From NCBI RefSeq assembly GCF_003268675.1, contig NZ_CP029378.1, forward strand, positions 7,316,001 through 7,380,000: a stretch of DNA of 64,000 nt, given 5' to 3'. The first letter of the stretch is position 1. Each line of letters begins with the position of its first letter. The notes beneath the pieces are model-generated. The model was not told the origin of the DNA. It did not search any database and was given only the letters and a program-made list of their open reading frames with translations. This DNA comes from Streptomyces bacillaris. GTDB taxonomy: Bacteria; Actinomycetota; Actinomycetes; Streptomycetales; Streptomycetaceae. Below, piece after piece: positions 1 through 64,000 of the stretch. The translations under genes were made by a program, and so were the position numbers.

Positions 1-1
1 G

Positions 2-877
2 AAGAACATCTACATCTACGTCTCCTCCTACGGCCCCAACGAGGCGTTCCCCGACTGCCGGCCGCCGCATGACGGCATCTCCATCATCAAGGTGCCGCTC
101 AAGGCGCCGCAGAAGGCCCGTCTCGTGGACTTCTCGGTCCTCTTCCCGGACGGCGGCAACCCGGGAGCGCCGGAGAACCCGGGCGTCACCAAGACGTCGG
201 GCTGCCACGACATCACGGTCCTGCCCTCCCAGGACCTCGCGGCCGGTGCCTGCATGGGTGACGGCATCCTGTTCTCCATCAAGAACCCGGAGCGCCCGAA
301 GATCATCGACCGGGTCCAGGACAACGTGAACTTCGCGTTCTGGCACTCGGCCACCTTCAACCAGGGTGCGAAGAAGGTTGTCTTCACCGACGAGCTCGGC
401 GGCGGCGGCGCGGCCACCTGCAACGAGGAGATCGGGCCCAAGCGGGGTGCCAACGGCATCTACGACATCGTGGGCAAGGGCGACCACCGCAAGCTGGTCT
501 TCCGCAGCTACTTCAAGATCGACCGCCACCAGGCCGACGTCGAGGTCTGCGTCGCCCACAACGGCTCGATCATCCCGGTGAAGGGCCGCGACATCATGGT
601 CCAGGCCTGGTACCAGGGTGGTATCTCCGTCTGGGACTTCACCAACTCCTCCAAGCCGAGGGAGATCGCCTTCTTCGAGCGCGGCCCGGTCACGCTGAGC
701 CAGGTCACCACGGCCGGCCCCTGGTCGACGTACTACTACAACGGCCACATCTACTCCAGCGACATCGCCAAGGGCTTCGACGTACTGAAGCTGACGGACA
801 AGCGCACCGACCCGGCCGAACGGGTCAAGCTGGACGAGCTGAACGTGCAGACGCAGCCGGACTACTTCGCCCGCTGA
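2..877 (+). CDS. LVIVD-repeat-like secreted or surface protein, 3' part
   Basis: The gene is open at the left edge of the window, so its N-terminus is missing; 291 residues and a TGA stop are present. The visible part has repeated blocks such as HDITVLPS, GDGILFSIKNPERP and GGISVWDFTNSSKP, each a beta-strand pattern ending in 'X are Y' style turns. This is the pattern of LVIVD-type beta-propeller repeats found in large secreted Streptomyces proteins. Two cysteine-containing segments (near GCHDI and EVCVAHNG) would fit an extracytoplasmic location, but no signal peptide can be seen because the start is outside. No catalytic residues are recognised. A perfect hairpin terminator follows 36 bp after the stop, so this is the end of its transcript. 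The family call is from pattern recall only. Confidence 0.75.
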   Translation, partial: KNIYIYVSSYGPNEAFPDCRPPHDGISIIKVPLKAPQKARLVDFSVLFPDGGNPGAPENPGVTKTSGCHDITVLPSQDLAAGACMGDGILFSIKNPERPKIIDRVQDNVNFAFWHSATFNQGAKKVVFTDELGGGGAATCNEEIGPKRGANGIYDIVGKGDHRKLVFRSYFKIDRHQADVEVCVAHNGSIIPVKGRDIMVQAWYQGGISVWDFTNSSKPREIAFFERGPVTLSQVTTAGPWSTYYYNGHIYSSDIAKGFDVLKLTDKRTDPAERVKLDELNVQTQPDYFAR

Positions 878-912
878 TCGAGGGCAGGGCACGTACTCCG
901 CCGAGCACGCCC

Positions 913-948
913 CACTGATGGGGCCGGTACACACCGGCCCCATCAGTG
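913..948 (+). terminator. Perfect 16-bp stem-loop terminator
   Basis: CACTGATGGGGCCGGT at 913-928 is exactly complementary to 933-948, with the 4-nt loop ACAC. There is no strong T-tract, as is usual in Streptomyces. It lies directly downstream of the LVIVD-like gene; the symmetry could also stop transcription from the other side. Confidence 0.85.
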
Positions 949-1088
949 CGTGTGCATGCGCGTGCGACGCAGATTATTCATTGACCGATGAGGCGGGGCA
1001 GGGACATGCTGTAGGCCGCGCCTGGATCCGGCGACGCGGGGGATCGCCGGAGTCAGGCGCGCTCCCGGGGATACGGCTCGTCAGGGGC

Positions 1089-1277
1089 TCAGACGCCGGT
1101 ACGGGCGTTACGGGCGCCGGCGCCGGTCGCGGCGGCCCACTCCACCAGCAGACGCTGGTACTCCGCCTCGTCCTGCGGGGACAGGTAGCCGCCCGAGCGC
1201 TGCCACAGGCCGCGGATGTCCGCGTTGACTTCGGTGGCGGAGCGCGTGGAAACGGACGACGACGACATCGGGGACAT
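1089..1277 (-). CDS. Small conserved hypothetical protein, 62 aa
   Basis: A 62-residue soluble protein with a Ser-rich start (MSPMSSSSVST) followed by a helical region containing EVNADIRGLWQRSGG and DEAEYQRLLVEWAAA. The helical core looks like a real conserved actinobacterial micro-protein rather than noise: the charged/hydrophobic pattern is regular and the third codon positions are G/C. No domain is recognised. An internal Met at residue 4 could be the true start, since neither ATG has a clear Shine-Dalgarno sequence. It stands alone, transcribed away from the LVIVD-like gene terminator. Function unknown. Confidence 0.6.
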   Translation of the reverse strand: MSPMSSSSVSTRSATEVNADIRGLWQRSGGYLSPQDEAEYQRLLVEWAAATGAGARNARTGV

Positions 1278-1395
1278 GGATACAAGGCTACGGCCCCGAT
1301 CCGATGATCCGACCCCTCGCGGGACGGGATATCCCTCACACAGCGGGGATTCGGGGCGGGATCTCGGTCACACTCCGGGCCCTGGAGGGGTTACG

Positions 1396-1413
1396 GGCGG
1401 CCCTTGGGCCGCC
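1396..1413 (-). terminator. Possible weak terminator after the PAP2 gene
   Basis: GGCGGCCC at 1396-1403 pairs with GGGCCGCC at 1406-1413 around a 2-nt loop, which in practice opens to a 6-7 bp stem with a 4-6 nt loop. It lies downstream of the PAP2 gene, which reads toward it. Confidence 0.35.
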
Positions 1414-1431
1414 ACGGGCTCACCCTCCACC

Positions 1432-1524
1432 GACTGACGCTCCACGGGTTACGGGCTCCGCCCTCCGTCGGCTCACGCTCCACGGGTTACGGGCTCTGCC
1501 TCCCGTCGGCTCACGCTCCACGCG
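1432..1524. repeat. 38-bp direct repeat, 2.4 copies, entering the PAP2 3' end
   Basis: Copy 1 is 1432-1469, copy 2 is 1470-1507 and a 17-bp partial third copy is 1508-1524. The shared core is CGCTCCACGGGTTACGGGCT. The copies differ by only a few bases. Copies 2 and 3 lie inside the coding sequence of the neighbouring PAP2 gene and encode its last residues. Confidence 0.8.
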
Positions 1525-2174
1525 TACCCGGCGACGGCGAACGCCACCACCGCGACGCCCAGCAGCACCCCGCCCACCACATCGGTCAGCCAGTGCACCC
1601 CCAGATACAGCCGGGTCACCGCCACCCCGGCCACCGAGACCGCCGCCACCCCCACCGAACCGGCCCACAGCGCCGGACCGGCCCCGTACAGCCGCAGCAG
1701 CCACAGGAGCAGTCCGCAGCTCACCACGGCCGTCATGGCGTGCCCGGAGGGGAAGGCCGCGAAGTGGGCCGTGTCCACCGGCTCCGGCCAGCGCGGGCGG
1801 TCACGGTCGACGGCCGCCTTCACCCCCTGCTGGAGGAGCGAGCCGAGCAGACTGGCCGCCGCCACCCACAGGGCGAGCCGCCGGGCACCGCGCCACCACA
1901 GGACCACCACGGCCACCGCGACCAGCGCCCGCATCGTCCAGGGGTCCCAGAACCAGTCCGTCAGCACCCGGTTGACCCGGACCTGTCCGGGGTCGGCCAG
2001 CGCGTGCCGGTGCAGGCCGTCGGCGACCGTACGGTCCAGGGCCATCAGCGGGGACCACTGCGCCACCACCAGGGCGAGCAGCGCCACGAACAGGGCCGTG
2101 CCCGCGATCCCGGCGGCCAGCGCGGCCGTGGGGCGGGGGGAGGGGGCGGGCCGGGTGATGTGGGGGGAGTACAT
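1473..2174 (-). CDS. PAP2-family membrane phosphatase
   Basis: A 233-residue integral membrane phosphatase of the type 2 phosphatidic acid phosphatase superfamily, which dephosphorylates lipid phosphates such as undecaprenyl pyrophosphate or phosphatidate at the membrane. All three family motifs are present: K119-x6-R126-P127, P142-S-G-H145, and R188-x5-H194-x3-D198, the last giving the catalytic His/Asp pair. Hydrophobic segments at about 20-40, 83-115, 148-160 and 170-215 fit five to six membrane helices. The frame stays open upstream but becomes Gly/Ala/Arg junk, so the ATG at 2174 just before the first membrane helix is chosen. The last about 14 residues are encoded by a tandem repeat and look like a recent extension. 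The exact substrate cannot be told. Confidence 0.85.
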   Translation of the reverse strand: MYSPHITRPAPSPRPTAALAAGIAGTALFVALLALVVAQWSPLMALDRTVADGLHRHALADPGQVRVNRVLTDWFWDPWTMRALVAVAVVVLWWRGARRLALWVAAASLLGSLLQQGVKAAVDRDRPRWPEPVDTAHFAAFPSGHAMTAVVSCGLLLWLLRLYGAGPALWAGSVGVAAVSVAGVAVTRLYLGVHWLTDVVGGVLLGVAVVAFAVAGYAWSVSRREAEPVTRGA

Positions 2175-2290
2175 GGGCCGATCCTCGCGGACGCCACCGC
2201 CGCATGGCCAACCCGGAGCACGAAATTCCGGGCCGGTTCGGCAGGTTCGCCGGTTCGGCGCCGCGTCGGCCGGTCGGCGCCCCCAGGCTT

Positions 2291-3226
2291 TCAGCCCAGC
2301 GCGCGGAGCCCCGGGACGAAGGCCACCACGACCGGGATGACCGGAACCAGCGCGGCCGCCGCCGTCAGCCGCAGCCGCCGCCCCGCCGTCAGCCGGTCGA
2401 CCGGGGCCAGCAACCGGTTGACCCGCAGCGGCACTTGGGCGTCCGGGGTGGGGCAAGGCCCGAAGACCCCGCGGTCCTCGTTGAGCCCGACCAGGGCGAG
2501 CGCGGTCGTGAGCCGGCCGAAGCGGCGCGAGGCCACGTCGTCGGCGGCCAGCTCCACCAGCCGGTGCATCTCGTCGCGGAACGCGGCGAACACCGGGATC
2601 TGCGGGAAACCGTTGGCCAGCGCCGAAGAGCAGTGCAGCAGCCAGTCGTGGCGGGCCTGCGCATGGCCCTGCTCATGGGCGAGCACGGCATCGAGCTGAC
2701 GGCCCTTCAGCCGACCGAGCGCCGCCGTGGTGATGACCAGTTGGGGCGCCGCGCCGGGCAGCCACCAGGCGTCCGGGCGCGCGCCCTCCAGCACCACGAG
2801 ACGGTCGGCACCGGGCTCCTCGCCCGGCATCAGCGGGGCGCGGACCAGCAGTTCCGCCCGGCGCTGCTTGCGCCGCCGCCGCGCGCGCCGGATCTCGCGC
2901 AGGAGCATCGCGCCGCTCCACAGGCCGCCCAACGCCAGCAGCACCGCGATCACCGCCGACCAGGGCCCGTACGCGGCCAGGGCGTACGCCTCGACCACCG
3001 CGTGCGGGGCGGGGGCGAAGACATGGCCGCGCACCGCCTGCCAGGCGGCGGCCGCGCTGAAGACCATGGAGAGCGCGAACGAGACGAGCACCCCGGCCAC
3101 CACGCACTGCCATACCCACAGCGCCACCACCGGTTCCCGCTCCGGCCACCGGGCCCGGGCCATCAGGCGCGGGGTCACCAGAGCGGTCAGTGCACCGAGC
3201 AGCAGCAGCGCGAGGGAGACCAGCAT
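2291..3226 (-). CDS. M56-family membrane metallopeptidase (BlaR1/MecR1-like)
   Basis: A 311-residue membrane protease related to the peptidase domain of BlaR1/MecR1. The zinc motif HEQGH is at residues 184-188, and a downstream ELAADDVA segment at about 225-232 supplies the likely third ligand. Membrane helices are predicted at about 1-20, 33-60, 85-108 and near the C-terminus (about 285-305). In this family the peptidase usually cleaves a BlaI-type repressor encoded next to it, but no BlaI-like gene is visible here and no penicillin-sensor domain follows, so the trigger and target are unknown. It is transcribed in the same direction as the DUF5134 gene upstream, about 97 bp away, and the two probably share a transcript. 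Confidence 0.85.
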   Translation of the reverse strand: MLVSLALLLLGALTALVTPRLMARARWPEREPVVALWVWQCVVAGVLVSFALSMVFSAAAAWQAVRGHVFAPAPHAVVEAYALAAYGPWSAVIAVLLALGGLWSGAMLLREIRRARRRRKQRRAELLVRAPLMPGEEPGADRLVVLEGARPDAWWLPGAAPQLVITTAALGRLKGRQLDAVLAHEQGHAQARHDWLLHCSSALANGFPQIPVFAAFRDEMHRLVELAADDVASRRFGRLTTALALVGLNEDRGVFGPCPTPDAQVPLRVNRLLAPVDRLTAGRRLRLTAAAALVPVIPVVVAFVPGLRALG

Positions 3227-3323
3227 GACGTCAGCCTATGAGGGGCGGGCGATCCACGGGTACGGCTCTGCCCGGCAAGTGACGTAGACCACGGTTTGGA
3301 AGGCCTCTGTCCCACGATCCGTC

Positions 3324-3968
3324 TCACAGGGTGAGAAGCATGGCGAACATGGCGAGGCCCATCGTCAGCCGGCAGGCCGCCGTCAGCTCGGTCCCCCCGC
3401 CCGCCGGGCCGCCCGGGACACCGCCCGGACCGCCTCCGAAACCGCCCCGTACGATCCCTTCCGCACTCCCGCCCGCGAAGCCGGCCACTGCTGTCCCCGC
3501 CGGTATGAGGTGCCCGGCCGAGCGCAGCACGTACAGCGCGTAGTAGACGAGCAGCACCCCCGTCAGCAGGGGGAGGCCCCCCGCGCCTCCCATGCCGCCG
3601 TCCCCAACCGCCCCGTGCCCGGCGTGCCCGCCCGCGCCCGCCACCCCCGGGGCCATCGCCACGGCCATGTAGACCATCGCCAGCGAACCCACCAGGTGGT
3701 GCAGATGGTGGCCGCCGTGCCGGGCCCACCGGAGCGCCCGCAGCGCGGCGGCGCCGAACACCACCCCGTACACCGCCCAGGCCCACTCCGGAGGCGTCAG
3801 CACCGCTGCGGGGAGGGCCATCGCCGCCATGCCGAACCCCATCAGCGCCTCGCTGCGCGCGGTCCGGCGCTCCTGCGGGGTGCCGGTGCGGGTGCGCAGC
3901 AGGCAGTAGGCGCCGCTCACCGCGCACAACGCCACCATCAGCCAGCCGGCCAGGGCCCCTCCGTGCAC
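3324..3968 (-). CDS. DUF5134-type polytopic membrane protein
   Basis: A 214-residue hydrophobic protein with about five membrane segments and a His-rich loop (RHGGHHLHHLVGS), the pattern I associate with DUF5134. His-rich membrane loops suggest metal or haem binding, but this is inference. A long Gly-rich stretch lies between the last helices. The reading frame is open to 4157, but the GTG at 3968 is chosen because GGGGGAGG lies 8 bp upstream and the conserved HGGALAGWLMVALC block starts there. It probably forms an operon with the M56 peptidase downstream, a pairing I recall from other Streptomyces. Function unknown. Confidence 0.8.
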   Translation of the reverse strand: MHGGALAGWLMVALCAVSGAYCLLRTRTGTPQERRTARSEALMGFGMAAMALPAAVLTPPEWAWAVYGVVFGAAALRALRWARHGGHHLHHLVGSLAMVYMAVAMAPGVAGAGGHAGHGAVGDGGMGGAGGLPLLTGVLLVYYALYVLRSAGHLIPAGTAVAGFAGGSAEGIVRGGFGGGPGGVPGGPAGGGTELTAACRLTMGLAMFAMLLTL

Positions 3969-4213
3969 GGCGAACCTCCCCCTCGGACGTACAGCCCAGT
4001 GCGGCGGCGTACGGCCACGAAACCGCGCGCGGCGGCGTACGGCACCGTTCTGGTCGATGCCCAGGCCCGGGCCGCCGAACCCGGCGCGTGGGGGCGTGAA
4101 GGGGGTGCGCCGGGGCCCGGGAGGGGCGCTCCGGGTCGCGTTACTCTCGACCCGCACGCGTGCACCCCACGCGGCGAGCAGCAGCGAAGCAGCAGAGAAC
4201 GGAGCGTTTCCCC

Positions 4214-4771
4214 ATGGACACCGCCACGCCCCCCGGCTCGGCCCGCCTGACCTTCCGCGACGCGACCGACGCGGACGCCCCGGCGCTGGTGGCGCTCATC
4301 GAGTCCGCCTACCGGGGCGACTCCAGCCGCACCGGCTGGACCACGGAGGCCGACCTCCTGGAGGGGCAGCGGACCGACGAGGAGGGTGTGCGCGCGGTGA
4401 TCAACGCTCCCGCGAGCAGGCTGCTGGCGGTCGAGCGCGACGGCGAACTGATCGCCTGCTGCCAGCTGGAGCACCGTGGCGACGCGGCGTACTTCGGGAT
4501 GTTCGCGGTCCGCCCCGGCGCCCAGGGCGGCGGCCTCGGCAAGGTGATCATCGCGGAGGCGGAGCGCACGGCCCGGGAGAGCTGGGGCGTGCGCGAGATG
4601 CACATGACGGTGATCTCGGTGCGCGAGGAGCTGATCGCCTGGTACGAGCGGCGCGGCTACCGGCGTACGGGGCAGCTCACGCCGTTCCCGTACGGCGACG
4701 AGCGCTTCGGCATCCCGCAGCGGGACGACCTGGCCTTCGAACTCCTGGTCAAGAACATCGAAGCCCTCTAG
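4214..4771 (+). CDS. GNAT-family N-acetyltransferase
   Basis: A 185-residue single-domain acetyltransferase that would move the acetyl group of acetyl-CoA to an amine. The acetyl-CoA pyrophosphate-binding motif is visible as RPGAQGGGLGK at about 100-110, followed by the expected helix, and a C-terminal RRGYRRTG segment matches the last GNAT strand. The ATG at 4214 is preferred over the in-frame GTG at 4160 because GGAG lies about 11 bp before it and the GNAT fold begins a few residues later. It is transcribed divergently from the DUF5134 gene, with a 245-bp gap between them. The substrate is not predictable. Confidence 0.85.
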   Translation: MDTATPPGSARLTFRDATDADAPALVALIESAYRGDSSRTGWTTEADLLEGQRTDEEGVRAVINAPASRLLAVERDGELIACCQLEHRGDAAYFGMFAVRPGAQGGGLGKVIIAEAERTARESWGVREMHMTVISVREELIAWYERRGYRRTGQLTPFPYGDERFGIPQRDDLAFELLVKNIEAL

Positions 4772-4780
4772 AGGCCAGGA

Positions 4781-4807
4781 CCCGGGCCTCAGGCCTCCGG
4801 GCCCGGG
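4781..4807. terminator. Hairpin terminator in the convergent GNAT/GDPD gap
   Basis: CCCGGGCC at 4781-4788 pairs with GGCCCGGG at 4800-4807 across an 11-nt loop. The convergent gap from 4772 to 4994 also carries scattered direct repeats (CTCAGGCCTCC three times, GGGTTCCGTACG twice) but no gene. Confidence 0.65.
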
Positions 4808-4994
4808 CTTACAAGGCCCCGGGCCCCGGGTTCCGTACGTCCCTGGCCCCGTACCCTCCGCCCCCGGCCGCCGGCCGTCGGCCTCAGGCCTCCGGCTCCC
4901 GGGGCCTCGGGTTCCGTACGCCCCCGACCTCCGGCCCCGGCCGCCAGTCTCAGGCCTCCAGTCCCCCCACCGGGGCCCCGCCCCCGCCCCGGCT

Positions 4995-5678
4995 TCAGGC
5001 CGTGAAGCGGCCCGTGCGGCGGATCTCGGGGAAGTCCGTGGTGACGCCGTCCAGCTCCAGGGCCCGGGCGAGGCGCAGGTGGTCCTGGGTGTTCACCACC
5101 CAGCCGATCACCTTGACCCGCTCCGCGTGCGCCAGCTCCACCACCTCCAGGGTCAGCCGGCGGATGTTCAGTGCCAGGCTCTGGGCGCCCGCCGCCTTCG
5201 CCCGCTCCACGATGTCCCCGCTCCAGTGGCTGGCGACGAGGACCGTCCGTACCCCCGGCACCAGCCGGGCGATCTCCACGACGGCCTCGTCGTGGAACGA
5301 GGAGACCTCAACCCGCTCGACCAGGTCGCGGGCGAGAAGCACGTCCGCCAGCGCGCGGGCCGCCGCCACGTCCTTGATCTCGGCCTGGAGCGGGGATTTC
5401 ACCGCGTCCAGGACCTCCTCGAAGACCGGGACCCGCTCGCCCTGCCCGGCGTCGAGCGCCCGCAGCTCCGCCAGGGTCTTGCCCGCGATGGGCCCGGTGC
5501 CGTCGGTCGTCCGGTCCACGTCCGCGTCGTGCATCACGGCGAGCGCGCCGTCCTTGCTCAGGTGGAGATCCAGCTCGATGACGTCCATCCCCGCCTCTTC
5601 CGCGCGGACGAAGGAGCGCAGGGTGTTCTCGGGCTCGACGCCCATCACGCCGCGATGGCCCAGGGTGAGAAATGACAA
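4995..5678 (-). CDS. Glycerophosphodiester phosphodiesterase (GDPD)
   Basis: A 227-residue TIM-barrel enzyme that hydrolyses glycerophosphodiesters to glycerol 3-phosphate and an alcohol. The catalytic elements are in the expected order: GHRG at 7-10, E16/N18 in PENTL, the metal pair E35/D37 in IELDLHL, and H50/D51 in VMHDADVDRTT. There is no signal peptide, so it is likely cytosolic. The TTG at 5678 is chosen because GAGG sits 8-9 bp upstream and the family core starts almost at once; an ATG at 5786 would add 36 residues containing a short LPYLLPYLL repeat that does not belong to the fold. It converges on the GNAT gene. Confidence 0.85.
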   Translation of the reverse strand: MSFLTLGHRGVMGVEPENTLRSFVRAEEAGMDVIELDLHLSKDGALAVMHDADVDRTTDGTGPIAGKTLAELRALDAGQGERVPVFEEVLDAVKSPLQAEIKDVAAARALADVLLARDLVERVEVSSFHDEAVVEIARLVPGVRTVLVASHWSGDIVERAKAAGAQSLALNIRRLTLEVVELAHAERVKVIGWVVNTQDHLRLARALELDGVTTDFPEIRRTGRFTA

Positions 5679-5984
5679 GGCGACCTCGTTCCCGTCGGCG
5701 GCTGCCCGCCAACTGCTCGTGCCCGCAAGGAGATACGGAAGGAGATACGGCAAGACGGCACCGGTGAGGGTAGCGGCCGGGGCCATGGATGTCTGCCGCC
5801 GTGCGGGCCCGATGGGCCGGAGGGAGGGAGGGCAGTGGGAACTATCCGCCTACCCGGCATACGACAGGAAAAACAGCGGTGACCATAGGGGGTCGGCAGG
5901 ATAATTTTCGGGTCTTCACTTGTGTGAAGTAACCCGGCGCGGCTACGGTGACTGCACGCGAGGTTCTCCCGTGGAGGAAGTGTT
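5679..5984. other. 306-bp divergent intergenic region
   Basis: This gap separates the GDPD gene from the DUF6421 operon. The left half contains the possible N-terminal extension of GDPD and nothing else recognisable. The right half is relatively AT-rich (ATAATTTTCG near 5901) and holds the candidate promoter and palindrome listed separately. Confidence 0.6.
5914..5949 (+). promoter_or_regulatory. Candidate promoter overlapped by a palindrome, DUF6421 operon
   Basis: CTTCAC-TTGT-GTGAAG (5914-5929) is a perfect 6-bp-arm palindrome. It covers a possible -35 TTGTGT (5920-5925), which is 18 bp from a possible -10 TACGGT (5944-5949). A transcript would begin near 5956, about 29 nt before the start codon. 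A repressor bound to the palindrome would block polymerase. No regulator gene is adjacent. Confidence 0.4.
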
Positions 5985-7382
5985 ATGACGGAAATTCTTG
6001 TGCACGATGCCACCGAAGGCGCGATAGCTGCTGCCCCGCGGGTGGTCGAGCACCCGGCGTGGCCCGCGCTCAGGGATGCCGTCGAGGAGCTTCGCCCGTG
6101 GCAGTCCAAGGACGGCTCCATCGACTTCGATGCCGAGGGCGCCCCGTCCCCGGCCGATGTCGAGCGCGTCCTGGAGCGCGTGATCGGCGCGGTGGAGGAG
6201 CTCTCCCCGCTGCTGCCGCACGACGCCGCCTACCACCGTGCGCTCGTCACCGACCTGCGCCGCTGGGCCGCCGACGGCTTCCGCGTACCGGACTTCCTGG
6301 ACTCGCTGCTCGCCTTCCAGCCCGCGCGGAACCGGGTCGACGGCCTCCAGCACCTGGTCGTCTTCCCCATGTACACGCAGAACGGCAACCCGGACCGCAA
6401 CTTCGAAGCCGTCGTGCTGAAGATGGTCTGGCCCGAGTGGCTCGCCGACCTCGAGGCCACCCGCTACGACAACCCCCTCTTCTGCGGGATCACCTTCGAG
6501 GACTTCACCGCCGGTTACGACACCAACTCCGCGGTCCTCTTCCCCGAGACCATCGCCGTGCGCGAGGCCCCCGAGCGCTTCAGCTGGGGCGGCATCTTCT
6601 GCGACCGCGAGGCCGCCCGCTTCCGCCGTGTCACCGAGGCCTCCGTCGAGCTGCTCGGCCTGGAGCTGCCCGAGGACATCCGCGAGATGGTCGGCGACCA
6701 GAAGCGGTGCGAGCAGGCGTTCGTCCTGTGGGACATGGTCCACGACCGCACCCACAGCCACGGTGACCTGCCGTTCGACCCGTTCATGATCAAGCAGCGC
6801 CAGCCGTTCTGGATGTACGGCCTGGAGGAGCTGCGCTGCGACCTCACCGCCTTCAAGGAGGCCGTGAAGCTGGAGGCCGAGGGCAACAGCCACGGCCGCG
6901 ATGTCCAGTACGCCGTCCTCTTCGACCGGATGTTCCGCTTCCCGGTCACCGGCGACCGCGTCCGCAACTACGACGGCCTCGGCGGCCAGCTCCTCTTCGC
7001 CTACCTGCACAAGCACGATGTCGTCCGCTGGACCGACAACACCCTGAAGATCGACTGGGAGCGTGCCCCGCAGGTCACCAACCAGCTCTGCGCCGAGATC
7101 GAGAAGCTCTACCGCGACGGCATCGACCGCCCCAAGCTGGTCCACTGGTTCGCCGCCTACGACCTGGTCTCCACCTACCTCGCCCCGCACCCCGGATCCA
7201 CCTGGGCCAAGGGTCCCGACGCCCTCGACCTCACTCAGCCCCCTCGCAAGCTCGTCGACGACGTGCTTCCGGACGAGTTTCCCCTGAGCATGTTCTATGA
7301 GGCGCTCGCCAAGAAGCTGAAGCACGTGATTGCCTCCGCCAAGGGAATTACCGCCGCGAGCGCCGAGAAGGCAGCCGCGTGA
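5985..7382 (+). CDS. DUF6421-family protein
   Basis: A 465-residue soluble protein without signal or membrane segments. I recognise it as the DUF6421 family, nearly confined to Streptomyces and relatives. The sequence has several conserved aromatic and acidic blocks, for example HLVVFPMYTQNGN, EDFTAGYDTNSAVLFPET and WDMVHDRTHSHGDLPFDPF; the HDRTHSHGD cluster could bind a metal, but this is inference. GGAGGAAG ends 4 bp before the ATG. Its stop overlaps an upstream alternative GTG of the following SDR gene, and the three genes DUF6421 - SDR - threonine aldolase are packed with almost no spacing, so they probably act in one pathway, perhaps modification of a beta-hydroxy amino acid. No reaction is known to me. 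Confidence 0.85.
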   Translation: MTEILVHDATEGAIAAAPRVVEHPAWPALRDAVEELRPWQSKDGSIDFDAEGAPSPADVERVLERVIGAVEELSPLLPHDAAYHRALVTDLRRWAADGFRVPDFLDSLLAFQPARNRVDGLQHLVVFPMYTQNGNPDRNFEAVVLKMVWPEWLADLEATRYDNPLFCGITFEDFTAGYDTNSAVLFPETIAVREAPERFSWGGIFCDREAARFRRVTEASVELLGLELPEDIREMVGDQKRCEQAFVLWDMVHDRTHSHGDLPFDPFMIKQRQPFWMYGLEELRCDLTAFKEAVKLEAEGNSHGRDVQYAVLFDRMFRFPVTGDRVRNYDGLGGQLLFAYLHKHDVVRWTDNTLKIDWERAPQVTNQLCAEIEKLYRDGIDRPKLVHWFAAYDLVSTYLAPHPGSTWAKGPDALDLTQPPRKLVDDVLPDEFPLSMFYEALAKKLKHVIASAKGITAASAEKAAA

Positions 7383-7408
7383 ACGCATCTCCTGAGGAGG
7401 CGGTGGCC

Positions 7409-8176
7409 ATGAACGGAACAGGCAAGGGCGAGGGGACAGGTGTGCTCGAAGGTGCTGTGATCGCGGTCGCCGGAGCGGCGGGGCCCGCGGGCCGCGCGAC
7501 GCTGCTGCGGCTCGCGGAGGCCGGTGCGACCGTCGTCGGCTGCGACGCCAACCCCGAGCGGCTCGCGGAAGCGGTGGACGCCGCCCGCTACGCCCACGGC
7601 GGTGCGACCGTCACCGGCGAGACCGTCGACCTCTTCGACCTCGACGCGGCCCGGGACTGGGCCAAGCGGACCGAGGCCGAGTTCGGGCGGATCGACGGCC
7701 TGGTCCACCTCGTCGGCGGCTGGCGCGGCAGCCCCAGCTTCCAGGAGACCAGCCTCGCGGACTGGGACACCCTGGAGAAGCTGCTGATCCGCACCGTCCA
7801 GTCCACCTCGCTCGCCTTCCAAGAGGCTCTCCAGCGCAGCGACAAGGGCCGGTATCTGCTGATCAGCGCCGCGGGCGCCGGCAAGCCCACCGCGGGCAAC
7901 GCCGCCTACTCCGCCTCCAAGGCCGCCGCCGAGGCCTGGACCCTCGCCCTCGCGGACGCCTTCCGCAAGGAGGGGGGCGACGACGGCCCCGCCGCGGCGG
8001 CTGCGATCCTGGTGGTCAAGGCACTGGTGAACGACGCCATGCGCGCCGAGCGCCCGAATGCGAAGTTCGCGGGCTTCACCGACGTCAAGGAGCTGGCCGA
8101 GGCCATCGCCGGCGTCTGGGACCGGCCCGCCCCCGAAGTGAACGGAAAGCGCCTGTGGCTGACCCCGCAACCGTGA
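7409..8176 (+). CDS. SDR-family NAD(P)-dependent oxidoreductase
   Basis: A 255-residue classical short-chain dehydrogenase/reductase. The Rossmann glycine motif is at about 20-28 (VAGAAGPAG), the catalytic Ser is S153 in LLISAAG, and the Y167-x3-K171 pair is in AYSASK. The reaction would be oxidation or reduction of a hydroxyl/carbonyl group in the cytosol. AGGAGG lies 8 bp before the ATG at 7409, which is preferred over a GTG at 7379 that overlaps the DUF6421 stop. Its 3' end overlaps the threonine aldolase start by 22 bp, showing translational coupling. Together with the aldolase it may interconvert beta-hydroxy amino acids, but the substrate is not determined. Confidence 0.85.
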   Translation: MNGTGKGEGTGVLEGAVIAVAGAAGPAGRATLLRLAEAGATVVGCDANPERLAEAVDAARYAHGGATVTGETVDLFDLDAARDWAKRTEAEFGRIDGLVHLVGGWRGSPSFQETSLADWDTLEKLLIRTVQSTSLAFQEALQRSDKGRYLLISAAGAGKPTAGNAAYSASKAAAEAWTLALADAFRKEGGDDGPAAAAAILVVKALVNDAMRAERPNAKFAGFTDVKELAEAIAGVWDRPAPEVNGKRLWLTPQP

Positions 8177-9234
8177 GGACCGACGCGCGCCGCCACCACG
8201 ACCCGCAGGTGCGCGGGTTCGCGAGCGACAACTACGCCGGCGCGCACCCCGAGATCCTCGCGGCCATCGCCCTCGCCAACGGCGGCCACCAGGTCGCCTA
8301 CGGCGAGGACGACTACACCGGCCACCTCCAGCGCGTCATGCACAGCCACTTCGGCCCCACCGCCGAGGCCTTCCCGGTCTTCAACGGCACAGGAGCCAAC
8401 GTGGTGGCCCTCCAGGCGCTCACCGACCGCTGGGGCGCGGTCATCTGCGCCGAGTCCGCGCACATCAACGTGGACGAGGGCGGCGCGCCCGAGCGGATGG
8501 GCGGCCTCAAGCTCCTCACCGTACCCACGCCGGACGGCAAGCTCACCCCCGAGCTGATCGACCGGCAGGCGTACGGCTGGGACGACGAGCACCGGGCCAT
8601 GCCGCAGGTCGTCTCGATCACCCAGAACACCGAGCTGGGCACCGTCTACACCCCTGACGAGATCCGCGCCATCTGCGACCACGCCCACGAGCGCGGCATG
8701 AAGGTGCACCTCGACGGGGCCCGGATAGCCAACGCGGCCGCCTCCCTGGACGTGCCGATGCGGACGTTCACCAACACGGTCGGCGTCGACGTGCTCTCCT
8801 TCGGCGGCACGAAGAACGGCGCCCTGTTCGGCGAGGCCGTCGTCGTGCTGAACCCGGACGCGGTCCGGGCGATGAAGCATCTGCGCAAGCTCTCCATGCA
8901 GCTCGCCTCGAAGATGCGCTTCGTCTCCGTCCAGCTGGAGGCGCTGCTCGCCAAGGACCTCTGGCTGCGCAACGCCCGGCACGCCAACGCCATGGCCCAG
9001 CGGCTCGCCGAGGGCGTCCGCGCCATCGACGGTGTGGAGATCCTCTACCCGGTCCAGGCCAACGCCGTCTTCGCCCGGCTGCCGCACGCGGTCAGCGAGC
9101 GGCTCCAGGAGCGCTTCCGCTTCTACTTCTGGGACGAGACCGCGGGCGACGTCCGGTGGATGTGCTCCTTCGACACCCGCGAGGACGACGTGGACGCCTT
9201 CCTCCAGGCGCTGAAGGAAGAGATGGCGCGGTAG
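8155..9234 (+). CDS. Low-specificity L-threonine aldolase-like PLP enzyme
   Basis: A 359-residue fold-type I PLP enzyme of the beta-eliminating lyase/threonine aldolase group, which cleaves L-threonine or related beta-hydroxy amino acids to glycine and an aldehyde. The PLP lysine is K220 in SFGGTKNG, the PLP nitrogen-binding Asp is D187 in VHLDGAR, and H103 in ESAHINVDEGG stacks on the cofactor in this family. The GTG at 8155 lies inside the SDR gene and has GGAAAG a few bases upstream; a GTG six codons later has no ribosome site. It is the last gene of the DUF6421 operon. Full length for the family. Confidence 0.88.
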   Translation: MADPATVRTDARRHHDPQVRGFASDNYAGAHPEILAAIALANGGHQVAYGEDDYTGHLQRVMHSHFGPTAEAFPVFNGTGANVVALQALTDRWGAVICAESAHINVDEGGAPERMGGLKLLTVPTPDGKLTPELIDRQAYGWDDEHRAMPQVVSITQNTELGTVYTPDEIRAICDHAHERGMKVHLDGARIANAAASLDVPMRTFTNTVGVDVLSFGGTKNGALFGEAVVVLNPDAVRAMKHLRKLSMQLASKMRFVSVQLEALLAKDLWLRNARHANAMAQRLAEGVRAIDGVEILYPVQANAVFARLPHAVSERLQERFRFYFWDETAGDVRWMCSFDTREDDVDAFLQALKEEMAR

Positions 9235-9318
9235 CGGACGCCCAACTGTTCGCATGGATATGCGGCCGACCGGAAATCGATTGATCTCCGGTCGGCCGCT
9301 TCCGTACGCTCCGGGGCC

Positions 9319-9915
9319 ATGGAGCTGATCCAGCAGACCCCGGACATCGCCGCCTACCTGGCCGCCGACGAAGCCATCGACCACGATCACCCGCAGGTGA
9401 GAGGCGTGGCGGCGGAGCTGGCGAGCAGGGCGGACGACGCATACACATACGCCCGTACCGCCTTCGCGTACGTACGGGACACCATCCCGCACTCCGCCGA
9501 CTCGGGCGATCCGCGCGTCACCTGGCGCGCCTCCGACGTCCTCGCCACCCGCACCGGCATCTGCTACGCCAAGTCCATCGCCCTCACCGCACTGCTCCGG
9601 GCCCACGCCGTCCCCGCCGGGCTCTGCTACCAGCGGCTCACCGACGACGGCACGAACCCCGTGGTCCACGGTCTGGTCGCGCTCCGGCTCCCCGGCCGCG
9701 ACCGCTGGGCACGGGTGGACCCCCGGGGCAACAGGCCGGGCGTCGACGCGCGGTTCTCGCTCGACACCGAGCGGCTGGCCTGGGCGGTACGCGAGGAACT
9801 GGGCGAGATCGACTACCCGGCCCTCCATGCCACCCCGCCCGCCGCCGTGCTCCACGCGCTGCGGAGCGCCCAGGACCGTACGGAGCTGTGGCGGATGCTC
9901 CCCACGCAGCTCTGA
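9319..9915 (+). CDS. Transglutaminase-like domain protein
   Basis: A 198-residue cytosolic protein with a transglutaminase/protease-like core. The catalytic triad is readable as C82 in RTGICYAKS, H117 in PVVHGLVAL and D134 in RVDPRGN. Family members act as proteases, peptide N-glycanase-like hydrolases or cross-linkers; which applies here is unknown. The gene follows the threonine aldolase after 84 bp in the same direction and ends in a strong hairpin that includes its stop codon, so it may be the last gene of that transcript or have its own promoter. Confidence 0.85.
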   Translation: MELIQQTPDIAAYLAADEAIDHDHPQVRGVAAELASRADDAYTYARTAFAYVRDTIPHSADSGDPRVTWRASDVLATRTGICYAKSIALTALLRAHAVPAGLCYQRLTDDGTNPVVHGLVALRLPGRDRWARVDPRGNRPGVDARFSLDTERLAWAVREELGEIDYPALHATPPAAVLHALRSAQDRTELWRMLPTQL

Positions 9916-9944
9916 GCCCCCGGCGGGGTGCGCCGGGGGCTCAG
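9912..9944 (+). terminator. 14-bp stem terminator overlapping the stop codon
   Basis: CTGAGCCCCCGGCG at 9912-9925 pairs exactly with CGCCGGGGGCTCAG at 9931-9944 around the loop GGGTG. The TGA of the transglutaminase-like gene is part of the left arm. Confidence 0.85.
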
Positions 9945-9970
9945 GATGCCTCTCACGGCCTTAGACGTGC

Positions 9971-10024
9971 CGCTCAGGCCGTGGGAGTGGCCACGCTCAG
10001 GCCGTGGGAGTGGCCACGCTCAGG
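9971..10024. repeat. 23-bp direct repeat, 2.3 copies
   Basis: 9971-9993 and 9994-10016 are identical 23-bp copies with core CAGGCCGTGGGAGTGG, and 10017-10024 begins a third. They fill the convergent gap between the transglutaminase-like terminator and the acyltransferase gene. Confidence 0.85.
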
Positions 10025-10042
10025 TCATGAGGGCGGCCGGGA

Positions 10043-10765
10043 TCAGCCGCGCTCGCGGACCTCGGCGGGCGTCGGGGCCGTACCGCCGAGATGGGCGGGC
10101 ACCCACCACGTGTCACTCGCGTCTTTCGGCCGCACCGGATACGCCCGCTGCGCCGCCTCCAGCAGCTCCTGCACGCGCTCCCGCAGCCGCCGGGTGATCG
10201 CCCCCGCGTACTGGTCGGCGGGCGCCTCCACGGGCTCACCGACCCGGATGGTGATCGGGATGTGGCTGCGCTTGAAGTTGCGCGGGCGCCCCTTGGTCCA
10301 GATCCGCTGCGTGCCCCACAGCGCCATCGGGATCAGCGGGACCCCGGCCTCCTGGGCGAGGCGCGCGGCACCCGACTTGAAGCTCTTCAGCGTGAACGAC
10401 TGGGAGATGGTCGCCTCGGGGAAGACGCCGACGATCTCACCGGAGCGCAGCGACCGCAGGGCGTGCGCGTACGCGTCCTCGCCTTGGTTGCGGTCGACCG
10501 GGATGTGCTTCATCCCGCGCATCAGCGGACCGGAGACCTTGTGCCGGAAGACCGACTCCTTCGCCATGAAGCGGACGAGCCGCTTCTGCGGCAGGGCGCC
10601 CAGACCGGTGAAGATGAAGTCGAGATAGCTGATGTGGTTGCTGACCAGCACCGCGCCGCCGGTCTTCGGGATGTGCTCCGAACCCTGAGTGTCGATCTTC
10701 AGGTCGAGCGCCTTGAACATGGTGCGAGCGGCGCCGATGACCGGTCGATAGACGAGTTCTGCCAT
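10043..10765 (-). CDS. 1-acyl-sn-glycerol-3-phosphate acyltransferase (PlsC family)
   Basis: A 240-residue membrane-associated acyltransferase that would add the second fatty acid in phosphatidic acid synthesis. The catalytic H44-x4-D49 motif is in NHISYLD, and the substrate-binding block is FPEAT at 115-119, where most relatives have FPEGT. A KHIPVDR segment at about 86-92 is also typical. The frame is open to 10858, but the ATG at 10765 is chosen because AAGG precedes it by about 11 bp and the family begins there. The long, charged C-terminal tail is common in actinobacterial PlsC proteins. It is a single gene, divergent from the broken thioredoxin gene. Confidence 0.85.
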   Translation of the reverse strand: MAELVYRPVIGAARTMFKALDLKIDTQGSEHIPKTGGAVLVSNHISYLDFIFTGLGALPQKRLVRFMAKESVFRHKVSGPLMRGMKHIPVDRNQGEDAYAHALRSLRSGEIVGVFPEATISQSFTLKSFKSGAARLAQEAGVPLIPMALWGTQRIWTKGRPRNFKRSHIPITIRVGEPVEAPADQYAGAITRRLRERVQELLEAAQRAYPVRPKDASDTWWVPAHLGGTAPTPAEVRERG

Positions 10766-10996
10766 CTGGGGAAGACCCTTCTTCAGTGCCTGGGGAGGGT
10801 TCTCCCGGCGGAAGTTACGCAGCCGTAGGTTTTCGGCATTGTGGCGATGGTGCCCCATGTGCGGGCCCGTGACCAGTCCCGGTGGGCCCGGGCGGCGAGA
10901 TTCTCGTCACGTGGGCGTCGCCTCCGAGCTGCGGGAATGTCCTGCGGCCGGCCGGTGCTGACTCCTTGCGAAGGGCTCTGGACCAGGAGGCGACAC

Positions 10997-11323
10997 GTGG
11001 ACGGCGGAACACCCGCGCAGCGGCTCGACGCGGCCCAACTCGGCGCGGAACTGGGGGAACGGGCCACACTCGTGTAGTTCTCCACCGCCTTCTGCCAGCC
11101 GTGCCGGGCCACCCGCCGCACCCTCGGGGAGGTGGCCGCCATGGTCGACGGGGTCGCCCACATCGAGATCGACGCCGAGGCGCATCTCACGCTCGTACGG
11201 CAGCTCGACATCACGCGGACCCCGACCGTCCTCGTGCTCGACAGCGCGGGCGAAGTGGTCCGGCGCGCCTCGGGCCAGCCCCGTACCGCCGACGTCGTCG
11301 CGGCGCTGGGACGGGCCATATGA
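10997..11323 (+). pseudogene. Thioredoxin-like gene interrupted by one amber codon
   Basis: Reading from the GTG at 10997, which has a perfect AGGAGG 6 bp upstream, gives 26 residues ending ELGERATLV, then TAG at 11075-11077, then in the same frame FSTAFCQPCRATRR, the thioredoxin active site with the redox pair C33 and C36, and a complete C-terminal half including the cis-Pro region TRTPTVLVLD, ending at the TGA at 11321-11323. The expected residue at the stop is Gln, so one C-to-T change (CAG to TAG) explains it. Codon use on both sides is normal and there is no other lesion, so inactivation is recent, or the base is a sequencing error. A restart at the Met at 11141-11143 would lose the active site. 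Confidence 0.75.
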
Positions 11324-11359
11324 CGGACCGTGACACATCTCCCACATTCCGGGACGCAC

Positions 11360-11389
11360 TTGACTGCACCCGCCACGCATCGTCAGTCT
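11360..11389 (+). promoter_or_regulatory. Candidate promoter for a leaderless leader-peptide transcript
   Basis: TTGACT at 11360-11365 is a close match to the principal sigma factor -35. After 18 bp comes CAGTCT at 11384-11389 as a poor -10. Transcription would begin about 7 nt later, at or next to the ATG at 11396, so the leader peptide mRNA would have no 5' untranslated region. This fits the absence of any ribosome-binding site before that ATG. Confidence 0.45.
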
Positions 11390-11395
11390 GACGCT

Positions 11396-11476
11396 ATGCC
11401 GCCAGAACTCCTTCTCTACGGCCGGGTCCACGTGGACCTCGCACGCCACGCGAGTGCGCGCTGTCCGGGTGCCTGA
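11396..11476 (+). CDS. Putative cysteine-type leader peptide, 26 aa
   Basis: A 26-codon ORF, MPPELLLYGR then VHVDLARHASARCPGA and TGA. The block R-x-HVDL-x-R-x-ASA-x-C matches the widespread actinobacterial family of short leader peptides found ahead of sulfur-related genes. In mycobacteria related leaderless Cys-rich ORFs attenuate the downstream operon in response to cysteine, as I recall. Here the single Cys is four codons from the stop, and the flavin reductase gene starts 44 bp after the stop. The likely role is therefore in cis: translation speed at the Cys codon would control the next gene. No clear attenuator hairpin was worked out in the short gap. Confidence 0.75.
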   Translation: MPPELLLYGRVHVDLARHASARCPGA

Positions 11477-11520
11477 GCAACCACGGCCCCGTACGCCCTC
11501 CTCGCAGAAGGACACCTCCA

Positions 11521-12032
11521 TGACGGCCTCACCCGAACTCGCTCCCGCCCCCGTCCTCAAGGCCTCGCCCGAGCTGCTGCGCTCGGTCTTCCGGCGCCAC
11601 GCCGCGGGCGTCGCGGTGATCACCGCCGCCGGGGACCGGCCGGTCGGCTTCACCGCCACCTCGCTCAACTCCGTCGCCGCCGAGCCCCCGCTCGTCTCCT
11701 TCGGCATCGGGACGTCCTCCTCCAGCTGGCCGGTGCTGGCCGAGGCCGAACACGTCGGCGTCCACATACTCGCTGAGCACCAGCAGGAGCTGGCCGCCAC
11801 CTTCGCCCGCAGCGGCGCCGACCGCTTCGGCCCGTCCACCGACTGGAGCAGCGGCCCCGAAGGCGTTCCGCTGCTGGCCGGCGTCTCCGCCTGGCTGGTC
11901 TGCCGGGTCGTGGCCCGGGTCCCGGCGGGCGACCACCGCATCGTGATCGCGGAGGCCGTGGCGGGCGACCCCTCGGGGGCCGGCCGGCCGCTGGTCTACC
12001 ACCAGGGACGGTTCACGGCTCTGCGAGACTGA
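11521..12032 (+). CDS. Flavin reductase-family (FMN-binding split barrel) protein
   Basis: A 170-residue flavin reductase-like protein that uses NAD(P)H to reduce FMN or FAD, normally feeding reduced flavin to a partner monooxygenase. The family signatures are the N-terminal FRRHAAGVAVITA, VGFTATSLNSVAAEPPLVSF and the late GDHRIVIAEAVAG. AAGGA lies about 8 bp before the ATG at 11521; an in-frame GTG at 11454 would overlap the leader peptide. The leader peptide implies control by cysteine or sulfur supply, so a sulfonate or other organosulfur monooxygenase elsewhere in the genome may be the partner; that is inference, as no monooxygenase is nearby. Confidence 0.85.
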
Positions 12033-12119
12033 GCGCGTGCGAGCGCGCCGTGCAGGACCGTTTCCGCCGTAGGCAAGGTCACAGTGCGGAGCGCTTGCTC
12101 AGGGGTAAGAGACTGGGTG

Positions 12120-12131
12120 TACTGGCGAGTA
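12120..12131 (+). promoter_or_regulatory. Short palindrome upstream of etfB
   Basis: TACT-GGCG-AGTA lies 107 bp before the etfB start in an otherwise gene-free 205-bp gap. It is followed by AATATC, which may belong to a promoter. It could be a regulator site, but 4-bp arms are weak evidence. Confidence 0.25.
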
Positions 12132-12237
12132 ATATCGGGCGGGGCCTCGGTCGGCCCGGCCGGAAACGGCCCTGTAAGGCGCCTATGCTGCGTGCAACAA
12201 GGCAGCCCAGAAATGACGATGCAGTAGGAGAGCCGGC

Positions 12238-13023
12238 GTGAGCTTGAGGATCGTTGTCTGTGTGAAGTATGTGCCCGACGCGACCGGTGACCGGCGTTTC
12301 GCCGATGACCTGACGGTGGACCGTGAGGATGTGGACGGTCTGTTGTCGGAGCTGGACGAGTACGCGGTCGAGCAGGCGTTGCAGATCGCGGACGGGGCGG
12401 ACGGCGCGGAGATCACTGTGGTGACGGTGGGTCCGGAGGACGCGAAGGACGCGCTGCGCAAGGCTCTGTCGATGGGTGCGGACAAGGCGGTCCATGTCGA
12501 GGACGACGATCTGCACGGCACGGATGTGATGGGGACGTCGCTGGTGCTGGCGAAGGCGGTCGAGAAGACCGGTTACGACCTGGTGATCTGCGGGATGGCC
12601 TCGACCGACGGTGTCATGGGCGTCCTCCCGGCCCTGCTGGCGGAGCGTCTGGGTGTGCCGCAGGTGACGCTGCTGTCCGAGGTCGCGGTGAACGGCGGTG
12701 TGGTGAGCGGGCGGCGTGACGGTGACACGGCATCGGAGCAGCTCGAGGCGTCGCTGCCGGCGGTGGTGTCGGTGACCGACCAGTCCGGTGAGGCGCGTTA
12801 CCCCTCGTTCAAGGGGATCATGGCGGCGAAGAAGAAGCCGGTTCAGTCGCTGGATCTGGATGATCTGGGGATCGAGGCGGACGAGGTCGGTCTGGAGGGT
12901 GCGTGGACGGCTGTGGACGAGGCGGCGGAGCGGCCGGCGCGGACGGCGGGCACGATCGTGAAGGACGAGGGTGAGGGCGGCAGGCAGCTGGCCGAGTTCC
13001 TCGCGGGCCAGAAGTTCATCTGA
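12238..13023 (+). CDS. etfB: Electron transfer flavoprotein, beta subunit
   Basis: A 261-residue EtfB/FixA-type subunit that with EtfA carries electrons from acyl-CoA and other dehydrogenases to the membrane ETF:quinone oxidoreductase. Recognisable blocks are the start SLRIVVCVKYVPD, the DEYAVEQALQ helix, the VTVGPEDAKDALRKALSMGAD nucleotide-binding region and the CGMASTDGVMGVLPALLAERLG block, all in family order and at normal length. The GTG start is preceded by AGGAGA. The gene and its partner use more T in third positions than their neighbours, compatible with high expression or a different codon history. The pair is followed by a strong terminator. Confidence 0.95.
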   Translation: MSLRIVVCVKYVPDATGDRRFADDLTVDREDVDGLLSELDEYAVEQALQIADGADGAEITVVTVGPEDAKDALRKALSMGADKAVHVEDDDLHGTDVMGTSLVLAKAVEKTGYDLVICGMASTDGVMGVLPALLAERLGVPQVTLLSEVAVNGGVVSGRRDGDTASEQLEASLPAVVSVTDQSGEARYPSFKGIMAAKKKPVQSLDLDDLGIEADEVGLEGAWTAVDEAAERPARTAGTIVKDEGEGGRQLAEFLAGQKFI

Positions 13024-13091
13024 GCCCCGCCCCCGGGTGATTCCCTCCCTCTCTTCTGTCTCTTCTGTCTCTGTGTCTGGAGTGCGTTGTC

Positions 13092-14054
13092 ATGGCTGAT
13101 GTTCTTGTTCTGGTCGATCACGTGGACGGTGCGGTCCGCAAGCCCACCCTGGAGCTGCTGACGCTGGCCCGCCGTATCGGTGACCCCGTCGCCGTCGCCC
13201 TGGGTGCGGGTGCCGAAGCGACCGCCGGGGTGCTGGGCGAGCACGGTGCCGTGCGGGTCCTGACGGCGGATGCCTCCGAGTTCGCGGAGTACCTCGTGGT
13301 GCCGAAGGTGGATGCCCTGCAGGCCGCGTTCGATGCGGTCTCCCCGGTGGCGGTGCTGGTGGTGTCCTCCGCGGAGGGCAAGGAGATCGCGGCGCGTCTG
13401 GCGCTGCGGATCGGGTCGGGGATCATCACCGACGCCACCGATCTGGAGGCCGGTTCCGAGGGTCCCGTCGCCACTCAGGCGGCCTTCGCCGCTTCTTTCA
13501 CCACGAAGTCCCGGGTGTCGAAGGGTGTTCCGGTCATCACGGTGAAGCCGAACTCGGCTCCGGTCGAGCCGGCTGCTGCTGCGGGTGCGGTGGAGGCGCT
13601 GAACGTGTCGTTCGGTGCGGCGGCGGCGGGGACGAAGGTGGTTGCGCGGACGCCGCGTGAGTCGACCGGGCGTCCGGAGCTGACCGAGGCCGCGATCGTG
13701 GTCTCGGGCGGTCGCGGGGTGAACGGGGCGGAGAACTTCCCCCTGATCGAGGCCCTCGCGGACAGCCTGGGGGCTGCGGTGGGGGCGTCGCGTGCTGCGG
13801 TGGACGCGGGCTGGTACCCGCACACCTCCCAGGTCGGCCAGACGGGTAAGTCCGTCTCCCCGCAGCTGTACATCGCCTCCGGTATCTCGGGGGCGATCCA
13901 GCACCGGGCGGGGATGCAGACCTCGAAGACGATCGTCGCGGTCAACAAGGACCCCGAGGCCCCGATCTTCGACCTCGTCGACTACGGCGTCGTCGGCGAC
14001 CTCTTCACCGTCGTGCCCCAGCTCACCGAAGAGATCAACAACCGCAAGAGCTGA
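13092..14054 (+). CDS. etfA: Electron transfer flavoprotein, alpha subunit
   Basis: A 320-residue EtfA/FixB-type subunit, the FAD-carrying partner of EtfB. The C-terminal FAD-binding domain is clear: [23 protein letters not shown], the [21 protein letters not shown] block that wraps the flavin, and [22 protein letters not shown]. It starts 68 bp after etfB, and the spacer is CT-rich (CCCTCCCTCTCTTCTGTCTC type) with no terminator, so the two genes form one operon. Full length. A 12-bp-stem hairpin follows the stop. Confidence 0.95.
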
Positions 14055-14077
14055 TCCCCTTCCCTCCCGCTCCACCC

Positions 14078-14116
14078 CTCCGGGCCGCACGGTGAACCCC
14101 ACCATGCGGCCCGGAG
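14078..14116 (+). terminator. Terminator after etfA
   Basis: CTCCGGGCCGCA at 14078-14089 pairs with TGCGGCCCGGAG at 14105-14116, and an inner GGTG/CACC pair (14091-14094 with 14100-14103) closes the loop. It begins 23 bp after the etfA stop. Confidence 0.8.
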
Positions 14117-14132
14117 CCGTTCCGGGTCACCA

Positions 14133-14194
14133 TTGACGCAGGTCGAGCGGCCTTATAAATTCACTATACGGATTGTTGATTCCGGGAAGCGGAA
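14133..14194 (+). promoter_or_regulatory. Promoter and candidate IclR/AllR-type operator of the DUF6986 gene
   Basis: TTGACG (14133-14138) and TAAATT (14156-14161) are spaced by 17 bp in an unusually AT-rich patch. Downstream, TTCCG-GGAAG-CGGAA (14180-14194) is an inverted repeat placed where a repressor would block early transcription. The TTCCG-N5-CGGAA shape resembles IclR-family sites I associate with the Streptomyces allantoin regulator AllR. That assignment is from memory. Confidence 0.45.
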
Positions 14195-14221
14195 ACTGCG
14201 AGAGCGTGGAGGGTTACGGTC

Positions 14222-15520
14222 ATGGGTCAGCAGGAGAAGGTGGCAACGAGCCTCGCGGGCACGGTCAGCGAGGAGATCAGCGCCTCCCTCACGGCGGTCG
14301 ACGCGGAGCTGGCCCGCCGCTACCCGGGCGACCCCGGCACCCGCCAGCCCGTGCACACCGTCTACGTCCCCGGTGACGTCTTCGCACCCGGCACCCTCCG
14401 CTCCTGGGGCGACCAGGCGCTGGCCGCCCTCGACGAACACGCCCCCGACGACGCCTCCTTCGCCGCCGTCCTCGGGATTCCGGAGGAACTGGCGGGCCCC
14501 GTCCACGACCGCGTACGCGCCAAGCTGGAGCGCGAGCCGGTGGAGGACCTGCGGATCGACTTCGAGGACGGTTACGGGCCCCGCCCCGACGCCGAGGAGG
14601 ACGAGGCCGCGGCCCGCGCCGCCCGCCTGGTCTCCGAGGCGTACGCGAACGGCACCGCCGCCCCGTACATGGGCATCCGGATGAAGTGCATGGAGGCCGG
14701 GGTGCGCGACCGGGGCATCCGCACCACCGACGTCTTCCTCACCGGTCTGATGGAGGCGGGCGGGCTCCCCGAGGGGCTCGTGCTGACCCTGCCGAAGGTG
14801 ACGTACCCCGAGCAGGTCACCGCCTTCGTCCGACTCCTCGAGGCCTTCGAGAAGGCCCACGGCCTGGACGCCGGGCGGCTCGGCTTCGAGATCCAGATCG
14901 AGACCAGCCAGTCGATCCTCGCCGCCGACGGCACCGCCGCCGTCGCCCGCATGATCGACGCGGCGCAGGGCCGGGCGACCGGGCTGCACTACGGCACCTT
15001 CGACTACAGCGCCTGCGTCGGGGTCAGCGCCGCCTACCAGGCCAGCGACCACCCGGCCGCCGACCACGCCAAGGCCGTCATGCAGGTCGCCGCGGCGGGC
15101 ACCGGCGTACGCGTCTCCGACGGCTCCACCAACGTCCTGCCCGTCGGCCCGACCGATCGGGTCCACGAGGCCTGGCGGCTCCACTACGGCCTCACCCGCC
15201 GCGCTCTGGCCCGCGCGTACTACCAGGGCTGGGACATGCACCCCGGCCACCTCCCGACGCGTTACGCGGCCGTCTACGCCTTCTACCGGGAGGGCCTGGA
15301 GCCCGCGGCCGCCCGGCTCGCCGCGTACGTCGCCAAGGCGGGCGGTGACGTGATGGACGAGCCCGCCACCGCCAAGGCCCTCAGCGGCTACCTGCTGCGC
15401 GGCATCGACTGCGGCGCGCTCGACACCGCCGAGGTCGCCCGGCTCACCGGCCTTACCCGCGCCGACCTGGACGCCTTCGCCTCGCCGCGCCGGGGCGACC
15501 TGACGGTCACGGCCCCGTAG
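14222..15520 (+). CDS. DUF6986-family HpcH/HpaI aldolase-like protein
   Basis: A 432-residue TIM-barrel protein related to HpcH/HpaI aldolases and malyl-CoA lyase-type enzymes, named DUF6986 as I recall. The metal and oxoacid-binding signatures are RIDFEDGYGPR (acidic D113, E115, D116) and GFEIQIETSQS (E223, E227), in the order expected for this superfamily. The likely reaction is a class II aldol cleavage or condensation of an oxoacid, but the substrate is unknown. GGAGGG precedes the ATG. In other Streptomyces I associate the family with purine/allantoin breakdown, which fits the candidate AllR-like operator upstream. Single-gene unit between the etf terminator and a gene remnant. Confidence 0.8.
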   Translation: MGQQEKVATSLAGTVSEEISASLTAVDAELARRYPGDPGTRQPVHTVYVPGDVFAPGTLRSWGDQALAALDEHAPDDASFAAVLGIPEELAGPVHDRVRAKLEREPVEDLRIDFEDGYGPRPDAEEDEAAARAARLVSEAYANGTAAPYMGIRMKCMEAGVRDRGIRTTDVFLTGLMEAGGLPEGLVLTLPKVTYPEQVTAFVRLLEAFEKAHGLDAGRLGFEIQIETSQSILAADGTAAVARMIDAAQGRATGLHYGTFDYSACVGVSAAYQASDHPAADHAKAVMQVAAAGTGVRVSDGSTNVLPVGPTDRVHEAWRLHYGLTRRALARAYYQGWDMHPGHLPTRYAAVYAFYREGLEPAAARLAAYVAKAGGDVMDEPATAKALSGYLLRGIDCGALDTAEVARLTGLTRADLDAFASPRRGDLTVTAP

Positions 15521-15599
15521 CGGCCCGCCTTCAGTACCCGCCTTGAGCGGGCGTCGCGCCCCGGCGGTGGTACGGCCGGTCCGGCCGGGGTGCACAGGT

Positions 15600-15750
15600 C
15601 CGTGGCGGGCAGGGTCCGCCGGCCGCCGCCTACCGGCAGCTCCCCCCGGTCGTTGCCGAAGTCCGCGATGTGCAGCGTCCCCGTCGGGGCGGAGGCCAGG
15701 CGGTACGGGGAGTCGAGCCCGGCCACCGGAACAGTCCGCGGCGGTCCGCC
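15600..15750 (-). pseudogene. Remnant of an NHL/SMP-30-like repeat protein
   Basis: On the minus strand, one frame reads VPVAGLDSPYR, LASAPTGTLHIADFGNDR and GELPVGGG with almost every third base G or C. SPYRLA...GTLHIADFGNDR is the signature of one NHL beta-propeller blade. No complete gene surrounds it: there is no plausible start with a ribosome site, and the frame degenerates within about 50 codons on either side. It lies in the 231-bp gap between the DUF6986 gene and the CGNR regulator, reading in the same direction as the latter. Most simply it is the last trace of a deleted gene. Confidence 0.4.
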
Positions 15751-15751
15751 C

Positions 15752-16303
15752 TCAGCCGTCCCGGTGTGCGCCGGATCCACCCGTACGGGCCCGGTAGGCG
15801 CGCATCTTGTGCCGGGCGCCGCACACGTCCATGTCGCACCAGAGGCCGTTCGACGACGGGGCCCGGTCGTAGAAGACCCACCGGCACTCCGGCGCCGCGC
15901 AGGCCTTGAGCCGCGCCGCGTGACGTCCGGTCAGGCCGTCCCGCAACAGCGCTTCGAGCACCGTCCGCACGGTCCGTGCCACCGGCTCGTCGGTGGCCGG
16001 GTGCAGCGCGAGGGTGCCATCGGGGCGTACGACGGGGGCGCCCGCGACCGAGCGGATGAGCCGGTTGAGGGCGTCGAGCGCCTCGGGCGAGGAACGGTCG
16101 ACGAGGAATGCCCGTACGGTCTCCCGGGCCTCCGCGAGGGCCTCCAGTTCGGGCGGGGCGACCGCTTCCGGATGGCCGTGCGCCCGCAGCCACCTGCTCG
16201 CCGTCTCCGGCCGGGCGAACTCGTCCTCGCCGTGGAGCTGGACCGCCGTATTGCAGAACACCTCGACCGGTTCGAGTTCCGTCGGGGCCGGTTTCCGTCG
16301 CAT
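15752..16303 (-). CDS. ABATE-domain / CGNR zinc-finger regulator
   Basis: A 183-residue protein with an N-terminal ABATE-type domain (CNTAVQLHGEDEFARPETASRWL) and a C-terminal CGNR-type zinc finger with four cysteines in CAAPECRWVFYDRAP and WCDMDVCGARHK; the name-giving CGNR reads CGAR here. Such proteins are thought to be DNA-binding transcription regulators that sense small ligands. The ATG at 16303 is preceded by AAGGTGG and begins the conserved region, although the frame remains open far upstream. It is divergent from the alpha/beta-hydrolase gene, with an inverted repeat between them, so it probably controls that gene and itself. Confidence 0.85.
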   Translation of the reverse strand: MRRKPAPTELEPVEVFCNTAVQLHGEDEFARPETASRWLRAHGHPEAVAPPELEALAEARETVRAFLVDRSSPEALDALNRLIRSVAGAPVVRPDGTLALHPATDEPVARTVRTVLEALLRDGLTGRHAARLKACAAPECRWVFYDRAPSSNGLWCDMDVCGARHKMRAYRARTGGSGAHRDG

Positions 16304-16319
16304 GATCGCCACCTTATCA

Positions 16320-16352
16320 ACGTTACCGACATAATCCTTTCTCTGGTAACGT
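16320..16352. promoter_or_regulatory. Inverted repeat in the divergent CGNR/hydrolase promoter
   Basis: ACGTTACC (16320-16327) is exactly repeated in inverted form as GGTAACGT (16345-16352), 17 bp apart, in the 93-bp gap between the two divergent genes. The centre-to-centre distance of 25 bp places both half-sites near two helical turns apart. It is a good candidate operator for the CGNR-type regulator. Confidence 0.5.
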
Positions 16353-16396
16353 CGAAAATCCGGCAGGGTTCTGCCCCCGACGTCAGGAGGCGTGTC

Positions 16397-17224
16397 ATGA
16401 ACGTCCGTCCGACCAGGACCTTCGAGACCCCGGACGGCGCGGTCCGCTGGGGCGTGCTGGGGGAGGGCGACCCGGCCGTCCTGCTCCACGGCACCCCGTT
16501 CTCGTCGTTCATCTGGCGGGAGATCGCCCCCGCACTCGCCCGGGACCACCGCGTCCACTTCTTCGACCTGCTCGGCTACGGGCGCTCCGAGCGCCGCGAC
16601 GGCCAGGACGTGGGGCTCGAGGCGCAGACGCGGGCGTTCACCGGGCTCCTGGACCACTGGGGGCTGGAGCGCCCCCGGGTGATCGCCCACGACATCGGCG
16701 GGGCCGTGGCGCTGCGGGCGCTCCTGCTGGAGGGGGCCCGGTACGCAGATCTCACCCTGGTCGACGCGGTGGCCTGCGGTGACTGGGGGACCGGCCTCTT
16801 CAGGCTCGTACGGGAGAACGCCCGCGTCTTCGAGCAGCTCCCCGTATATGCGCACGAGGCGCTGGCCGAGAGCCACTTGCGGTACGCCAGCCACTCCGGC
16901 TACCGGCCGGACGTCCTCGCCGCCCACCTCGATCCCTGGCGCGGGGAGGCAGGCAGGGCGGCGTACTACCGGCAGTACGGGCAGCTTGAGCAGGCCGCCA
17001 CCGACGAGTTCCAGCACTTGCTGGGTGCCATTCCGGTGCCGACCCGGATCATCTGGGGGCGCGAGGACCGCTTCCTGCCCCCGCCCTTCGGTGAGCAACT
17101 GCACGCGCTGATCCCGGGCTCGGAGCTGCACTGGGTGGAGCACGCGGGCCACGCGATCCAGGAGGACGCGCCCGCGCAGCTTCTGGCCCTGCTCACGCGG
17201 GAGTTCGGCGCGGGGAGGGAGTGA
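16397..17224 (+). CDS. Alpha/beta hydrolase with Asp nucleophile (dehalogenase-like)
   Basis: A 275-residue cytosolic alpha/beta hydrolase. The oxyanion-hole segment is LLHGTPF (H31-G32). The nucleophile elbow reads VIAHDIGGAVALRA, so the nucleophile is D99 rather than Ser, as in haloalkane dehalogenases, fluoroacetate dehalogenases and epoxide hydrolases. The acid residue is in WGREDRFLP and the catalytic His in EHAGHAIQED. AGGAGG lies 6 bp before the ATG. It is divergent from the CGNR regulator, which suggests induction by its substrate. Haloalkane, haloacid or epoxide hydrolysis are all possible. Confidence 0.85.
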   Translation: MNVRPTRTFETPDGAVRWGVLGEGDPAVLLHGTPFSSFIWREIAPALARDHRVHFFDLLGYGRSERRDGQDVGLEAQTRAFTGLLDHWGLERPRVIAHDIGGAVALRALLLEGARYADLTLVDAVACGDWGTGLFRLVRENARVFEQLPVYAHEALAESHLRYASHSGYRPDVLAAHLDPWRGEAGRAAYYRQYGQLEQAATDEFQHLLGAIPVPTRIIWGREDRFLPPPFGEQLHALIPGSELHWVEHAGHAIQEDAPAQLLALLTREFGAGRE

Positions 17225-17304
17225 CGGCTCCAGTGGCTGCCCTCAGGGCACGTCCCGCAGTTCCGTCGCGGGCGGCACGAAGCCCCGGCATCCGCCAACC
17301 ACCC

Positions 17305-18333
17305 TCACGCAGGAGGCAGTTCGCCCGAGCCGCGTGGGATCAGTGTGGTCGGCAGCTCCACCCGGGCCGGGGCGTGGTCGGCGCCGTCGAGGCGGCGGAA
17401 CAGGTGCTCGGCGGCGGTGCGGCCCACGGCTGCCGCGTCCTGCGAGATGACGGTGATGCCGAGCAGATCGGCCAGCTCGATGTCGTCGAACCCGACCAGC
17501 GCCACCGGCCGTTGCCGTTCGGCGATGACCCGGACCGCCGTTACCGTCACCCGGTTGTTCCCCGCGAAGAGCGCGGTGACCGGCTCGGGCCCCTCCAGCA
17601 TCGCCTCGGCGGCGGCCCGGACCCGGCCGGGGTCGGTCGTGCCGAGGGAGACCCAGGAGTCCTCGACGGTGATCCCGGCGTCCGCCATCGCCGCGTGGTA
17701 GCCGCGCAGACGCTCGGTGGCGGTGTGGATGCGGGGCTGGTCACCGATGAACCCGATCCGGCGGTGGCCGTGCGCGATCAGGTGGGCCACCCCCTCGCGG
17801 GAGCCGCCGAAGCTGTCGGAGAGCACCATGTCCGCGTCGATCCGGCCGGCCGGGCGGTCCACGAAGACCGTCGCGATGCCCGCCTTGATCTCCGGCTCCA
17901 GATACCGGTGGTCGTCGCCCGCCGGGATCACGATCAGCCCGTCCACCCGGCGGGCGCACAGCGCCAGGACCAACTCCTGCTCCCGCTCGGGGTCCTCGGC
18001 GCTGGAGCCGTTGATGAGCAGCGCCCCGTGCGCCCGGGCGACCTCCTCCACGGCGCGGCTCAGCGGGCCGTAGAAGGGGTCCGCGAGATCCTCCAGGACC
18101 AGGCCGATCGAGGCCGTACGCCCCTTGCGCAGCACGCGAGCGCTGTCGTTGCGGCGGAAGCCCAGCGCCTCGATCGCCTCCTGTACCCGGCGCTCGGTGT
18201 CGGGCGTGACGCCGGGCTCGCCGTTCACCACCCGGGAGACCGTCTTGAGGCCGACACCGGCGCGGGCCGCCACGTCCTTCATGGTCGGCCGGTTGCCGTA
18301 ACGGGTCTCGGAATGACGGGTGGTCCGGTCCAC
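17305..18333 (-). CDS. LacI-family transcription regulator
   Basis: A 342-residue repressor with the LacI-type helix-turn-helix near the N-terminus (TMKDVAARAGVGLKTVSRVVNG) followed by a hinge helix and a periplasmic-binding-protein-like sugar domain (SIGLVLEDLADPFYGPL, DGLIVIPAGDD, GFIGDQPRIHTATERLRGY, VGFDDIELADLL). The GTG at 18333 is chosen because AGGAC lies about 10 bp upstream; the frame is open further but reads low-complexity residues. It is divergent from a ROK kinase and a perfect LacI-type palindrome lies between them, so it likely represses itself and the kinase and responds to a sugar or sugar phosphate. Confidence 0.9.
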   Translation of the reverse strand: MDRTTRHSETRYGNRPTMKDVAARAGVGLKTVSRVVNGEPGVTPDTERRVQEAIEALGFRRNDSARVLRKGRTASIGLVLEDLADPFYGPLSRAVEEVARAHGALLINGSSAEDPEREQELVLALCARRVDGLIVIPAGDDHRYLEPEIKAGIATVFVDRPAGRIDADMVLSDSFGGSREGVAHLIAHGHRRIGFIGDQPRIHTATERLRGYHAAMADAGITVEDSWVSLGTTDPGRVRAAAEAMLEGPEPVTALFAGNNRVTVTAVRVIAERQRPVALVGFDDIELADLLGITVISQDAAAVGRTAAEHLFRRLDGADHAPARVELPTTLIPRGSGELPPA

Positions 18334-18474
18334 GGTGCGCTGTCCTGTCGTCGGATACGGGCGGGGGAGGAAGGGGAGCGGTCGGCGATTCGGGCGGCAA
18401 ACGGGCACCTCCGGACGGTCCGCGGAGCCCGCTGCGGACACGAACGGAGGCCTTGGCGTCGAGCATAGGCCCTG

Positions 18475-18486
18475 GACAACGTTGTC
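18475..18486. promoter_or_regulatory. LacI-family operator
   Basis: GACAACGTTGTC is a perfect 12-bp palindrome with the central CG that LacI-family hinge helices recognise. It sits 142 bp upstream of the LacI start and 76 bp upstream of the ROK kinase start. A possible ROK promoter -35 (TTGACT, 18513-18518) lies just downstream. Confidence 0.65.
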
Positions 18487-18561
18487 AAGGCCAGAGAGAC
18501 TGTGCAGACTATTGACTGAACCCGCAGGTCCCGCCCTTCACCCACCGGAGAAGCCACACCG

Positions 18562-19491
18562 ATGCATACCGACCTCGTCGCCGCGCTCGACATCGGCGGC
18601 ACCAAGATCGCCGGCGCGCTGGTCGACGGCGACGGCACCCTTCTCGTACGGGCGCAGCGGCCGACGCCCGCCCGGGAGGGTGCCGAGGCGGTGATGGGCG
18701 CCGTGGACGAGGTCCTGGGCGAGCTGACGGCCTCCCCGCTGTGGGAGAGGGCGGGCTCGGCCGGGATCGGCAGCGCGGGACCGGTGGACGCGGGCGCGGG
18801 GACGGTCAGCCCGGTCAACGTCCCCGGCTGGCGAGACTTCCCGCTGGTGGAGCGGGTGCAGAAGACGATCGGCGGGCTGCCCGTGGCCCTGGTCGGTGAC
18901 GGCGTGGCGATGACGGCGGCCGAACACTGGCTCGGCGCGGCGCGCGGCTACGACAACGCGCTCTGCCTCGTCGTGTCGACCGGCGTCGGCGGCGGCCTGG
19001 TCCTCGGCGGCTCCCTCCACCCCGGCCCCTCCGGCAACGCCGGCCACATCGGCCACATCAGCGTCGACCTGGACGGCGACCCGTGCCCCTGCGGCGCGCG
19101 CGGCTGCGTCGAACGCATCGCCAGCGGCCCCAACATCGCCCGCCGCGCCCTGGCCGACGGCTGGTTCCCCGGCCCGGACGGCGATACCACGGCCGCCGCG
19201 GTGGCCGCCGCCGCCCGCGCCGGGGACCCGGTCGCCATCGCCTCGTACGAACGGGCCGCCCAGGCCCTCGCGGCCGGGATCGCCGCCACCGCCACCCTGG
19301 TCGAGATCGACATCGCGGTCATCGGCGGGGGAGTGGCGGGCGCCGGGGACGTGCTATTCGCCCCGCTGCGCCGCAGCCTGCACGACTACGCCACGCTCTC
19401 CTTCGTCCAGGGCCTCGACATCGCGCCCGCCGTGATGGGCACCGACGCGGGCCTGGTCGGCGCGGCGGCCGCGGCGATCGCGCTGCGCTGA
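18562..19491 (+). CDS. ROK-family sugar kinase (glucokinase-like)
   Basis: A 309-residue ROK-family kinase, which phosphorylates a hexose or N-acylhexosamine with ATP. The phosphate-binding motif DIGGTK is at about 10-15, a second nucleotide segment is STGVGGGLVLGG, the sugar-binding GNAGHIGHISVD segment follows, and the zinc-binding CPCGARGCVERIASG motif is intact. There is no N-terminal helix-turn-helix, so this is an enzyme and not a ROK repressor. CGGAGAAG precedes the ATG. Control is probably by the divergent LacI regulator. Which sugar is used cannot be read from sequence. Confidence 0.9.
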   Translation: MHTDLVAALDIGGTKIAGALVDGDGTLLVRAQRPTPAREGAEAVMGAVDEVLGELTASPLWERAGSAGIGSAGPVDAGAGTVSPVNVPGWRDFPLVERVQKTIGGLPVALVGDGVAMTAAEHWLGAARGYDNALCLVVSTGVGGGLVLGGSLHPGPSGNAGHIGHISVDLDGDPCPCGARGCVERIASGPNIARRALADGWFPGPDGDTTAAAVAAAARAGDPVAIASYERAAQALAAGIAATATLVEIDIAVIGGGVAGAGDVLFAPLRRSLHDYATLSFVQGLDIAPAVMGTDAGLVGAAAAAIALR

Positions 19492-19510
19492 CCCCGTAGA
19501 TGCGAGTAGT

Positions 19511-19665
19511 ACGACAGGGCTGTACGGGAAGGGCTTGACCGCGACACGGGCCGTACGGCGGAGAGGCCGGCCGCGACACGGGCTGTACGGGGAGGGGTTG
19601 ACCATGGCGCCGGGCGTACGGGCAGGGGTTGACCACGACACAGGGCGCACGGGGAGGACTTGGCG
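19511..19665. repeat. Degenerate minisatellite of five 30-32 bp units
   Basis: The units start at 19511, 19541, 19573, 19604 and 19635. The consensus is GCGACACGGGCTGTACGG followed by GGAGGGGTTGACC. The 440-bp gap from 19492 to 19931 holds no gene; after the repeats it continues as C-rich sequence without coding character up to the ribosome site of the next gene. Confidence 0.75.
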
Positions 19666-19931
19666 TCCCGTCGGCGCGCGGGCGGTGGCGCGGCGCCTGC
19701 CCCGGCCCCCGCGCCCCACCCCCGTACCACCCTCGCGCCCCCTGTCGCCTCCGTGCCCTCCTCGTGCTACCTCCTGCCCCCCACGTCGTACCGCCGCGCG
19801 CCCCGCCTCCGTACCGGCGCACGTCCCAAATCAGGCCGGATCGCCCCGTCCCGGAAACGCCGTCGCCGTGGTGGGGTTTCCCCGGCAGGGTGTTGCGGGC
19901 AAGCCACAGGGGGCTACGAAGAGGGGGAACC

Positions 19932-20968
19932 GTGATCGTCTGGCTGAACGGGGCGTTCGGCGCGGGCAAGTCCAGCGTCGCAGGCGAACTGATCGATCTG
20001 ATCCCGAACAGCACCTTGTACGACCCGGAACTCACCGGGGCCGGACTGCGCGGGCTGCTGCCCCCGAAGAAGCTGGCCGAGGTGGACGACTTCCAGGACC
20101 TCAGGATCTGGCGGCGGCTGGTGGTGGACACGGCGGCCGCCCTGCTCGCGGAGTCACCCGGGGTGCTGGTGGTACCGATGACGCTGCTGAGACAGGAGTA
20201 CCGGGACGAGATATTCGGCGGGCTGGCCTCCCGTCGTATCCCGGTCCGCCATGTGCTGCTCTCACCTGAGGAAACGATCCTGCGCAGCCGGATAGCCGGT
20301 CGTGCGGAGCACCCGGGGGACCGGGAGCGGAGCGAGCGCGTCAACCGGTGGGCGTACGACCACATCGGCCCCTACCGGGATGCGCTCGGGTGGATCACCG
20401 AGGACGCCCATGTCGTCGACAACGGCGCCCTCACCCCGCGCGAGACCGCCGAACGCATCGCGGAGGCCGTCCGCACCGGTGCCGCCGGGCCGTGCGAGAT
20501 CGTCCAGAGCCCCCAGCCGACCGCCGCCACCGTCGCCGCCGGGGTGCTGCTCTTCGACGAACAGGACCGGGTGCTCCTCGTCGACCCCACGTACAAGCCG
20601 GGCTGGGAGTTCCCCGGCGGCGTGGTGGAGGAGGGCGAACCCCCGGCCCAGGCGGGGATACGGGAGGTCGCCGAGGAGACCGGGCTCCGGCTCGACCGGG
20701 TCCCCACCCTGCTCCTCGTCGACTGGGAGCCGCCCTCCCCGCCCGGCTACGGCGGGCTGCGCTTCCTCTTCGACGGGGGCCTGCTGCGTTCCGAGGACGC
20801 CGCACGGCTCCTGCTCCCCGGCTCCGAACTGCGCGGCTGGCGCTTCGTCACCGAGCAGGAGGCGGCGGGGATGCTGCCCCCACCCGCTACGAGCGGCTGC
20901 GCTGGGCGCTGCGGGCGCGCGAACGGTCCACGGTTCTCAACCTGGAGGCGGGCGTCCCGGTGGGCTGA
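19932..20968 (+). CDS. P-loop kinase-like ATPase fused to a NUDIX hydrolase, frameshifted near the end
   Basis: A two-domain protein. Residues 1-190 are a P-loop kinase-like ATPase (Walker A GAFGAGKSS at 7-15, a tRNA- or antibiotic-kinase-like fold). Residues 195-345 are a NUDIX hydrolase with the box G230-x5-E236-x7-REVAEETG, which cleaves nucleoside diphosphate derivatives. The GTG at 19932 follows GAGGGGG. After EAAGMLPP the frame breaks: the expected continuation TRYERLRWALRARE, ending LEAGVPVG and TGA at 20968, is in the +1 frame. One C missing from the C5 run at 20877-20881 would explain it. As written, the frame instead runs to 21077 with a foreign tail that overlaps the next gene. Only the last about 29 residues are affected, so the enzyme may still work. 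Confidence 0.8.
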
Positions 20969-21045
20969 GCGGACCCCATGCGCCGGACACGTCCCAGGGC
21001 TGTCGTCCAACTGCCGTCTGCCGTGCGACGCCCGGCACGCACGTC

Positions 21046-21768
21046 CTAGGCCGCCGCTTCCGCCGCTGCCCGCATGACTTCCGCCGCGTTCTCCGTCAGC
21101 GGGTCGCCGTGGCCGAAGCAGACCGTACGGGGCTTCAGCGCGGCCAGCCGCCGGAACGTCTCCAGCGCCCGCGCCCGGTCCACGTTGAAGACGCCGAGCA
21201 TCACCTCCTCGACCGCCGCCACGCAGTCCCCGGTGAACAGCACCCCGTGGCGCGGCAGATGGAGGGCGATGGAGCCCTGCGTGTGGCCGGGGGCATGGAC
21301 CACCCGGGCCCCGCCGCCGAACGGCACCTCACCGTCGGCCACCTCGCGGTCGACCCGGGTGGGCGGGGCCTCGGGGACCGTCAACCCGTGCTCGTACAGC
21401 GGACGTTCCCAGTCGAGGAGGTCCGGTTCCGGTACGGGAAGCTCACCCCGGATCACCGGGGCGTCCAGCGGGTGGGCGAGGATCTCGGCGCCGTGGCGGT
21501 CGGCCAGCTCCTGCGCCGCGCCGTAGTGGTCGCGGTGGCCGTGGGTGAGGACGATGCGGGCGATCCGGGCGGGGGCGAGGCCCAGACCCCGTACCGCGTT
21601 CTCGATCGCCGGAGCCGCATCGATGTCACCGGCGTCGACGAGAGTGAGCTCCGACGTGCCGTCGTCGCCGTTGCCGTCGTCGCCGTTGCCGTCGTGCCAG
21701 AGATAGGCCTGGCCGATCCGGAAGCGGAACATGTACAGCCGGTGGGGGAGCACCTCGATGAGATCCAT
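21046..21768 (-). CDS. MBL-fold metallo-hydrolase
   Basis: A 240-residue metallo-beta-lactamase-fold hydrolase. The metal motif H76-x-H78-x-D80-H81 is in LTHGHRDHYG, followed by APGHTQGS and LFTGDCV with the further ligands, giving a two-metal glyoxalase II-like site. The substrate is unknown. The ATG at 21768 starts the fold; upstream sequence in frame is Arg/Pro-rich noise. An odd feature is the acidic insert HDGNGDDGNGDDGTSE at about 25-40, encoded by a 15-bp tandem repeat between the first two strands. It converges on the ATPase-NUDIX gene. Confidence 0.85.
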   Translation of the reverse strand: MDLIEVLPHRLYMFRFRIGQAYLWHDGNGDDGNGDDGTSELTLVDAGDIDAAPAIENAVRGLGLAPARIARIVLTHGHRDHYGAAQELADRHGAEILAHPLDAPVIRGELPVPEPDLLDWERPLYEHGLTVPEAPPTRVDREVADGEVPFGGGARVVHAPGHTQGSIALHLPRHGVLFTGDCVAAVEEVMLGVFNVDRARALETFRRLAALKPRTVCFGHGDPLTENAAEVMRAAAEAAA

Positions 21769-21865
21769 GCCGTGAACGTACGCAGCCGACGGCACCCACC
21801 GTACGGAGCTACGCTTCCGGCGACTTCGCCGACGGCATAGCGGCCGACGGCGTGGCGGAGGCACC

Positions 21866-21907
21866 GAAGCCCCGGTGGCGGCCGGTCGGGGCCGCCACCG
21901 GGGCTTC
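21866..21907 (-). terminator. Perfect 18-bp stem terminator after the M20 gene
   Basis: GAAGCCCCGGTGGCGGCC at 21866-21883 pairs exactly with 21890-21907 around a 6-nt loop. It starts 12 bp beyond the stop of the M20 dipeptidase gene, which reads toward it. Confidence 0.9.
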
Positions 21908-21919
21908 ACGGTCCGGCCC

Positions 21920-23284
21920 TCAGACCTTCTTCGACTCCGCGTAGTTGCGCAGGAACAGCGCCTCCGCCACCGACATCCGCTCCAGCTCCTCCGGCGACAC
22001 GCTCTCGTTCACCGCGTGGATCTGCGCCTCGGGCTCGCTCAGGCCGATGAGCAGGATCTCGGCCTCCGGGTAGAGCGACGCCAGCGTGTTGCAGAGGGGG
22101 ATGGAGCCGCCCATGCCGGAGGACTGCATCTCCTGGCCCGGGTAGGCGTCCCGCATCGCCTCCGCCATCGCCGTGTACGCCGGGCTGGAGGTGTCGGCCT
22201 GGAACGGCTGGCCCTGGCCCACCTGCTCCACCGCCACCCGCGCGCCCCACGGGGTGTGCGCCTCCAGGTGCGCGGTGAGCAGCTTGGTCGCCTCGGCGGC
22301 GTCGTGGCCGGGCGGCACCCGCAGGCTGATCTGGGCCCGCGCGCTCGCCTGCACCGACGGGGTGGCGCCGACGCACGGCGGGCAGTCGATGCCGATGACG
22401 GTGACGGCGGGGCGCGCCCAGATCCGGTCCGCGACCGTGCCCGTACCGATCAGCTCCACGCCGTCCAGCACCTTGGCGTCCTGCCGGAACTCCGCCTCCG
22501 GGTACTGGAGTCCGTCCCAGTCGGCGTCACCCGTCAGACCGTCGACCGTCGTCGTGCCGTTCTCGTCGCGCAGCGAGGCGAGCAGCTGGATCATCGCGGC
22601 CAGCGCGTCGGGCGCGGCACCGCCGAACTGGCCCGAGTGCAGGTTCCCTTCGAGCGTGTCGAGCTTCACCCGCAGCATCGTCATCCCACGCAGCGTCGCC
22701 GTGACCGTCGGCAGCCCGGCCCGGAAGTTCCCGGCGTCCCCGATGACGATCGTGTCGGCCACCAGCAGCTCCGGGTGGGCCTCCGCGTACCGCTCCAGAC
22801 CGCCGGTGCCCTGCTCCTCGGAACCCTCCGCGATCACCTTCACCGAGACCGGGACGCCGCCGTTCGCCTTGAGGGCGCGCAGCGCGAGCAGGTGCATGAT
22901 GAACCCGCCCTTGCAGTCCGCCGCGCCCCGCCCGTACCAGCGGCCGTCGCGCTCGGTCAGCTCGAACGGCGGTGAGAGCCACGCCGCCTCGTCCAGCGGC
23001 GGCTGCACGTCGTAGTGGGCGTAGAGCAGCACGGTCGGGGCACCGGCCGGGCCGGGCAGGAAACCGTAGACCGACTGGGTGCCGTCGGGGGTGTCGAGCA
23101 GCGCGACGTCGGTGAAGCCCTCGGCGCGCAGGGCGTCCGCGACCCAGTTCGCCGCCGCCTCGCACTCGCTCTTCGGGAACACCGCGGGGTCCGCCACCGA
23201 CTGGAACGCGACCAGCTCGGCCAGCTCCGCCCGCGCACGGGGCATCAGCGAGGCGACGGTCTCGGAAATCGGGCGGGCGGTCAT
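21920..23284 (-). CDS. M20-family dipeptidase
   Basis: A 454-residue zinc-dependent dipeptidase or carboxypeptidase of family M20. The metal ligands are visible in order: LLYAHYDVQP, GRGAADCKGG, EGSEEQGTGG with the catalytic Glu, and the C-terminal EAQIHAVNE. The dimerisation domain sits in the middle (LDTLEGNLHSGQFGG). It acts in the cytosol on peptides or N-acylated amino acids. The ATG at 23284 has GAGGAG upstream; sequence before it is not coding in character. It is divergent from the geranylgeranyl-reductase-like gene. Confidence 0.9.
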   Translation of the reverse strand: MTARPISETVASLMPRARAELAELVAFQSVADPAVFPKSECEAAANWVADALRAEGFTDVALLDTPDGTQSVYGFLPGPAGAPTVLLYAHYDVQPPLDEAAWLSPPFELTERDGRWYGRGAADCKGGFIMHLLALRALKANGGVPVSVKVIAEGSEEQGTGGLERYAEAHPELLVADTIVIGDAGNFRAGLPTVTATLRGMTMLRVKLDTLEGNLHSGQFGGAAPDALAAMIQLLASLRDENGTTTVDGLTGDADWDGLQYPEAEFRQDAKVLDGVELIGTGTVADRIWARPAVTVIGIDCPPCVGATPSVQASARAQISLRVPPGHDAAEATKLLTAHLEAHTPWGARVAVEQVGQGQPFQADTSSPAYTAMAEAMRDAYPGQEMQSSGMGGSIPLCNTLASLYPEAEILLIGLSEPEAQIHAVNESVSPEELERMSVAEALFLRNYAESKKV

Positions 23285-23480
23285 GGGCACGCTCCTCGTG
23301 GGTGCGACGTTATGGGTAGGGCACGGTGTGTACGCGCCCCGCCACGACACCGTGGGTGCGGTGCCGTGAGGCAGGACAGAATCATGGCCGATCCTCCCAC
23401 AGGGGGGCTCGGCCGGGGCGCGCCGTAGGATGCCGTGAGCAGCTTGGGGCCACTGGTCGGATCGGGAGCAGAAGCACATC

Positions 23481-24698
23481 GTGAGCAGCGAGAACGCAGA
23501 CGCCGGGCGGGAAAACGAAGAGTCGTCGTCGGTCTGGGACGTCGTGGTCGTCGGCGCCGGACCGGCCGGCGCATCGGCGGCGTACGCGGCAGCCGTGGCG
23601 GGCCGGCGGGTCCTCCTGCTGGAGAAGGCGGAACTGCCGCGCTACAAGACCTGTGGCGGCGGCATCATCGGATTCTCCCGGGACGCCCTGCCGCCCGGAT
23701 TCGAACTGCCCCTGAAGGACCGTATCCACGCGGTCACCTTCTCCCTCAACGGGAAGCTCGCCCGCACCCGCCGCTCCCGGCGCATGCTCTTCGGGCTCAT
23801 CAACCGGCCGGAGTTCGACGCCGGCCTGGTCGAGGAGGCGCAGAAGGCCGGTGCCGAACTGCGCACCGGCGCCTCGGTGGTGCGGGTGGAGCAGCACGGA
23901 CCGGCCGTGCCCGACCGGCGTACGGTCGCGGTCGTGCTGGCCGGCGGTGAGACGGTGCTCGCGCGGGCGGTCGTCGGCGCGGACGGCAGCGCGGGCCGGA
24001 TAGGAGCACATGTCGGGGTGAAGCTCGACCAGGTGGACCTCGGCCTGGAGGCGGAGATCCCGGTTCCGGCGACGGTGGCGGAGGACTGGGCGGGCCGGGT
24101 GCTCATCGACTGGGGCCCGATGCCCGGCAGTTACGGCTGGGTCTTCCCCAAGGGCGACACGCTGACGGTCGGGGTGATCTCGGCGCGCGGCGACGGCGCG
24201 GGCACCAAGCGGTATCTGGAGGACTTCATCGCCCGCCTCGGCCTGGCCGGGTTCGAGCCGTCCATCTCCTCGGGTCATCTGACCCGCTGCCGCAGCGACG
24301 ACTCACCGCTCTCGCGCGGCCGGGTCGTGGTCTGCGGCGACGCGGCGGGCCTCCTTGAGCCGTGGACCCGGGAGGGCATCTCCTTCGCCCTGCGCTCGGG
24401 CCGCCTCGCCGGTGAATGGGCCGTCAGGATCGCCGAGTCGCACGACGCGGTGGACGCCCGCCGGCAGGCCCTCAACTACGCCTTCGCCATCAAGGCCGGT
24501 CTCGGCGTGGAGATGGGCGTGGGCCGCCGCATGCTCAAGCTCTTCGAGCGCCGCCCGGGGGTGCTGCACGCGGTCCTGACGGGCTTCCGCCCGGCCTGGA
24601 AGGCGTTCGCCGGGATCACCCGCGGCACGACGTCGCTGGCCGAGCTGGTCCGTACGCACCCGCTGGCCCAGCGGGCGTTGAGCGCGATGGACCGGTAG
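23481..24698 (+). CDS. Geranylgeranyl reductase-family FAD-dependent oxidoreductase
   Basis: A 405-residue flavoprotein. It has an N-terminal GxGxxG FAD motif (VVVVGAGPAGASAA), the family block YKTCGGGI that contacts the flavin, an LFGLINRPEFD segment, and the second FAD motif VVCGDAAGLLEPWTREGI. Family members reduce isoprenoid double bonds, for example of geranylgeranyl chains or menaquinone side chains. A role in quinone or lipid saturation is likely, but the substrate is not fixed. The GTG at 23481 follows GGGAG. It is a single gene followed by a 63-bp gap with short GGTCGGTGGTCGCTGGTCGG-like repetition. Confidence 0.88.
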   Translation: MSSENADAGRENEESSSVWDVVVVGAGPAGASAAYAAAVAGRRVLLLEKAELPRYKTCGGGIIGFSRDALPPGFELPLKDRIHAVTFSLNGKLARTRRSRRMLFGLINRPEFDAGLVEEAQKAGAELRTGASVVRVEQHGPAVPDRRTVAVVLAGGETVLARAVVGADGSAGRIGAHVGVKLDQVDLGLEAEIPVPATVAEDWAGRVLIDWGPMPGSYGWVFPKGDTLTVGVISARGDGAGTKRYLEDFIARLGLAGFEPSISSGHLTRCRSDDSPLSRGRVVVCGDAAGLLEPWTREGISFALRSGRLAGEWAVRIAESHDAVDARRQALNYAFAIKAGLGVEMGVGRRMLKLFERRPGVLHAVLTGFRPAWKAFAGITRGTTSLAELVRTHPLAQRALSAMDR

Positions 24699-24761
24699 CC
24701 GGTAGCTATTGGCGCTGGTCGGTGGTCGCTGGTCGGTGGCTGTTGGCGGGGGCGGGGGCCG

Positions 24762-25214
24762 TCAGTCGGTGACCGTGATGCGGAACACCGGGTGGTCCGG
24801 GCCGGCGGCCAGGAGTTCGGCGTCCGTGGACTTCGCGGTGACGCCCTGGAAGTACTGGTTCACCTCCCAGCCCCACCGCTCCAGATAGGCCCGGATGATC
24901 CGGGCCTTTTCTGCGTCGTCCGGGATCTCGACGGCGGTGAAGCGGCTGACCTTGCGCCCCAGCCTCAGTTCGCCGCCGCCCGCGGCGCGCATGTTGCGCA
25001 CCCACTGGGAGTGGCCCCGGGCCGAGACGAGGTATCGCTCGCCCTCGAAGGTGTGGGTGTTGACGGGGACGCGCTGCGGCTGCCCGCTCCTACGTCCGCG
25101 TACCGACAGCTCGGCGGAGCCCATGAGGCTGACACCGTGCCGCGCCAGCCAGCCGACGGCCTTGTTGAGACGTTGGGCGGAGGCGCTCGCCCGGAGGTAG
25201 TACGTCTGCGACAT
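24762..25214 (-). CDS. Deazaflavin (F420)-dependent nitroreductase-family protein
   Basis: A 150-residue split-barrel protein of the deazaflavin-dependent nitroreductase family (Ddn-like), which uses coenzyme F420 to reduce quinones, nitro compounds or other substrates. The family blocks are LSVRGRRSGQPQRVPVN, the YLVSARGHSQWVRNMRA segment that binds the cofactor phosphate, and GRKVSRFTAVEIPD. GGGAG sits before the ATG at 25214. The upstream region carries two copies of a TetR-like operator, so the gene is expected to be repressed until a ligand appears. No regulator gene is next to it. Confidence 0.88.
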   Translation of the reverse strand: MSQTYYLRASASAQRLNKAVGWLARHGVSLMGSAELSVRGRRSGQPQRVPVNTHTFEGERYLVSARGHSQWVRNMRAAGGGELRLGRKVSRFTAVEIPDDAEKARIIRAYLERWGWEVNQYFQGVTAKSTDAELLAAGPDHPVFRITVTD

Positions 25215-25270
25215 GGTGACTCCCGTGTGCTGTCCGTGCGCGCTGCGCCGGGGCGGAGCCGCACTCTTGA

Positions 25271-25338
25271 GAGAGCAGTGCTCTTGCTTGAGACCAGTGT
25301 GTGCGAGATCGCTGCTCAAAAGCAAGAGCACTGCTCTC
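25271..25338. promoter_or_regulatory. Duplicated operator in a large inverted repeat
   Basis: AGAGCA-G-TGCTCT (25272-25284) and AGAGCA-C-TGCTCT (25325-25337) are two 13-bp palindromes of TetR/MarR style. They lie in the arms of a larger inverted repeat: 25271-25292 pairs with 25315-25338 with a 2-nt bulge. The 304-bp gap from 25215 to 25518 holds no gene besides this element. It lies 58-124 bp upstream of the deazaflavin oxidoreductase. Confidence 0.7.
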
Positions 25339-25518
25339 GTTCCGTTGTGCGGGCCTCGCCGCAGGCCTGTGAGTTCGGGCCGATGGAGCAGGCCGGAGGC
25401 GCGGGCTCGGTGCCCCCCTCGACGTTGTCGGCGCGGTCTCCGCGGATGTACGGAAAAGCGCCATCCGCTCCGTACATCCGCCTCTGAGGTCGGTGCAGGC
25501 CCGGAGGAAGGAACACGG

Positions 25519-26022
25519 ATGGACCATGATCTGGAAGAGCTCAAGCGCGTCGGCGGGATCCTGAACGAAGCGTTCGTTCTGCTCAGGAGGGAGAAGGAAC
25601 GCCTCGAGGAACGACGGTCCGGTCGGAGCCACGACAGCAGTGCGGGGAGCCCCCGGCAGACACTGATCGGGCTCGGCGGAATGGTCGACGGTCTGCGGAA
25701 GCGGATGGACGGTCTCGCCCAGTACGTCGGCTTCATGACCCTCGGTCTGGAGAACCAGGCCGCGCGTGAACGCGCCCTTCTCCGTCATGCGCCGCTCTCC
25801 GTCCCCTCCGGCGTCGACCGGATGGCGCGCCCGCTCGGCGAGGACACCGTGCGGGCGATGCAACTGCTCCGTGAACTCGACACCTTCTTCGGCGACGGCT
25901 TCGCCGATCGGATCGACCGTGCGCTCGCCGCTCCGGAGGCGACCTACCCGCCGGCCGACTGGGACGCGTACGCGAAGGAGTTGTGGCGTGAGGCGAACGG
26001 GGGTGCCGACGTCACGCCGTGA
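25519..26022 (+). CDS. Hypothetical helical protein, 167 aa
   Basis: I do not recognise this protein. It is soluble, highly charged and mostly helical: DLEELKRVGGILNEAFVLLRR then EKERLEERRSG could form a short coiled coil, and a second helical block spans about 48-85 (LGGMVDGLRKRMDGLAQYVG). There are no cysteines and no recognisable active-site motif. GGAGGAAGG precedes the ATG at 25519 and codon use is normal, so it is a real gene. It stands between the duplicated operator and the convergent NmrA-like gene. Its promoter region is shared with the right arm of the inverted repeat, so the same regulator might control it. Confidence 0.7.
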   Translation: MDHDLEELKRVGGILNEAFVLLRREKERLEERRSGRSHDSSAGSPRQTLIGLGGMVDGLRKRMDGLAQYVGFMTLGLENQAARERALLRHAPLSVPSGVDRMARPLGEDTVRAMQLLRELDTFFGDGFADRIDRALAAPEATYPPADWDAYAKELWREANGGADVTP

Positions 26023-26114
26023 CGTTCGGTGAAGCCGCGGCGAGCGCCGCCGGGCCCCAGGGGCGGGGCATCCGAAGCGACGCGCTCGCTCCCTCGGAGG
26101 CGCGGCGTCCGCTG

Positions 26115-27026
26115 TCAGCTCGCCGCCGAGAGGTGCCGGTGCGCCCAGGTGGCGAACGAGGTCACCGGAATCCCCAGCTCCGTGGCGAGTTCGGGGCGGG
26201 CCGGCTGGGTGATGGCGTTGCTCCACGTGTGACCGGCGCCCCAGGCCGGCATGCCCGCCGCGAGCGCCTCGTCGAGGTCCATCGTCGGAGCCTTCACCGG
26301 TACGCCCCACACCTCGGACAGCACCTCGGCCACCTGCTCCATCGTGAGCCGGTCGCCCGCGAGTTCCAGCTCCACCCCGTGGAAGCGGTCGGGCTCCCGT
26401 GCGGCGTGGGCGGCGGCCGTGCCGATGTCCTCGCACGCCACCAGCGCCAGGGTCGTCTCCGGCCGGACGACCGTCGCCAGGCCGCCTTCCGGCCCGTTCG
26501 GTGCCAGTTGGGGCAGGTTCTCCATGAAGAACGCGGGCTTGACCACGGTCCAGCGGGCGAAGCCCGCCCCGCGTACGGCCTCCAGGATCGCCTGCTTGGT
26601 GGCGAAGTAGGGTTCCATCGCCGCCCATTGCCCTGCCGCCCAGCCCGGGGTCTCCGTGTGTTGCCCCACCCCGCTGGTCGAGGACTGGATGAACTGCGGG
26701 ACGCCCGCCGCCCGCGCGGCCCCGATCAGGTTCGTGGCCTGCGCCAGCTCCCCGGCGAAGTCGACCCCGCTCTCGCTCATCGGCGGCATCTGCACCGAGA
26801 ACACGGCGCGTACGTCCGCGCATGCGGGGTCCAGCGAGGACCGCACGGAGAGGTCGCCGGTGACCAGTTCGGCGCCCAGCGCCGCCACCTCCTTCGCGCG
26901 CCGGGCCAGCGGGTCGCGCACCAGCGCGCGGACCGGCACCCCGGCGGCCAGCAGGGCGCGGGCGGCGGCCCCGCCCTGTCGTCCGGTGGCGCCGGTGACC
27001 AGTACAGGGGCAGTGGGCGATGTCAT
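26115..27026 (-). CDS. NmrA-like NAD(P)-binding protein
   Basis: A 303-residue atypical short-chain dehydrogenase of the NmrA group. The dinucleotide motif is VTGATGRQGG at about 10-19, with LVRDP as the NADP-phosphate region and the family blocks VFSVQMPP, FIQSSTSGVG and KPAFFMENL. The Tyr-x3-Lys pair of classical SDRs is not evident at the usual place, so it may sense NADP(H) or act as a quinone or isoflavone-type reductase. GAGGAG precedes the ATG. It is divergent from a TetR gene with a 21-bp perfect operator in between and is probably repressed by it. Confidence 0.88.
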   Translation of the reverse strand: MTSPTAPVLVTGATGRQGGAAARALLAAGVPVRALVRDPLARRAKEVAALGAELVTGDLSVRSSLDPACADVRAVFSVQMPPMSESGVDFAGELAQATNLIGAARAAGVPQFIQSSTSGVGQHTETPGWAAGQWAAMEPYFATKQAILEAVRGAGFARWTVVKPAFFMENLPQLAPNGPEGGLATVVRPETTLALVACEDIGTAAAHAAREPDRFHGVELELAGDRLTMEQVAEVLSEVWGVPVKAPTMDLDEALAAGMPAWGAGHTWSNAITQPARPELATELGIPVTSFATWAHRHLSAAS

Positions 27027-27103
27027 GTCGGTGTCTCCTCGGGATCGGCGGAACCGGCCGCGCGCAGAGCGGCAGGGGCAGGGGCAGGGGTGTGCGCCAC
27101 GCT

Positions 27104-27124
27104 AAACGGCGGACCCCGCCGTTT
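27104..27124. promoter_or_regulatory. TetR operator between NmrA-like and TetR genes
   Basis: AAACGGCGG (27104-27112), ACC, CCGCCGTTT (27116-27124): 9-bp perfect arms with a 3-bp spacer. It lies 77 bp upstream of the NmrA-like gene and 51 bp upstream of the TetR gene, an ideal place to control both. Confidence 0.75.
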
Positions 27125-27175
27125 CGTGGTCGCTACGATATGGCGGGGCCCACCACTTGGCAACGGGGAGAGAAC

Positions 27176-27751
27176 GTGACCGGTCAGCGAGCGGACGCCC
27201 GCCGCAACTACAGCCGCATCCTCGCCGTGGCCGAGGCCGAGGTGGCCCGGCACGGCTCGGCGGCCTCCCTCGAACAGGTCGCCCGTACCGCCGGCGTCGG
27301 GTCCGCCACCGTGCGCCGCCACTTCCCCACCCGGCAGGCCCTCCTCGAAGCCGTCTTCCAGGAGCGCATCCAGGCCCTCTGCCGACGCGCGGCAGAGCTG
27401 CACCGGACCGAGGGCAGCCGCGCCGCGCTGCTGGAGTGGCTGCACGACCTGGTGGCGTACGCCGTCTCCGCCCGGGGGCTCGCGGACGCCCTGACCTTCG
27501 AGCCCCCCACCGACAGACCGGCCGACGCCGCGCCCGACTCCTGCGGGGCGCAGCTCGCGGACGCGGCCGCCCCGCTGCTGGCCCGCGCCCTGGACGACGG
27601 CGTTGTCAGGCCGGGCACCACCTTCCACGACCTGCTCACCCTCGCCGTCGGCATCGCCCTGGCCACCGAGCACCACACCGAACCATCGGTCCAGGCCGAC
27701 CGCCTCTTCGCCCTCGCCGTCGAGGGCCTCAGCCCCAGCCCCAGCCCCTGA
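27176..27751 (+). CDS. TetR-family regulator, divergent from the NmrA-like gene
   Basis: A 191-residue TetR-family repressor. The N-terminal helix-turn-helix is SLEQVARTAGVGSATVRRHFPTR at about 30-52, where the recognition helix ends in the typical HFPTR. The C-terminal ligand domain has Ala-rich helices and a short repeated SPSPSP end. GGGGAGA lies before the GTG at 27176. By position it controls itself and the NmrA-like gene through the operator at 27104-27124. Loss of repression would follow binding of a small hydrophobic ligand. Confidence 0.9.
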   Translation: MTGQRADARRNYSRILAVAEAEVARHGSAASLEQVARTAGVGSATVRRHFPTRQALLEAVFQERIQALCRRAAELHRTEGSRAALLEWLHDLVAYAVSARGLADALTFEPPTDRPADAAPDSCGAQLADAAAPLLARALDDGVVRPGTTFHDLLTLAVGIALATEHHTEPSVQADRLFALAVEGLSPSPSP

Positions 27752-27903
27752 CGGAACCAGCACGACCGGCGCCATGCCGACGGGACGGCGGGCGTGGGGT
27801 CCGACGCCCTGGAGCGGACTCGCCGACCGAGGGCCGGCCCCCGGGCGATGTGCTCGCACCTCCTCCGGCCGGTGCTCTCCGGCCGGGTGGCAGACTGATC
27901 GTC

Positions 27904-28623
27904 ATGAGCACCATCCGAGGGGCCAGGGAACGTGCCCGCGTCGAAGTGACCGCCGCCATCAAGGACGAGGCCAGGAAACAGCTGGCGGCGGAGGGTGCGG
28001 CCAAGCTCTCCCTGCGGGCCGTCGCCCGTGAACTCGGCATGGTCTCCTCGGCGCTCTACCGCTACTTCCCGAGCCGTGACGAGCTGCTCACCGCGTTGAT
28101 CATCGACGCCTACGACGCCATCGGCGAGGTGGCGGAGTCCGCCCGTGCCACCGCCGACCGGGCCCGCCCGCACCCCGCCCCGTACGCGGAGCGCTGGGTC
28201 GCCGTGGCCGGTGCCGTACGGGAGTGGGCCCTCGCCCACCCGCATGAGTACGCCCTGATCTACGGATCGCCCGTCCCCGGGTACAGCGCCCCCATGGACA
28301 CCGTGGGCCCGGCCTCCCGGGTGGGGATGGTGTTCATCGGTCTCATCCGTGACGCGTTCCGGGCCGACGGTCTCGCCGTGCCGCCCCTCGCACCGGAGCT
28401 GCGTGGCGAGGCCGAGCGGATCACCGCCGAGATCGCCCCGGACCTCCCGCCCGCCGCCGCGCTCGCCCTGGTCGCCGCCTGGGCGCAGCTGTTCGGCCTG
28501 ATCTCGTTCGAGCTCTTCGGCCAGTTCAACCGCATGGTCGAGGCGCGCGAGGCGTTCTTCCGGCAGGCGGCGGGGGAACTGGCCCGTTCGGTCGGCCTCC
28601 GTGGGCGTCCGGCCGGCCGCTGA
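27904..28623 (+). CDS. TetR-family regulator with WHG-type C-terminal domain
   Basis: A 239-residue TetR-family regulator. The DNA-binding region is KLSLRAVARELGMVSSALYRYFPSRDEL at about 36-63, and the ligand domain carries HPHEYALIYGSPVPGY, the signature I associate with the WHG (TetR_C_13-like) domain. Such regulators are often found beside deazaflavin-dependent oxidoreductases, so this one is a candidate for binding the duplicated operator at 25271-25338, about 2.6 kb away. A TGCTCT half-site lies just upstream of its own start. Start ATG at 27904; the alternative upstream frame is not coding in character. Confidence 0.88.
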   Translation: MSTIRGARERARVEVTAAIKDEARKQLAAEGAAKLSLRAVARELGMVSSALYRYFPSRDELLTALIIDAYDAIGEVAESARATADRARPHPAPYAERWVAVAGAVREWALAHPHEYALIYGSPVPGYSAPMDTVGPASRVGMVFIGLIRDAFRADGLAVPPLAPELRGEAERITAEIAPDLPPAAALALVAAWAQLFGLISFELFGQFNRMVEAREAFFRQAAGELARSVGLRGRPAGR

Positions 28624-28645
28624 GAGTGGGGGCGGAACCGCCGCT

Positions 28646-28957
28646 CTACGGGGAGGAGTCGGTGGAGCCGGGGCGGCTCAGTCCGGCCGGGTCCGGGGTG
28701 CCGTCCAGCCGGTGGCCCCGCTGTCTCGACGGGAAGCGCCACAGGACATGGACGGTCCGGGCGACGAACGCCACCGCGGCCGTCGTGACGGCGACTCCGA
28801 GGACCGCCGTCCGCGCTGTGCGGCCGAGGTCGAGGAGCAGCAGGGCCGGGGCCGAGATCGCCGCGAAGGTGAGGCCGGCCAGCACGGCGGCGCTGACCAG
28901 CGCGAAGCCGATCTCGACCGTCATCGCGTCCCGTTCCGCCTGCGTCCGCCGTCCCAT
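28646..28957 (-). CDS. DUF6332-type small membrane protein
   Basis: A 103-residue protein beginning MGRRTQAERDAMTVEIGFAL, which I recall as the start of the DUF6332 family. Two membrane helices (about 15-47 with a break, and 51-72) are followed by a basic, Pro-rich cytosolic tail (RFPSRQRGHRLDG). It is probably a small inner-membrane protein of unknown role. It converges on the TetR gene with a 22-bp gap. The ATG at 28957 is the only sensible start. Confidence 0.75.
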   Translation of the reverse strand: MGRRTQAERDAMTVEIGFALVSAAVLAGLTFAAISAPALLLLDLGRTARTAVLGVAVTTAAVAFVARTVHVLWRFPSRQRGHRLDGTPDPAGLSRPGSTDSSP

Positions 28958-29079
28958 TGACGCAGTGTCACAGGGACGGCACGCTCCCGGCAAGCGTGCC
29001 CCGTCCCGCGTACGGCTCTGCTGTGTACGGCTCCGATCCGTACGGGTGGGCCGCTCGCCCGTCCCCGTACCGCGCGGTT

Positions 29080-29877
29080 TCACCAGGTGACCGCCGAGTT
29101 GTCCGTCCAGAGCCGGGCCACCGAGCGGTCGCCGCGCAGGGTGACGGCGGTGAGCGGCAGACGGTTCCAGAGGGCGAGGTAGAGCCCCTCCGCCGTTCCG
29201 CTCAGCTCGCAGTCCGCAGCGCCCGTCCCGGGATCCGCAGCGCCTGCCCCGGGATCCGTGGTGTCCGTCCCGGGATTCGCGGCGGACGTCCGTACGGCCT
29301 GCGGCGGTTCCTCCGAGATCCGTACGGTCCACACCGCGTCCGTGTCCACCGCCCGCACCCGCAGCGTGCGCGGCGTGCTGGAGCGCACGCGGCTCTTGGG
29401 GCGGGCGTGGAAGCCGGTGAGCAGTTCGTCGATGCCGTCCACCGCCCGGTCGGCGTCCACCGGCGACAGCGGGCCGCCGAGCGCCGACTCCGCGTCGGCC
29501 CGGTGGACGGTGGTCTCGTGCAGCTGGCGGCGGGACCAGAACGCCAGAGGGGAGGGGGCGGGCAGGAACGTCCAGCACTCCAGACCGGTGGGAGCGGCCT
29601 CCAGGGAACGGACCAGGTGGTCGTGGCCCTCCCGGAACCAGTCGAGGAGTGCCGTGCCGTCGAGGTCCGGTTCGCCGCCGTCGGGGTGGGGCGTGGTGTG
29701 TCCCTCGGCGACGAGCTCGGCCGCCCAGCGGTGCACCATGCCCGTGTGGCGCAGCAGATGGCGTATCTGCCAGCCGGGGCAGGTCGGGACCGAGGCCCCG
29801 GGGCCCGCCTGTTCGGCCGCCGCCGCGAGGAGCCGGCCTTCCTCGGACAGGGACGCGATGTACTGGGTGATCTCCAT
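29080..29877 (-). CDS. Mycothiol-dependent maleylpyruvate isomerase-family enzyme
   Basis: A 265-residue protein with an N-terminal DinB-like four-helix domain typical of mycothiol-dependent enzymes (VPTCPGWQIRHLLRHTGMVHRW and the metal-ligand region ETTVHRADAE), followed by a C-terminal SCP2-like domain. The metal site probably uses the His residues of HLLRHTGMVH and of TTVHRADAE. Members of this group transfer or isomerise using mycothiol, the main thiol of actinobacteria. The ATG at 29877 begins the family match. An in-frame 21-bp tandem repeat encodes three DPGTGAA-like units between the domains, where no structure is expected. Confidence 0.85.
   Translation of the reverse strand: MEITQYIASLSEEGRLLAAAAEQAGPGASVPTCPGWQIRHLLRHTGMVHRWAAELVAEGHTTPHPDGGEPDLDGTALLDWFREGHDHLVRSLEAAPTGLECWTFLPAPSPLAFWSRRQLHETTVHRADAESALGGPLSPVDADRAVDGIDELLTGFHARPKSRVRSSTPRTLRVRAVDTDAVWTVRISEEPPQAVRTSAANPGTDTTDPGAGAADPGTGAADCELSGTAEGLYLALWNRLPLTAVTLRGDRSVARLWTDNSAVTW
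29220..29282. repeat. In-frame 21-bp tandem repeat, three copies
   Basis: The units at 29220-29240, 29241-29261 and 29262-29282 share CCCGGGATCCG-like cores and differ by a few bases. They lie inside the mycothiol-dependent enzyme gene and encode three 7-residue Asp-Pro-Gly/Ala units. Confidence 0.85.
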
Positions 29878-29927
29878 GGCGGGATTCTGCCAGCGGGCTC
29901 CGCCGCCTGCGGCAGAGCCCGCTCGGC

Positions 29928-31151
29928 TCACGTGTGCGTCGCGTTCCTGGCCCCGTACCCCAGCACCGCCGCCCCTGCCGCCAGCAGGGCCACCGTCGTC
30001 AGCGCCACCGGCAGCGAGAACCAGTCGGCGAGGAAGCCGATCGCGGGCGGGCCCAGCAGCATCCCGCCGTAGCCGAGGGTCGACGCGGCGGCCACCCCGC
30101 TCGGTCCGGCCAGTTCACCGGCCCGGCCCACGGCGACGGGGAAGATGTTGGCGAGCCCCAGCCCGGTCACCGCGAACCCGGCCAGCGCGAGCCAGGCGGT
30201 CGGCGCCAGGGAGCCCAGCAGCATTCCGGCCGCCGCGACCAGCCCGCCCAGGACCAGTGTGCGGGTCTGGCCGAGCCGTTCCAGGAGCAGCGTCCCGGTG
30301 AGCCTGCCGATGGTCATCGTCAGGGCGAACAGCGCGTAGCCGGCGGCGGCGAGGCCGGGGTGGGCGCCCAGGTCCTGTTCCAGGTGGAGCGCGCCCCAGT
30401 CGGCCAGTGCGCCTTCCCCGTACGCCGTGCACAGGGCGATCACGCCGAAGAGCAGCACGATCCGGCGGGCCCGCGGGTCGAGCTTCCGCCGGGGGCCTTG
30501 CTGCCGGGGCGTGCGCGGTTCGTACGCCGTACGGGCCGGGCGGTGGCGCAGCAGCGCCGGGCCCGCGAACGCGGTGACGAGCAGGCCGATGCCGGCCAGC
30601 AGGAACAGGTGGGCCGAGGCGGAGAGGCCGCCCGCCACCAGCCCGCCGAGTCCGGCGCCCACCATGCCGCCCAGGCTGAACGCCGCGTGGAAGCTCGGCA
30701 TCACCGGTCGGCGCAGCTCGGCGACCAGGTCGACGGCCGCGCTGTTCATCGCCACGTTCATCCCGCCGTACGCCGCCCCGAAGACCAGCAGGACGAGGCC
30801 GAGGGAGAGTGCGGAGTGGGTCTGGGCGGGCAGGGCGATGGAGAGGGGGAGCAGGACACCGCAGGCAGCGGTGACGGCGTGGCTGCCGTAGCGGCGGCAG
30901 AGCCGGCCCGTGAGCATCATGGTGATCACGGCGCCCGCGGAGACGCCGAGGAGGGCGAGGCCGAGGGTGGAGGCGGAGGCTCCGGTCTGCTGCTTGATGG
31001 CCGGGATACGGACCACCCAGCCGGCGAAGAGGAACCCGTCGAGGGCGAAGAACACGGTCAGCGCGGTACGGAGGCGGGCCGACGCGGGAGGGGCGGTGTC
31101 TCCGCCAGGTCCCCCCGGTAGGGCCGTCCGCAGTTTGTTTAGTTGCGGCAC
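29928..31151 (-). CDS. MFS transporter (sugar/drug-type)
   Basis: A 407-residue major facilitator superfamily protein with about twelve membrane helices in two halves (first helix TVFFALDGFLFAGWVVRIPAI). The MFS loop motif appears as GRLCRRYGSHAV after helix 2, and a central loop of about 30 charged residues separates the halves. The substrate is not predictable. The GTG at 31151 is chosen because a good promoter ends 6 bp upstream, implying leaderless translation; the long upstream open frame is antisense noise across the ROK gene. It is divergent from a ROK-family repressor, which probably controls it in response to a sugar. Confidence 0.85.
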   Translation of the reverse strand: MPQLNKLRTALPGGPGGDTAPPASARLRTALTVFFALDGFLFAGWVVRIPAIKQQTGASASTLGLALLGVSAGAVITMMLTGRLCRRYGSHAVTAACGVLLPLSIALPAQTHSALSLGLVLLVFGAAYGGMNVAMNSAAVDLVAELRRPVMPSFHAAFSLGGMVGAGLGGLVAGGLSASAHLFLLAGIGLLVTAFAGPALLRHRPARTAYEPRTPRQQGPRRKLDPRARRIVLLFGVIALCTAYGEGALADWGALHLEQDLGAHPGLAAAGYALFALTMTIGRLTGTLLLERLGQTRTLVLGGLVAAAGMLLGSLAPTAWLALAGFAVTGLGLANIFPVAVGRAGELAGPSGVAAASTLGYGGMLLGPPAIGFLADWFSLPVALTTVALLAAGAAVLGYGARNATHT

Positions 31152-31187
31152 AAATTCAGCATAGGGGCGGCCGGACGGCGGGTGCAA
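31149..31187 (-). promoter_or_regulatory. Leaderless promoter of the MFS gene
   Basis: On the minus strand TTGCAC (31182-31187) and TATGCT (31158-31163) are separated by exactly 18 bp. The -10 element ends 6 bp before the GTG at 31151-31149, so the transcript should begin at the start codon. The AT-rich TTTGTTTAGTT at the first codons may be part of a ROK operator. Confidence 0.6.
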
Positions 31188-31364
31188 CACAGCCGACGGT
31201 GCGGGTGCGACCGGGCCGGCGGGGTGGGCGCGACGCGGACGACGGTCCGGCACAACCCGCCCGACGGGCTCGGTGCCACCTGCCTGACGGAGGGGCACAT
31301 CACCCGTTCCGGTGGGCTCCCTCGGGGTCCGGGGCACCCGCCGGATCATGGGAGACTCGCCCTC

Positions 31365-32579
31365 ATGAACGGCAAGGCGACCACCACCCGGACGAAGTTG
31401 GAGAGGGGCCGCAGCGCGCTCGGGCCCGCACTGGAACTGGTCCACACCGGGCGCGCCCCCACGCGCGCCGTCCTCACCTCCGAGCTGGGCGTCACCCGGG
31501 CCACCGCCGGGGCGGTCGCCGCCGAGCTGGAGGCGCTCGGGCTGATCCGGGTCGACTCCAGCCCCGGCTCCGCGGCCGGTTCGCAGGGCCGCCCCTCGCA
31601 CCGGCTGGCCGTCCTGGAGACCGGCCCCGTCGTCCTCGCCGCCCAGGTCCACGCCGACGGCTTCCGGGCCGCGCTCGTCGGGCTCGGCGGCCGGATCGTC
31701 GCCACCGCGCCCGGCTGCGTCACGGTGATGGCCGACCCCGCCCAGGTGCTCGGCGAGGTGGTGGCCGCCGGGGCCGGGCTGCTGCGCGAGAGCGGGCTGC
31801 GCTGCGTCGGCGCCGGGCTCGCCGTCCCCTCGGCGGTCGCCGAACCCGAGGGCACCGCCCTCAACCCGCTGCACCTCGCCTGGCCCGCCGGTTCGCCGGT
31901 ACGGGACATCTTCGCCGCCTGCGTACGGGACGCCGGCATCGCGGGGCCCGCCTTCACCGGCAACGACGTCAACCTCACCGCGCTGGCCGAGCACCGCCAC
32001 GGCGCCGGACGCGGCGCGCAGCACCTGCTCTGCGTCGCCACCGGCCACCGGGGCGTCGGCGGGGCCCTGGTCCTCGACGGCCGTCTGCACAGCGGGAGTT
32101 CGGGGCTCGCGCTGGAGGTGGGCCACCTCACCGTGAACCCCGAGGGGCGGCCCTGCCACTGCGGCGGCCGCGGCTGCCTCGACGTCGAGACGGACCCGCT
32201 CGCCTTCCTCACCACCGCCCGCCGGGACCCGGGCCCGGAGGAGTCGCTGCTCAAGCAGGCCGGTGATCTGCTGCGTACGGAGTACGAGGACGCGGACGTA
32301 CGGCATGCCGCCGAGGAGCTGATCGACCGCCTGGGCCTGGGCCTCGCCGGGCTCGTGAACATCCTCAACCCGGACCGGATCATCCTCGGCGGCCTCCACC
32401 GCGAGCTGCTGGAGGCCGACCCGGAGCGGCTGCGGGCCGTCGTCGCCGACCGCAGCCTCTGGGGGCGCAGCGGCAGCGTGCCGATCCTGCCCTGCACCCT
32501 CACCCACAACAGCCTGGTCGGCGCCGCCGAACTGGCCTGGCAGCCGGTCCTCGACGACCCGCTGGCCGTTCTCGCCTGA
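31365..32579 (+). CDS. ROK-family transcription regulator
   Basis: A 404-residue regulator with an N-terminal winged helix (VLTSELGVTRATAGAVAAELEALGLI at about 36-61) joined to a ROK sugar-binding domain. The zinc-binding motif CHCGGRGCLD is intact, and the GNDVNLTALAEH and VGHLTVNPEGRPC segments match the family. The phosphate-binding glycine motif of active kinases is not conserved (VVLAAQVHADGFRAAL), so it is a sensor rather than a kinase. It is divergent from the MFS transporter with 213 bp between, and likely represses it until a sugar binds. Confidence 0.88.
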   Translation: MNGKATTTRTKLERGRSALGPALELVHTGRAPTRAVLTSELGVTRATAGAVAAELEALGLIRVDSSPGSAAGSQGRPSHRLAVLETGPVVLAAQVHADGFRAALVGLGGRIVATAPGCVTVMADPAQVLGEVVAAGAGLLRESGLRCVGAGLAVPSAVAEPEGTALNPLHLAWPAGSPVRDIFAACVRDAGIAGPAFTGNDVNLTALAEHRHGAGRGAQHLLCVATGHRGVGGALVLDGRLHSGSSGLALEVGHLTVNPEGRPCHCGGRGCLDVETDPLAFLTTARRDPGPEESLLKQAGDLLRTEYEDADVRHAAEELIDRLGLGLAGLVNILNPDRIILGGLHRELLEADPERLRAVVADRSLWGRSGSVPILPCTLTHNSLVGAAELAWQPVLDDPLAVLA

Positions 32580-32672
32580 GGAGGCGGGGGCGCGGGGCGC
32601 CGGGTGCGTGGGCCGCTGGCCGAGGGGAGCCTGTGGCCGGGCCCCGGCTCCCAGGCCGTAGGCCCCCGCCCC

Positions 32673-33626
32673 TCAGCTCCCCGGCCCCCGCACGAAGCCG
32701 AACGCCCGGGCCGGGTTGGTGGTCAGTACCGTGTCCAGCAGCTCCTTGCCCAGGGCCTCCTCGAGCCGGGGGCGTACCCGGCGCAGCAGATGCGGCATGC
32801 CCGGCGTCTCCGGCACCGTCGTGTCGCCGCCGAGCAGCAGCTGGCCGCCGAGCCCCGCCTCCGCGAGCGCCACCAGCTGGTCCGGCAGCCGCCAGTCCGT
32901 GGCGTGGTTGGCCCGGGAGGGGCCGTCGAAGGCGAGGAACGCCCCCGCCCGTCCGGCCTCCCGCTGGACGCCCACGTCGGGGCAGCGGCCCAGGTGGCCG
33001 AGGAGGACCCGGTCCGGCGCCACCTCCAGCTCGCCGCAGAGCAGGTCCAGGACGTCCAAGGCACCGGTGCCCAGCTCCAGGTGGACGCCGATCGGCGCAC
33101 CGGTGCGGTGGTGGGCCTCGGAGGCGGCCGTCATGGTGCGCCGGGCGTGGGCGTCCACCCCGTGGAAGGCCCCCGCCACCTTGATCATCCCGGCTCGTAC
33201 GCCGCTCTCCCCGATGCCCTCCGTCAGCTCGGCCACGAAGAGGTCGGAGAGGCGGGCGGGGTCGGGGAGGAAGGTGGGGGCGGGGGAGGCCGGGGAGCCT
33301 GGGTGCGAGTGGCCGAGCCGGTGCAGCACCTCGGGCGCGTAGTGCGCCGCCTGGTGCAGCCCCGTCGCCGCCACCACATGGACACCGGCCGAGGCGGAGA
33401 GCGCCGCGAGATCCGCCGCCCGCCGCCCCATCCCGTACGGCGTCCACTGCACGACCGTCCCGCCGCCCAGCTCCCGGAACGCCGCCAGCTGCCCGGCCGC
33501 CCGCTCCGGGTCGTCCAGCTCCTGGCCCGGCAGGCGCGGGCTGCGCAGGAACAGGTGGTCGTGGGCGTCACAGATCCCCAGCTCATCGGCGGGAACGTCC
33601 CCGAGCGCCGTACGGACCAGCTTCAC
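32673..33626 (-). CDS. Phosphotriesterase-family metal-dependent hydrolase
   Basis: A 317-residue TIM-barrel hydrolase. The N-terminal metal motif H22-x-H24 is in CDAHDHLFLRSP. A Lys in AGMIKVAGAF is at the place of the bridging carbamylated lysine, and further ligands are in IGVHLELG, LLGHLGRCPD and LLGGDTTVP. It probably hydrolyses a lactone, ester or phosphotriester. The GTG at 33626 overlaps the TGA of the DUF4865 gene upstream (GTGA), a sign of translational coupling; another GTG lies one codon earlier. It is the last gene of the TetR - DUF4865 - hydrolase set. Confidence 0.85.
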   Translation of the reverse strand: MKLVRTALGDVPADELGICDAHDHLFLRSPRLPGQELDDPERAAGQLAAFRELGGGTVVQWTPYGMGRRAADLAALSASAGVHVVAATGLHQAAHYAPEVLHRLGHSHPGSPASPAPTFLPDPARLSDLFVAELTEGIGESGVRAGMIKVAGAFHGVDAHARRTMTAASEAHHRTGAPIGVHLELGTGALDVLDLLCGELEVAPDRVLLGHLGRCPDVGVQREAGRAGAFLAFDGPSRANHATDWRLPDQLVALAEAGLGGQLLLGGDTTVPETPGMPHLLRRVRPRLEEALGKELLDTVLTTNPARAFGFVRGPGS

Positions 33627-34204
33627 CACTGCCGCCCCCGCCCCAGCCGCCCGGCCTCCGGCGCCGACAGGTGCAGCACCTCGTACGCCTCGCCCTCCGC
33701 CCCCGGCGGCGCCCCCTCGTACAGCGTGAAGCGCACCAGCTCCCAGCGGCGCGGGTCCACCGCCAGCGCGGTGGCGACCACCCCCGGCCCCGCGGCGGTC
33801 CGGCGCGACTCCTCCAGCGCCGCGTCGACGGCGGCGGCCGGGCGTACGGCACCGGGGACGGACCGCCGCAGCCGGACGGCCGACCGGGGGAGCGCGTCGG
33901 CGGCCGGCCCCTCCTCGTACGACAGCCCAGTCCAGTGCTGGACCTCGGGGCGCCCGAAGTCGTCGACGAGCCCCTGGAACCCGGCGCCCCAGAGGAAGGC
34001 GTTCATCCCCTCGGGGGCGCGCCAGAGATAGAACGGCGCGTACTGGTTGACCGGGGAGCCGCCCGCGCGCTCCCGGATCAGATAGGCCTTGAGGCCGAGC
34101 CCCGGGAAGGCGTCGAGGAGGTGTCCCTTCGTCGCGACCCGCGTGCGGATGATGTCCATGTCGTAGTCGGCGGGCAGCGTTATCTCGTACTGCATGGCGT
34201 GCAC
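33623..34204 (-). CDS. DUF4865-family protein
   Basis: A 193-residue cytosolic protein that I recognise as DUF4865 by its start MHAMQYEITLPADYDM and the YAPFYLWRAPEGMNAFLWG block; the fold resembles small monooxygenase-like ferredoxin folds, but no reaction is known to me. The GTG at 34204 is chosen because AGGAGA lies 9 bp before it, while the ATG three codons later does not have a site at the right distance. It lies 14 bp downstream of the TetR gene and overlaps the phosphotriesterase-like gene by 4 bp, so the three genes form an operon. Confidence 0.85.
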   Translation of the reverse strand: MHAMQYEITLPADYDMDIIRTRVATKGHLLDAFPGLGLKAYLIRERAGGSPVNQYAPFYLWRAPEGMNAFLWGAGFQGLVDDFGRPEVQHWTGLSYEEGPAADALPRSAVRLRRSVPGAVRPAAAVDAALEESRRTAAGPGVVATALAVDPRRWELVRFTLYEGAPPGAEGEAYEVLHLSAPEAGRLGRGRQW

Positions 34205-34218
34205 GGCGTTGTCTCTCC

Positions 34219-34788
34219 TCAGGCGGGCCGGGCGGGGGTCGCGAGCAGCGAGAGCAGCCCGCCCACCGCGGAGTCGAAAACGGCGGACGAGCCGGAGGCC
34301 CGTGCCAGGACATAGCCGCCCTGCACGGTGGCCACGATGGTGGCCGCGACCGGGCCGGGGACGGTGCCCGGGGCGAACTCCCCGTTGTCCAGGCCCTCCT
34401 GGAGCAGGGCGGCGATCCGCTCCCGCAGCCACTCCAGCGTGGCGTCGAGCGGCGCGCGCAGCGCGTCGTCCGCGATGACGTCCGGGTCCATCGTGAGGCG
34501 CCCCACCGGGCAGCCGCGCAGCACCTCGCGCTCGCGCAGCAGATACGCCGTGATCCGCTCGTGGGGGGTGCCGGGCCCGTCGAGCAGCCTGCCCGCGGTC
34601 TCCCGCATCTCCTGCGCGGTACGGGAGATGGCGGCGAGCGCCAGATCGGACTTGCCGGTGAAGTGGTGGTACATGCTGCCCTGGCCCGCACCCGCCGCGC
34701 GCTGGATGGCCTTGGGGCTCGTCCCCGTGTAGCCCCGCTCCCACAGGAGGTCCTGGGTGGCCTCGATCAGCCGGTCCGGAGTGCTCAT
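34219..34788 (-). CDS. TetR-family regulator of the DUF4865 operon
   Basis: A 189-residue TetR-family repressor with a helix-turn-helix region at about 20-44 (TSPKAIQRAAGAGQGSMYHHF) and a ligand domain containing CPVGRLTMDPD. The ATG at 34788 begins the fold. It is the first gene of an apparent operon with DUF4865 and phosphotriesterase-like genes, and an inverted repeat CTGTAC-N10-GTACAG lies just upstream of its start, so it probably represses its own operon. The likely inducer is the hydrolase substrate. Confidence 0.9.
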   Translation of the reverse strand: MSTPDRLIEATQDLLWERGYTGTSPKAIQRAAGAGQGSMYHHFTGKSDLALAAISRTAQEMRETAGRLLDGPGTPHERITAYLLREREVLRGCPVGRLTMDPDVIADDALRAPLDATLEWLRERIAALLQEGLDNGEFAPGTVPGPVAATIVATVQGGYVLARASGSSAVFDSAVGGLLSLLATPARPA

Positions 34789-34795
34789 GCGGACA

Positions 34796-34817
34796 CTGTA
34801 CATAACAGTAGGTACAG
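34796..34817. promoter_or_regulatory. TetR operator of the DUF4865 operon
   Basis: CTGTAC (34796-34801) and GTACAG (34812-34817) are perfect inverted arms separated by 10 bp. The element starts 8 bp upstream of the TetR start codon and includes the TTAT-like part of a possible -10. Confidence 0.65.
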
Positions 34818-34877
34818 AAGGCTGAGGGAACTGGCCGAGGGAGCTGTACGGGGAAGGCCCGGACGGTGCGGGCGCAC

Positions 34878-34920
34878 CGTTCCGGCGGTGCGGCATGACG
34901 CTCGCCGCACCGCCGGAACG
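34878..34920 (-). terminator. 17-bp stem terminator after the ATP-binding protein gene
   Basis: CGTTCCGGCGGTGCGGC at 34878-34894 pairs exactly with 34904-34920 across a 9-nt loop. It begins 24 bp beyond the stop of the HATPase gene, which reads toward it. Confidence 0.88.
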
Positions 34921-34943
34921 ACGTGAGGACCCGGGAGGCCCGG

Positions 34944-35462
34944 TCAGCCGACGACGGCCGACCGGGCCGGGGCCGCCGCGACGGCCTCGGGGCTGATGGG
35001 CACGGACCCGAACGGCCCGTCGGTCGTCGACCCGTAGACCGCGAGCGGCGGCAGGGTCGAGGTGTCGCAGGTCGCCGGCAGGGTGAACCAGACGGCCTTT
35101 CCGGCCGCGCCGCTCGGCCGCACGCCCCAGCTCTCGCTGACAGCGGCGATCAGGGCCAGACCCCGGCCCGAGGTGGCGAAGGAATCCGCCTCGTTCACCG
35201 TGGGGACACGGGGGTCGTGGTCGTGGACGGAGACCGTCAACCGGTCGAGCAGCAGCTCGATGTCGACGGTGCATGACTTGTCCGGCTGTGCGTGCCGGTG
35301 GACGTTGGTCAGGAGTTCGGTGACGCCCAGGGCTGCCTGGTCGATCAGAGGATCGAGATGCCAGTAGCGCAGTTGCGCCGAGATGATCCTGCGGACCTGA
35401 CCGATCCGCGACGGCAGGGCCTGGAGCTCCACCGTGCAGTGCCTGCTTGGCTCGCTGATCAC
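34944..35462 (-). CDS. RsbW-like ATP-binding protein (HATPase)
   Basis: A 172-residue single-domain GHKL ATPase of the anti-sigma kinase type. The N box is E49-LLTN53-VHRHA, the G1 box is DHDPRVP at about 81-87, and the G2 loop is SGRGLALIAAVSESWGV at about 98-114. Streptomyces has dozens of such free-standing kinases, which bind sigma factors or anti-anti-sigma factors and phosphorylate the latter. The GTG at 35462 has GGGGAG upstream. No sigma or anti-anti-sigma gene is next to it, so the partner is unknown. Confidence 0.85.
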   Translation of the reverse strand: MISEPSRHCTVELQALPSRIGQVRRIISAQLRYWHLDPLIDQAALGVTELLTNVHRHAQPDKSCTVDIELLLDRLTVSVHDHDPRVPTVNEADSFATSGRGLALIAAVSESWGVRPSGAAGKAVWFTLPATCDTSTLPPLAVYGSTTDGPFGSVPISPEAVAAAPARSAVVG

Positions 35463-35776
35463 GGCTGCGACTCCCCGAAATAGGTCCGGAAGAAAGAAGA
35501 CGGACGAACGGAGCCGGCGGACGACTGGCTGCCGAATCCGCTCTGCTCTTGTCGTGTCTGCTCGTGTCGCGCGACCCGTCCCCCGGGGCGAGCCCATGAG
35601 GCGAATCGCTCTGTCACCGGAAGTTCACCTTCAGTGACGTGGATCCAGCGTGGCCCACCCGGTGCGGCTCCGCAACTCGCGGAGCCGCACCCAAGATCCG
35701 TACGCCACCCCAAGGCCCGCACGCCGCGCCGATACGCGACGCTGCACCCGGGATGCATCCGCCACGCCGTCCCGTC
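35463..35776. other. 314-bp intergenic region
   Basis: Between the ATP-binding protein start and the stop of the next gene. It contains the promoter region of the former (around 35465-35640, no clear consensus seen) and the terminator of the latter. No gene is supported here. Confidence 0.6.
35661..35691 (-). terminator. 13-bp stem terminator
   Basis: GGTGCGGCTCCGC at 35661-35673 pairs exactly with GCGGAGCCGCACC at 35679-35691 around AACTC. It lies downstream of the 105-residue hypothetical gene and is followed on that strand by the divergent-free gap. Confidence 0.8.
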
Positions 35777-36094
35777 TCAGCCCCGGCGTCCTCCCGCGCT
35801 GCGCAGGGCTTCCAGGAAGCGGCGCAGCGGGGCCGCTCCGTCGCGTCTGCGGTTGCGCTGCCCCATCGTCAACCGGTAGCGCACGCCGTTCACCCGGGCG
35901 ATGGCCGAATCCGCCGCGAAGAACCACCGTTTGCCCGCGCTCACCGTGGTCACGGGAGCGCTGTCGATCTCCCGCCCGTTGCTCGTGAGCAGCGAGAGCC
36001 GACCGTCCTTGACGACCACCTGGCCGGCATGGGTCAGCGACCGGGTGAACCGCTCGATCCTGACCCCCGACGCACTGAACTCGGCGTCCGCCAT
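35777..36094 (-). CDS. Conserved hypothetical protein, 105 aa
   Basis: A 105-residue soluble protein of beta-rich character: [40 protein letters not shown] and [19 protein letters not shown] alternate like strands of a small PH-like barrel, followed by a basic helix ([16 protein letters not shown]). I do not recognise a named family. GGGGGCG lies before the ATG at 36094; the frame extends upstream without coding character. It is divergent from the Cds1-like gene with a 267-bp gap. Function unknown. Confidence 0.7.
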
Positions 36095-36361
36095 TGCGGC
36101 TTCGCCCCCCTTCGTCACCACTTCTCCTGTTGCAGTGTGCCGCGCCGGGGCCCCGGCCGCCAGAGGGCGTCCGGCCCGGTCGCGCGCCGTTCGCCCCGCC
36201 CGCCCCAACTGCCCCCGCCGGCCTGCCCAAAGGCAGGGCTATGGACGGTCAAAGTCAACGTTTGTGCAGGTCGGGGGCCTATCGTGAAAGGGAGGAACAC
36301 CGCCTGGACGAGCATGCGGACCGGCGGCACACCAGCAACGTACGGAACAGGGAGCACGGCG

Positions 36362-37507
36362 ATGCACAGCCACGAGCCGGGACATGACCGAGGGGCCACG
36401 GGGGCGGTCCTGGAGACGGTGGACGTCGACCGCAGCGACGCCGAGTACCGGGCCTGGCTGAAGGAGGCCGTCCGCAAGGTCCAGGCCGACGCCAACCGGT
36501 CCGCCGACACCCACCTGCTGCGCTTCCCGCTGCCCGAGGAGTGGGGCATCGACCTCTACCTCAAGGACGAGTCGACCCACCCCACCGGCAGCCTCAAGCA
36601 CCGGCTCGCCCGCTCGCTCTTCCTCTACGGGCTCTGCAACGGCTGGATCCGGCCGGGCAAGCCGGTCATCGAGGCGTCCAGCGGCTCGACCGCCGTCTCG
36701 GAGGCGTACTTCGCGAAGCTGATCGGGGTGCCGTTCATCGCCGTGATGCCGCGCACCACCAGCCCCGAGAAGTGCCGGCTCATCGAATTCCACGGCGGGC
36801 AGTGCCACTTCGTGGACGACTCCCGCAAGATGTACGAGGAGTCCGCCTCGCTCGCCGCCACGACCGGCGGGCACTACATGGACCAGTTCACCTACGCCGA
36901 GCGCGCCACCGACTGGCGCGGCAACAACAACATCGCCGAGTCGATCTACCAGCAGCTCAGGCTGGAGCGCTACCCGGAACCCACCTGGATCGTCGCCACC
37001 GCCGGGACCGGTGGCACCTCGGCCACCATCGCCCGGTACGTCCACTACCTCCAGCACGACACCCGGGTCTGCGTCCCCGACCCGGAGAACTCCTGTTTCT
37101 TCGACGGCTGGACCCGCGACGACCCGTACGCGAGCAGCGACTGCGGCTCCCGGATCGAGGGCATCGGCCGCCCGCGCATGGAGCCGAGCTTCGTGCCCGG
37201 CGCCATCGACCGGATGATGAAGGTGCCCGACGCGGCGAGCGTCGCCGCCGTACGGGCGCTGGAGCGGGCCATCGGCCGGAAGGCGGGCGGCTCGACGGGG
37301 ACCGGGCTGTGGAGCGCCTTCAAGCTGATCGCGGAGATGGTGGAGCGGGGGGAGCGGGGCAGCGTCGTGACGCTGCTGTGCGACCCGGGCGACCGTTACC
37401 TGGACAAGTACTACTCCGACTCCTGGCTGGAGGAGCAGGGGCTGGACATCGCCCCGTACAGCGCGGCGATCGACGCCTTCCTCACGACCGGGGCCCTGAC
37501 CGGCTGA
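36362..37507 (+). CDS. PLP-dependent cysteine synthase-fold enzyme, Cds1-like
   Basis: A 381-residue fold-type II PLP enzyme. The Schiff-base lysine is K79 in TGSLKHRLA, the substrate loop is [12 protein letters not shown], and the phosphate-binding loop is [11 protein letters not shown]. It is longer than CysK/CysM and has the N-terminal extension and the [21 protein letters not shown] block I associate with the mycobacterial cysteine desulfhydrase Cds1, which releases hydrogen sulfide, pyruvate and ammonia from cysteine. Synthase activity cannot be excluded. GGGAG precedes the ATG at 36362; an in-frame ATG at 36314 would add 16 residues but lacks a well-placed site. Single gene. Confidence 0.85.
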
Positions 37508-37561
37508 GCCGGGGCCTCGCGCGGATCACGCCGCCGGTGCCGTCGGCCGTCCGTCGAGCCC

Positions 37562-38041
37562 TCAGGCAGCCGGTGCTGTCAGCCGTCCGTCGAGCCGGCG
37601 CACCGCGTCCCGGAAGGACCGGCCCATCCCCAGGCGGGCTATCCCCAGCACCGCGCGGAACGGGCCGGTCCCGTCGGCGGCGAAGGTCCACTGCACCCGG
37701 GTGCCGGTCCCGTCAGCGGTGAGCCGCCACTCCTCCAGCAGGGCCCGCAGCCCGGGGGCGTTGGTCTCGTCCACCCGGTAGGCGTACCGCTCGCCCGGCT
37801 CGGCGGCCACCACCGTCTCCCGGAAGCGGACCCCGCCGCGCAGCCGCACCTCCCGGCCCGCGCCCCCGTCGGTGGGCGTGGCCCGGGTGACGGCGGTGAA
37901 CCAGGAGGGCCAGGAGGCGACGTCGTCCGCGAGCGCCCGGTAGACCACGTCCGGGGCGGCGGACACCTCGGCGGCGAACACCAGAAGGATCGGCGCGGAG
38001 TCGGTGAACTCCAGCCCTACGGTACGGAGTCGGCGTGCCAT
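37562..38041 (-). CDS. SRPBCC-family protein
   Basis: A 159-residue START/Bet v1-like (SRPBCC) protein, a hydrophobic-pocket fold used to bind or cyclise small lipophilic molecules. The strand pattern is typical: FAAEVSAAPDVVYRALADDVASWPSWF at the start, RFRETVVAAEPGERYAYRV in the middle, and a long C-terminal helix (GRSFRDAVRRLDGRL). GGGAGG lies before the ATG at 38041. It is in the same direction as the SDR-DUF2867 gene 58 bp upstream, so the two may be co-transcribed; DUF2867 is itself a SRPBCC-like domain, which supports a shared role. Confidence 0.82.
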   Translation of the reverse strand: MARRLRTVGLEFTDSAPILLVFAAEVSAAPDVVYRALADDVASWPSWFTAVTRATPTDGGAGREVRLRGGVRFRETVVAAEPGERYAYRVDETNAPGLRALLEEWRLTADGTGTRVQWTFAADGTGPFRAVLGIARLGMGRSFRDAVRRLDGRLTAPAA

Positions 38042-38099
38042 CGCTGCACCTCCCGGCGGTCTGCGCGTATGGGGGAGGCACACCCTAGCGGCCGGGGCG

Positions 38100-39755
38100 T
38101 CAGTTGTCTGTACCACTGCCGGAGGTCGGTTTCCGGCCCTTCGGCCGGGAGTCGGCCCCCGGGGTGCGGTGTTTGGGCCCGGAGTCGGCCACCGCGTCCC
38201 GGCGGCCCCCCCGCCGTGCCCGGGCGGCGGTCCTCGCGGCCTCCGCGATGTTGCGGGCCATCCCGCCGAACACCACCGCGTGGAACGGTGACACGCCCCA
38301 CCAGTACGCGTGGCCGAGCAGCCCCTGCGGGTGGTACAGCGCGCGCTGGCGGTAGAGCGTGCGGCCCCGGTCGTCCGTGTCGACCGACAGCTCCAGCCAG
38401 GCCCGGCCCGGCAGCCGCATCTCCGCCCGCAGCCGCAGCAGTTCGCCCGGCACGATCTCCTCCACCCGCCAGAAGTCCAGCGAGTCCCCGACCCGCAGCC
38501 GGTGGGCGTCCCGGCGGCCGCGCCGCAGCCCCACCCCGCCGACGATCCGGTCGATCCAGCCCCGTACCGCCCAGGCGAGCGGGAAGGAGTACCAGCCGTT
38601 CTCGCCGCCGATGCCCTCGATCACCCGCCACAGGTCCGCCCGGTCCACCGGCACCGCCAGCTCCCGTTCGTCCCGGTAGAGGCTGCCGCCCGACCAGTCC
38701 GGGTCGGTGGGAAGCGGGTCGCTCGGCGCCCCCGGCAGCGAGGCGGAGGTCCAGCGGGTGGCCACCTGGGCGTCCTTGATCCGCTGGAGGGCGAGGCCGA
38801 GGGCCCGGTCGAAGCCGATCGGCCCGTCCGGCGGATCGGGGACGTACCGGACGATGTCGTGCTCCCGGCAGACCACCTCGTGGCGCAGCGACTCCGCGAG
38901 CGGCCGGGCGATCGACCGGGGGACCGGGGTGACCAGCCCGATCCAGTGGCTGGAGAGCGTCGGCGTGAGCACCGGAACCGGCACGATCACCCGCCGCGGC
39001 AGCCCCGCCACCCGCGCGTACCCCTGCATCATGTCCCGGTACGTCATGATGTCCGGGCCGCCGATGTCGAAGGTGCGGCTCACCTCGGACGGCAGGGCCG
39101 CGCTCCCCACGAGATACCGGATCACATCCCGTACGGCGATGGGCTGGATCCGGGTGGAGACCCAGCTCGGGGTCACCATCACCGGCAGCCGCTCGGTCAG
39201 ATAGCGCAGCATCTCGAACGAGGCCGAACCCGAACCGATCACCACCGCCGCCCGCAGCACCGCCGTCGGCACCCCGGAGTCGAGCAGGATCCGCCCGACC
39301 TCGGCGCGCGAGCGCAGATGCGGCGACAGCTCCTTCTCCGGCACCCCGGCCGGGGTCAGCCCGCCCAGGTAGACGATCCGCCGCACCCCGGCCGCCCGCG
39401 CCTTCTCGCCGAAGTTCCGGGCGGCCCGGCGGTCGGTCTCCTCGAAGTCCGAGCCGGAGCCGAGCGCGTGCACCAGGTAGTACGCGACGTCGACGTCCCG
39501 CATCGCCTCCGTCAGCGAGTCCGCGTCGGTGACATCGCCGCGCACCACCTCCACCCGGTCCGCCCACGGGTAGTCGCGCAGCTTCTGCGGCGTCCGGGCC
39601 AGCGCGCGGACCCGGTGACCCGCGTCGAGCAGCGCGGGCACCAGTCTGCCGCCGATGTAGCCGGTGGCACCGGTGACCAGGCAGCGCGGCCCGGCCTCGC
39701 CCGTGGAGTTGTCGGTGGAGTCGCGTACGCCGGGTTCCTCAGGAAGATCCGTCAC
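38100..39755 (-). CDS. Atypical SDR fused to a DUF2867 domain
   Basis: A 551-residue two-domain protein. Residues about 24-310 form an atypical SDR with the motif VTGATGYIGG at 27-36, LARTPQK, and the HALGSGSDF block. Residues about 340-510 are a DUF2867/SRPBCC-like domain with GGENGWYSFPLAWAVRGW, VGDSLDFWRVEEIVPG and RALYHPQGLLGHAYWW. The family architecture is standard and resembles nucleoside-diphosphate-sugar epimerase-like proteins of unknown substrate. The last about 40 residues are basic and Gly/Pro-rich. The start is GTG at 39755 with only a weak GGACGG upstream. Probably co-transcribed with the SRPBCC gene. Confidence 0.85.
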   Translation of the reverse strand: MTDLPEEPGVRDSTDNSTGEAGPRCLVTGATGYIGGRLVPALLDAGHRVRALARTPQKLRDYPWADRVEVVRGDVTDADSLTEAMRDVDVAYYLVHALGSGSDFEETDRRAARNFGEKARAAGVRRIVYLGGLTPAGVPEKELSPHLRSRAEVGRILLDSGVPTAVLRAAVVIGSGSASFEMLRYLTERLPVMVTPSWVSTRIQPIAVRDVIRYLVGSAALPSEVSRTFDIGGPDIMTYRDMMQGYARVAGLPRRVIVPVPVLTPTLSSHWIGLVTPVPRSIARPLAESLRHEVVCREHDIVRYVPDPPDGPIGFDRALGLALQRIKDAQVATRWTSASLPGAPSDPLPTDPDWSGGSLYRDERELAVPVDRADLWRVIEGIGGENGWYSFPLAWAVRGWIDRIVGGVGLRRGRRDAHRLRVGDSLDFWRVEEIVPGELLRLRAEMRLPGRAWLELSVDTDDRGRTLYRQRALYHPQGLLGHAYWWGVSPFHAVVFGGMARNIAEAARTAARARRGGRRDAVADSGPKHRTPGADSRPKGRKPTSGSGTDN

Positions 39756-39832
39756 CCGTCCGAGTCTCGCACCGGATCGGGTACGGGGGCGGTAAGAGGA
39801 CTCCGTACGGCGGAGTGCGCGTCACCGGCGGC

Positions 39833-41869
39833 TCACCGCACCGCCGCCAGCGTCCCGCCCTCGCGCAGTCCGGCCGTCAGCCGTACGGAGGCGTCGCGCG
39901 GCGCCCGTACCGCGAGTGTCGGGCCGTCCGCCGTGCCCCGCACCTGACCCGTGGCCTCGATCCGGTCCACCGCACGGCTGCCCGCCGCCAGGACGTACCA
40001 CCGGCCGGAGGCGGCCTTCCAGTGGGTGCCCGCCAGGATGTGCTGCCCGAACCGGCTGCACAGCGCGGTGTCGTTCCGGTCCGCGACGACGGCCGCCGGG
40101 GTGGTGGGGGAGCCGGCGGGCTGGAGGAACTGCACCAGCACCCGGCCGGGACCGCGCCAGGTGTCGGCGCGGGTGCAGAGCCACTCCGCCCGCGCCCCGC
40201 CCTCGGGCAGCCGCTGCTCCGCGAAGGCCCAGTTGTTGACCGCCCGCACCCCCGAGCCCGACAGCGTCCGCAGCGAACACGCCGTACGCGCCCAGGCGCC
40301 CAGCGCCTCCGGGCCGGTCGCCTCGCGGGGCTGCCGGGCGGGCGCGCCGCTGCCCGGCTGCGGGGTGTACGTCAGGTGGGCGGGGGTCAGGTCGCCCAGG
40401 TCGGTCAGCAGGAACGCGTGGTTCTCCACGATGCGTTCGGAGGAGCGCAGCCGGAGCACCGGCCAGGAGTCGCAGCCACCGCCCGCCGCCGGGCGCTCCA
40501 CCGGGGCGGTGACCCCGTCGGGTGCCACCTCCAGCGGCCGGTCGGGCGTGCCCGGCGCGAGCAGGTCCCGGGTGGTGGCCGTGGAGATCCAGGGGGCGAG
40601 CAGGAACCGTGCCGTGTCCCCCGTACGGCTCACGACCACGGCCGCCCCCGTCGTCACGTCCGCGTCATCGGTCCGGGCGAAGTCCAGCGCCGCCGCGCCC
40701 CCGCCCGCCGACGGCTCCGCGTACCGCACCACCCGTACGCCACGGTCGTGGAAGAGCACCACGGCCGCCCCGTCCACCTCGCCCGCGAACAGCAACTGGG
40801 GCGGCTGCGCGGGCGGTACGTCGACGGTGCCCGGCGTGGCCGACACCCGTACGGCCCCCGAAGGCTCGGCCCACGCCCGCAGCGCCCGCCCCAGCAGTCC
40901 GTCATCGCCGCGCCGGTCGCCGCGTACCGGCCAGGCGGTGAAGTCGATGCGGGAGGTGTCCGCCCACTGCTCCGCCGCCGTACGCAGCAGGGCCGCCGGG
41001 TCGAGCGCGGGGACGGAGACCCCGGCCCTCTCGTCACCCGCACCCTGCACGCCGCGCTCGGCGGTCACCACGACCGCGCCCGCCACCACGCAGAGCGCCG
41101 CCGCGAGGGCCAGCCCCCGGGTCCGGTGCCTGCGCCGCAGCAGATCGCTCGGCCGGGTCTGTACGGAACACGGGTCGAACTCGTCCGACCGCAGCAGTAC
41201 TTGGGCCCCCGCCCGGTCCGGTGTCCCCAGCCCGGCCGCCCGCCGCACCGCCCCCGCCGGATCGTCCGCCCCCGCCTCGGCCAGCAGCGCCCGTGCCCCG
41301 GACTCCGTCAGCCCTTCCAGCAACTGCAGCGCGAACGCGGCCCGTACGGCACCCGGCACCCCCGACAGAGCCCGGTCCAGGGCCAGTTCGTCGGCGCCGC
41401 CCGCGCGGGGGAAGAGCCGCAGCCCCCACACCACCGGCAGCGTCGGCCGCAGCGCGGCGGGCGCGGGGAGCCGCCCCGGCCACCAGCGGGGCCTGCGTTC
41501 GTACGCGAGGGCCGTCCGCAGCACCCGCAGCCGCATCCACGCGTACGGGGCGCTCACCGGCCCCTTCGCGGCGTCCGCCCCCACCGCCTCAGCTGCCGCC
41601 TCCTCGGAGGAGCGACGGCGGGACTGGGCGGGCACCCGGGAGGCGGGCGCCGGGACGGTCCTGGCCCCCGGCAGCGCCCGTTGTACGGCCCCGTGCGCGG
41701 CCAGGACCCGGCGGTGCCGGCCCAGCGCGGGCGGCAGCACGACATAGGCGAGCCGGACCAGGCGCGGGTAGTGCTCGACGAGCGCGGCCTCGGCCTGCTG
41801 CACGCCCAGGGGCCGACCGGGTGCGGGGGCGGACCGATGTTGTTGCTGCTGCGGTGGATGGATCGGCAT
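39833..41869 (-). CDS. Sigma-like helical protein with membrane anchor and exported domain
   Basis: A 678-residue protein I cannot assign to a named family. The first about 215 residues resemble an ECF sigma factor layout: a region-2-like stretch (QQAEAALVEHYPRLVRLAYVVL, about 24-45) and a region-4-like stretch (ALSGVPGAVRAAFALQLLEGLTES, about 167-190), separated by a variable linker. A single membrane helix follows at 252-270, then about 400 residues predicted outside, rich in beta strands with four spaced Cys (for example GGGCDSW, TACSLR, WLCTRAD, ALCSRFG). This is a cytosolic regulator-like head joined to an extracytoplasmic sensor-like domain. GC3 is normal. The Gln-rich start PPQQQQH is unusual. 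Confidence 0.7.
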   Translation of the reverse strand: MPIHPPQQQQHRSAPAPGRPLGVQQAEAALVEHYPRLVRLAYVVLPPALGRHRRVLAAHGAVQRALPGARTVPAPASRVPAQSRRRSSEEAAAEAVGADAAKGPVSAPYAWMRLRVLRTALAYERRPRWWPGRLPAPAALRPTLPVVWGLRLFPRAGGADELALDRALSGVPGAVRAAFALQLLEGLTESGARALLAEAGADDPAGAVRRAAGLGTPDRAGAQVLLRSDEFDPCSVQTRPSDLLRRRHRTRGLALAAALCVVAGAVVVTAERGVQGAGDERAGVSVPALDPAALLRTAAEQWADTSRIDFTAWPVRGDRRGDDGLLGRALRAWAEPSGAVRVSATPGTVDVPPAQPPQLLFAGEVDGAAVVLFHDRGVRVVRYAEPSAGGGAAALDFARTDDADVTTGAAVVVSRTGDTARFLLAPWISTATTRDLLAPGTPDRPLEVAPDGVTAPVERPAAGGGCDSWPVLRLRSSERIVENHAFLLTDLGDLTPAHLTYTPQPGSGAPARQPREATGPEALGAWARTACSLRTLSGSGVRAVNNWAFAEQRLPEGGARAEWLCTRADTWRGPGRVLVQFLQPAGSPTTPAAVVADRNDTALCSRFGQHILAGTHWKAASGRWYVLAAGSRAVDRIEATGQVRGTADGPTLAVRAPRDASVRLTAGLREGGTLAAVR

Positions 41870-41979
41870 GGGTTCGGTGCCTTCCGGGGCCGTGGCGGGG
41901 AAGTGTCATACCGGCAAACGAGTCAATCGTGTGACGGTCACATCACCCGCACCGGTCACCCGCGCGGTCACCCATGCGG

Positions 41980-42438
41980 TCATCCTCGCCGGGACGGCCC
42001 TCCCGGCGAGGCCAGCAGCTGGTCCAGCACCCCGCCGAACAGCCGCCGCCCGGCCGAGGCCAGCAGCGGATCACCCCATCGGGGCACCAGCCGCACCCGC
42101 AACTCCTCCACCCACACCACATGGGAACCGGAATGCGTCGGCAGGACGTCGATCGAGGCCCGGCCCAGCACCACGGAACCGTGCTTCTCCAGCAGGCAGA
42201 TCCCCGCCCGGCCGCCCGCCGGGGGCGTCCAGCGGACCACTACCATCGGGTCGTCGAAGGCCAGCGGGCCCACCCCCGTACGCGCCGTGAACACCGTGCC
42301 GACCCTGGTCGGCGCCCCGCCCGTCACCGTGATGGCGGTCAACGGGACATGCTCGGCGTGCCGTTCCCAGTCGGTGACCCGGCGCCAGGCCTCGGCTGCG
42401 GGGAGAGGGGAGAAGCGCTCGATCCGGAAGACGGCCAT
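41980..42438 (-). CDS. SRPBCC-family polyketide cyclase-like protein
   Basis: A 152-residue single-domain SRPBCC protein: MAVFRIERFSPLPAAEAWRRVTDW is the first strand and helix, GTVFTARTGVGPLAFDDPMVV the central strands, and the C-terminal helix is PLLASAGRRLFGGVLDQLLAS. It probably binds a small hydrophobic ligand; no catalytic residues can be named. It lies 110 bp upstream of the sigma-like membrane protein, same strand, separated by a run of GGTCACCCGC-like direct repeats around 41935-41990 that reach into its last codons. Confidence 0.82.
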   Translation of the reverse strand: MAVFRIERFSPLPAAEAWRRVTDWERHAEHVPLTAITVTGGAPTRVGTVFTARTGVGPLAFDDPMVVVRWTPPAGGRAGICLLEKHGSVVLGRASIDVLPTHSGSHVVWVEELRVRLVPRWGDPLLASAGRRLFGGVLDQLLASPGGPSRRG

Positions 42439-42510
42439 TCTTCGATCCTAGGACGTCACGGCCGGACGGCGACCCGAACGGAATCCGGCTCAGGGCAGCG
42501 GGCCGCCCTG

Positions 42511-43401
42511 TCAGCCGGGGTGGACGGTCTCCCCGGCCGCCTCACGCGACCCGTGCGCCTCACGCGACTCCTGCGGCTCACGCGCCTCGCCCGCCACCAC
42601 CAGCCCCGGCAGATGCTCCGCGATCTCCTCGCGTGCTCCGGCCGTCAGCCCCGCGTCCGTCACGAAGGCGTCCACCTCGTCCAGGGTGGCGAACGAACTC
42701 AGCCCCACCGTCCCCCACTTGGTGTGGTCGGCCACCACCACGACCCGCCGCGCCGAGCGGACGAAGCGGCGATTGGTCTCGGCCTCCGCGAGGTTGGGCG
42801 TCGAGAGACCGGCCTCGGCGGAGATCCCGTGCACGCCGAGGAAGAGCAGATCGAAGTGGAGCGAGTCGATGGCCCGGTCCGCGACCGGTCCCACCAGCGA
42901 GTCCGAAGGCGTCCGCACCCCGCCCGTCAGTACCACCGTCGCCGTCCCCGGCCGCGCGGCCCGGCCGGACGCGGGGCGCTGGGCGTCGTGGAACACATCG
43001 GCCACCCGCACCGAGTTGGTGACCACCGTCAGATCCGGCACCTCCAGCAGCTGCCGGGCCAGTGCGTAGGTCGTCGTACCGCCGGAGAGCGCGATCGCGC
43101 TGCCGGGCTGGGCCATCGCCGCCGCCGTCCGCGCGATGTCCTCCTTGGCGCTCAGCTCCAGCGCCGACTTGGCCTCGAAACCCGGCTCGTGGGTGCTCGC
43201 CTCGACCACGGGGACGGCACCGCCGTGGACCTTCTCGATGACCCCCTGGCGGGCCAGCGCGTCCAGATCCCGACGGATCGTCATGTCGGAGACGTTCAGC
43301 CTGCGGGTCAGCTCGTTGACCCTGACCCCGCCGCGCCTGCGCACCTCGTCGAGGATCAGGGCACGTCGCTGCTCCGCGAGCAGATTCTGATTCTCGCTCA
43401 A
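42511..43401 (-). CDS. DeoR/GlpR-family transcription regulator
   Basis: A 296-residue DeoR-type repressor. The winged helix is RVNELTRRLNVSDMTIRRDLDALARQG (about 26-52), followed by the DeoR C-terminal sensor domain with GTTTYALARQL, VVTNSVRVADV and DLLFLGVHGI, which normally binds a sugar phosphate. The start is TTG at 43401, a rare choice, with GGAAGGA rather far upstream. The C-terminus is extended by a tandem 18-bp repeat giving REPQESREAHGSREA, outside the fold. It is divergent from the large membrane hydrolase gene; no sugar gene is adjacent, so its target is unknown. Confidence 0.88.
   Translation of the reverse strand: MSENQNLLAEQRRALILDEVRRRGGVRVNELTRRLNVSDMTIRRDLDALARQGVIEKVHGGAVPVVEASTHEPGFEAKSALELSAKEDIARTAAAMAQPGSAIALSGGTTTYALARQLLEVPDLTVVTNSVRVADVFHDAQRPASGRAARPGTATVVLTGGVRTPSDSLVGPVADRAIDSLHFDLLFLGVHGISAEAGLSTPNLAEAETNRRFVRSARRVVVVADHTKWGTVGLSSFATLDEVDAFVTDAGLTAGAREEIAEHLPGLVVAGEAREPQESREAHGSREAAGETVHPG
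42540..42593. repeat. In-frame 18-bp tandem repeat, three copies
   Basis: 42540-42557, 42558-42575 and 42576-42593 share CTCACGCGAC-like cores. They lie at the 3' end of the DeoR gene and encode its last three SREAHG-like units. Confidence 0.8.
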
Positions 43402-43658
43402 CGCGGTCGCCCGGTCCTTCCCTCTGCCGTACGGTCCGCAGCGGTCTGCGAGACACGCTCATCCTGCCACGCAGGCATGTCCCGCGTACCACCTGGGGAG
43501 ATTCCGTGAGACCGCTCACGCACGCGCCCCGCCCGAAGGATTCTGGGACCGGGCCACGGGCCGGGGCCCACGGCTCCCCGCGCCCCTCGCCGCTCCACCC
43601 CTGTCATGTCTCCGTCGGCCCGAACGCACGGCCGACGCGCCCGAGAGAGAGTTCCCCC

Positions 43659-46250
43659 TTGGCTCCTGCCATCCCGCCCCCGCAGCCACCCCCGCCGAAC
43701 ACCGGGGCAGCGCTGGAACTGCTGGTCCACGGCGTCGGAGGCGCCACCCCGCAGGAGATGCTCGGCGATCCCCGGACGGTCCGGGTCACCGGGGACGCGA
43801 CCGCCGCCGTCTACCGGCGCACCGAGGACGCCCACGGCGAGAAGCACCCCGAGCGCTACCGGGACGAGCCCGTGGCCGAGGCGTACTGCTGGTCGGGGCT
43901 CACCTCCGGCAACGGCTCCCGCGCCCTGTGGCTGCTGCTCCTGCCGTTCATGGTGGTCAACCTGGCCCACTGGATGCGCCCCACCGCCACCGGCCGCACC
44001 CGCGCGGTCCGGCTGTACGGGCTGGTGGTGCGGCTCGTCGCGCTCAGCCTCACCGTGCTGCTCACCGCGGCCGCCTGCGAGGTGGCCCTGGACCTGGTGG
44101 CCTGGCAGTGCGCGGGCACCTCCGCCTGCTCCGAACGCCGTTCCTGGCTGGGCTTCCTGTCGAGCCATCAGGGCGGCTGGTGGTCCCAGCCCGGGCGGCG
44201 GCTCGCGCTCGCCGCCGTCGTGCCCGCCGCCCTGGTGGGGCTGCTGTGGTACCTCTCCAACCGGACCTGGAGCGCCTACGAGTCCCAGAGCCCGCTGGAC
44301 GCCACGGACGCCGACGCCTGCGACCCGGACGGGGCGGAGGAGGCCCACGGGCCCGGCGCCCCGGAGGTCCCGGAGGCCCGGGACGGCGCGAACACCCCGG
44401 CCACCGCGAACACCACGAACACCCCTGACCCGGCGGGCTCCCCGGCCGCCTCGGGGTCCGTGGGGCCCCAAGGCTCCCCAGCCGCCCCGCGGTCCGCGGA
44501 GCCCCAGGCCTCCCCAGGTTTCCCGTGCGGCGTCCCCGCCCCCACGCCCCCGGCCCCCGCCGTCCGTCCCGCGCTCGGCCGGCCCGGATTCTGGTACGGG
44601 CGGCGGCTCGTCGCGCGGCTGCGGGCCGCGCACACCGCCGCCGGGTTCCTCACGGTGGCCGCCGCCGTCACCGTCGCCGCCGCCCGCCACGACCGGACCG
44701 CCGACAGCCCGGTGCCCCAGGTGCTGGGCGCGGCCCTGGAAGCCGCCCTGGTCCTCTGCGCCGTGGTGACCGTGTGGGTGGTCTGCCGGCGCGGCCGCAG
44801 CGAGAACGCCCGTGACACCCGGCTCGACGGCGCGCTCATCACGTACCTCCCGGGCTCCGCGCTCGCCCTGCTGGTCCTCGCCGTCCTGCACGCCGGGTGG
44901 TCGCGGCCCGCGTGGGAGTCCTCCGGCAGCCTGCCCGGCGAGACCGCCTTCCGGTTCCTCGCCCTCACCCAGGGGCTCCTGGTCGTGATCCTCGCCCTGG
45001 TCGCCCGCAGCCTCTACCGGCGTACCCCCGAACCCCGCACCACGCTGTACGGGCTCGGCGGCCCCTCCGTCGCCATGCTCGCCTGCGCCCTGGGCGGCGT
45101 GATGACCGGGGGCGTGGCCCAGCGCGTCGCGGACTGGCTGGACGGGCCCGGCACCCCGGGCATGGGGCGCGGCTCCATCATCGAGGGCCCGCCCGTCCTG
45201 CTCAGCTGGCAGGCCTCCGTCATCCCGGTGCTGCTGCTCCTGCTGCTCGTCCCGGTCCTCTACCTGGTCGTCCGCACCGCCCGCCGGGCCCGCCGGATGG
45301 GGCCGGACATCGAGGCGGAGTACGCCCCCGAGCCGCCCGACCGCGCCCGCACCCGGCGGATCGCCCGGATCCGGGCCACCGCCGCCCTCACCGACTCGGC
45401 CCCCTGGATCGTCGGCGTGGTCTCCGCCGCCACCCTGTTCCTCGGCGCGGCGGCCGTCGTCGGCTCCTGGACCAGCGGCGAAGTGCCGGGCCTCGCGACG
45501 GACGGGGCCGCCGCCCCCGTCGAATCGCTCGCGGAGGCCGCCCAGTCGACCGGTTCCTGGCTGATCGGCTTCGGCTTCATACTGTTCGTCGCGGGCGGCC
45601 GCCGCGCCTACCGGGACGCCTCCGCCCGGCGCACCATCGGCATCCTCTGGGACGTGGGCACCTTCTGGCCGCGCGCCGCCCATCCCTTCGCGCCCCCCTG
45701 CTACGCCGAACGCGCCGTCCCCGACCTGGCGTCCCGCATGTGCGCCTGGACGGCGACGACCAAGGGCCGACTGATCATCTCGGGCCACTCGCAGGGCAGC
45801 GTCCTCGCGGCCGCCGCCGTCTGGCAGCTCCCCGACACCGCCCGCCGCCGGGTCGGGCTGCTCACCTACGGCTCCCCGATCGAGCGGCTGTACGGACGCT
45901 GGTTCCCGGCCTACTTCGGGGCCGTACCCCTGCTCGGCCTGCACGACTCGGTGCACTGCTGGCGCAACCTGTGGCGGGCCACCGACCCGATCGGCGGGCC
46001 CGTCCGGCTCGCCACCGACCACGACCCCCGGGTCGACCGGGGACCCCTCAAGGACCCGCTGGCGTACGGGCGCACCACCGCGCTCCCGCTGCCCGAACCG
46101 ATCCTCGGCCACTCCGACTACCAGGCCGACCCGGTCTTCGCCCAGGAGCGCACCGCCCTCCTCGAGGAGCTGGGCCCCCGCCTGCCCCGGCAGACCGGGG
46201 GAGAGGAGGGCGGGCGGCTTCACAAGAGTTCGGGGAGGTCCTCCGGGTAG
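43659..46250 (+). CDS. Polytopic membrane protein with alpha/beta-hydrolase-like domain
   Basis: An 863-residue protein that starts with an esterase-like ELLVHGVGG segment, continues through about eight membrane helices (clusters near residues 90-145, 190-205, 330-350 and 390-560), and ends in a hydrolase block with the nucleophile elbow GHSQG (S711), followed by LLTYGSPIERLYGRWFP and a late GHSDY that could hold the catalytic His. It looks like a membrane-embedded lipase or esterase, a type I recall as an uncharacterised Streptomyces integral membrane protein. The TTG at 43659 is used because the preceding 51 codons have poor codon character; a GTG at 43506 with a much better GGGGAG site is a real alternative. 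Its end overlaps the convergent AAA+ gene by 31 bp. Confidence 0.75.
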   Translation: MAPAIPPPQPPPPNTGAALELLVHGVGGATPQEMLGDPRTVRVTGDATAAVYRRTEDAHGEKHPERYRDEPVAEAYCWSGLTSGNGSRALWLLLLPFMVVNLAHWMRPTATGRTRAVRLYGLVVRLVALSLTVLLTAAACEVALDLVAWQCAGTSACSERRSWLGFLSSHQGGWWSQPGRRLALAAVVPAALVGLLWYLSNRTWSAYESQSPLDATDADACDPDGAEEAHGPGAPEVPEARDGANTPATANTTNTPDPAGSPAASGSVGPQGSPAAPRSAEPQASPGFPCGVPAPTPPAPAVRPALGRPGFWYGRRLVARLRAAHTAAGFLTVAAAVTVAAARHDRTADSPVPQVLGAALEAALVLCAVVTVWVVCRRGRSENARDTRLDGALITYLPGSALALLVLAVLHAGWSRPAWESSGSLPGETAFRFLALTQGLLVVILALVARSLYRRTPEPRTTLYGLGGPSVAMLACALGGVMTGGVAQRVADWLDGPGTPGMGRGSIIEGPPVLLSWQASVIPVLLLLLLVPVLYLVVRTARRARRMGPDIEAEYAPEPPDRARTRRIARIRATAALTDSAPWIVGVVSAATLFLGAAAVVGSWTSGEVPGLATDGAAAPVESLAEAAQSTGSWLIGFGFILFVAGGRRAYRDASARRTIGILWDVGTFWPRAAHPFAPPCYAERAVPDLASRMCAWTATTKGRLIISGHSQGSVLAAAAVWQLPDTARRRVGLLTYGSPIERLYGRWFPAYFGAVPLLGLHDSVHCWRNLWRATDPIGGPVRLATDHDPRVDRGPLKDPLAYGRTTALPLPEPILGHSDYQADPVFAQERTALLEELGPRLPRQTGGEEGGRLHKSSGRSSG

Positions 46251-48661
46251 AGCAGGGTCAGGTCGTCCGTGCTCGTCTCGGCGAGCTGGGCGACCCGGCC
46301 CGCGTGCCGCTCCACCATCGACTCGAAGGTCTGCCGGGCGGTGCGGCCGTTGCCGAAGGCGGGGCCCTTGGGCAGCTCCGTGAAGTACTTGAGCAACGCC
46401 TCGCCGGTCCCGTCCGCCAGGCTGTACTCGTGCTCCTCGGCCTGCTGCTCGACGATCCGCAGCAGTTCTTCGGGGATGTAGTCGCTGAAGGTGATGGTCC
46501 GTGAGAAGCGGGACGCCACCCCGGGGTTGACGGTGAGGAACCGCTCCATCTCGTGGGTGTACCCGGCGACGATCACCACCACCGCGTCCCGGTGGTCCTC
46601 CATCAGCTTCACCAGCGTGTCGATGGCCTCCCGGCCGAAATCCCGCCCGGAGTCCTCGGGGGAGAGGGCGTACGCCTCGTCCACGAAGAGCACCCCGCCG
46701 CGCGCCCGGTCGAAGGCCTCCTGGGTCCGGATCGCGGTCGAGCCGATGTGCTCCCCGACCAGGTCCACCCGGGAGACCTCCACCAGGTGGCCGCGCTCCA
46801 GCACCCCGAGGGAGGCCAGGATCTCCCCGTACAGCCGGGCGACCGTGGTCTTGCCCGTGCCGGGGGAGCCGGTGAAGACGAGGTGGCGGCGGACGGAGGC
46901 GGCCTTGAGCCCGGCCTCCTGGCGGCGGCGGCCCACCTCGATCATGTCGGTCAGCGCCCGCACCTCACGCTTGACGCTCTCCAGCCCCACCAGCGCGTCC
47001 AGTTCACCGAGGACCGCCGAGGCGTCCCGGGCGGGCTCGGCGGCGGGGGACGGTGGCGCCGGGGCGGCGGGTTCGGGTGCCACGGGGCGCTGGCCGGGCA
47101 GGGCGGAGAGCAGGCCGGGCGTCGCCTGGGTGGCCGTCAGCACGGTGGGCGCCGGAGCCGGTGCCGTCCGCAGACCGCTCTCGTCGCTCGTGCAGTCGGT
47201 GACCGCCGGGCCCGACGCGCCGGACCCGTCGCCGCCCTCGGGGAACTCGTAACCACCGCGCGCGCACCGCTCGGTGCGGCAGCGGGTCAGCGTGGTGCGG
47301 CAGCCGTCCATGACATGGAAGCCGTACCCCTCGCTGCCCGTCACCCGGCAGCTGTCGAAGGTGCCCCGGCCCTCGGCGGAGACGTAGAACCCGGCCTCGG
47401 CGGGGTTGGTGACGGTGCACCGCTCGATCACCGGGTCGGCGCCCTTGGTGACGATGACCCCGGTCTGGGCCGTGTCGATGGTGCAGTTGTTGAGGGTGCC
47501 GCCGCTGCCGTGGTCGCGGAACCAGGCGCCGGTGGAGGTCTCCCGGATCCGGCAGTCGTCGAGCTGGGCGGTGGCCCCGTCGCTCACCGAGACGGCGGTG
47601 TTGCGGATCTGCGAGAGATCGCTGTCCACCACGTCGGCGCGCGAGCCCCGGTCGAGGACGAAGAGGGCGTCCGGCACGTCGTGGACCCGGCAGGCGTCCA
47701 GTATCACCGTGGCTCCGTCGCTCACCCAGACCGCCGGGTAGTCGCCCGTACTGTCGTGGATCTCGCACTGGTTGGCGTCCACCCGGGTCCCCGGGTCCCA
47801 GACCGAGAGGCCGTTGCGGCCGAACCGGCGGACCGTGGAGCGGGTGAGGGTGAGCACCGAACGCGACCGCAGGTCGATCGCGTTCTCCGGGATGTCGTGG
47901 ATGTCGCAGTCGGCGAGCGTCAGCACCGCGTCGGTGTCCAGCGTGACGCCGTCGCCCGACGTGCGGTGCACGGTGCAGTCGGTGAGGTGCGCGGTGGCGC
48001 GGGCGGTCACCTGGACGCCGCTGCCCTTCACCTCGTACACCTCGCAGCCGATCGCCTCCAGGCCGCTGCCCTCGCCGGTGACGCCGATGCCCGCACCGGA
48101 GGCGTGGTGGATCCGGCACCGGTCCAGGCGCGGGTGGCCGCCGTCGCGGACCGAGACACCGGACTGTCCGGCCGAGACGATCTCGCACTCCTCGAAGACC
48201 CCGCCCGCCCCGTCCAGGACGGCGATGCCGACCCCGGCCGGATTGTCGACCGTGCAGCGCCGCACGGTCGGCCGGGCCGCTCCCCGTACCTCCACGCCCG
48301 CCGCCGACCGCGTCACCACCCGCAGATCCGTGAACTCCGGGGTACCGTCCTCCACCAGCAGCGCCGGGGCGGCCGAGTCCTGCCCCTCGATGTGCAGATC
48401 CTGGATGATCGCGGAGGCCCGGACCGTCAGCGGTACGCCGTCGACCGGCGCGATCCGCACGGAGCCGACCGACCCCTCGGGGCCGCGCAGGGTCACCGCC
48501 CGGTGGACGACGAGGTTCTCCCGGTAGGTCCCGGGCGCGACGGTGAGGACGTCCCCGTCGGCCGCCGCTTCCAGGGCCGCGGAGAGGGAGGCGTACTCGC
48601 CCGTGCGGCGGCGCCATCGCGATGTGCCGGTGTGCGTCACCTGGACCGTGCCCTGTGCCAT
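46220..48661 (-). CDS. Parallel beta-helix protein fused to a CbbX/EccA-like AAA+ ATPase
   Basis: An 813-residue two-part protein. Residues about 15-500 contain about twenty right-handed parallel beta-helix rungs, each with a D-C-x-I/V-H/x pattern such as LTDCTVHRTSGDGV and LADCDIHDIPENAI. After a Pro/Ala-rich linker (about 515-550) comes an AAA+ domain of the CbbX/SpoVK/EccA group: Walker A GSPGTGKTT (K604), Walker B VLFVDEAYAL (about 660-670) and an SRFSRTI segment with the arginine finger. The ATG at 48661 starts the fold. There is no signal peptide, so the beta-helix is cytosolic. This suggests an ATPase remodelling a partner recognised by the beta-helix, as EccA does in type VII secretion; that link is inference. 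Confidence 0.88.
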   Translation of the reverse strand: MAQGTVQVTHTGTSRWRRRTGEYASLSAALEAAADGDVLTVAPGTYRENLVVHRAVTLRGPEGSVGSVRIAPVDGVPLTVRASAIIQDLHIEGQDSAAPALLVEDGTPEFTDLRVVTRSAAGVEVRGAARPTVRRCTVDNPAGVGIAVLDGAGGVFEECEIVSAGQSGVSVRDGGHPRLDRCRIHHASGAGIGVTGEGSGLEAIGCEVYEVKGSGVQVTARATAHLTDCTVHRTSGDGVTLDTDAVLTLADCDIHDIPENAIDLRSRSVLTLTRSTVRRFGRNGLSVWDPGTRVDANQCEIHDSTGDYPAVWVSDGATVILDACRVHDVPDALFVLDRGSRADVVDSDLSQIRNTAVSVSDGATAQLDDCRIRETSTGAWFRDHGSGGTLNNCTIDTAQTGVIVTKGADPVIERCTVTNPAEAGFYVSAEGRGTFDSCRVTGSEGYGFHVMDGCRTTLTRCRTERCARGGYEFPEGGDGSGASGPAVTDCTSDESGLRTAPAPAPTVLTATQATPGLLSALPGQRPVAPEPAAPAPPSPAAEPARDASAVLGELDALVGLESVKREVRALTDMIEVGRRRQEAGLKAASVRRHLVFTGSPGTGKTTVARLYGEILASLGVLERGHLVEVSRVDLVGEHIGSTAIRTQEAFDRARGGVLFVDEAYALSPEDSGRDFGREAIDTLVKLMEDHRDAVVVIVAGYTHEMERFLTVNPGVASRFSRTITFSDYIPEELLRIVEQQAEEHEYSLADGTGEALLKYFTELPKGPAFGNGRTARQTFESMVERHAGRVAQLAETSTDDLTLLYPEDLPELL

Positions 48662-48818
48662 GGAGTTGCTCTGCCCCCACCTCGTGCCGTGCGCTGCCTC
48701 GGGTCCGTCCGCCCGCCCTGCCTGTGCAACTGCTCGGGGAGCCGGACGCGGTCGGACCACCGTAGCGCGCGGGAGGGGCGGGAGTTGACGAGTCGGGGTG
48801 GTGCGGGGCGGAGGGTCC

Positions 48819-48886
48819 GTCCGCGCCGACCTGCTGTGCGTTTCCCGTCACCGTCCGCGCCGGCCTGCTGTGCGCTCCCCGTCACC
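48819..48886. repeat. 34-bp tandem duplication at the end of the Rv1733c-like gene
   Basis: 48819-48852 and 48853-48886 are 34-bp copies sharing CCTGCTGTGCG and CCCGTCACC. The second copy runs into the stop codon region of the Rv1733c-family gene, and a third partial GTCCGCC follows. Confidence 0.75.
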
Positions 48887-49505
48887 GTCCGCCGTACGGT
48901 TCCGGCTCCCCGCTGCCGGTCCCCGCCCGGCCCCAGTCGGCCCCCGCCTCGGCCCACGCCCGGTCCCAGCGCGCGTACCGCGCCCGCACCAGGCGCCCCA
49001 CGATCAGCCGCCTGCCCGCCTCGACACACCCGGCGGCCAGCAGGAACGCGCCGATGCCACCGAGCACCGCATGCGTACGGGCCGTCCCCGGGGCCATCGG
49101 GGGCGGTACGGGGACTCCGGCGCCGTCCGTCCAGATCCGCACCGGCGAACCGGGCGCCCCGGACCCCGACACCATCGTGACCTCCCCCGTACGCGGGGAG
49201 CCGTCCGGCGCCCGCCAGGCCGCCACCACCGTCCGCCCCGACGTCACGTCCGGGTCACCGGTGAACCGCCGCGCCCCCGGCGCTCCGCCCACCACGGTGG
49301 CCGCCGTGGCCCGGCGCTCGGCGTGCTGGGCCTTCACCTCCCGCTGGAGCGAGGCGTCCGCGAGCGCCCCGGCCGCCCAGCCAACCGTGGGCGCCCCCAC
49401 GGTCAGCAGCACCAGCGCGCCGAGCGTCACCCACGCCTCGTGGCGGTCGGTGGCGCGCCACAGCGGGTTGTGCCGCCACCGCCGAACTCCCCTGATCGCC
49501 CCCAT
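48882..49505 (-). CDS. Rv1733c-family membrane protein
   Basis: A 207-residue protein with two membrane helices (about 26-50 and 145-163) that enclose an extracytoplasmic domain of about 90 residues, the layout of the Rv1733c family as I recall it. The loop contains TVVAAWRAPDGSPRTGEV, and the C-terminal cytosolic helix is RLVRARYARWDRAWAEAG. The N-terminal RRWRHNPLWRATDRHEAW block is typical. Function unknown; a mycobacterial homolog is a dormancy antigen. It is 33 bp downstream of the MOSC gene on the same strand and may share its transcript. Confidence 0.85.
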   Translation of the reverse strand: MGAIRGVRRWRHNPLWRATDRHEAWVTLGALVLLTVGAPTVGWAAGALADASLQREVKAQHAERRATAATVVGGAPGARRFTGDPDVTSGRTVVAAWRAPDGSPRTGEVTMVSGSGAPGSPVRIWTDGAGVPVPPPMAPGTARTHAVLGGIGAFLLAAGCVEAGRRLIVGRLVRARYARWDRAWAEAGADWGRAGTGSGEPEPYGGR

Positions 49506-49538
49506 GTGCCGACACCTCCCCCCTCGGGCCCGCCGTCC

Positions 49539-50363
49539 TCAGTCGAGGATCTTGACGGGGTCCCCGGCCCGGATCACCCCGGTCCCGTCCGGAATCAGAT
49601 TCTGGCCGAAGAGCAGCCGCTTGCCGACCCGCCGGTGCCGGGCCAGGGTGAGCAGCGGCTCCTTGCCGCGCTCGGCGGTGTGCTGGTCGGTGGTGGTGAT
49701 GACGCAGCGGGCGCAGGACTTCACCACGGAGAAGTGAACATCTCCGATGGTGATCCGCCGCCAGCCGTCCTCGGCCCAGGCCTCGGCGGTGTCGATCACG
49801 ACGTTCGGCCGGAAGCGGTTCATCGGCAACGGCCCCTCGTGCGGGTGGCCGCCCGCCGCGATCAGGTCGTTGAGGGCGTCCAGCGAAGCGGTGGTGGTCA
49901 GCAGCAGCGGATAGCCGTCCGCGAGGGAGACCGTGTCGCCGGGGCGCGCGTACTCCGGGTCGACGGGCCTGCGGTGGGCCGGTTCGTCGAGATGGACGAG
50001 CCGGAGCTCCACCCCCAGGGCCTCGCTGAACCAGGCGTGCGCCTCCGGTGCCGCCTCGGCCACCGTGACGGTGTCCCGGCGCACCTCCGCCCGGATCAGC
50101 CGCTCGGGGCCCGGCACCTCGACCCGGAGCGGCGGACGGCCCGGCAGGGAGACGACGATCCCGCCGCCGGGCAGCGGCGCGGCGGAGATCAGCGCCATGG
50201 ACGGCTGCTCGCGCTGGGTGATCCCCCGCGAGGTCTTGTCGACCAGCATCCAGCGGCGGTCGCCGTCGAGTCCCCATGGCTCGACGGCGACCTCATCTGA
50301 TGTCTGGGCGCCCAGCGATTTGACCGGATACACATGGACGGACCGGAGCACAGGAAGGACCAT
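49539..50363 (-). CDS. MOSC-domain protein (molybdenum cofactor sulfurase-like)
   Basis: A 274-residue protein with an N-terminal beta-barrel MOSC_N segment (VLRSVHVYPVKSLGAQTSDE and GLDGDRRWMLVD) and a C-terminal MOSC domain with RFRPNVVIDTAEAW and the Cys-bearing SCARCVITT block, whose cysteine carries sulfur or binds molybdenum cofactor in relatives such as mARC. It is likely a reductase of N-hydroxylated compounds or a sulfur carrier. The ATG at 50363 has AGGATGGG upstream. Same strand as the Rv1733c-like gene. Confidence 0.88.
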   Translation of the reverse strand: MVLPVLRSVHVYPVKSLGAQTSDEVAVEPWGLDGDRRWMLVDKTSRGITQREQPSMALISAAPLPGGGIVVSLPGRPPLRVEVPGPERLIRAEVRRDTVTVAEAAPEAHAWFSEALGVELRLVHLDEPAHRRPVDPEYARPGDTVSLADGYPLLLTTTASLDALNDLIAAGGHPHEGPLPMNRFRPNVVIDTAEAWAEDGWRRITIGDVHFSVVKSCARCVITTTDQHTAERGKEPLLTLARHRRVGKRLLFGQNLIPDGTGVIRAGDPVKILD

Positions 50364-50431
50364 GAGCCCATCCTGCCAGTCACCCCGCACGCGTACGCCC
50401 GGTCTCTCGCGGACCTGTCAGGTGGACGCTG

Positions 50432-50920
50432 TCAGTATCCGCGGCCCTGATAGGGGCGGTTGTACGGATCCTCGTACGGCGACGGGGTCGGCGCGGGCCG
50501 CGGCGCGGCCGGTCGCATCGACTCGTACCCGGAGGCGGGTGCGGGGCGCTGCGGCTGGGGCTGCTGCGGATAGCCGCGCACGGCCGAGGGCTGCTGCGGG
50601 ATGTACGGCGCCGGGGCGTTCTGCAGCCCGGCGGGATACATCGGGGCGCTCTGCGCGGGAGCCTGCTGGTACTGCGGCACCGGCTGCTGCTGCGGGTAGC
50701 CGTAGGAGCCGCCCATGGGCTGCGAGGGCGCCGAGGGAAGAGCAGGCAGCGCGGACGGCAGGGCCGGCAGATAGCTGCTGGACGTGTCGTACGCGGCAGG
50801 GACGCGGATCGGGGCGATCTGCGGGGTGCCCCGCTCCGCGACCAGGGAGTCGTAGATCGGAGTGTCGGGGAACGACGCGGCGTAGTAGCCGCCGCCGAAG
50901 GCGGAGCGAGGGGAGGTCAT
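50432..50920 (-). CDS. DUF6643-like Pro/Gln-rich protein
   Basis: A 162-residue low-complexity protein. The conserved start is SAFGGGYYAASFPDTPIYDS followed by LVAERGTPQIAPIRVPAAYD, then SSSYLPALPSALPALPS and a long Pro/Gln/Tyr-rich tail (QQQPVPQYQQ type). I recall the start as DUF6643, a family of Streptomyces proteins. It has no membrane segment or signal and is probably intrinsically disordered; a role as a scaffold is only a guess. AGGTG precedes the ATG at 50920, and a nested hairpin lies just upstream of the start. Confidence 0.72.
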   Translation of the reverse strand: MTSPRSAFGGGYYAASFPDTPIYDSLVAERGTPQIAPIRVPAAYDTSSSYLPALPSALPALPSAPSQPMGGSYGYPQQQPVPQYQQAPAQSAPMYPAGLQNAPAPYIPQQPSAVRGYPQQPQPQRPAPASGYESMRPAAPRPAPTPSPYEDPYNRPYQGRGY

Positions 50921-51502
50921 GGCACCTAAGTTAAGCCCACGATGAGCCGGTTGGGGAGCCCCAATCCTGGGCTCATCAGATTTTCGTCGGTTCTGTCGGC
51001 CGGAACTGCCAAAACACCGCTCATCCCACCCTCACCAGGGGGCTTTTCTCTTCATGGTCGCCATTGTTGACGAGAAGTGGCGGGCGGGTTACAAAGGGCG
51101 ACCCCCGGTCGGCCGGGGCTGTCATTTCCCTCGGTAATGCGGATGTGCCCGAGAAGCGATGACGGGCCGTGGTGACCCGGTGCGTGGGACCGTCGCCGGG
51201 CGGGTCGGGACACGGCGGGCGGCCCGTGACCGGGCGGCTCCGGGCATGGCGGCGGCCCGCATTCGGGCGCCGCCCCGGGCCGCCCGTAAACGAGGGCCCG
51301 GACGTGACCCGCCCGCTATCCCGGCGACAAAGGTCCGATACGATTCCGGCAACGCGACTCCGTGTTCCCCCGGCCCGGGCGTCGGCAACTGCCGTGCCCG
51401 TACGGCTTTGTGTCCCCCCGTCATGAACGGCATACCGGCAAACCGGCACCCGGGCGCACACCCGTCGGACGCTTCCCGCAGGGCATATGCGACCATGATC
51501 GG
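50921..51502. other. 582-bp gene-free divergent region
   Basis: No frame in this gap has the codon character of a gene. It holds the nested hairpin at 50941-50977, a T-rich stretch near 51041-51080 (GGGGGCTTTTCTCTTCATGG) and a long GC-rich part with many CGGGC-type short inverted repeats (51160-51300). GATACGATT near 51337 could be a -10 for the phosphosulfolactate phosphatase gene. Nothing else is recognised. Confidence 0.55.
50941..50977 (-). promoter_or_regulatory. Nested hairpin upstream of the DUF6643-like gene
   Basis: GATGAGCC (50941-50948) pairs with GGCTCATC (50970-50977), enclosing a second perfect stem TTGGGG-AG-CCCCAA (50951-50964). It begins 21 bp before the start codon of the DUF6643-like gene, either in its leader RNA or as a protein site in its promoter. 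Confidence 0.45.
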
Positions 51503-52189
51503 ATGGAATCCCGTTTCCTCGGTATAGGTGAACTGCGCTCCACTCCGTCCGTGGCCGTCGTGGTCGACGTCATGCGTGCCTTCACGGTGGCCGCCTGGGC
51601 CTTCGCCCGCGGGGCCGAGAAGATCGTGCTCGCCGGGTCGCCGGACGAGGCCCTGGCGCTCAAGGCCCGCAACCCGGAGTGGATCGCGCTCAAGGACGGG
51701 GCGCCCGCCCCCGGGTTCGACACCGTCAACTCCCCGGGCCTGCTGCGCTCCCTCGACCTCGGCGGGCGGACCGTCGTGCAGAAGACCACGGCGGGGACGG
51801 TCGGCGCCCTCGCGGTCAAGGAGGCGCCGTTGGTGCTCTGCGCCGGGTTCGTGGTGGCGGAGGCGACGGCCCGGGTGCTGCGGGCCCACGGGGGCGACAG
51901 CGTCACGTACGTGGTCACCGGTGAGGACGGGCGCGCCGACGAGGACCTGGCCTGCGCCCAGTACATCGCACGGAGGGCCACCGAGGACGGCCCCGGGACG
52001 GACCCGGCCGACCACCTCCGCCGCGCCCGCGACTCGCGCGCCGCCCACGAACTGGCGGAGGGGGTGCGCCTGGGCGTCCACCCCGACGACATCGCCCTCT
52101 GCCTCGAACTCGACCGGTTCCCCTTCGCCATGGTGGCGACCCAGGAGGACGCGCTCACGGTCCTCCGCCCGCACCACACGGAGGGCTGA
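51503..52189 (+). CDS. 2-phosphosulfolactate phosphatase-like protein
   Basis: A 228-residue ComB-family protein. ComB removes phosphate from 2-phosphosulfolactate in archaeal coenzyme M synthesis, and bacterial relatives also occur in sulfolactate metabolism. The family core is visible in [46 protein letters not shown] and [16 protein letters not shown]. Actinomycetes are not known to me to make coenzyme M, so the real substrate may be another phosphorylated hydroxyacid. The ATG at 51503 has a weak GG-rich site. It is followed by the TerD-family gene after 109 bp in the same direction. Confidence 0.82.
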
Positions 52190-52298
52190 CCGCCACACCG
52201 ACGGCTGACCGCCCGACCGTGCCGGTCCATCGCCCCCCGGAGGGATTAGGTTGTGGAGGAGAGGCCTGCGGGCAGCCGGACACCTGATGGGGGCGAGC

Positions 52299-53675
52299 AT
52301 GACCATGCAAAAGGGAACCAACGTTCCGGTGCCGGCGGGCACCGTGCGCGTCGAACTGGGCTGGCGGTCCGCCCCGGGCACCCCGGACGTCGACGGCTCC
52401 GCACTCCTCCTGGCATCGGGGAAGGTCCGCAGCGACGCCGACTTCGTCTTCTACAACCAGCCCGCCCACTCCTCCGGCGCCGTCCGCCACGAGGGCAAGC
52501 GGACCGCGGGCGACGCGGTCACCGACACCCTCTTCGTCGACCTCGGCCGGGTCGAGCCGGCGATCGAGCGGATCGTCGTCGCCGGGTCGGCGGACGGCGG
52601 CAGCTTCGGCCGGGTGAGCGGCCTGTACGTACGGGTCGTGGACGCGGCGAACGGCGCCGAGCTGGCCCGCTTCGACCCCACCGACGCCACGGTCGAGACC
52701 GCGTTCATCCTCGGCGAGCTGTACCGCCGCCAGGGCGCCTGGAAGTTCCGCGCGGTCGGCCAGGGCTACAGCACCGGGCTCGAAGGGCTGGCCACGGACT
52801 TCGGCATCTCCGTGGACGAACCGCAGCAGGCCGCCCCCGTGGCACCGCCCGCTCCCGTCGCGCCGCCCGCCCCGGCCTGGCCCGCCGCCCCCGGCTCCGT
52901 ACAGCCCCCGGCCCCGCCGGCGCCCTCCGCGCCCGCGCCCACGCTCCACACCGCGCCCACGCTCCACACCCCGCTCTCCACCCCGGCGGCGCCTCCCGCC
53001 CCTCCGGCCCCGCCCGCCCCGGCGCCCGCGGAGCCCGTCCGGCTGTCCAAGATCACGCTGACGAAGGAGGCCCCGGCGGTCTCCCTCGCCAAGCAGGGCG
53101 GCACCTCCGGCGCGCTCCGCGTCAACCTCAACTGGGAGGTGCGCAAGCAGTTCAAGGGCTGGGGCGCCAAGCTCGGCCGGGCCGTCGCGATGCACTCCGA
53201 CCTCGACCTCGACCTCTGCGCCCTGTACGAACTCACCGACGGGCGCAAGGGAGTCGTGCAGGCCCTCGGCAACGCCTTCGGGTCGTTGCACCAGCCGCCC
53301 TTCATCCACCTCGACGGCGACGACCGCACCGGCGCGGTCTCCACCGGCGAGAACATGACGGTCAACCTCGACCACAAGAACCTGCTCCGCCGCGTCCTGA
53401 TCTTCGTCACCATCTACGAAGGCGCCCGCAGCTTCGCCGACCTCCACGCCACGGTCACCCTCCAGCCGCAGAACGGCGCGGCGATCGACTTCTCCCTCGA
53501 CGAGTGCACCGTCCCCTCCACGGTCTGCGCGCTCGCGCTGATCACCAACAACGGCGACGACCTCACCGTGCAGCGCGAGGCCCGCTACCTCGTCCCGCAG
53601 CGCGGAGTCAGCCCGCAGCGCACGATCGACGCCGCCTACGGCTGGGGCATGAACTGGACGCCGGGCCGCAAGTGA
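52299..53675 (+). CDS. Double-domain TerD-family (tellurite/stress) protein
   Basis: A 458-residue protein with two TerD-like domains. The first is at about 1-185 ([45 protein letters not shown]). A Pro/Ala-rich linker of about 75 residues follows. The second, at about 260-458, is TerA-like ([40 protein letters not shown]). The acidic DxDxD clusters bind calcium in TerD proteins. Ter proteins respond to tellurite, phage and membrane stress; the usual partner genes (terB, terC, terE) are not here. The ATG at 52299 has GGGGGCGAG upstream, with another ATG four codons earlier. Confidence 0.88.
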
Positions 53676-53763
53676 GCAGCGCCTGACGCACCTCCGGGCC
53701 GCGCCTCGGGCGCTGCTCTCCGCCGCCCGGCCGGTGACGTGACAGGCACGTGCCCCCGTCGCA

Positions 53764-55083
53764 TCACCGCCCGGGCGCGGGCCCAGGCGCTCCGTCCGGC
53801 CCGGCTCCCGGCACCACGTCCGGCTGAGCGGTTCCGCCCCGACCGGGCGCCACGTCCGGCCCGGCCCTTCCGTCCAGGCCGGAGGCCACGTCTCCTTTCC
53901 GGCCGGGGGCCGCGTCCGGCTCCGGCCGGGCGTACGTCCGCCCCTTCCAGGCCGCCCCCCGCCCCCGGTAGTGCTGCACGGCCGAGTCCACCGTCATCAG
54001 CAGGTACAGCACCGCCGTGAGCGGCAGCAGCGGCCCGAGCCACGGCGACTGCCGGTAGTAGGCGAGCATCGGCAGATACGTCACCGTCATCACCGCCCAC
54101 GCCAGGCCACCCGCCCAGGCCGCCACCGTGTCGCCCGTCGCCAGCCCGGCGGCCAGGGTCGCGGGCGGAGCCACGTACACGAGCAGCAGCCCCGGCACCG
54201 TCCCCGCCAGCAGCAGCGGGCTGTGGCGCAGCTGGGCGTACGCGCTGCGCGCCACCATCCGCCACAGGTCCGCGAGCCGCGGATACGGCCGCACGCTGTC
54301 GACCCGGTCCGCCAGCCCCAGCCAGATCCGGCCGCCGCCGCGCCGCACCTCCCGGGCCAGCGACACGTCGTCGATCACCGCCTGCCGGATCGACTCCGGG
54401 ATGCGCGCCCGCTCGGCGGCCTCCGTGCGCAGCAGCACACAGCCGCCCGCCGCGGCGGCGGTCCGCGACTCCATCCGGTTCACCCGGCGGAACGGGTAGA
54501 GCTGCCCGAAGAAGTAGACGAACGCGGGCACCACCAGCCGCTCCCAGAAGCTCTCCACCCGCAGCCGCGCCATCTGCGACACCAGGTCGTATCCCGCAGG
54601 CCCCGCGTCCCCGGCCGCCGCCACCAGGTCGCGCAGGCTGTCCGGCTCGTGGGCGATGTCCGCGTCCGTCAGCAGCAGGAAGTCCGGCTTGTGGCGCCGG
54701 GCCAGCGCGATTCCGTGCCGCAGCGCCCAGAGCTTGCCCGTCCACCCCGGCTCCGGCTCCCCGGGCTCCACGACGGTCAGTGGGAGCCCGCCGTACCGGG
54801 CGGCCAGCTCCCGGGCCAGCTGCCCCGTACCGTCGCCGGAACAGTCGTCCACCAGGATGATCCACGCCTCGCCCGGATAGTCCTGGACCAGCAGCGAGGG
54901 CAGGCTCACCGGCAGCATCTCCGCCTCGTCGCGGGCGGGGACCACCACGGCCACCGAGGGCCAGCGGGCAGGATCGGTGCGACGGGGGAGCCGCTGGTCG
55001 GTCCGCCAGTAGAAGCCCTGCCCCAGCAGCAGCCACCCCCACGCGATCAGCGAACCCACGGCGATCCAGGCAACGGCGCTCAT
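53764..55083 (-). CDS. Family 2 glycosyltransferase, HpnB-like
   Basis: A 439-residue membrane glycosyltransferase. An N-terminal helix (about 5-22) anchors a GT-A domain with VVVPARDEAE (about 46-55), IILVDDCSGDGT (75-86) and the metal-binding TDADI at 139-143; the GWTGKLWALRHG block at 113-124 is typical of the hopene-associated HpnB and carotenoid CrtQ group. About three or four C-terminal membrane helices follow. It would transfer a sugar to a lipid such as a hopanoid or carotenoid, but no hopanoid genes are here. The last about 55 residues are low-complexity Gly/Pro/Asp units of PDVAPG type. Divergent from the racemase-like gene (58 bp). Confidence 0.82.
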   Translation of the reverse strand: MSAVAWIAVGSLIAWGWLLLGQGFYWRTDQRLPRRTDPARWPSVAVVVPARDEAEMLPVSLPSLLVQDYPGEAWIILVDDCSGDGTGQLARELAARYGGLPLTVVEPGEPEPGWTGKLWALRHGIALARRHKPDFLLLTDADIAHEPDSLRDLVAAAGDAGPAGYDLVSQMARLRVESFWERLVVPAFVYFFGQLYPFRRVNRMESRTAAAAGGCVLLRTEAAERARIPESIRQAVIDDVSLAREVRRGGGRIWLGLADRVDSVRPYPRLADLWRMVARSAYAQLRHSPLLLAGTVPGLLLVYVAPPATLAAGLATGDTVAAWAGGLAWAVMTVTYLPMLAYYRQSPWLGPLLPLTAVLYLLMTVDSAVQHYRGRGAAWKGRTYARPEPDAAPGRKGDVASGLDGRAGPDVAPGRGGTAQPDVVPGAGPDGAPGPAPGR

Positions 55084-55141
55084 TCGCCGCAGTCTGCCCC
55101 ACTGAGCCCGGTCCGCAAGGGCTGTCGGCTAGGGTGACCGG

Positions 55142-55927
55142 GTGAAGATCGCGCTCATGGACTCCGGAATCGGCCTGCTGGCGGCAGCGGCCGCCGTTCG
55201 CCGACTGCGGCCCGACGCCGAGCTGGTCGTCTCCTCCGACCCCGGCTCCATGCCCTGGGGCCCACGCACCCCCGAGGACGTCACCGCCCGCGCCCTGGCC
55301 GTGGCCCGCGCCGCCGCCGACCACCGGCCGGACGCCCTGATCGTCGCGTGCAACACCGCCTCCGTCCACGCGCTGCCCGCGCTCCGTGCCGCGCTGGAGC
55401 CCGCGCTGCCGGTCATCGGCACCGTCCCGGCCATCAAGCCCGCCGCGGCGGGCGGCGGCCCCATGGCCATCTGGGCCACCCCGGCCACCACCGGCAGCCC
55501 CTACCAGCGCGGGCTGATCGCCGAGTTCGCCGGGGACGTCGACGTCACCGAGGTCCCGTGCCCCGGACTGGCCGACGCCATCGAGCACGGCGACGAGACC
55601 GGCATCGACCGCGCCGTCGCCGCTGCCGCCGCCCTCACTCCGCCGGGCGTACAGGCCGTGGTCCTCGGCTGCACCCACTACGAGCTGGTCGCGGACCGCA
55701 TCCGCGCCGCCGTCCAGCAGCCCGGCCGCCCGCCGCTCGTCCTGCACGGCTCCGCCGGGGCCGTGGCCGCCCAGGCGCTCCGCCGGATCGGCGCCCGGCC
55801 CGCCCCGACGGCCGCCCCCTCCGGCACCCTCACCGTCCTGCTCGGCGGCCGCCCCGGCACCCTGCCGCAGCCCGCCCTGGCCTACGCGGAGGGCCGGGCC
55901 CTCCAGGCCGTCGCCTCCACCCGCTGA
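55142..55927 (+). CDS. Glutamate racemase-like protein
   Basis: A 261-residue aspartate/glutamate racemase-superfamily protein. The two catalytic cysteines are present: C70 in VACNTAS and C177 in GCTHYE, and the N-terminal DSGIG resembles the DSGVGG of MurI. It would interconvert L- and D-glutamate. Loss of the second Gly in DSGIGLL and the Ala-rich sequence suggest a paralogue rather than the housekeeping MurI, which supplies cell-wall D-glutamate. The GTG at 55142 starts the match. Divergent from the HpnB-like gene and followed by a small membrane protein gene after 94 bp. Confidence 0.82.
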   Translation: MKIALMDSGIGLLAAAAAVRRLRPDAELVVSSDPGSMPWGPRTPEDVTARALAVARAAADHRPDALIVACNTASVHALPALRAALEPALPVIGTVPAIKPAAAGGGPMAIWATPATTGSPYQRGLIAEFAGDVDVTEVPCPGLADAIEHGDETGIDRAVAAAAALTPPGVQAVVLGCTHYELVADRIRAAVQQPGRPPLVLHGSAGAVAAQALRRIGARPAPTAAPSGTLTVLLGGRPGTLPQPALAYAEGRALQAVASTR

Positions 55928-56021
55928 CCTGGGATTGTCCGGCGGTTCCGCCCGTGCGGAACCACCGCGCCCCGCTCGGCCACCCCGGGCCGAGCGGCCT
56001 CGACGTGGGTACGCTGCGCAT

Positions 56022-56585
56022 ATGACGGACCACCCCGAGAGCGCATACCACGGCTCGACGCAGGCACCGTCCACCGTCTGGACCGGCCGTGCGACCAACC
56101 ACTTCCAGTGGCTCCTGGCCCTGGCGGGCGCGGGCTGCATGGCCCTGGGCGTCGAGCTGGCCGTCGCCTCGCCCTGGTCCTCCGGTCTCACCCCGCTGCT
56201 GATGTCCGTCATCGGCTGCCTCGCCGTCGGCCTGCTGATCCTCTTCGGCACGCTGGCCTTCGTCCACGTGGCCGTGAAGGTCGACGGCGACGCCCTGGAG
56301 GTCCGCTGCGGCCACGCCGGCCTGCCGCGCCGCAGGATCCTGCTCGACCATGTGGTCGGCGCGGAGTACGTCTCCCGGATCAACCCGCGCCAGTGGGGCG
56401 GCTGGGGCTACCGCTGGCGCCCCGAACAGGGCACCGCCGTCGTCGTGCGCAAGGGCGAGGGCATGGCCCTCCGCCTGGGCGACGGCCGCACCTTCACCGT
56501 CACGGTCGACGATGCGGAGACCGCCGTACGGTTCATCCGGGAACGCCTCCACTTGACGGGGCGCGGGGAACGGGACCGGGGCTGA
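56022..56585 (+). CDS. Small membrane protein with PH-like C-terminus
   Basis: A 187-residue protein with two membrane helices (about 27-50 and 53-78, WLLALAGAGCMALGVEL and MSVIGCLAVGLLILFG), followed by a beta-rich domain: VHVAVKVDGDALEVRCGHAG, RRRILLDHVVGAEYVSR, GTAVVVRKGEGMALRLGDGR and a C-terminal helix. This resembles bacterial PH-like domain proteins anchored by two helices (bPH_2/YdbT type); I do not recall its DUF name with certainty. The ATG at 56022 begins the gene; in-frame sequence upstream is not coding. It is 132 bp before lnt, same strand. Confidence 0.78.
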   Translation: MTDHPESAYHGSTQAPSTVWTGRATNHFQWLLALAGAGCMALGVELAVASPWSSGLTPLLMSVIGCLAVGLLILFGTLAFVHVAVKVDGDALEVRCGHAGLPRRRILLDHVVGAEYVSRINPRQWGGWGYRWRPEQGTAVVVRKGEGMALRLGDGRTFTVTVDDAETAVRFIRERLHLTGRGERDRG

Positions 56586-56717
56586 GGGGACGCGGGGAGC
56601 AGGGCCGGAAGCGCCGGAGGCCCCCGGCGTGTCCAGTCCGGCACTGCCCTCCTGCACCGCCCTCTGGCACCGACTCCTGCACCGCTCTCCACAGCCGCCC
56701 ACCGTAGACTCCGCCAG

Positions 56718-58322
56718 GTGAGCGCCACTATGACCCCCGTCGACGACCCGCAGCCCGCGCCGACGCCCCAGCCCGCCGGATGGCCCCGGCGGCTCCTGCG
56801 CCCGGCCGCCGCCGCCCTCTCCGGGGTGCTGCTGTACGCGAGCTTCCCGCCCCGGCCCCTGTGGTGGCTGGTCCTGCCCGGCTTCGCCCTGCTCGGCTGG
56901 GTGCTGCACGGGCGCAGGCTGCGCGCCGCCTTCGGTCTCGGGCTGCTGGCCGGGCTCGGCTTCATGCTCCCGCTGCTGCGCTGGACCGGTGAGGACGTCG
57001 GCCCGGTGCCGTGGCTCGCCCTCGCCACCGCGGAGGCGCTCTTCATCGCGGTGGGCTGCCTCGGGATCGCCGCCGTGACCCGGCTCGCGTACTGGCCCGT
57101 CTGGGCCGCCGCCGTCTGGACCCTGGACGAGGCGGTCCGTGCCCGGATCCCGTTCGGCGGCTTCCCCTGGGGCAAGATCGCCTTCGGCCAGGCCGAGAGC
57201 GCGTTCCTGCCGCTCGCCGCGCTCGGCGGTACCCCGCTGCTCTCCTTCGCCGTCGTCCTGTGCGGCTTCGGCCTCTACGAGACGGCGCGCCGGCTCCGTA
57301 CGTACCGCACCTCCGGGCACGCCCACCGCGCTGCGGCCGCCGGAGCCGCCGCCTGCGTCCTCGCCCCCGTCGTGGCCGCGGTCGCCGCGCTCCCGCTCGT
57401 CGACGACTCGGCCGAGGACGGCACCGCCACCGTCGCCGCGATCCAGGGCAACGTGCCGCGGCTCGGCCTGGACTTCAACGCCCAGCGCCGCGCGGTCCTG
57501 GACAACCACGCCCGGCGCACCGCCCAGCTCGCGGAGGAGGTCAGGGCCGGGAAGGCGAAGCAGCCCGACTTCGTCCTCTGGCCGGAGAACTCCTCCGACC
57601 TCGACCCTTACCTCAACGCCGACGCCCACCAGGTCATCGACGACGCGGTCAAGGCGATCGGGGTCCCGACGGTCATCGGCTCGGTGGTCGAGAAGGGCTC
57701 GGACAGCCTGCGCAACACCCTGATCGAGTGGGACCCGGAACAGGGCCCCGTGGACACCTACGACAAGCGGCACATCCAGCCGTTCGGTGAGTACATGCCG
57801 ATGCGGACGGTCGCCCGGTTCTTCAGCGAGGACGTCGACCGGGTGCAGCGCGAGTTCGTCCCCGGGACCGAGGTCGGCGTCTTCGACCTCGCCGGTACGA
57901 AGGTGGGGCTGGTGACCTGCTACGAGGCCGCCTTCGACGACGCCGCCCGCGACACCGTCCTCCACGGCGGCCAGCTGATCGCCGTACCGAGCAACAACGC
58001 CACCTTCGGCCGCAGCGAGATGACCTACCAGCAGCTCGCCATGTCCCAGGTCCGGGCCGTCGAACACGGCCGGGCCGTCGTCGTCCCCGTCACCAGCGGG
58101 GTCAGCGCCGTCATCCGGCCGGACGGTACCATCGCCGACCGGAGCGGCATGTTCACCCCCGACGCCCTGGTCGCCGAGGTCCCGCTGCGCTCCTCCCTCA
58201 CCCCGGCCACCCGGCTGGGCCCGCTGCCGGAGGGCCTGATCGCCCTGGTGGCCGTGGCGGGCCTGGGCTGGGTGGGCGTGTCGGCGGTACGGGCCCGGAG
58301 GGGGCGGGGGACCGAGGGGTAG
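56718..58322 (+). CDS. lnt: Apolipoprotein N-acyltransferase
   Basis: A 534-residue Lnt protein, which adds the third acyl chain to lipoproteins at the outer face of the membrane. Six or seven membrane helices occupy about 30-220 and one the C-terminus (about 505-525). The nitrilase-like domain holds the catalytic triad E290 (WPENSSDLDP), K350 (DKRHIQPFGEYMP) and C401 (LVTCYEAAF), at spacing close to the E. coli enzyme. The GTG at 56718 starts at a Ser/Pro-rich cytosolic tail. Streptomyces usually has two Lnt proteins; which one this is cannot be told. Confidence 0.92.
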   Translation: MSATMTPVDDPQPAPTPQPAGWPRRLLRPAAAALSGVLLYASFPPRPLWWLVLPGFALLGWVLHGRRLRAAFGLGLLAGLGFMLPLLRWTGEDVGPVPWLALATAEALFIAVGCLGIAAVTRLAYWPVWAAAVWTLDEAVRARIPFGGFPWGKIAFGQAESAFLPLAALGGTPLLSFAVVLCGFGLYETARRLRTYRTSGHAHRAAAAGAAACVLAPVVAAVAALPLVDDSAEDGTATVAAIQGNVPRLGLDFNAQRRAVLDNHARRTAQLAEEVRAGKAKQPDFVLWPENSSDLDPYLNADAHQVIDDAVKAIGVPTVIGSVVEKGSDSLRNTLIEWDPEQGPVDTYDKRHIQPFGEYMPMRTVARFFSEDVDRVQREFVPGTEVGVFDLAGTKVGLVTCYEAAFDDAARDTVLHGGQLIAVPSNNATFGRSEMTYQQLAMSQVRAVEHGRAVVVPVTSGVSAVIRPDGTIADRSGMFTPDALVAEVPLRSSLTPATRLGPLPEGLIALVAVAGLGWVGVSAVRARRGRGTEG

Positions 58323-58421
58323 CCCCGGGCTCGGGGGACCGAAGGGCCGCCCCCGGACCGGCTGCCGGGCAGGGCCGGGGAGCGCGCGGTAGCCCGGCAC
58401 CGGCCACGTAGGCTCGGACCC

Positions 58422-58904
58422 ATGGCGACTCCCGACTTCATCCGCACCATCCGCGCCACCGCCGGCCACCAGCTGCTCCTGCTGCCCGGGGTGACCGCCA
58501 TCGTCTTCGACGACGAGGGCCGGGTCCTGCTGGGGCGGCGGGCGGACACCGGTAGGTGGTCGGTGATCGGCGGCATCGCGGAGCCCGGCGAGGAGCCCGC
58601 GCTGACGGCCGAGCGCGAGGTCCTGGAGGAGACCGGGGTGCACTGCGTGGCCGAGCGCCTGGTCCTCACGCAGGCGTTGGCGCCCGTGCAGTACGCCAAC
58701 GGCGACCGCTGCCAGTACCTCGACATCACCTTCCGCTGCCGCGCCACCGGCGGCGAGGCCCGCGTCAACGACGACGAGTCCCTGGAGGTCGGCTGGTTCC
58801 CCCTGGACGGGCTGCCGCCGCTCGCGGAGTTCGCCCTCTTCCGGATCAAGCAGGCGCTGACGGAGGGGCCGGCGTGGTTCCGGCGGACGTCGGGGGAGGG
58901 CTGA
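58422..58904 (+). CDS. NUDIX hydrolase
   Basis: A 160-residue single-domain NUDIX hydrolase. The box G51-x5-E57-x7-R65-E-V-L-E69-E70-T-G72 is intact, so it can bind metal and cleave a nucleoside diphosphate-X substrate. The ATG begins the family with the N-terminal helix MATPDFIRTIRATAGHQLLLL, a start common to ADP-ribose or nucleotide pyrophosphatases annotated as NUDIX in Streptomyces. It lies 99 bp after lnt and ends 15 bp before the convergent giant gene. The exact nucleotide is not predictable. Confidence 0.9.
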   Translation: MATPDFIRTIRATAGHQLLLLPGVTAIVFDDEGRVLLGRRADTGRWSVIGGIAEPGEEPALTAEREVLEETGVHCVAERLVLTQALAPVQYANGDRCQYLDITFRCRATGGEARVNDDESLEVGWFPLDGLPPLAEFALFRIKQALTEGPAWFRRTSGEG

Positions 58905-58919
58905 CCGACGTCGGCCGGC

Positions 58920-61900
58920 TTATCGGGGTCGGCCGGGGGCAATGTTTCCGGCTCCCCCATCGGGCCGTGGCGCGGTCCACAGCGCGATGCCAGGCGGCTC
59001 CTCGTAGCCGGTGACGGAGATCCACGCCTTCTCTGTGCGCTCCTTGGTCGGGATGTACACCGAACGGAACCGGTCGACCAGCGGGTGTTCCCGTCCGAAG
59101 TGGGCGCTCCTGAAGAGGCTGTCGGACACCACCGCGGCCAAGGGCGACCGGTGGGCTTCACGCAGTGCGGTGCGCAGCACCGCGGAATCGACGAGCCGCC
59201 GGGTGAGTGTGACCGGTGTCCCCTGCCAGCCCCATCCGTCGCTGACGCCCGCACCGCGGTGCAGAGCGACCCGCAGCCGCAGCCTTCCGACGACGGCATG
59301 GTCGTGCAACTCGGCTTCCAGGTCTCTCAGGAGTTCCGGGACGAGGGGCGTGCGCCGCACCTGGTCCGGAGCGAGGACGACTGTCATACCGTCTCCCGAG
59401 AACTCACTGTCCCAGAGCAGCCTCTCGCGACGCTCCAGGACCCGGGAGAGGACGCCCGCCAGTGCGGAGATCTGGTACCCCTGCATGTCGGTATCGCCCA
59501 CGATCTCCGCGACCAGGACGATACGCTCCTCTGCCACCTGCTCCTCGGCCCGGCGTTTCCCGGGGGCTCGGGCGCGCATCGCGTCGGCCCGCTCACCTGG
59601 CGGCCGCGTACGCCCCCAGGTCTCGTCCGCCGCTATCACGTCCACCAGCAGCTCCATCCCGAGGTCGTCGCGTTCCAGCAGCGGGCGCAGAACGTGCCGG
59701 GCCGAGGAGTCGGTGCCGTGGACACCGAGCCAGCGGATCGCCAGCCGTCCCGCAGCCTCGACCGTTGCCGGACGGAGCCCGGGACGGCCGAGCAGGGCGC
59801 TCAGGACGAACCCGGCGTCGCGTACGGTGCAATGAGCCCGCAACCAGTCGAACGCGAGAGCCGTCGCTCTGTGCGCCTGCTCCGGTGTGAGGTCGGCCCG
59901 TTGCAGCAGCGGACGGAGGACGAACCTCGCATAGGGGGTGTCCCCGTGCACCATCAGCCAGTCCAGGGCCTGCCGGAACGTCTCCGCCGTCACCGTCCAG
60001 GGCAGCCCGGTGCACGACAGCAGGCCGTTGAGGACGTACTGGGCGGCGCTGCTGCGGTCCTCGGCCCGGAGCCAGGCCAGAGCCTCGTCGGCGGTGCCTC
60101 GTACCGCGAACCCGGTGCGGTTCGCCTGCTGGAGCTGTGAGCGCAGTGCGCGGGCCTGCCTCACCTGGCGGGCGAGCGATCCGCGCCGCACCCGGTCGGA
60201 CCGGGCGAGCACACGGAAGCGGTCCGCCTGCTGCGAGTGGCCGGAGTTCCGCGCGGTCCGCCCGATCCGGTCCAGGTCGGAGCCCGGGGCATGTGCGGCC
60301 AGGGCGTCCCACAGGGTGTCCGGGGGAGAGGGCCGCCGCAACGGGTCCTTCGCGTACTGCTCCATCGACTCGGAGAGCCGGTAGTACGTCGGTACGGGCC
60401 CGGGGCCGTCGCTCTCGTCGGTCGTCCGTGGCAGCCGGTACGGGCCCATCCTCGCGAGGACGGCCGGAGGGAGGTCCGCGGACGAGAAGGGCGATGCACG
60501 ATCGCCCGGATATCCGCGGGCCGCGTCGATGAGCAACTGCTCGGACATCACGGCACCGTGGCCGTAGTGGCGGGCGTCGAGCGCAGCGGTCACGAATGCG
60601 CGGGCGGCGGGCGGACCGGACCTGAAGTGGTCCAACGTGGCGGTGCCGTCCGGCTCGGAGCGGATGACCAGGCCCTCTTCGCACAAGGACCGGGGCAGAA
60701 CGTACGGATGCGTCCCGTCCGGACGAGGACCGGCCGTGAGGAGGCTCCAGTCCTCGGGCCGCAGGGACGCCAGTACGAGGATGGGCCCGCTGCCGGTCTC
60801 GTGTAGAAGCCTCCTCAGCCCGGCCGCCGTGCGGGCACCTCTGCGCCCCTCCGACCGGTCCAGCAGGTATCGCTCCCCGGGGTCCAGCCAGATCGCGGTA
60901 CGGGGAGGGACCTCCGGGACCGCGTCGAGTACGGCGGCCAGGTCGGCGCTCCCGCCGGGCTCCCACAACCACCAGTCGCTCGGAAGCGTACGCATTGCCT
61001 CCATGCACGACCGGCTCTTCCCCGACCCTACGGGACCGACGAGCGTCACCATCCGGCTGGCCCCGGCGGCACACTCCCGTACGGCATCGCGGAGAGCCTG
61101 ATCGTGGAGCCGCTCGACGAAGCGAGGCATGCCCAGTTCCTCCTCCGCCCGGTCGAATGTGCGGACAGGGCGGCCGAGCCGCGCGATGCGCTCCGGCGAG
61201 GGGCGATCGCCCTGCCGAGCCGTCCCACCGAGGGCGTGGTGGCGCGGAACGGCGAGATCGTCGGGCAGTGTCGGGCCGGAGGGGGGTTGGAGGTCGGCCC
61301 GCGCCAGGAGATAGCGCGCCGGCCAGTCGAAGGGCGGGGCCTCGGCCGGAACACTCCGCCCGGTCAGCCAGCTGTGCAGGGTGGTGCTCCGCAGGGCCAC
61401 CGGAGGGGTCGCCGCGTCGGCCTCCCGGACCAGCTCCGAGAACGGCGGGCTGCCGGCGCGATTGTAGAGGGCACGCAGTTCCCCCGCGAAGGCGGCTCGG
61501 CTGTGGGAGGGGTCCCGTCCGTAGCGGGTCTGCACGCGGATGTGCACGGTCACCCCCGGGCGCTCGCCGCGCCACTCGGTCAGCCGCACACAGTGGTCGA
61601 GGTCCTGGAAGCCGTCCTTCCGGTCCGAATTGTCGAGGGAGACGAGGAACTCGACAGGGCAGGCGTGGGCAGTGAAGCGGTCGGGTGCCGAGCGTGCGGC
61701 CGAGGTCAGCGCCGACCACGAGAACACGAACGGGGTGTCGACCCGGATGCCGATGGGACCATCGGCGGTCGGCCGGACCAGATTCTGCACGGCCGGGTCC
61801 TGCCCGCCGGCGGAATGGAGCAGGGTGATGCCGCGGCGGGCGAAGAACCTGCGCAGGTCGTCGGCCACATCTGCGGCCCGGACGAAGCTGTCGGCCGTAC

Positions 61901-63872
61901 GGAGGTCGTCGAAGAGGGTGTCCGGTCTCGGCCAGCTTCCGGCCGGGGCGGGCAGTCTGGAGTGGGTGTAGTCGATCAGGAGCCGCAGCAGTTCCTCGGC
62001 CTCCCGGACGGTGCGACCCGACACGGCCGTGCCGAGGAGGGACCGCAGCCGGCCCACCGCCCGGCGGGCGACGGGTGACGCCCCGCCGGGAGCGGCGACC
62101 GCTCCGGTGCCGCCACCGGGGGACCGGCCATCCGTCCGTCGCGGTGCCTCCGCACCCGCTCGCGCCACCGTCGCCACCTCCGCGAACGGCTCCTCCTGCG
62201 CCGGAAGTTCCGTCTCCGCCCAGGCGCTGTGCAGCACCGCCGCGATGCCCTGCGGCGCGCTCGGGTGGGCGGCCGCGTGGCGGCCGAACGCGGCCCGGGT
62301 GCGCCACTCGTCGTGCGTGGTGAGGTGGGTACGCAGGTACTGCCGGGCGGCGGGGTGGAACACCAGCACCGGGTCGCTGTCGGCCTCGCGCCGTACCGTG
62401 AGCAGGCCGCTGGTCAGGACCTCGGCCAGGTCGGAGGGGGAGGCCTCGGGGACCACCTCCTTGTGCAGGACGTGCAGCAGGGGGAGCGAGAGGTCGGGGA
62501 GGCCTGAGCAGAGGACCGCGAGCCGGACGGCGGGGGCCGGGGCCGTGTGGGCGAACGCTTCGGCCAGACGCGCCGGGTCCGGCCGCCGGGGCGGTGTCTC
62601 GCCCTCGCGGGTACGGGAGGGCAGGCGGCCGGTGGCGGGGATGAGGACGGCCCCGCACCCCGCCGGGTCGGAGCGCATCAACGTAGAGGCCCAGGCGCCC
62701 AGGAGGTGCGGCGTGCACGACACGACCGGCAGCGCGGTCCACGGCCCGGGGAACGCGGCCCTCGCGGACGCGCCCTTCGAGGAAGCGCCCTGGCCCCCGG
62801 CGGTCCCGTCCCCGGCCGACGCGCCCCCGGCGGAAGCGCCCCGGGCAGACGTGCTCCGGCCCCCGGCGTACGCCTGTCCCGCCTCCGTGCCCAGCCGTCG
62901 GGGCAGCGCAAAGCGCAACGTGCCGTTGTGGGCGCCCACCCGGCTGCCCGTGACCCGTACAGCGGGAAGGTTCAGGGCCGAGCGGCGCCACAGGCGGGGC
63001 GGGAGCGGGTCGACCAGGGCCACCGGAACCCGGTTCGCCCAGTCGCGGAGCAGGAGCCAGGGGGCCGGGGCGTGCCAGCCCCGGGCCGCGCAGTCGGAGA
63101 AGACCAGGACCAGGCGTCGGCCCAGGGCCCCGCTGCCGTGGTGCGGGACCCGGTCGCCGGGGACCTCGCGGCCGTGGTGGTCCCGTACGAGCGGCTCCGT
63201 CCCCTGCCACTCCAGGCGCCAGGCGTGGACGGCGCGGAACCCGCCCAGCGCGGTCAGGAGCCGGGTCGCCGCACGGGTGGTCTCCTCCCACACGCTCATG
63301 GACAGCGAGGCGTCGACGAGCACCACCACCTCGAACCAGGGCTCCGGGGCCGGGCGGAACAGCGGGACCAGCGGCCCTCCGCGCGCGTAGTGCTCCACCG
63401 TGGCCTCGACGTCCAGCTCGCTGCGGCCGCCCCGCAGCCATGGCCGCCGGAACGGCTGGACCGCCCGGCCGACGGCGAGGGCGTCCGGGAGCGGGTCGGC
63501 CCGTCCCAGGGAGAGCGGCACGCCGCGTACCGTCGTTCCCGACCCGGGCCGGTGGCGGACGGAGACCGCGGTGCTCGTGGTCGTCGCGACTGCCCCGGGA
63601 GCCGGCCCCGGCAGTGCGTCGGCCCCGGACCGCTCCGGCTCCTCGGGCTCCGGCTCCTCGGACGCTTCCAAGGGCGGCCGGGACGCCGGGCCGGTGCCCT
63701 CCCCGAGGACACCGGACGCCGCCAGCCAGAGCGCGTCCGCGAGGGTACGGGCGTCCGCCGCGCCGCCTACCGCCCGCGTCTCCCCGAGCGCCCGCAGCAA
63801 GCGGGTCAGCGCGTCCCCGGGCGCGGAGGCATGCCCTCCCACCGCATCGCCGCTCCCCGCCCCCTCAGGCAC
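58920..63872 (-). CDS. Giant vWA / P-loop ATPase / repeat / cyclase-like protein (SAV_2336 type)
   Basis: A 1650-residue protein. The order of parts is: disordered head (1-140); vWA-like domain with MIDAS D187-A-S189-L-S191 (about 140-330); Gly/Ala/Ser-rich insert (about 330-375); helical and beta region (400-830); HTH-like segment (about 840-905, ELRALYNRAGSPPFSELVRE); STAND-like P-loop ATPase with Walker A GPVGSGKSRS (K952) and TAIWLDPGERYL as the Walker B candidate; about four WL-x-x-H repeats of about 37 residues (about 1260-1420); and a C-terminal cyclase-like domain (about 1450-1630, VAEIVGDTDMQGYQ, FSGDGMTVVL). The GTG at 63872 overlaps the upstream gene by 8 bp. It is probably a sensor-effector in a conflict or signalling system; the reaction is unknown. 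Confidence 0.85.
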   Translation of the reverse strand: MPEGAGSGDAVGGHASAPGDALTRLLRALGETRAVGGAADARTLADALWLAASGVLGEGTGPASRPPLEASEEPEPEEPERSGADALPGPAPGAVATTTSTAVSVRHRPGSGTTVRGVPLSLGRADPLPDALAVGRAVQPFRRPWLRGGRSELDVEATVEHYARGGPLVPLFRPAPEPWFEVVVLVDASLSMSVWEETTRAATRLLTALGGFRAVHAWRLEWQGTEPLVRDHHGREVPGDRVPHHGSGALGRRLVLVFSDCAARGWHAPAPWLLLRDWANRVPVALVDPLPPRLWRRSALNLPAVRVTGSRVGAHNGTLRFALPRRLGTEAGQAYAGGRSTSARGASAGGASAGDGTAGGQGASSKGASARAAFPGPWTALPVVSCTPHLLGAWASTLMRSDPAGCGAVLIPATGRLPSRTREGETPPRRPDPARLAEAFAHTAPAPAVRLAVLCSGLPDLSLPLLHVLHKEVVPEASPSDLAEVLTSGLLTVRREADSDPVLVFHPAARQYLRTHLTTHDEWRTRAAFGRHAAAHPSAPQGIAAVLHSAWAETELPAQEEPFAEVATVARAGAEAPRRTDGRSPGGGTGAVAAPGGASPVARRAVGRLRSLLGTAVSGRTVREAEELLRLLIDYTHSRLPAPAGSWPRPDTLFDDLRTADSFVRAADVADDLRRFFARRGITLLHSAGGQDPAVQNLVRPTADGPIGIRVDTPFVFSWSALTSAARSAPDRFTAHACPVEFLVSLDNSDRKDGFQDLDHCVRLTEWRGERPGVTVHIRVQTRYGRDPSHSRAAFAGELRALYNRAGSPPFSELVREADAATPPVALRSTTLHSWLTGRSVPAEAPPFDWPARYLLARADLQPPSGPTLPDDLAVPRHHALGGTARQGDRPSPERIARLGRPVRTFDRAEEELGMPRFVERLHDQALRDAVRECAAGASRMVTLVGPVGSGKSRSCMEAMRTLPSDWWLWEPGGSADLAAVLDAVPEVPPRTAIWLDPGERYLLDRSEGRRGARTAAGLRRLLHETGSGPILVLASLRPEDWSLLTAGPRPDGTHPYVLPRSLCEEGLVIRSEPDGTATLDHFRSGPPAARAFVTAALDARHYGHGAVMSEQLLIDAARGYPGDRASPFSSADLPPAVLARMGPYRLPRTTDESDGPGPVPTYYRLSESMEQYAKDPLRRPSPPDTLWDALAAHAPGSDLDRIGRTARNSGHSQQADRFRVLARSDRVRRGSLARQVRQARALRSQLQQANRTGFAVRGTADEALAWLRAEDRSSAAQYVLNGLLSCTGLPWTVTAETFRQALDWLMVHGDTPYARFVLRPLLQRADLTPEQAHRATALAFDWLRAHCTVRDAGFVLSALLGRPGLRPATVEAAGRLAIRWLGVHGTDSSARHVLRPLLERDDLGMELLVDVIAADETWGRTRPPGERADAMRARAPGKRRAEEQVAEERIVLVAEIVGDTDMQGYQISALAGVLSRVLERRERLLWDSEFSGDGMTVVLAPDQVRRTPLVPELLRDLEAELHDHAVVGRLRLRVALHRGAGVSDGWGWQGTPVTLTRRLVDSAVLRTALREAHRSPLAAVVSDSLFRSAHFGREHPLVDRFRSVYIPTKERTEKAWISVTGYEEPPGIALWTAPRPDGGAGNIAPGRPR

Positions 63873-63999
63873 GGGAGAGTTCCCGCAGGATCAGCTCGCG
63901 CAGCTCCTCGTACTGGCTGCCCCCCGGGGCCTGTTCACCGAGCAGCAGGGCCACCGCGTTCAGCAACTGGTCGATGGCCAGGTGCTCGCCCGCCCCGAC
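63865..63999 (-). CDS. 3' end of the gene upstream of the giant protein
   Basis: The last 44 codons of a minus-strand gene that continues past the right edge: GAGEHLAIDQLLNAVALLLG, then EQAPGGSQYEELRELILREL and SRA with TGA at 63867-63865. The residues form two amphipathic helices. In systems of this kind the partner is usually a MoxR-type AAA+ ATPase, and this helical tail would fit, but the fragment is too short to prove it. Its stop overlaps the GTG of the giant gene by 8 bp, so the two are translationally coupled. Confidence 0.65.
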   Translation of the reverse strand, partial: VGAGEHLAIDQLLNAVALLLGEQAPGGSQYEELRELILRELSRA

Positions 64000-64000
64000 C

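Follow-up and report, generated by a model that had tools for sequence, protein, structure and literature searches.

A putative cysteine-responsive leader peptide with a single UGU codon upstream of a Streptomyces flavin reductase gene

Introduction

What is a 26-codon open reading frame doing directly 5' of a flavin reductase gene in Streptomyces? The ORF (peptide MPPELLLYGRVHVDLARHASARCPGA, also given as MPPELLLYGRVHVDLARHASARC-PGA; stop codon TGA) and the flavin reductase gene (FR) lie in a 64,000-nucleotide stretch of Streptomyces bacillaris DNA, here called the window. A sequence-only reading of this locus had proposed that the ORF is a leaderless, cysteine-type leader peptide that controls a supplier of reduced flavin.

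Leaders of related kinds have been described in other actinobacteria. Mycobacterial polycysteine leaders have been described as leaderless translational attenuators, and were found to be cysteine-responsive in M. smegmatis (Canestrari 2020, as summarised in PMC9031893 and PMC13236596). A conserved, Cys-rich leaderless ORF precedes cysA2 (Shell 2015; PMC4633059), and leaders with runs of Cys codons, lacking terminators, precede cys operons of Mycobacterium and others (Seliverstov 2005; PMC1262725). Streptomyces lividans also has leaderless leader peptides (trpL, leuL and others); these lie in front of tRNA-synthetase and amino-acid genes, and terminators are predicted for several of them; none of the eight leader peptides listed is called a cysteine leader (PMC8079986).

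Results

The window ORF matches a family of leader peptides

The window ORF aligns along the full length of the NCBIfam profile NF042934 ("putative leader peptide"), with residues 5–23 falling on profile positions 1–19 (E 5.6e-6) and with a Cys where the profile ends in Cys (19/19 positions). The score of 25.9 bits is 1.1 below the curated cut-off of 27, and the window copy, just short of it, is not filed as a family member by the score rule. Five of ten chosen FR-leader orthologues exceed the cut-off (27.3–29.4 bits), and hence the FR leader class does hold NF042934 members. A six-frame search of the 7.89-Mb genome returns seven matches of at least 24 bits, the window leader among them (24.2 bits, E 3.8e-4); the next best match reaches 15.0 bits and lies within a 2030-residue frame. 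At E≤1e-3, matches are present in 61/61 genomes of the genus (2 to 13 per genome) versus 0/14 control genomes; at E≤10, weak matches occur in 10 of the 14 controls, none of them above the cut-off. Across the class, 131 of 197 genomes contain a match at E≤1e-4. Judged by these profile searches, the window ORF matches the leader family beyond chance, and comparison supports its reading as a cysteine/sulfur-type leader. The earlier placement of the ORF in a cysteine-type leader family is thus borne out, both by the profile match and by conservation in front of FR orthologues (see below).

The gene downstream was also correctly named, its product belonging to the general flavin reductase family; among solved structures, 2qck is the closest relative in sequence (4.8e-35). 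The distance from leader stop to FR start, previously given as 44 bp, is 43 bp (coordinates in Table 1).

Table 1. Features of the flavin reductase locus in the window, and the six other family leaders of the same genome
Feature	Position	Strand	Basis or context
Conserved block GTGACACATCTCCCACAT / GTGAcgCATCTCCCA, 5' of the -35 element	11330–11347	+	Ungapped conservation, 49 FR loci
-35 element TTGACT	11360–11365	+	TTGAC 35–37 nt before start codon in 49/52 FR orthologues
Perfect dyad CGTCAG-T-CTGACG across -10 element and discriminator	11381–11393	+	Sequence
-10 element CAGTCT (CANNCT in relatives)	11384–11389	+	18 bp after the -35 element; C, A and the last T are each kept in 96% of 49 loci
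Leader ORF, presumably leaderless	11396–11476	+	NF042934 match; orthologues
Putative anti-Shine-Dalgarno, codons 5–7 CTC CTT CTC (core TCCTTCT, 11409–11415)	11408–11416	+	Rare CTT; fold test
Motif cysteine codon TGT, proposed pause/sensor	11462–11464	+	TGT in every intact-motif leader
Shine-Dalgarno AGAAGGA of FR	11506–11512	+	Predicted to be sequestered by 11409–11415
Flavin reductase, PF01613, 170 aa	11520–12032	+	Pfam 1.4e-39
Leader L001			Precedes nitrite/sulfite reductase
Leader L002			Precedes cysteine dioxygenase and rhodanese
Leader L003			Precedes ThiS-like protein and cysteine synthase (cysKM, above cut-off)
Leader L004 (L096)			Sulfonate transporter operon with SsuA above cut-off and SsuD-like enzyme
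Leader L005			Precedes two-domain rhodanese
Leader L007			Precedes sodium:dicarboxylate-type symporter

Family searches of the genes downstream of the six other leaders place five in front of sulfur-type genes and one in front of a symporter. The SsuD-like monooxygenase of the L004 operon scores 449 bits, below the model cut-off of 518. This operon (L096, about 6391–7332, minus strand) carries its family leader at the head of the sulfonate transporter genes, and no flavin reductase was found among the ORFs read in it. Its permease is seemingly split over three reading frames, and so the gene may be broken.

FR itself may have a role in sulfur metabolism. The idea of FR as a reduced-flavin supplier fits its family. 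A role as sulfonate reductase is not required: the genome encodes an SsuE elsewhere (L092; 205 bits, cut-off 164), which rules FR out as the sole sulfonate reductase, and SsuD may have a partner other than FR.

Promoter spacing is consistent with a leaderless transcript

The TTGACT and CAGTCT elements and the 18-bp spacer described earlier are all present, with 6 nt between CAGTCT and the ATG at 11396. Of the -10 consensus, CAGTCT matches A2 and T6 alone, and a generic sigma-70 scan did not call this promoter. The distance from TTGAC to the start codon in the 49 promoter-bearing orthologues is 36 nt in 46 cases, 37 nt in two and 35 nt in one; leaderless transcription fits this constant spacing. 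The window leader is thus very probably leaderless. That transcription starts on the ATG itself, as previously claimed, we infer from the spacing and its conservation.

Two further elements may bind regulators. Firstly, the dyad across the -10 element is largely conserved (the G, A and C that follow the -10 element are found in 92, 80 and 92% of 49 FR loci), and may be an operator. Secondly, the block upstream of the -35 element, which in most of the 49 loci lies some 50–66 nt 5' of the leader start, retains GTGA at 90–94% and C-T-C-C-C-A at 76–98%, making it a possible regulator or activator site.

Searches for other regulatory elements gave no candidates: no Rfam family matches at E≤1 in 10800–12300, and no intrinsic terminator is found in 11200–12300, including the leader–FR gap, so that the hallmark of a trp-type transcription attenuator is missing there. 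The thioredoxin-like gene 5' of the promoter (10997–11323) contains an in-frame TAG (11075–11077) just ahead of its CQPC motif. Relatives mostly have VQFS at this position, which makes the TAG look like either a recent nonsense mutation or a mistake in the sequencing.

Leaders upstream of FR orthologues are intact, decayed or deleted

FR matches (E≤1e-30) are found in 53 of 61 genus genomes. The comparison set consists of 52 FR orthologues of at least 67% identity (the window's own and 51 others) and 11 more distant relatives, and in all 11 of the latter the motif pattern is absent within 450 nt upstream. A promoter-anchored start codon is present in 49 of the 52 orthologues. These 49 fall into three groups: (i) 32 keep the H[VIL]DLxR motif, (ii) 14 have a short frame in which the motif has decayed, and (iii) three have kept the promoter and lost the leader body (L026, L057 and L059). 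The count of 32 among the 63 FR loci leaves out L042 and L050, where the pattern fell inside the thioredoxin gene. Promoter and leader are both absent in three of the 52 (L042, L049 and L050). Together, the 14 decayed leaders, the three lost leader bodies and the three loci lacking both elements indicate that some lineages can do without the leader.

A second, named set comprises 80 loci, 75 of which contain a leader ORF; four of its leader–FR sequences are identical to sequences in the first set. It includes records titled Streptantibioticus (L319), Streptosporangium (L298) and [Kitasatospora] (L278). The H[VIL]DLxR pattern finds 59 of these leaders; a stricter expression finds 55 and misses some intact ones. 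At the level of the order, one of five genera contains FR at E≤1e-45.

UGU encodes the motif cysteine in all intact-motif leaders checked

All the leaders checked that have an intact motif use UGU for its Cys. Among strict FR leaders the motif codon is TGT in 32/32, versus TGC for 57/57 Cys codons in the 52 FR genes that follow, and in the named set the corresponding figures are TGT in 59/59 leaders with H[VIL]DLxR and TGC for 83/83 Cys in the FR genes. In named leaders of exactly 26 codons, codon 23 is TGT in 66 of 68 and CGT in two. The pattern extends to other leaders of the genus, where the motif Cys is TGT in 30/30 and 60/60 cases (two sets), the remaining Cys codons in those 60 ORFs being 76 TGC and 21 TGT. 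It extends also to the class-wide search, with TGT in 29/29 placed loci from nine families (three loci from the window's own family; 29 of 30 loci counted, L201 being misplaced and left out). The leaders are related, and none of these counts is therefore independent of the others. Even in the decayed FR leaders, TGT still stands at the Cys position in 11 of 14. By comparison, among the 39 window ORFs whose composition resembles that of genes, TGT accounts for 12 of 140 Cys codons. A single tRNA decodes both UGU and UGC. No statement of a UGU rule for this leader family was found in the literature searched.

Codons 5–7 are predicted to sequester the Shine-Dalgarno sequence of FR

A second codon-level signal lies near the 5' end of the leader, in the ELLL stretch, which the sequence-only reading did not mention. 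The codons CTC CTT CTC are complementary to AGAAGGA, the Shine-Dalgarno sequence of FR. The middle Leu codon is CTT in 27 of 31 cases with Leu (52-orthologue set) and 52 of 55 (named set); in FR genes, CTT makes up 1.6% of Leu codons. Synonymous variation is low here: pS at ELLL is 0.175, versus 0.34–0.51 in codons 2–3, 8–9, 10–16 and 17–22; codon 24 gives 0.10, and at the Cys codon the value is zero. Rows for the variation test were picked by motif, which biases pN low and leaves pS at ELLL unaffected.

The hexamer CCTTCT occurs within the first 12 codons of 58 of 75 named leaders, and is kept in eight of the 14 decayed ones. Five leaders have a Leu-to-Pro change at codon 5 and have nonetheless kept it (L036, L058, L061, L267 and L287), so it appears to be nucleotides, rather than leucine, that are retained. 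A usable gap and Shine-Dalgarno sequence (SD) are present in 101 of 124 loci, and 80 of these 101 can pair at no fewer than seven of eight positions (G-U allowed). No covariation between SD and anti-SD is seen, since the SD hardly varies.

Folding predictions point in the same direction. At the window locus (L012), the predicted probability that the SD is unpaired is 0.03 for the native sequence versus 0.31 for synonymous controls. Across the 28 leaders folded (of 32 strict leaders; ORF ≤26 codons, gap ≤63, the rest being too long or having a misplaced FR start), the mean is 0.11 native versus 0.37 for synonymous rewrites. SD sequestration is significant in 23 of the 28 (p≤0.05); the other five have no excess pairing, one of them with the effect reversed (L022).

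How a ribosome on the leader would affect this pairing was modelled with a static fold, which does not extend to co-transcriptional folding. A ribosome footprint at UGU alone leaves the SD closed (0.08). Adding a queued ribosome raises the value to 0.27, and queued plus initiating ribosomes to 0.47, and the value is 0.49 when the only ribosome placed is an initiating one. These values do not support simple release of FR by one ribosome. The static model therefore requires a queue that reaches codons 5–7; equally, given the effect of an initiating ribosome alone, steady initiation could open the SD with no cysteine signal.

Other leader classes differ in this respect. In the cysteine-dioxygenase (CDO) class (L002 and 22 related leaders), most leaders have just after UGU a 3' end, CCGTCCTG, with complementarity to the SD, CAGGACGG. 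The SD is predicted to be unpaired with a probability of 0.06 in the native sequences, compared with 0.20 for synonymous controls; a ribosome placed at UGU brings the value to 0.33 (23 of 29 loci placed, many with an internal GTG as leader start). TGT lies outside the pairing stretch, and so SD pairing does not explain its invariance in the CDO leaders. No clear sequestration is predicted for CysO-type leaders (20 loci; 0.26 native versus 0.23 control) or Sir-type leaders (six loci; 0.41 versus 0.42). A family-wide switch by SD sequestration is therefore rejected: it is predicted in the FR and CDO leaders and not in the CysO-type or Sir-type leaders.

Discussion

A proposed translational attenuator

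We think it probable, while well short of certain, that the window leader is a cysteine-responsive, translation-level attenuator with a single UGU codon, akin to the polycysteine leaders of mycobacteria. The proposed sequence of events is as follows. Transcription would start on the A of the leader ATG, and a ribosome would initiate at the 5' AUG. With ample cysteinyl-tRNA, the leader would be read and cleared, leaving codons 5–7 (CUCCUUCUC) free to pair with the SD of FR, a pairing predicted from the folds and the codon evidence; FR translation would presumably then be low. When cysteine is short, the ribosome would pause with the rare UGU in its A site, perhaps aided by the nascent chain RxHVDLxRxxSAx. 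Trailing ribosomes would queue over codons 5–7, the SD would be exposed and FR would be made. Under sulfur limitation FR may then provide reduced flavin, possibly for FMNH2-dependent sulfonate monooxygenases. Two observations sit awkwardly with a cysteine attenuator: one of the six sister leaders precedes a symporter with no shown sulfur role, and the window leader has a single Cys codon in its 26.

The FR leader shares with NF042934 the full-length match and the Cys at the profile end, to which the FR class adds its own ELLL anti-SD extension. The mycobacterial polycysteine leaderless ORFs (NCBIfam models Ms5788A and Ms4527A) are likewise short and cysteine-linked. The spacing in the window class (TTGAC 36 nt from the start codon in 46/49) is consistent with a leaderless transcript of the Ms5788A type, and a structure sequestering the downstream SD is predicted for the window leader too. 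In contrast, the Ms5788A type has a run of Cys codons where the window leader has one, and in the window leader a long stretch separates the Cys codon from the putative anti-SD, which is at the 5' end. The Ms5788A model (NF042933) finds one of ten FR leaders, at 19.9 bits, a weak score against its cut-off of 45. A link between the two groups is provided by family f4, in which six NF042934 matches have peptides of the LTKRRAVDLCRVAGCCCCCCSC type and the ORF 191–616 nt downstream is read as CysA2/SseA-like in five of six, an arrangement that recalls the cysA2 leader of Shell 2015. A further parallel is the LEU element of leuA in Actinobacteria, in which leader leucine codons pair with the downstream SD (Seliverstov 2005; PMC1262725) as proposed for FR; the LEU element serves a leucine operon and involves a pseudoknot, whereas the proposed sensor codon of the FR leader is UGU.

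A broader reading, which we put forward tentatively and doubt more than we believe, is that NF042934-type leaders are cysteine-sensing arrest peptides across the Actinomycetes. The pause would need RxHVDLxRxxSAx in the exit tunnel and an obligatory UGU in the A site, the codon at which conservation across the family would end, with no run of cysteines, and the FR class would read the pause remotely, through a queue that reaches the 5' anti-SD.

Alternative explanations

Leader translation might instead govern Rho-dependent or other early termination of transcription, with SD pairing secondary. The CysO-type and Sir-type leaders, with no clear SD sequestration, would suit such a mechanism, and Rho was considered for mycobacterial cys leaders by Seliverstov 2005, where the authors call their own prediction weak (PMC1262725). 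The lack of intrinsic terminators in 11200–12300, the mere 43 nt between its stop and FR, and the codon-level selection for SD pairing all speak against transcriptional attenuation, and we regard it as unlikely.

We place lower still the idea that the short ORF merely supplies ribosomes or sets the 5' end of a leaderless transcript, with regulation exerted by a transcription factor at the dyad or the upstream block and no sensing of cysteine. Strong conservation of both elements speaks for this account, as does survival of the promoter where the leader body has been deleted (L026, L057, L059). It leaves unaccounted for the UGU codon wherever the motif is intact, the peptide motif itself, and the recurrence of the same leader family at five sulfur-type loci.

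That the leader is a decaying relic, once functional and no longer regulating anything in this strain, is improbable: although 17 of the 49 orthologues with a promoter no longer have an intact motif (14 decayed, three truncated), the window copy retains all 19 profile positions together with UGU, the anti-SD and a tightly closed predicted SD (0.03). Leucine-responsive attenuation through the ELLL run seems to us very improbable indeed, for although three adjacent Leu codons including the rare CTT recall the actinobacterial LEU element, whose run of leucine codons pairs with the leuA SD (PMC1262725), the context of the family is mostly sulfur, and the Leu-to-Pro leaders that keep CCTTCT count against it.

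Implications

The UGU rule, which is new here and absent from the sequence-only reading, describes a codon kept in genomes rich in GC, whose usual preference is UGC. It leads to a direct test of whether a single cysteine codon can serve as the sensor where mycobacteria use a run, and of whether peptide or codon is what matters. The intact, decayed and deleted leaders in front of one orthologous gene offer a natural comparison series. If the cysteine-responsive attenuator proposed here is correct, a stand-alone flavin reductase would become part of the Streptomyces sulfur regulon.
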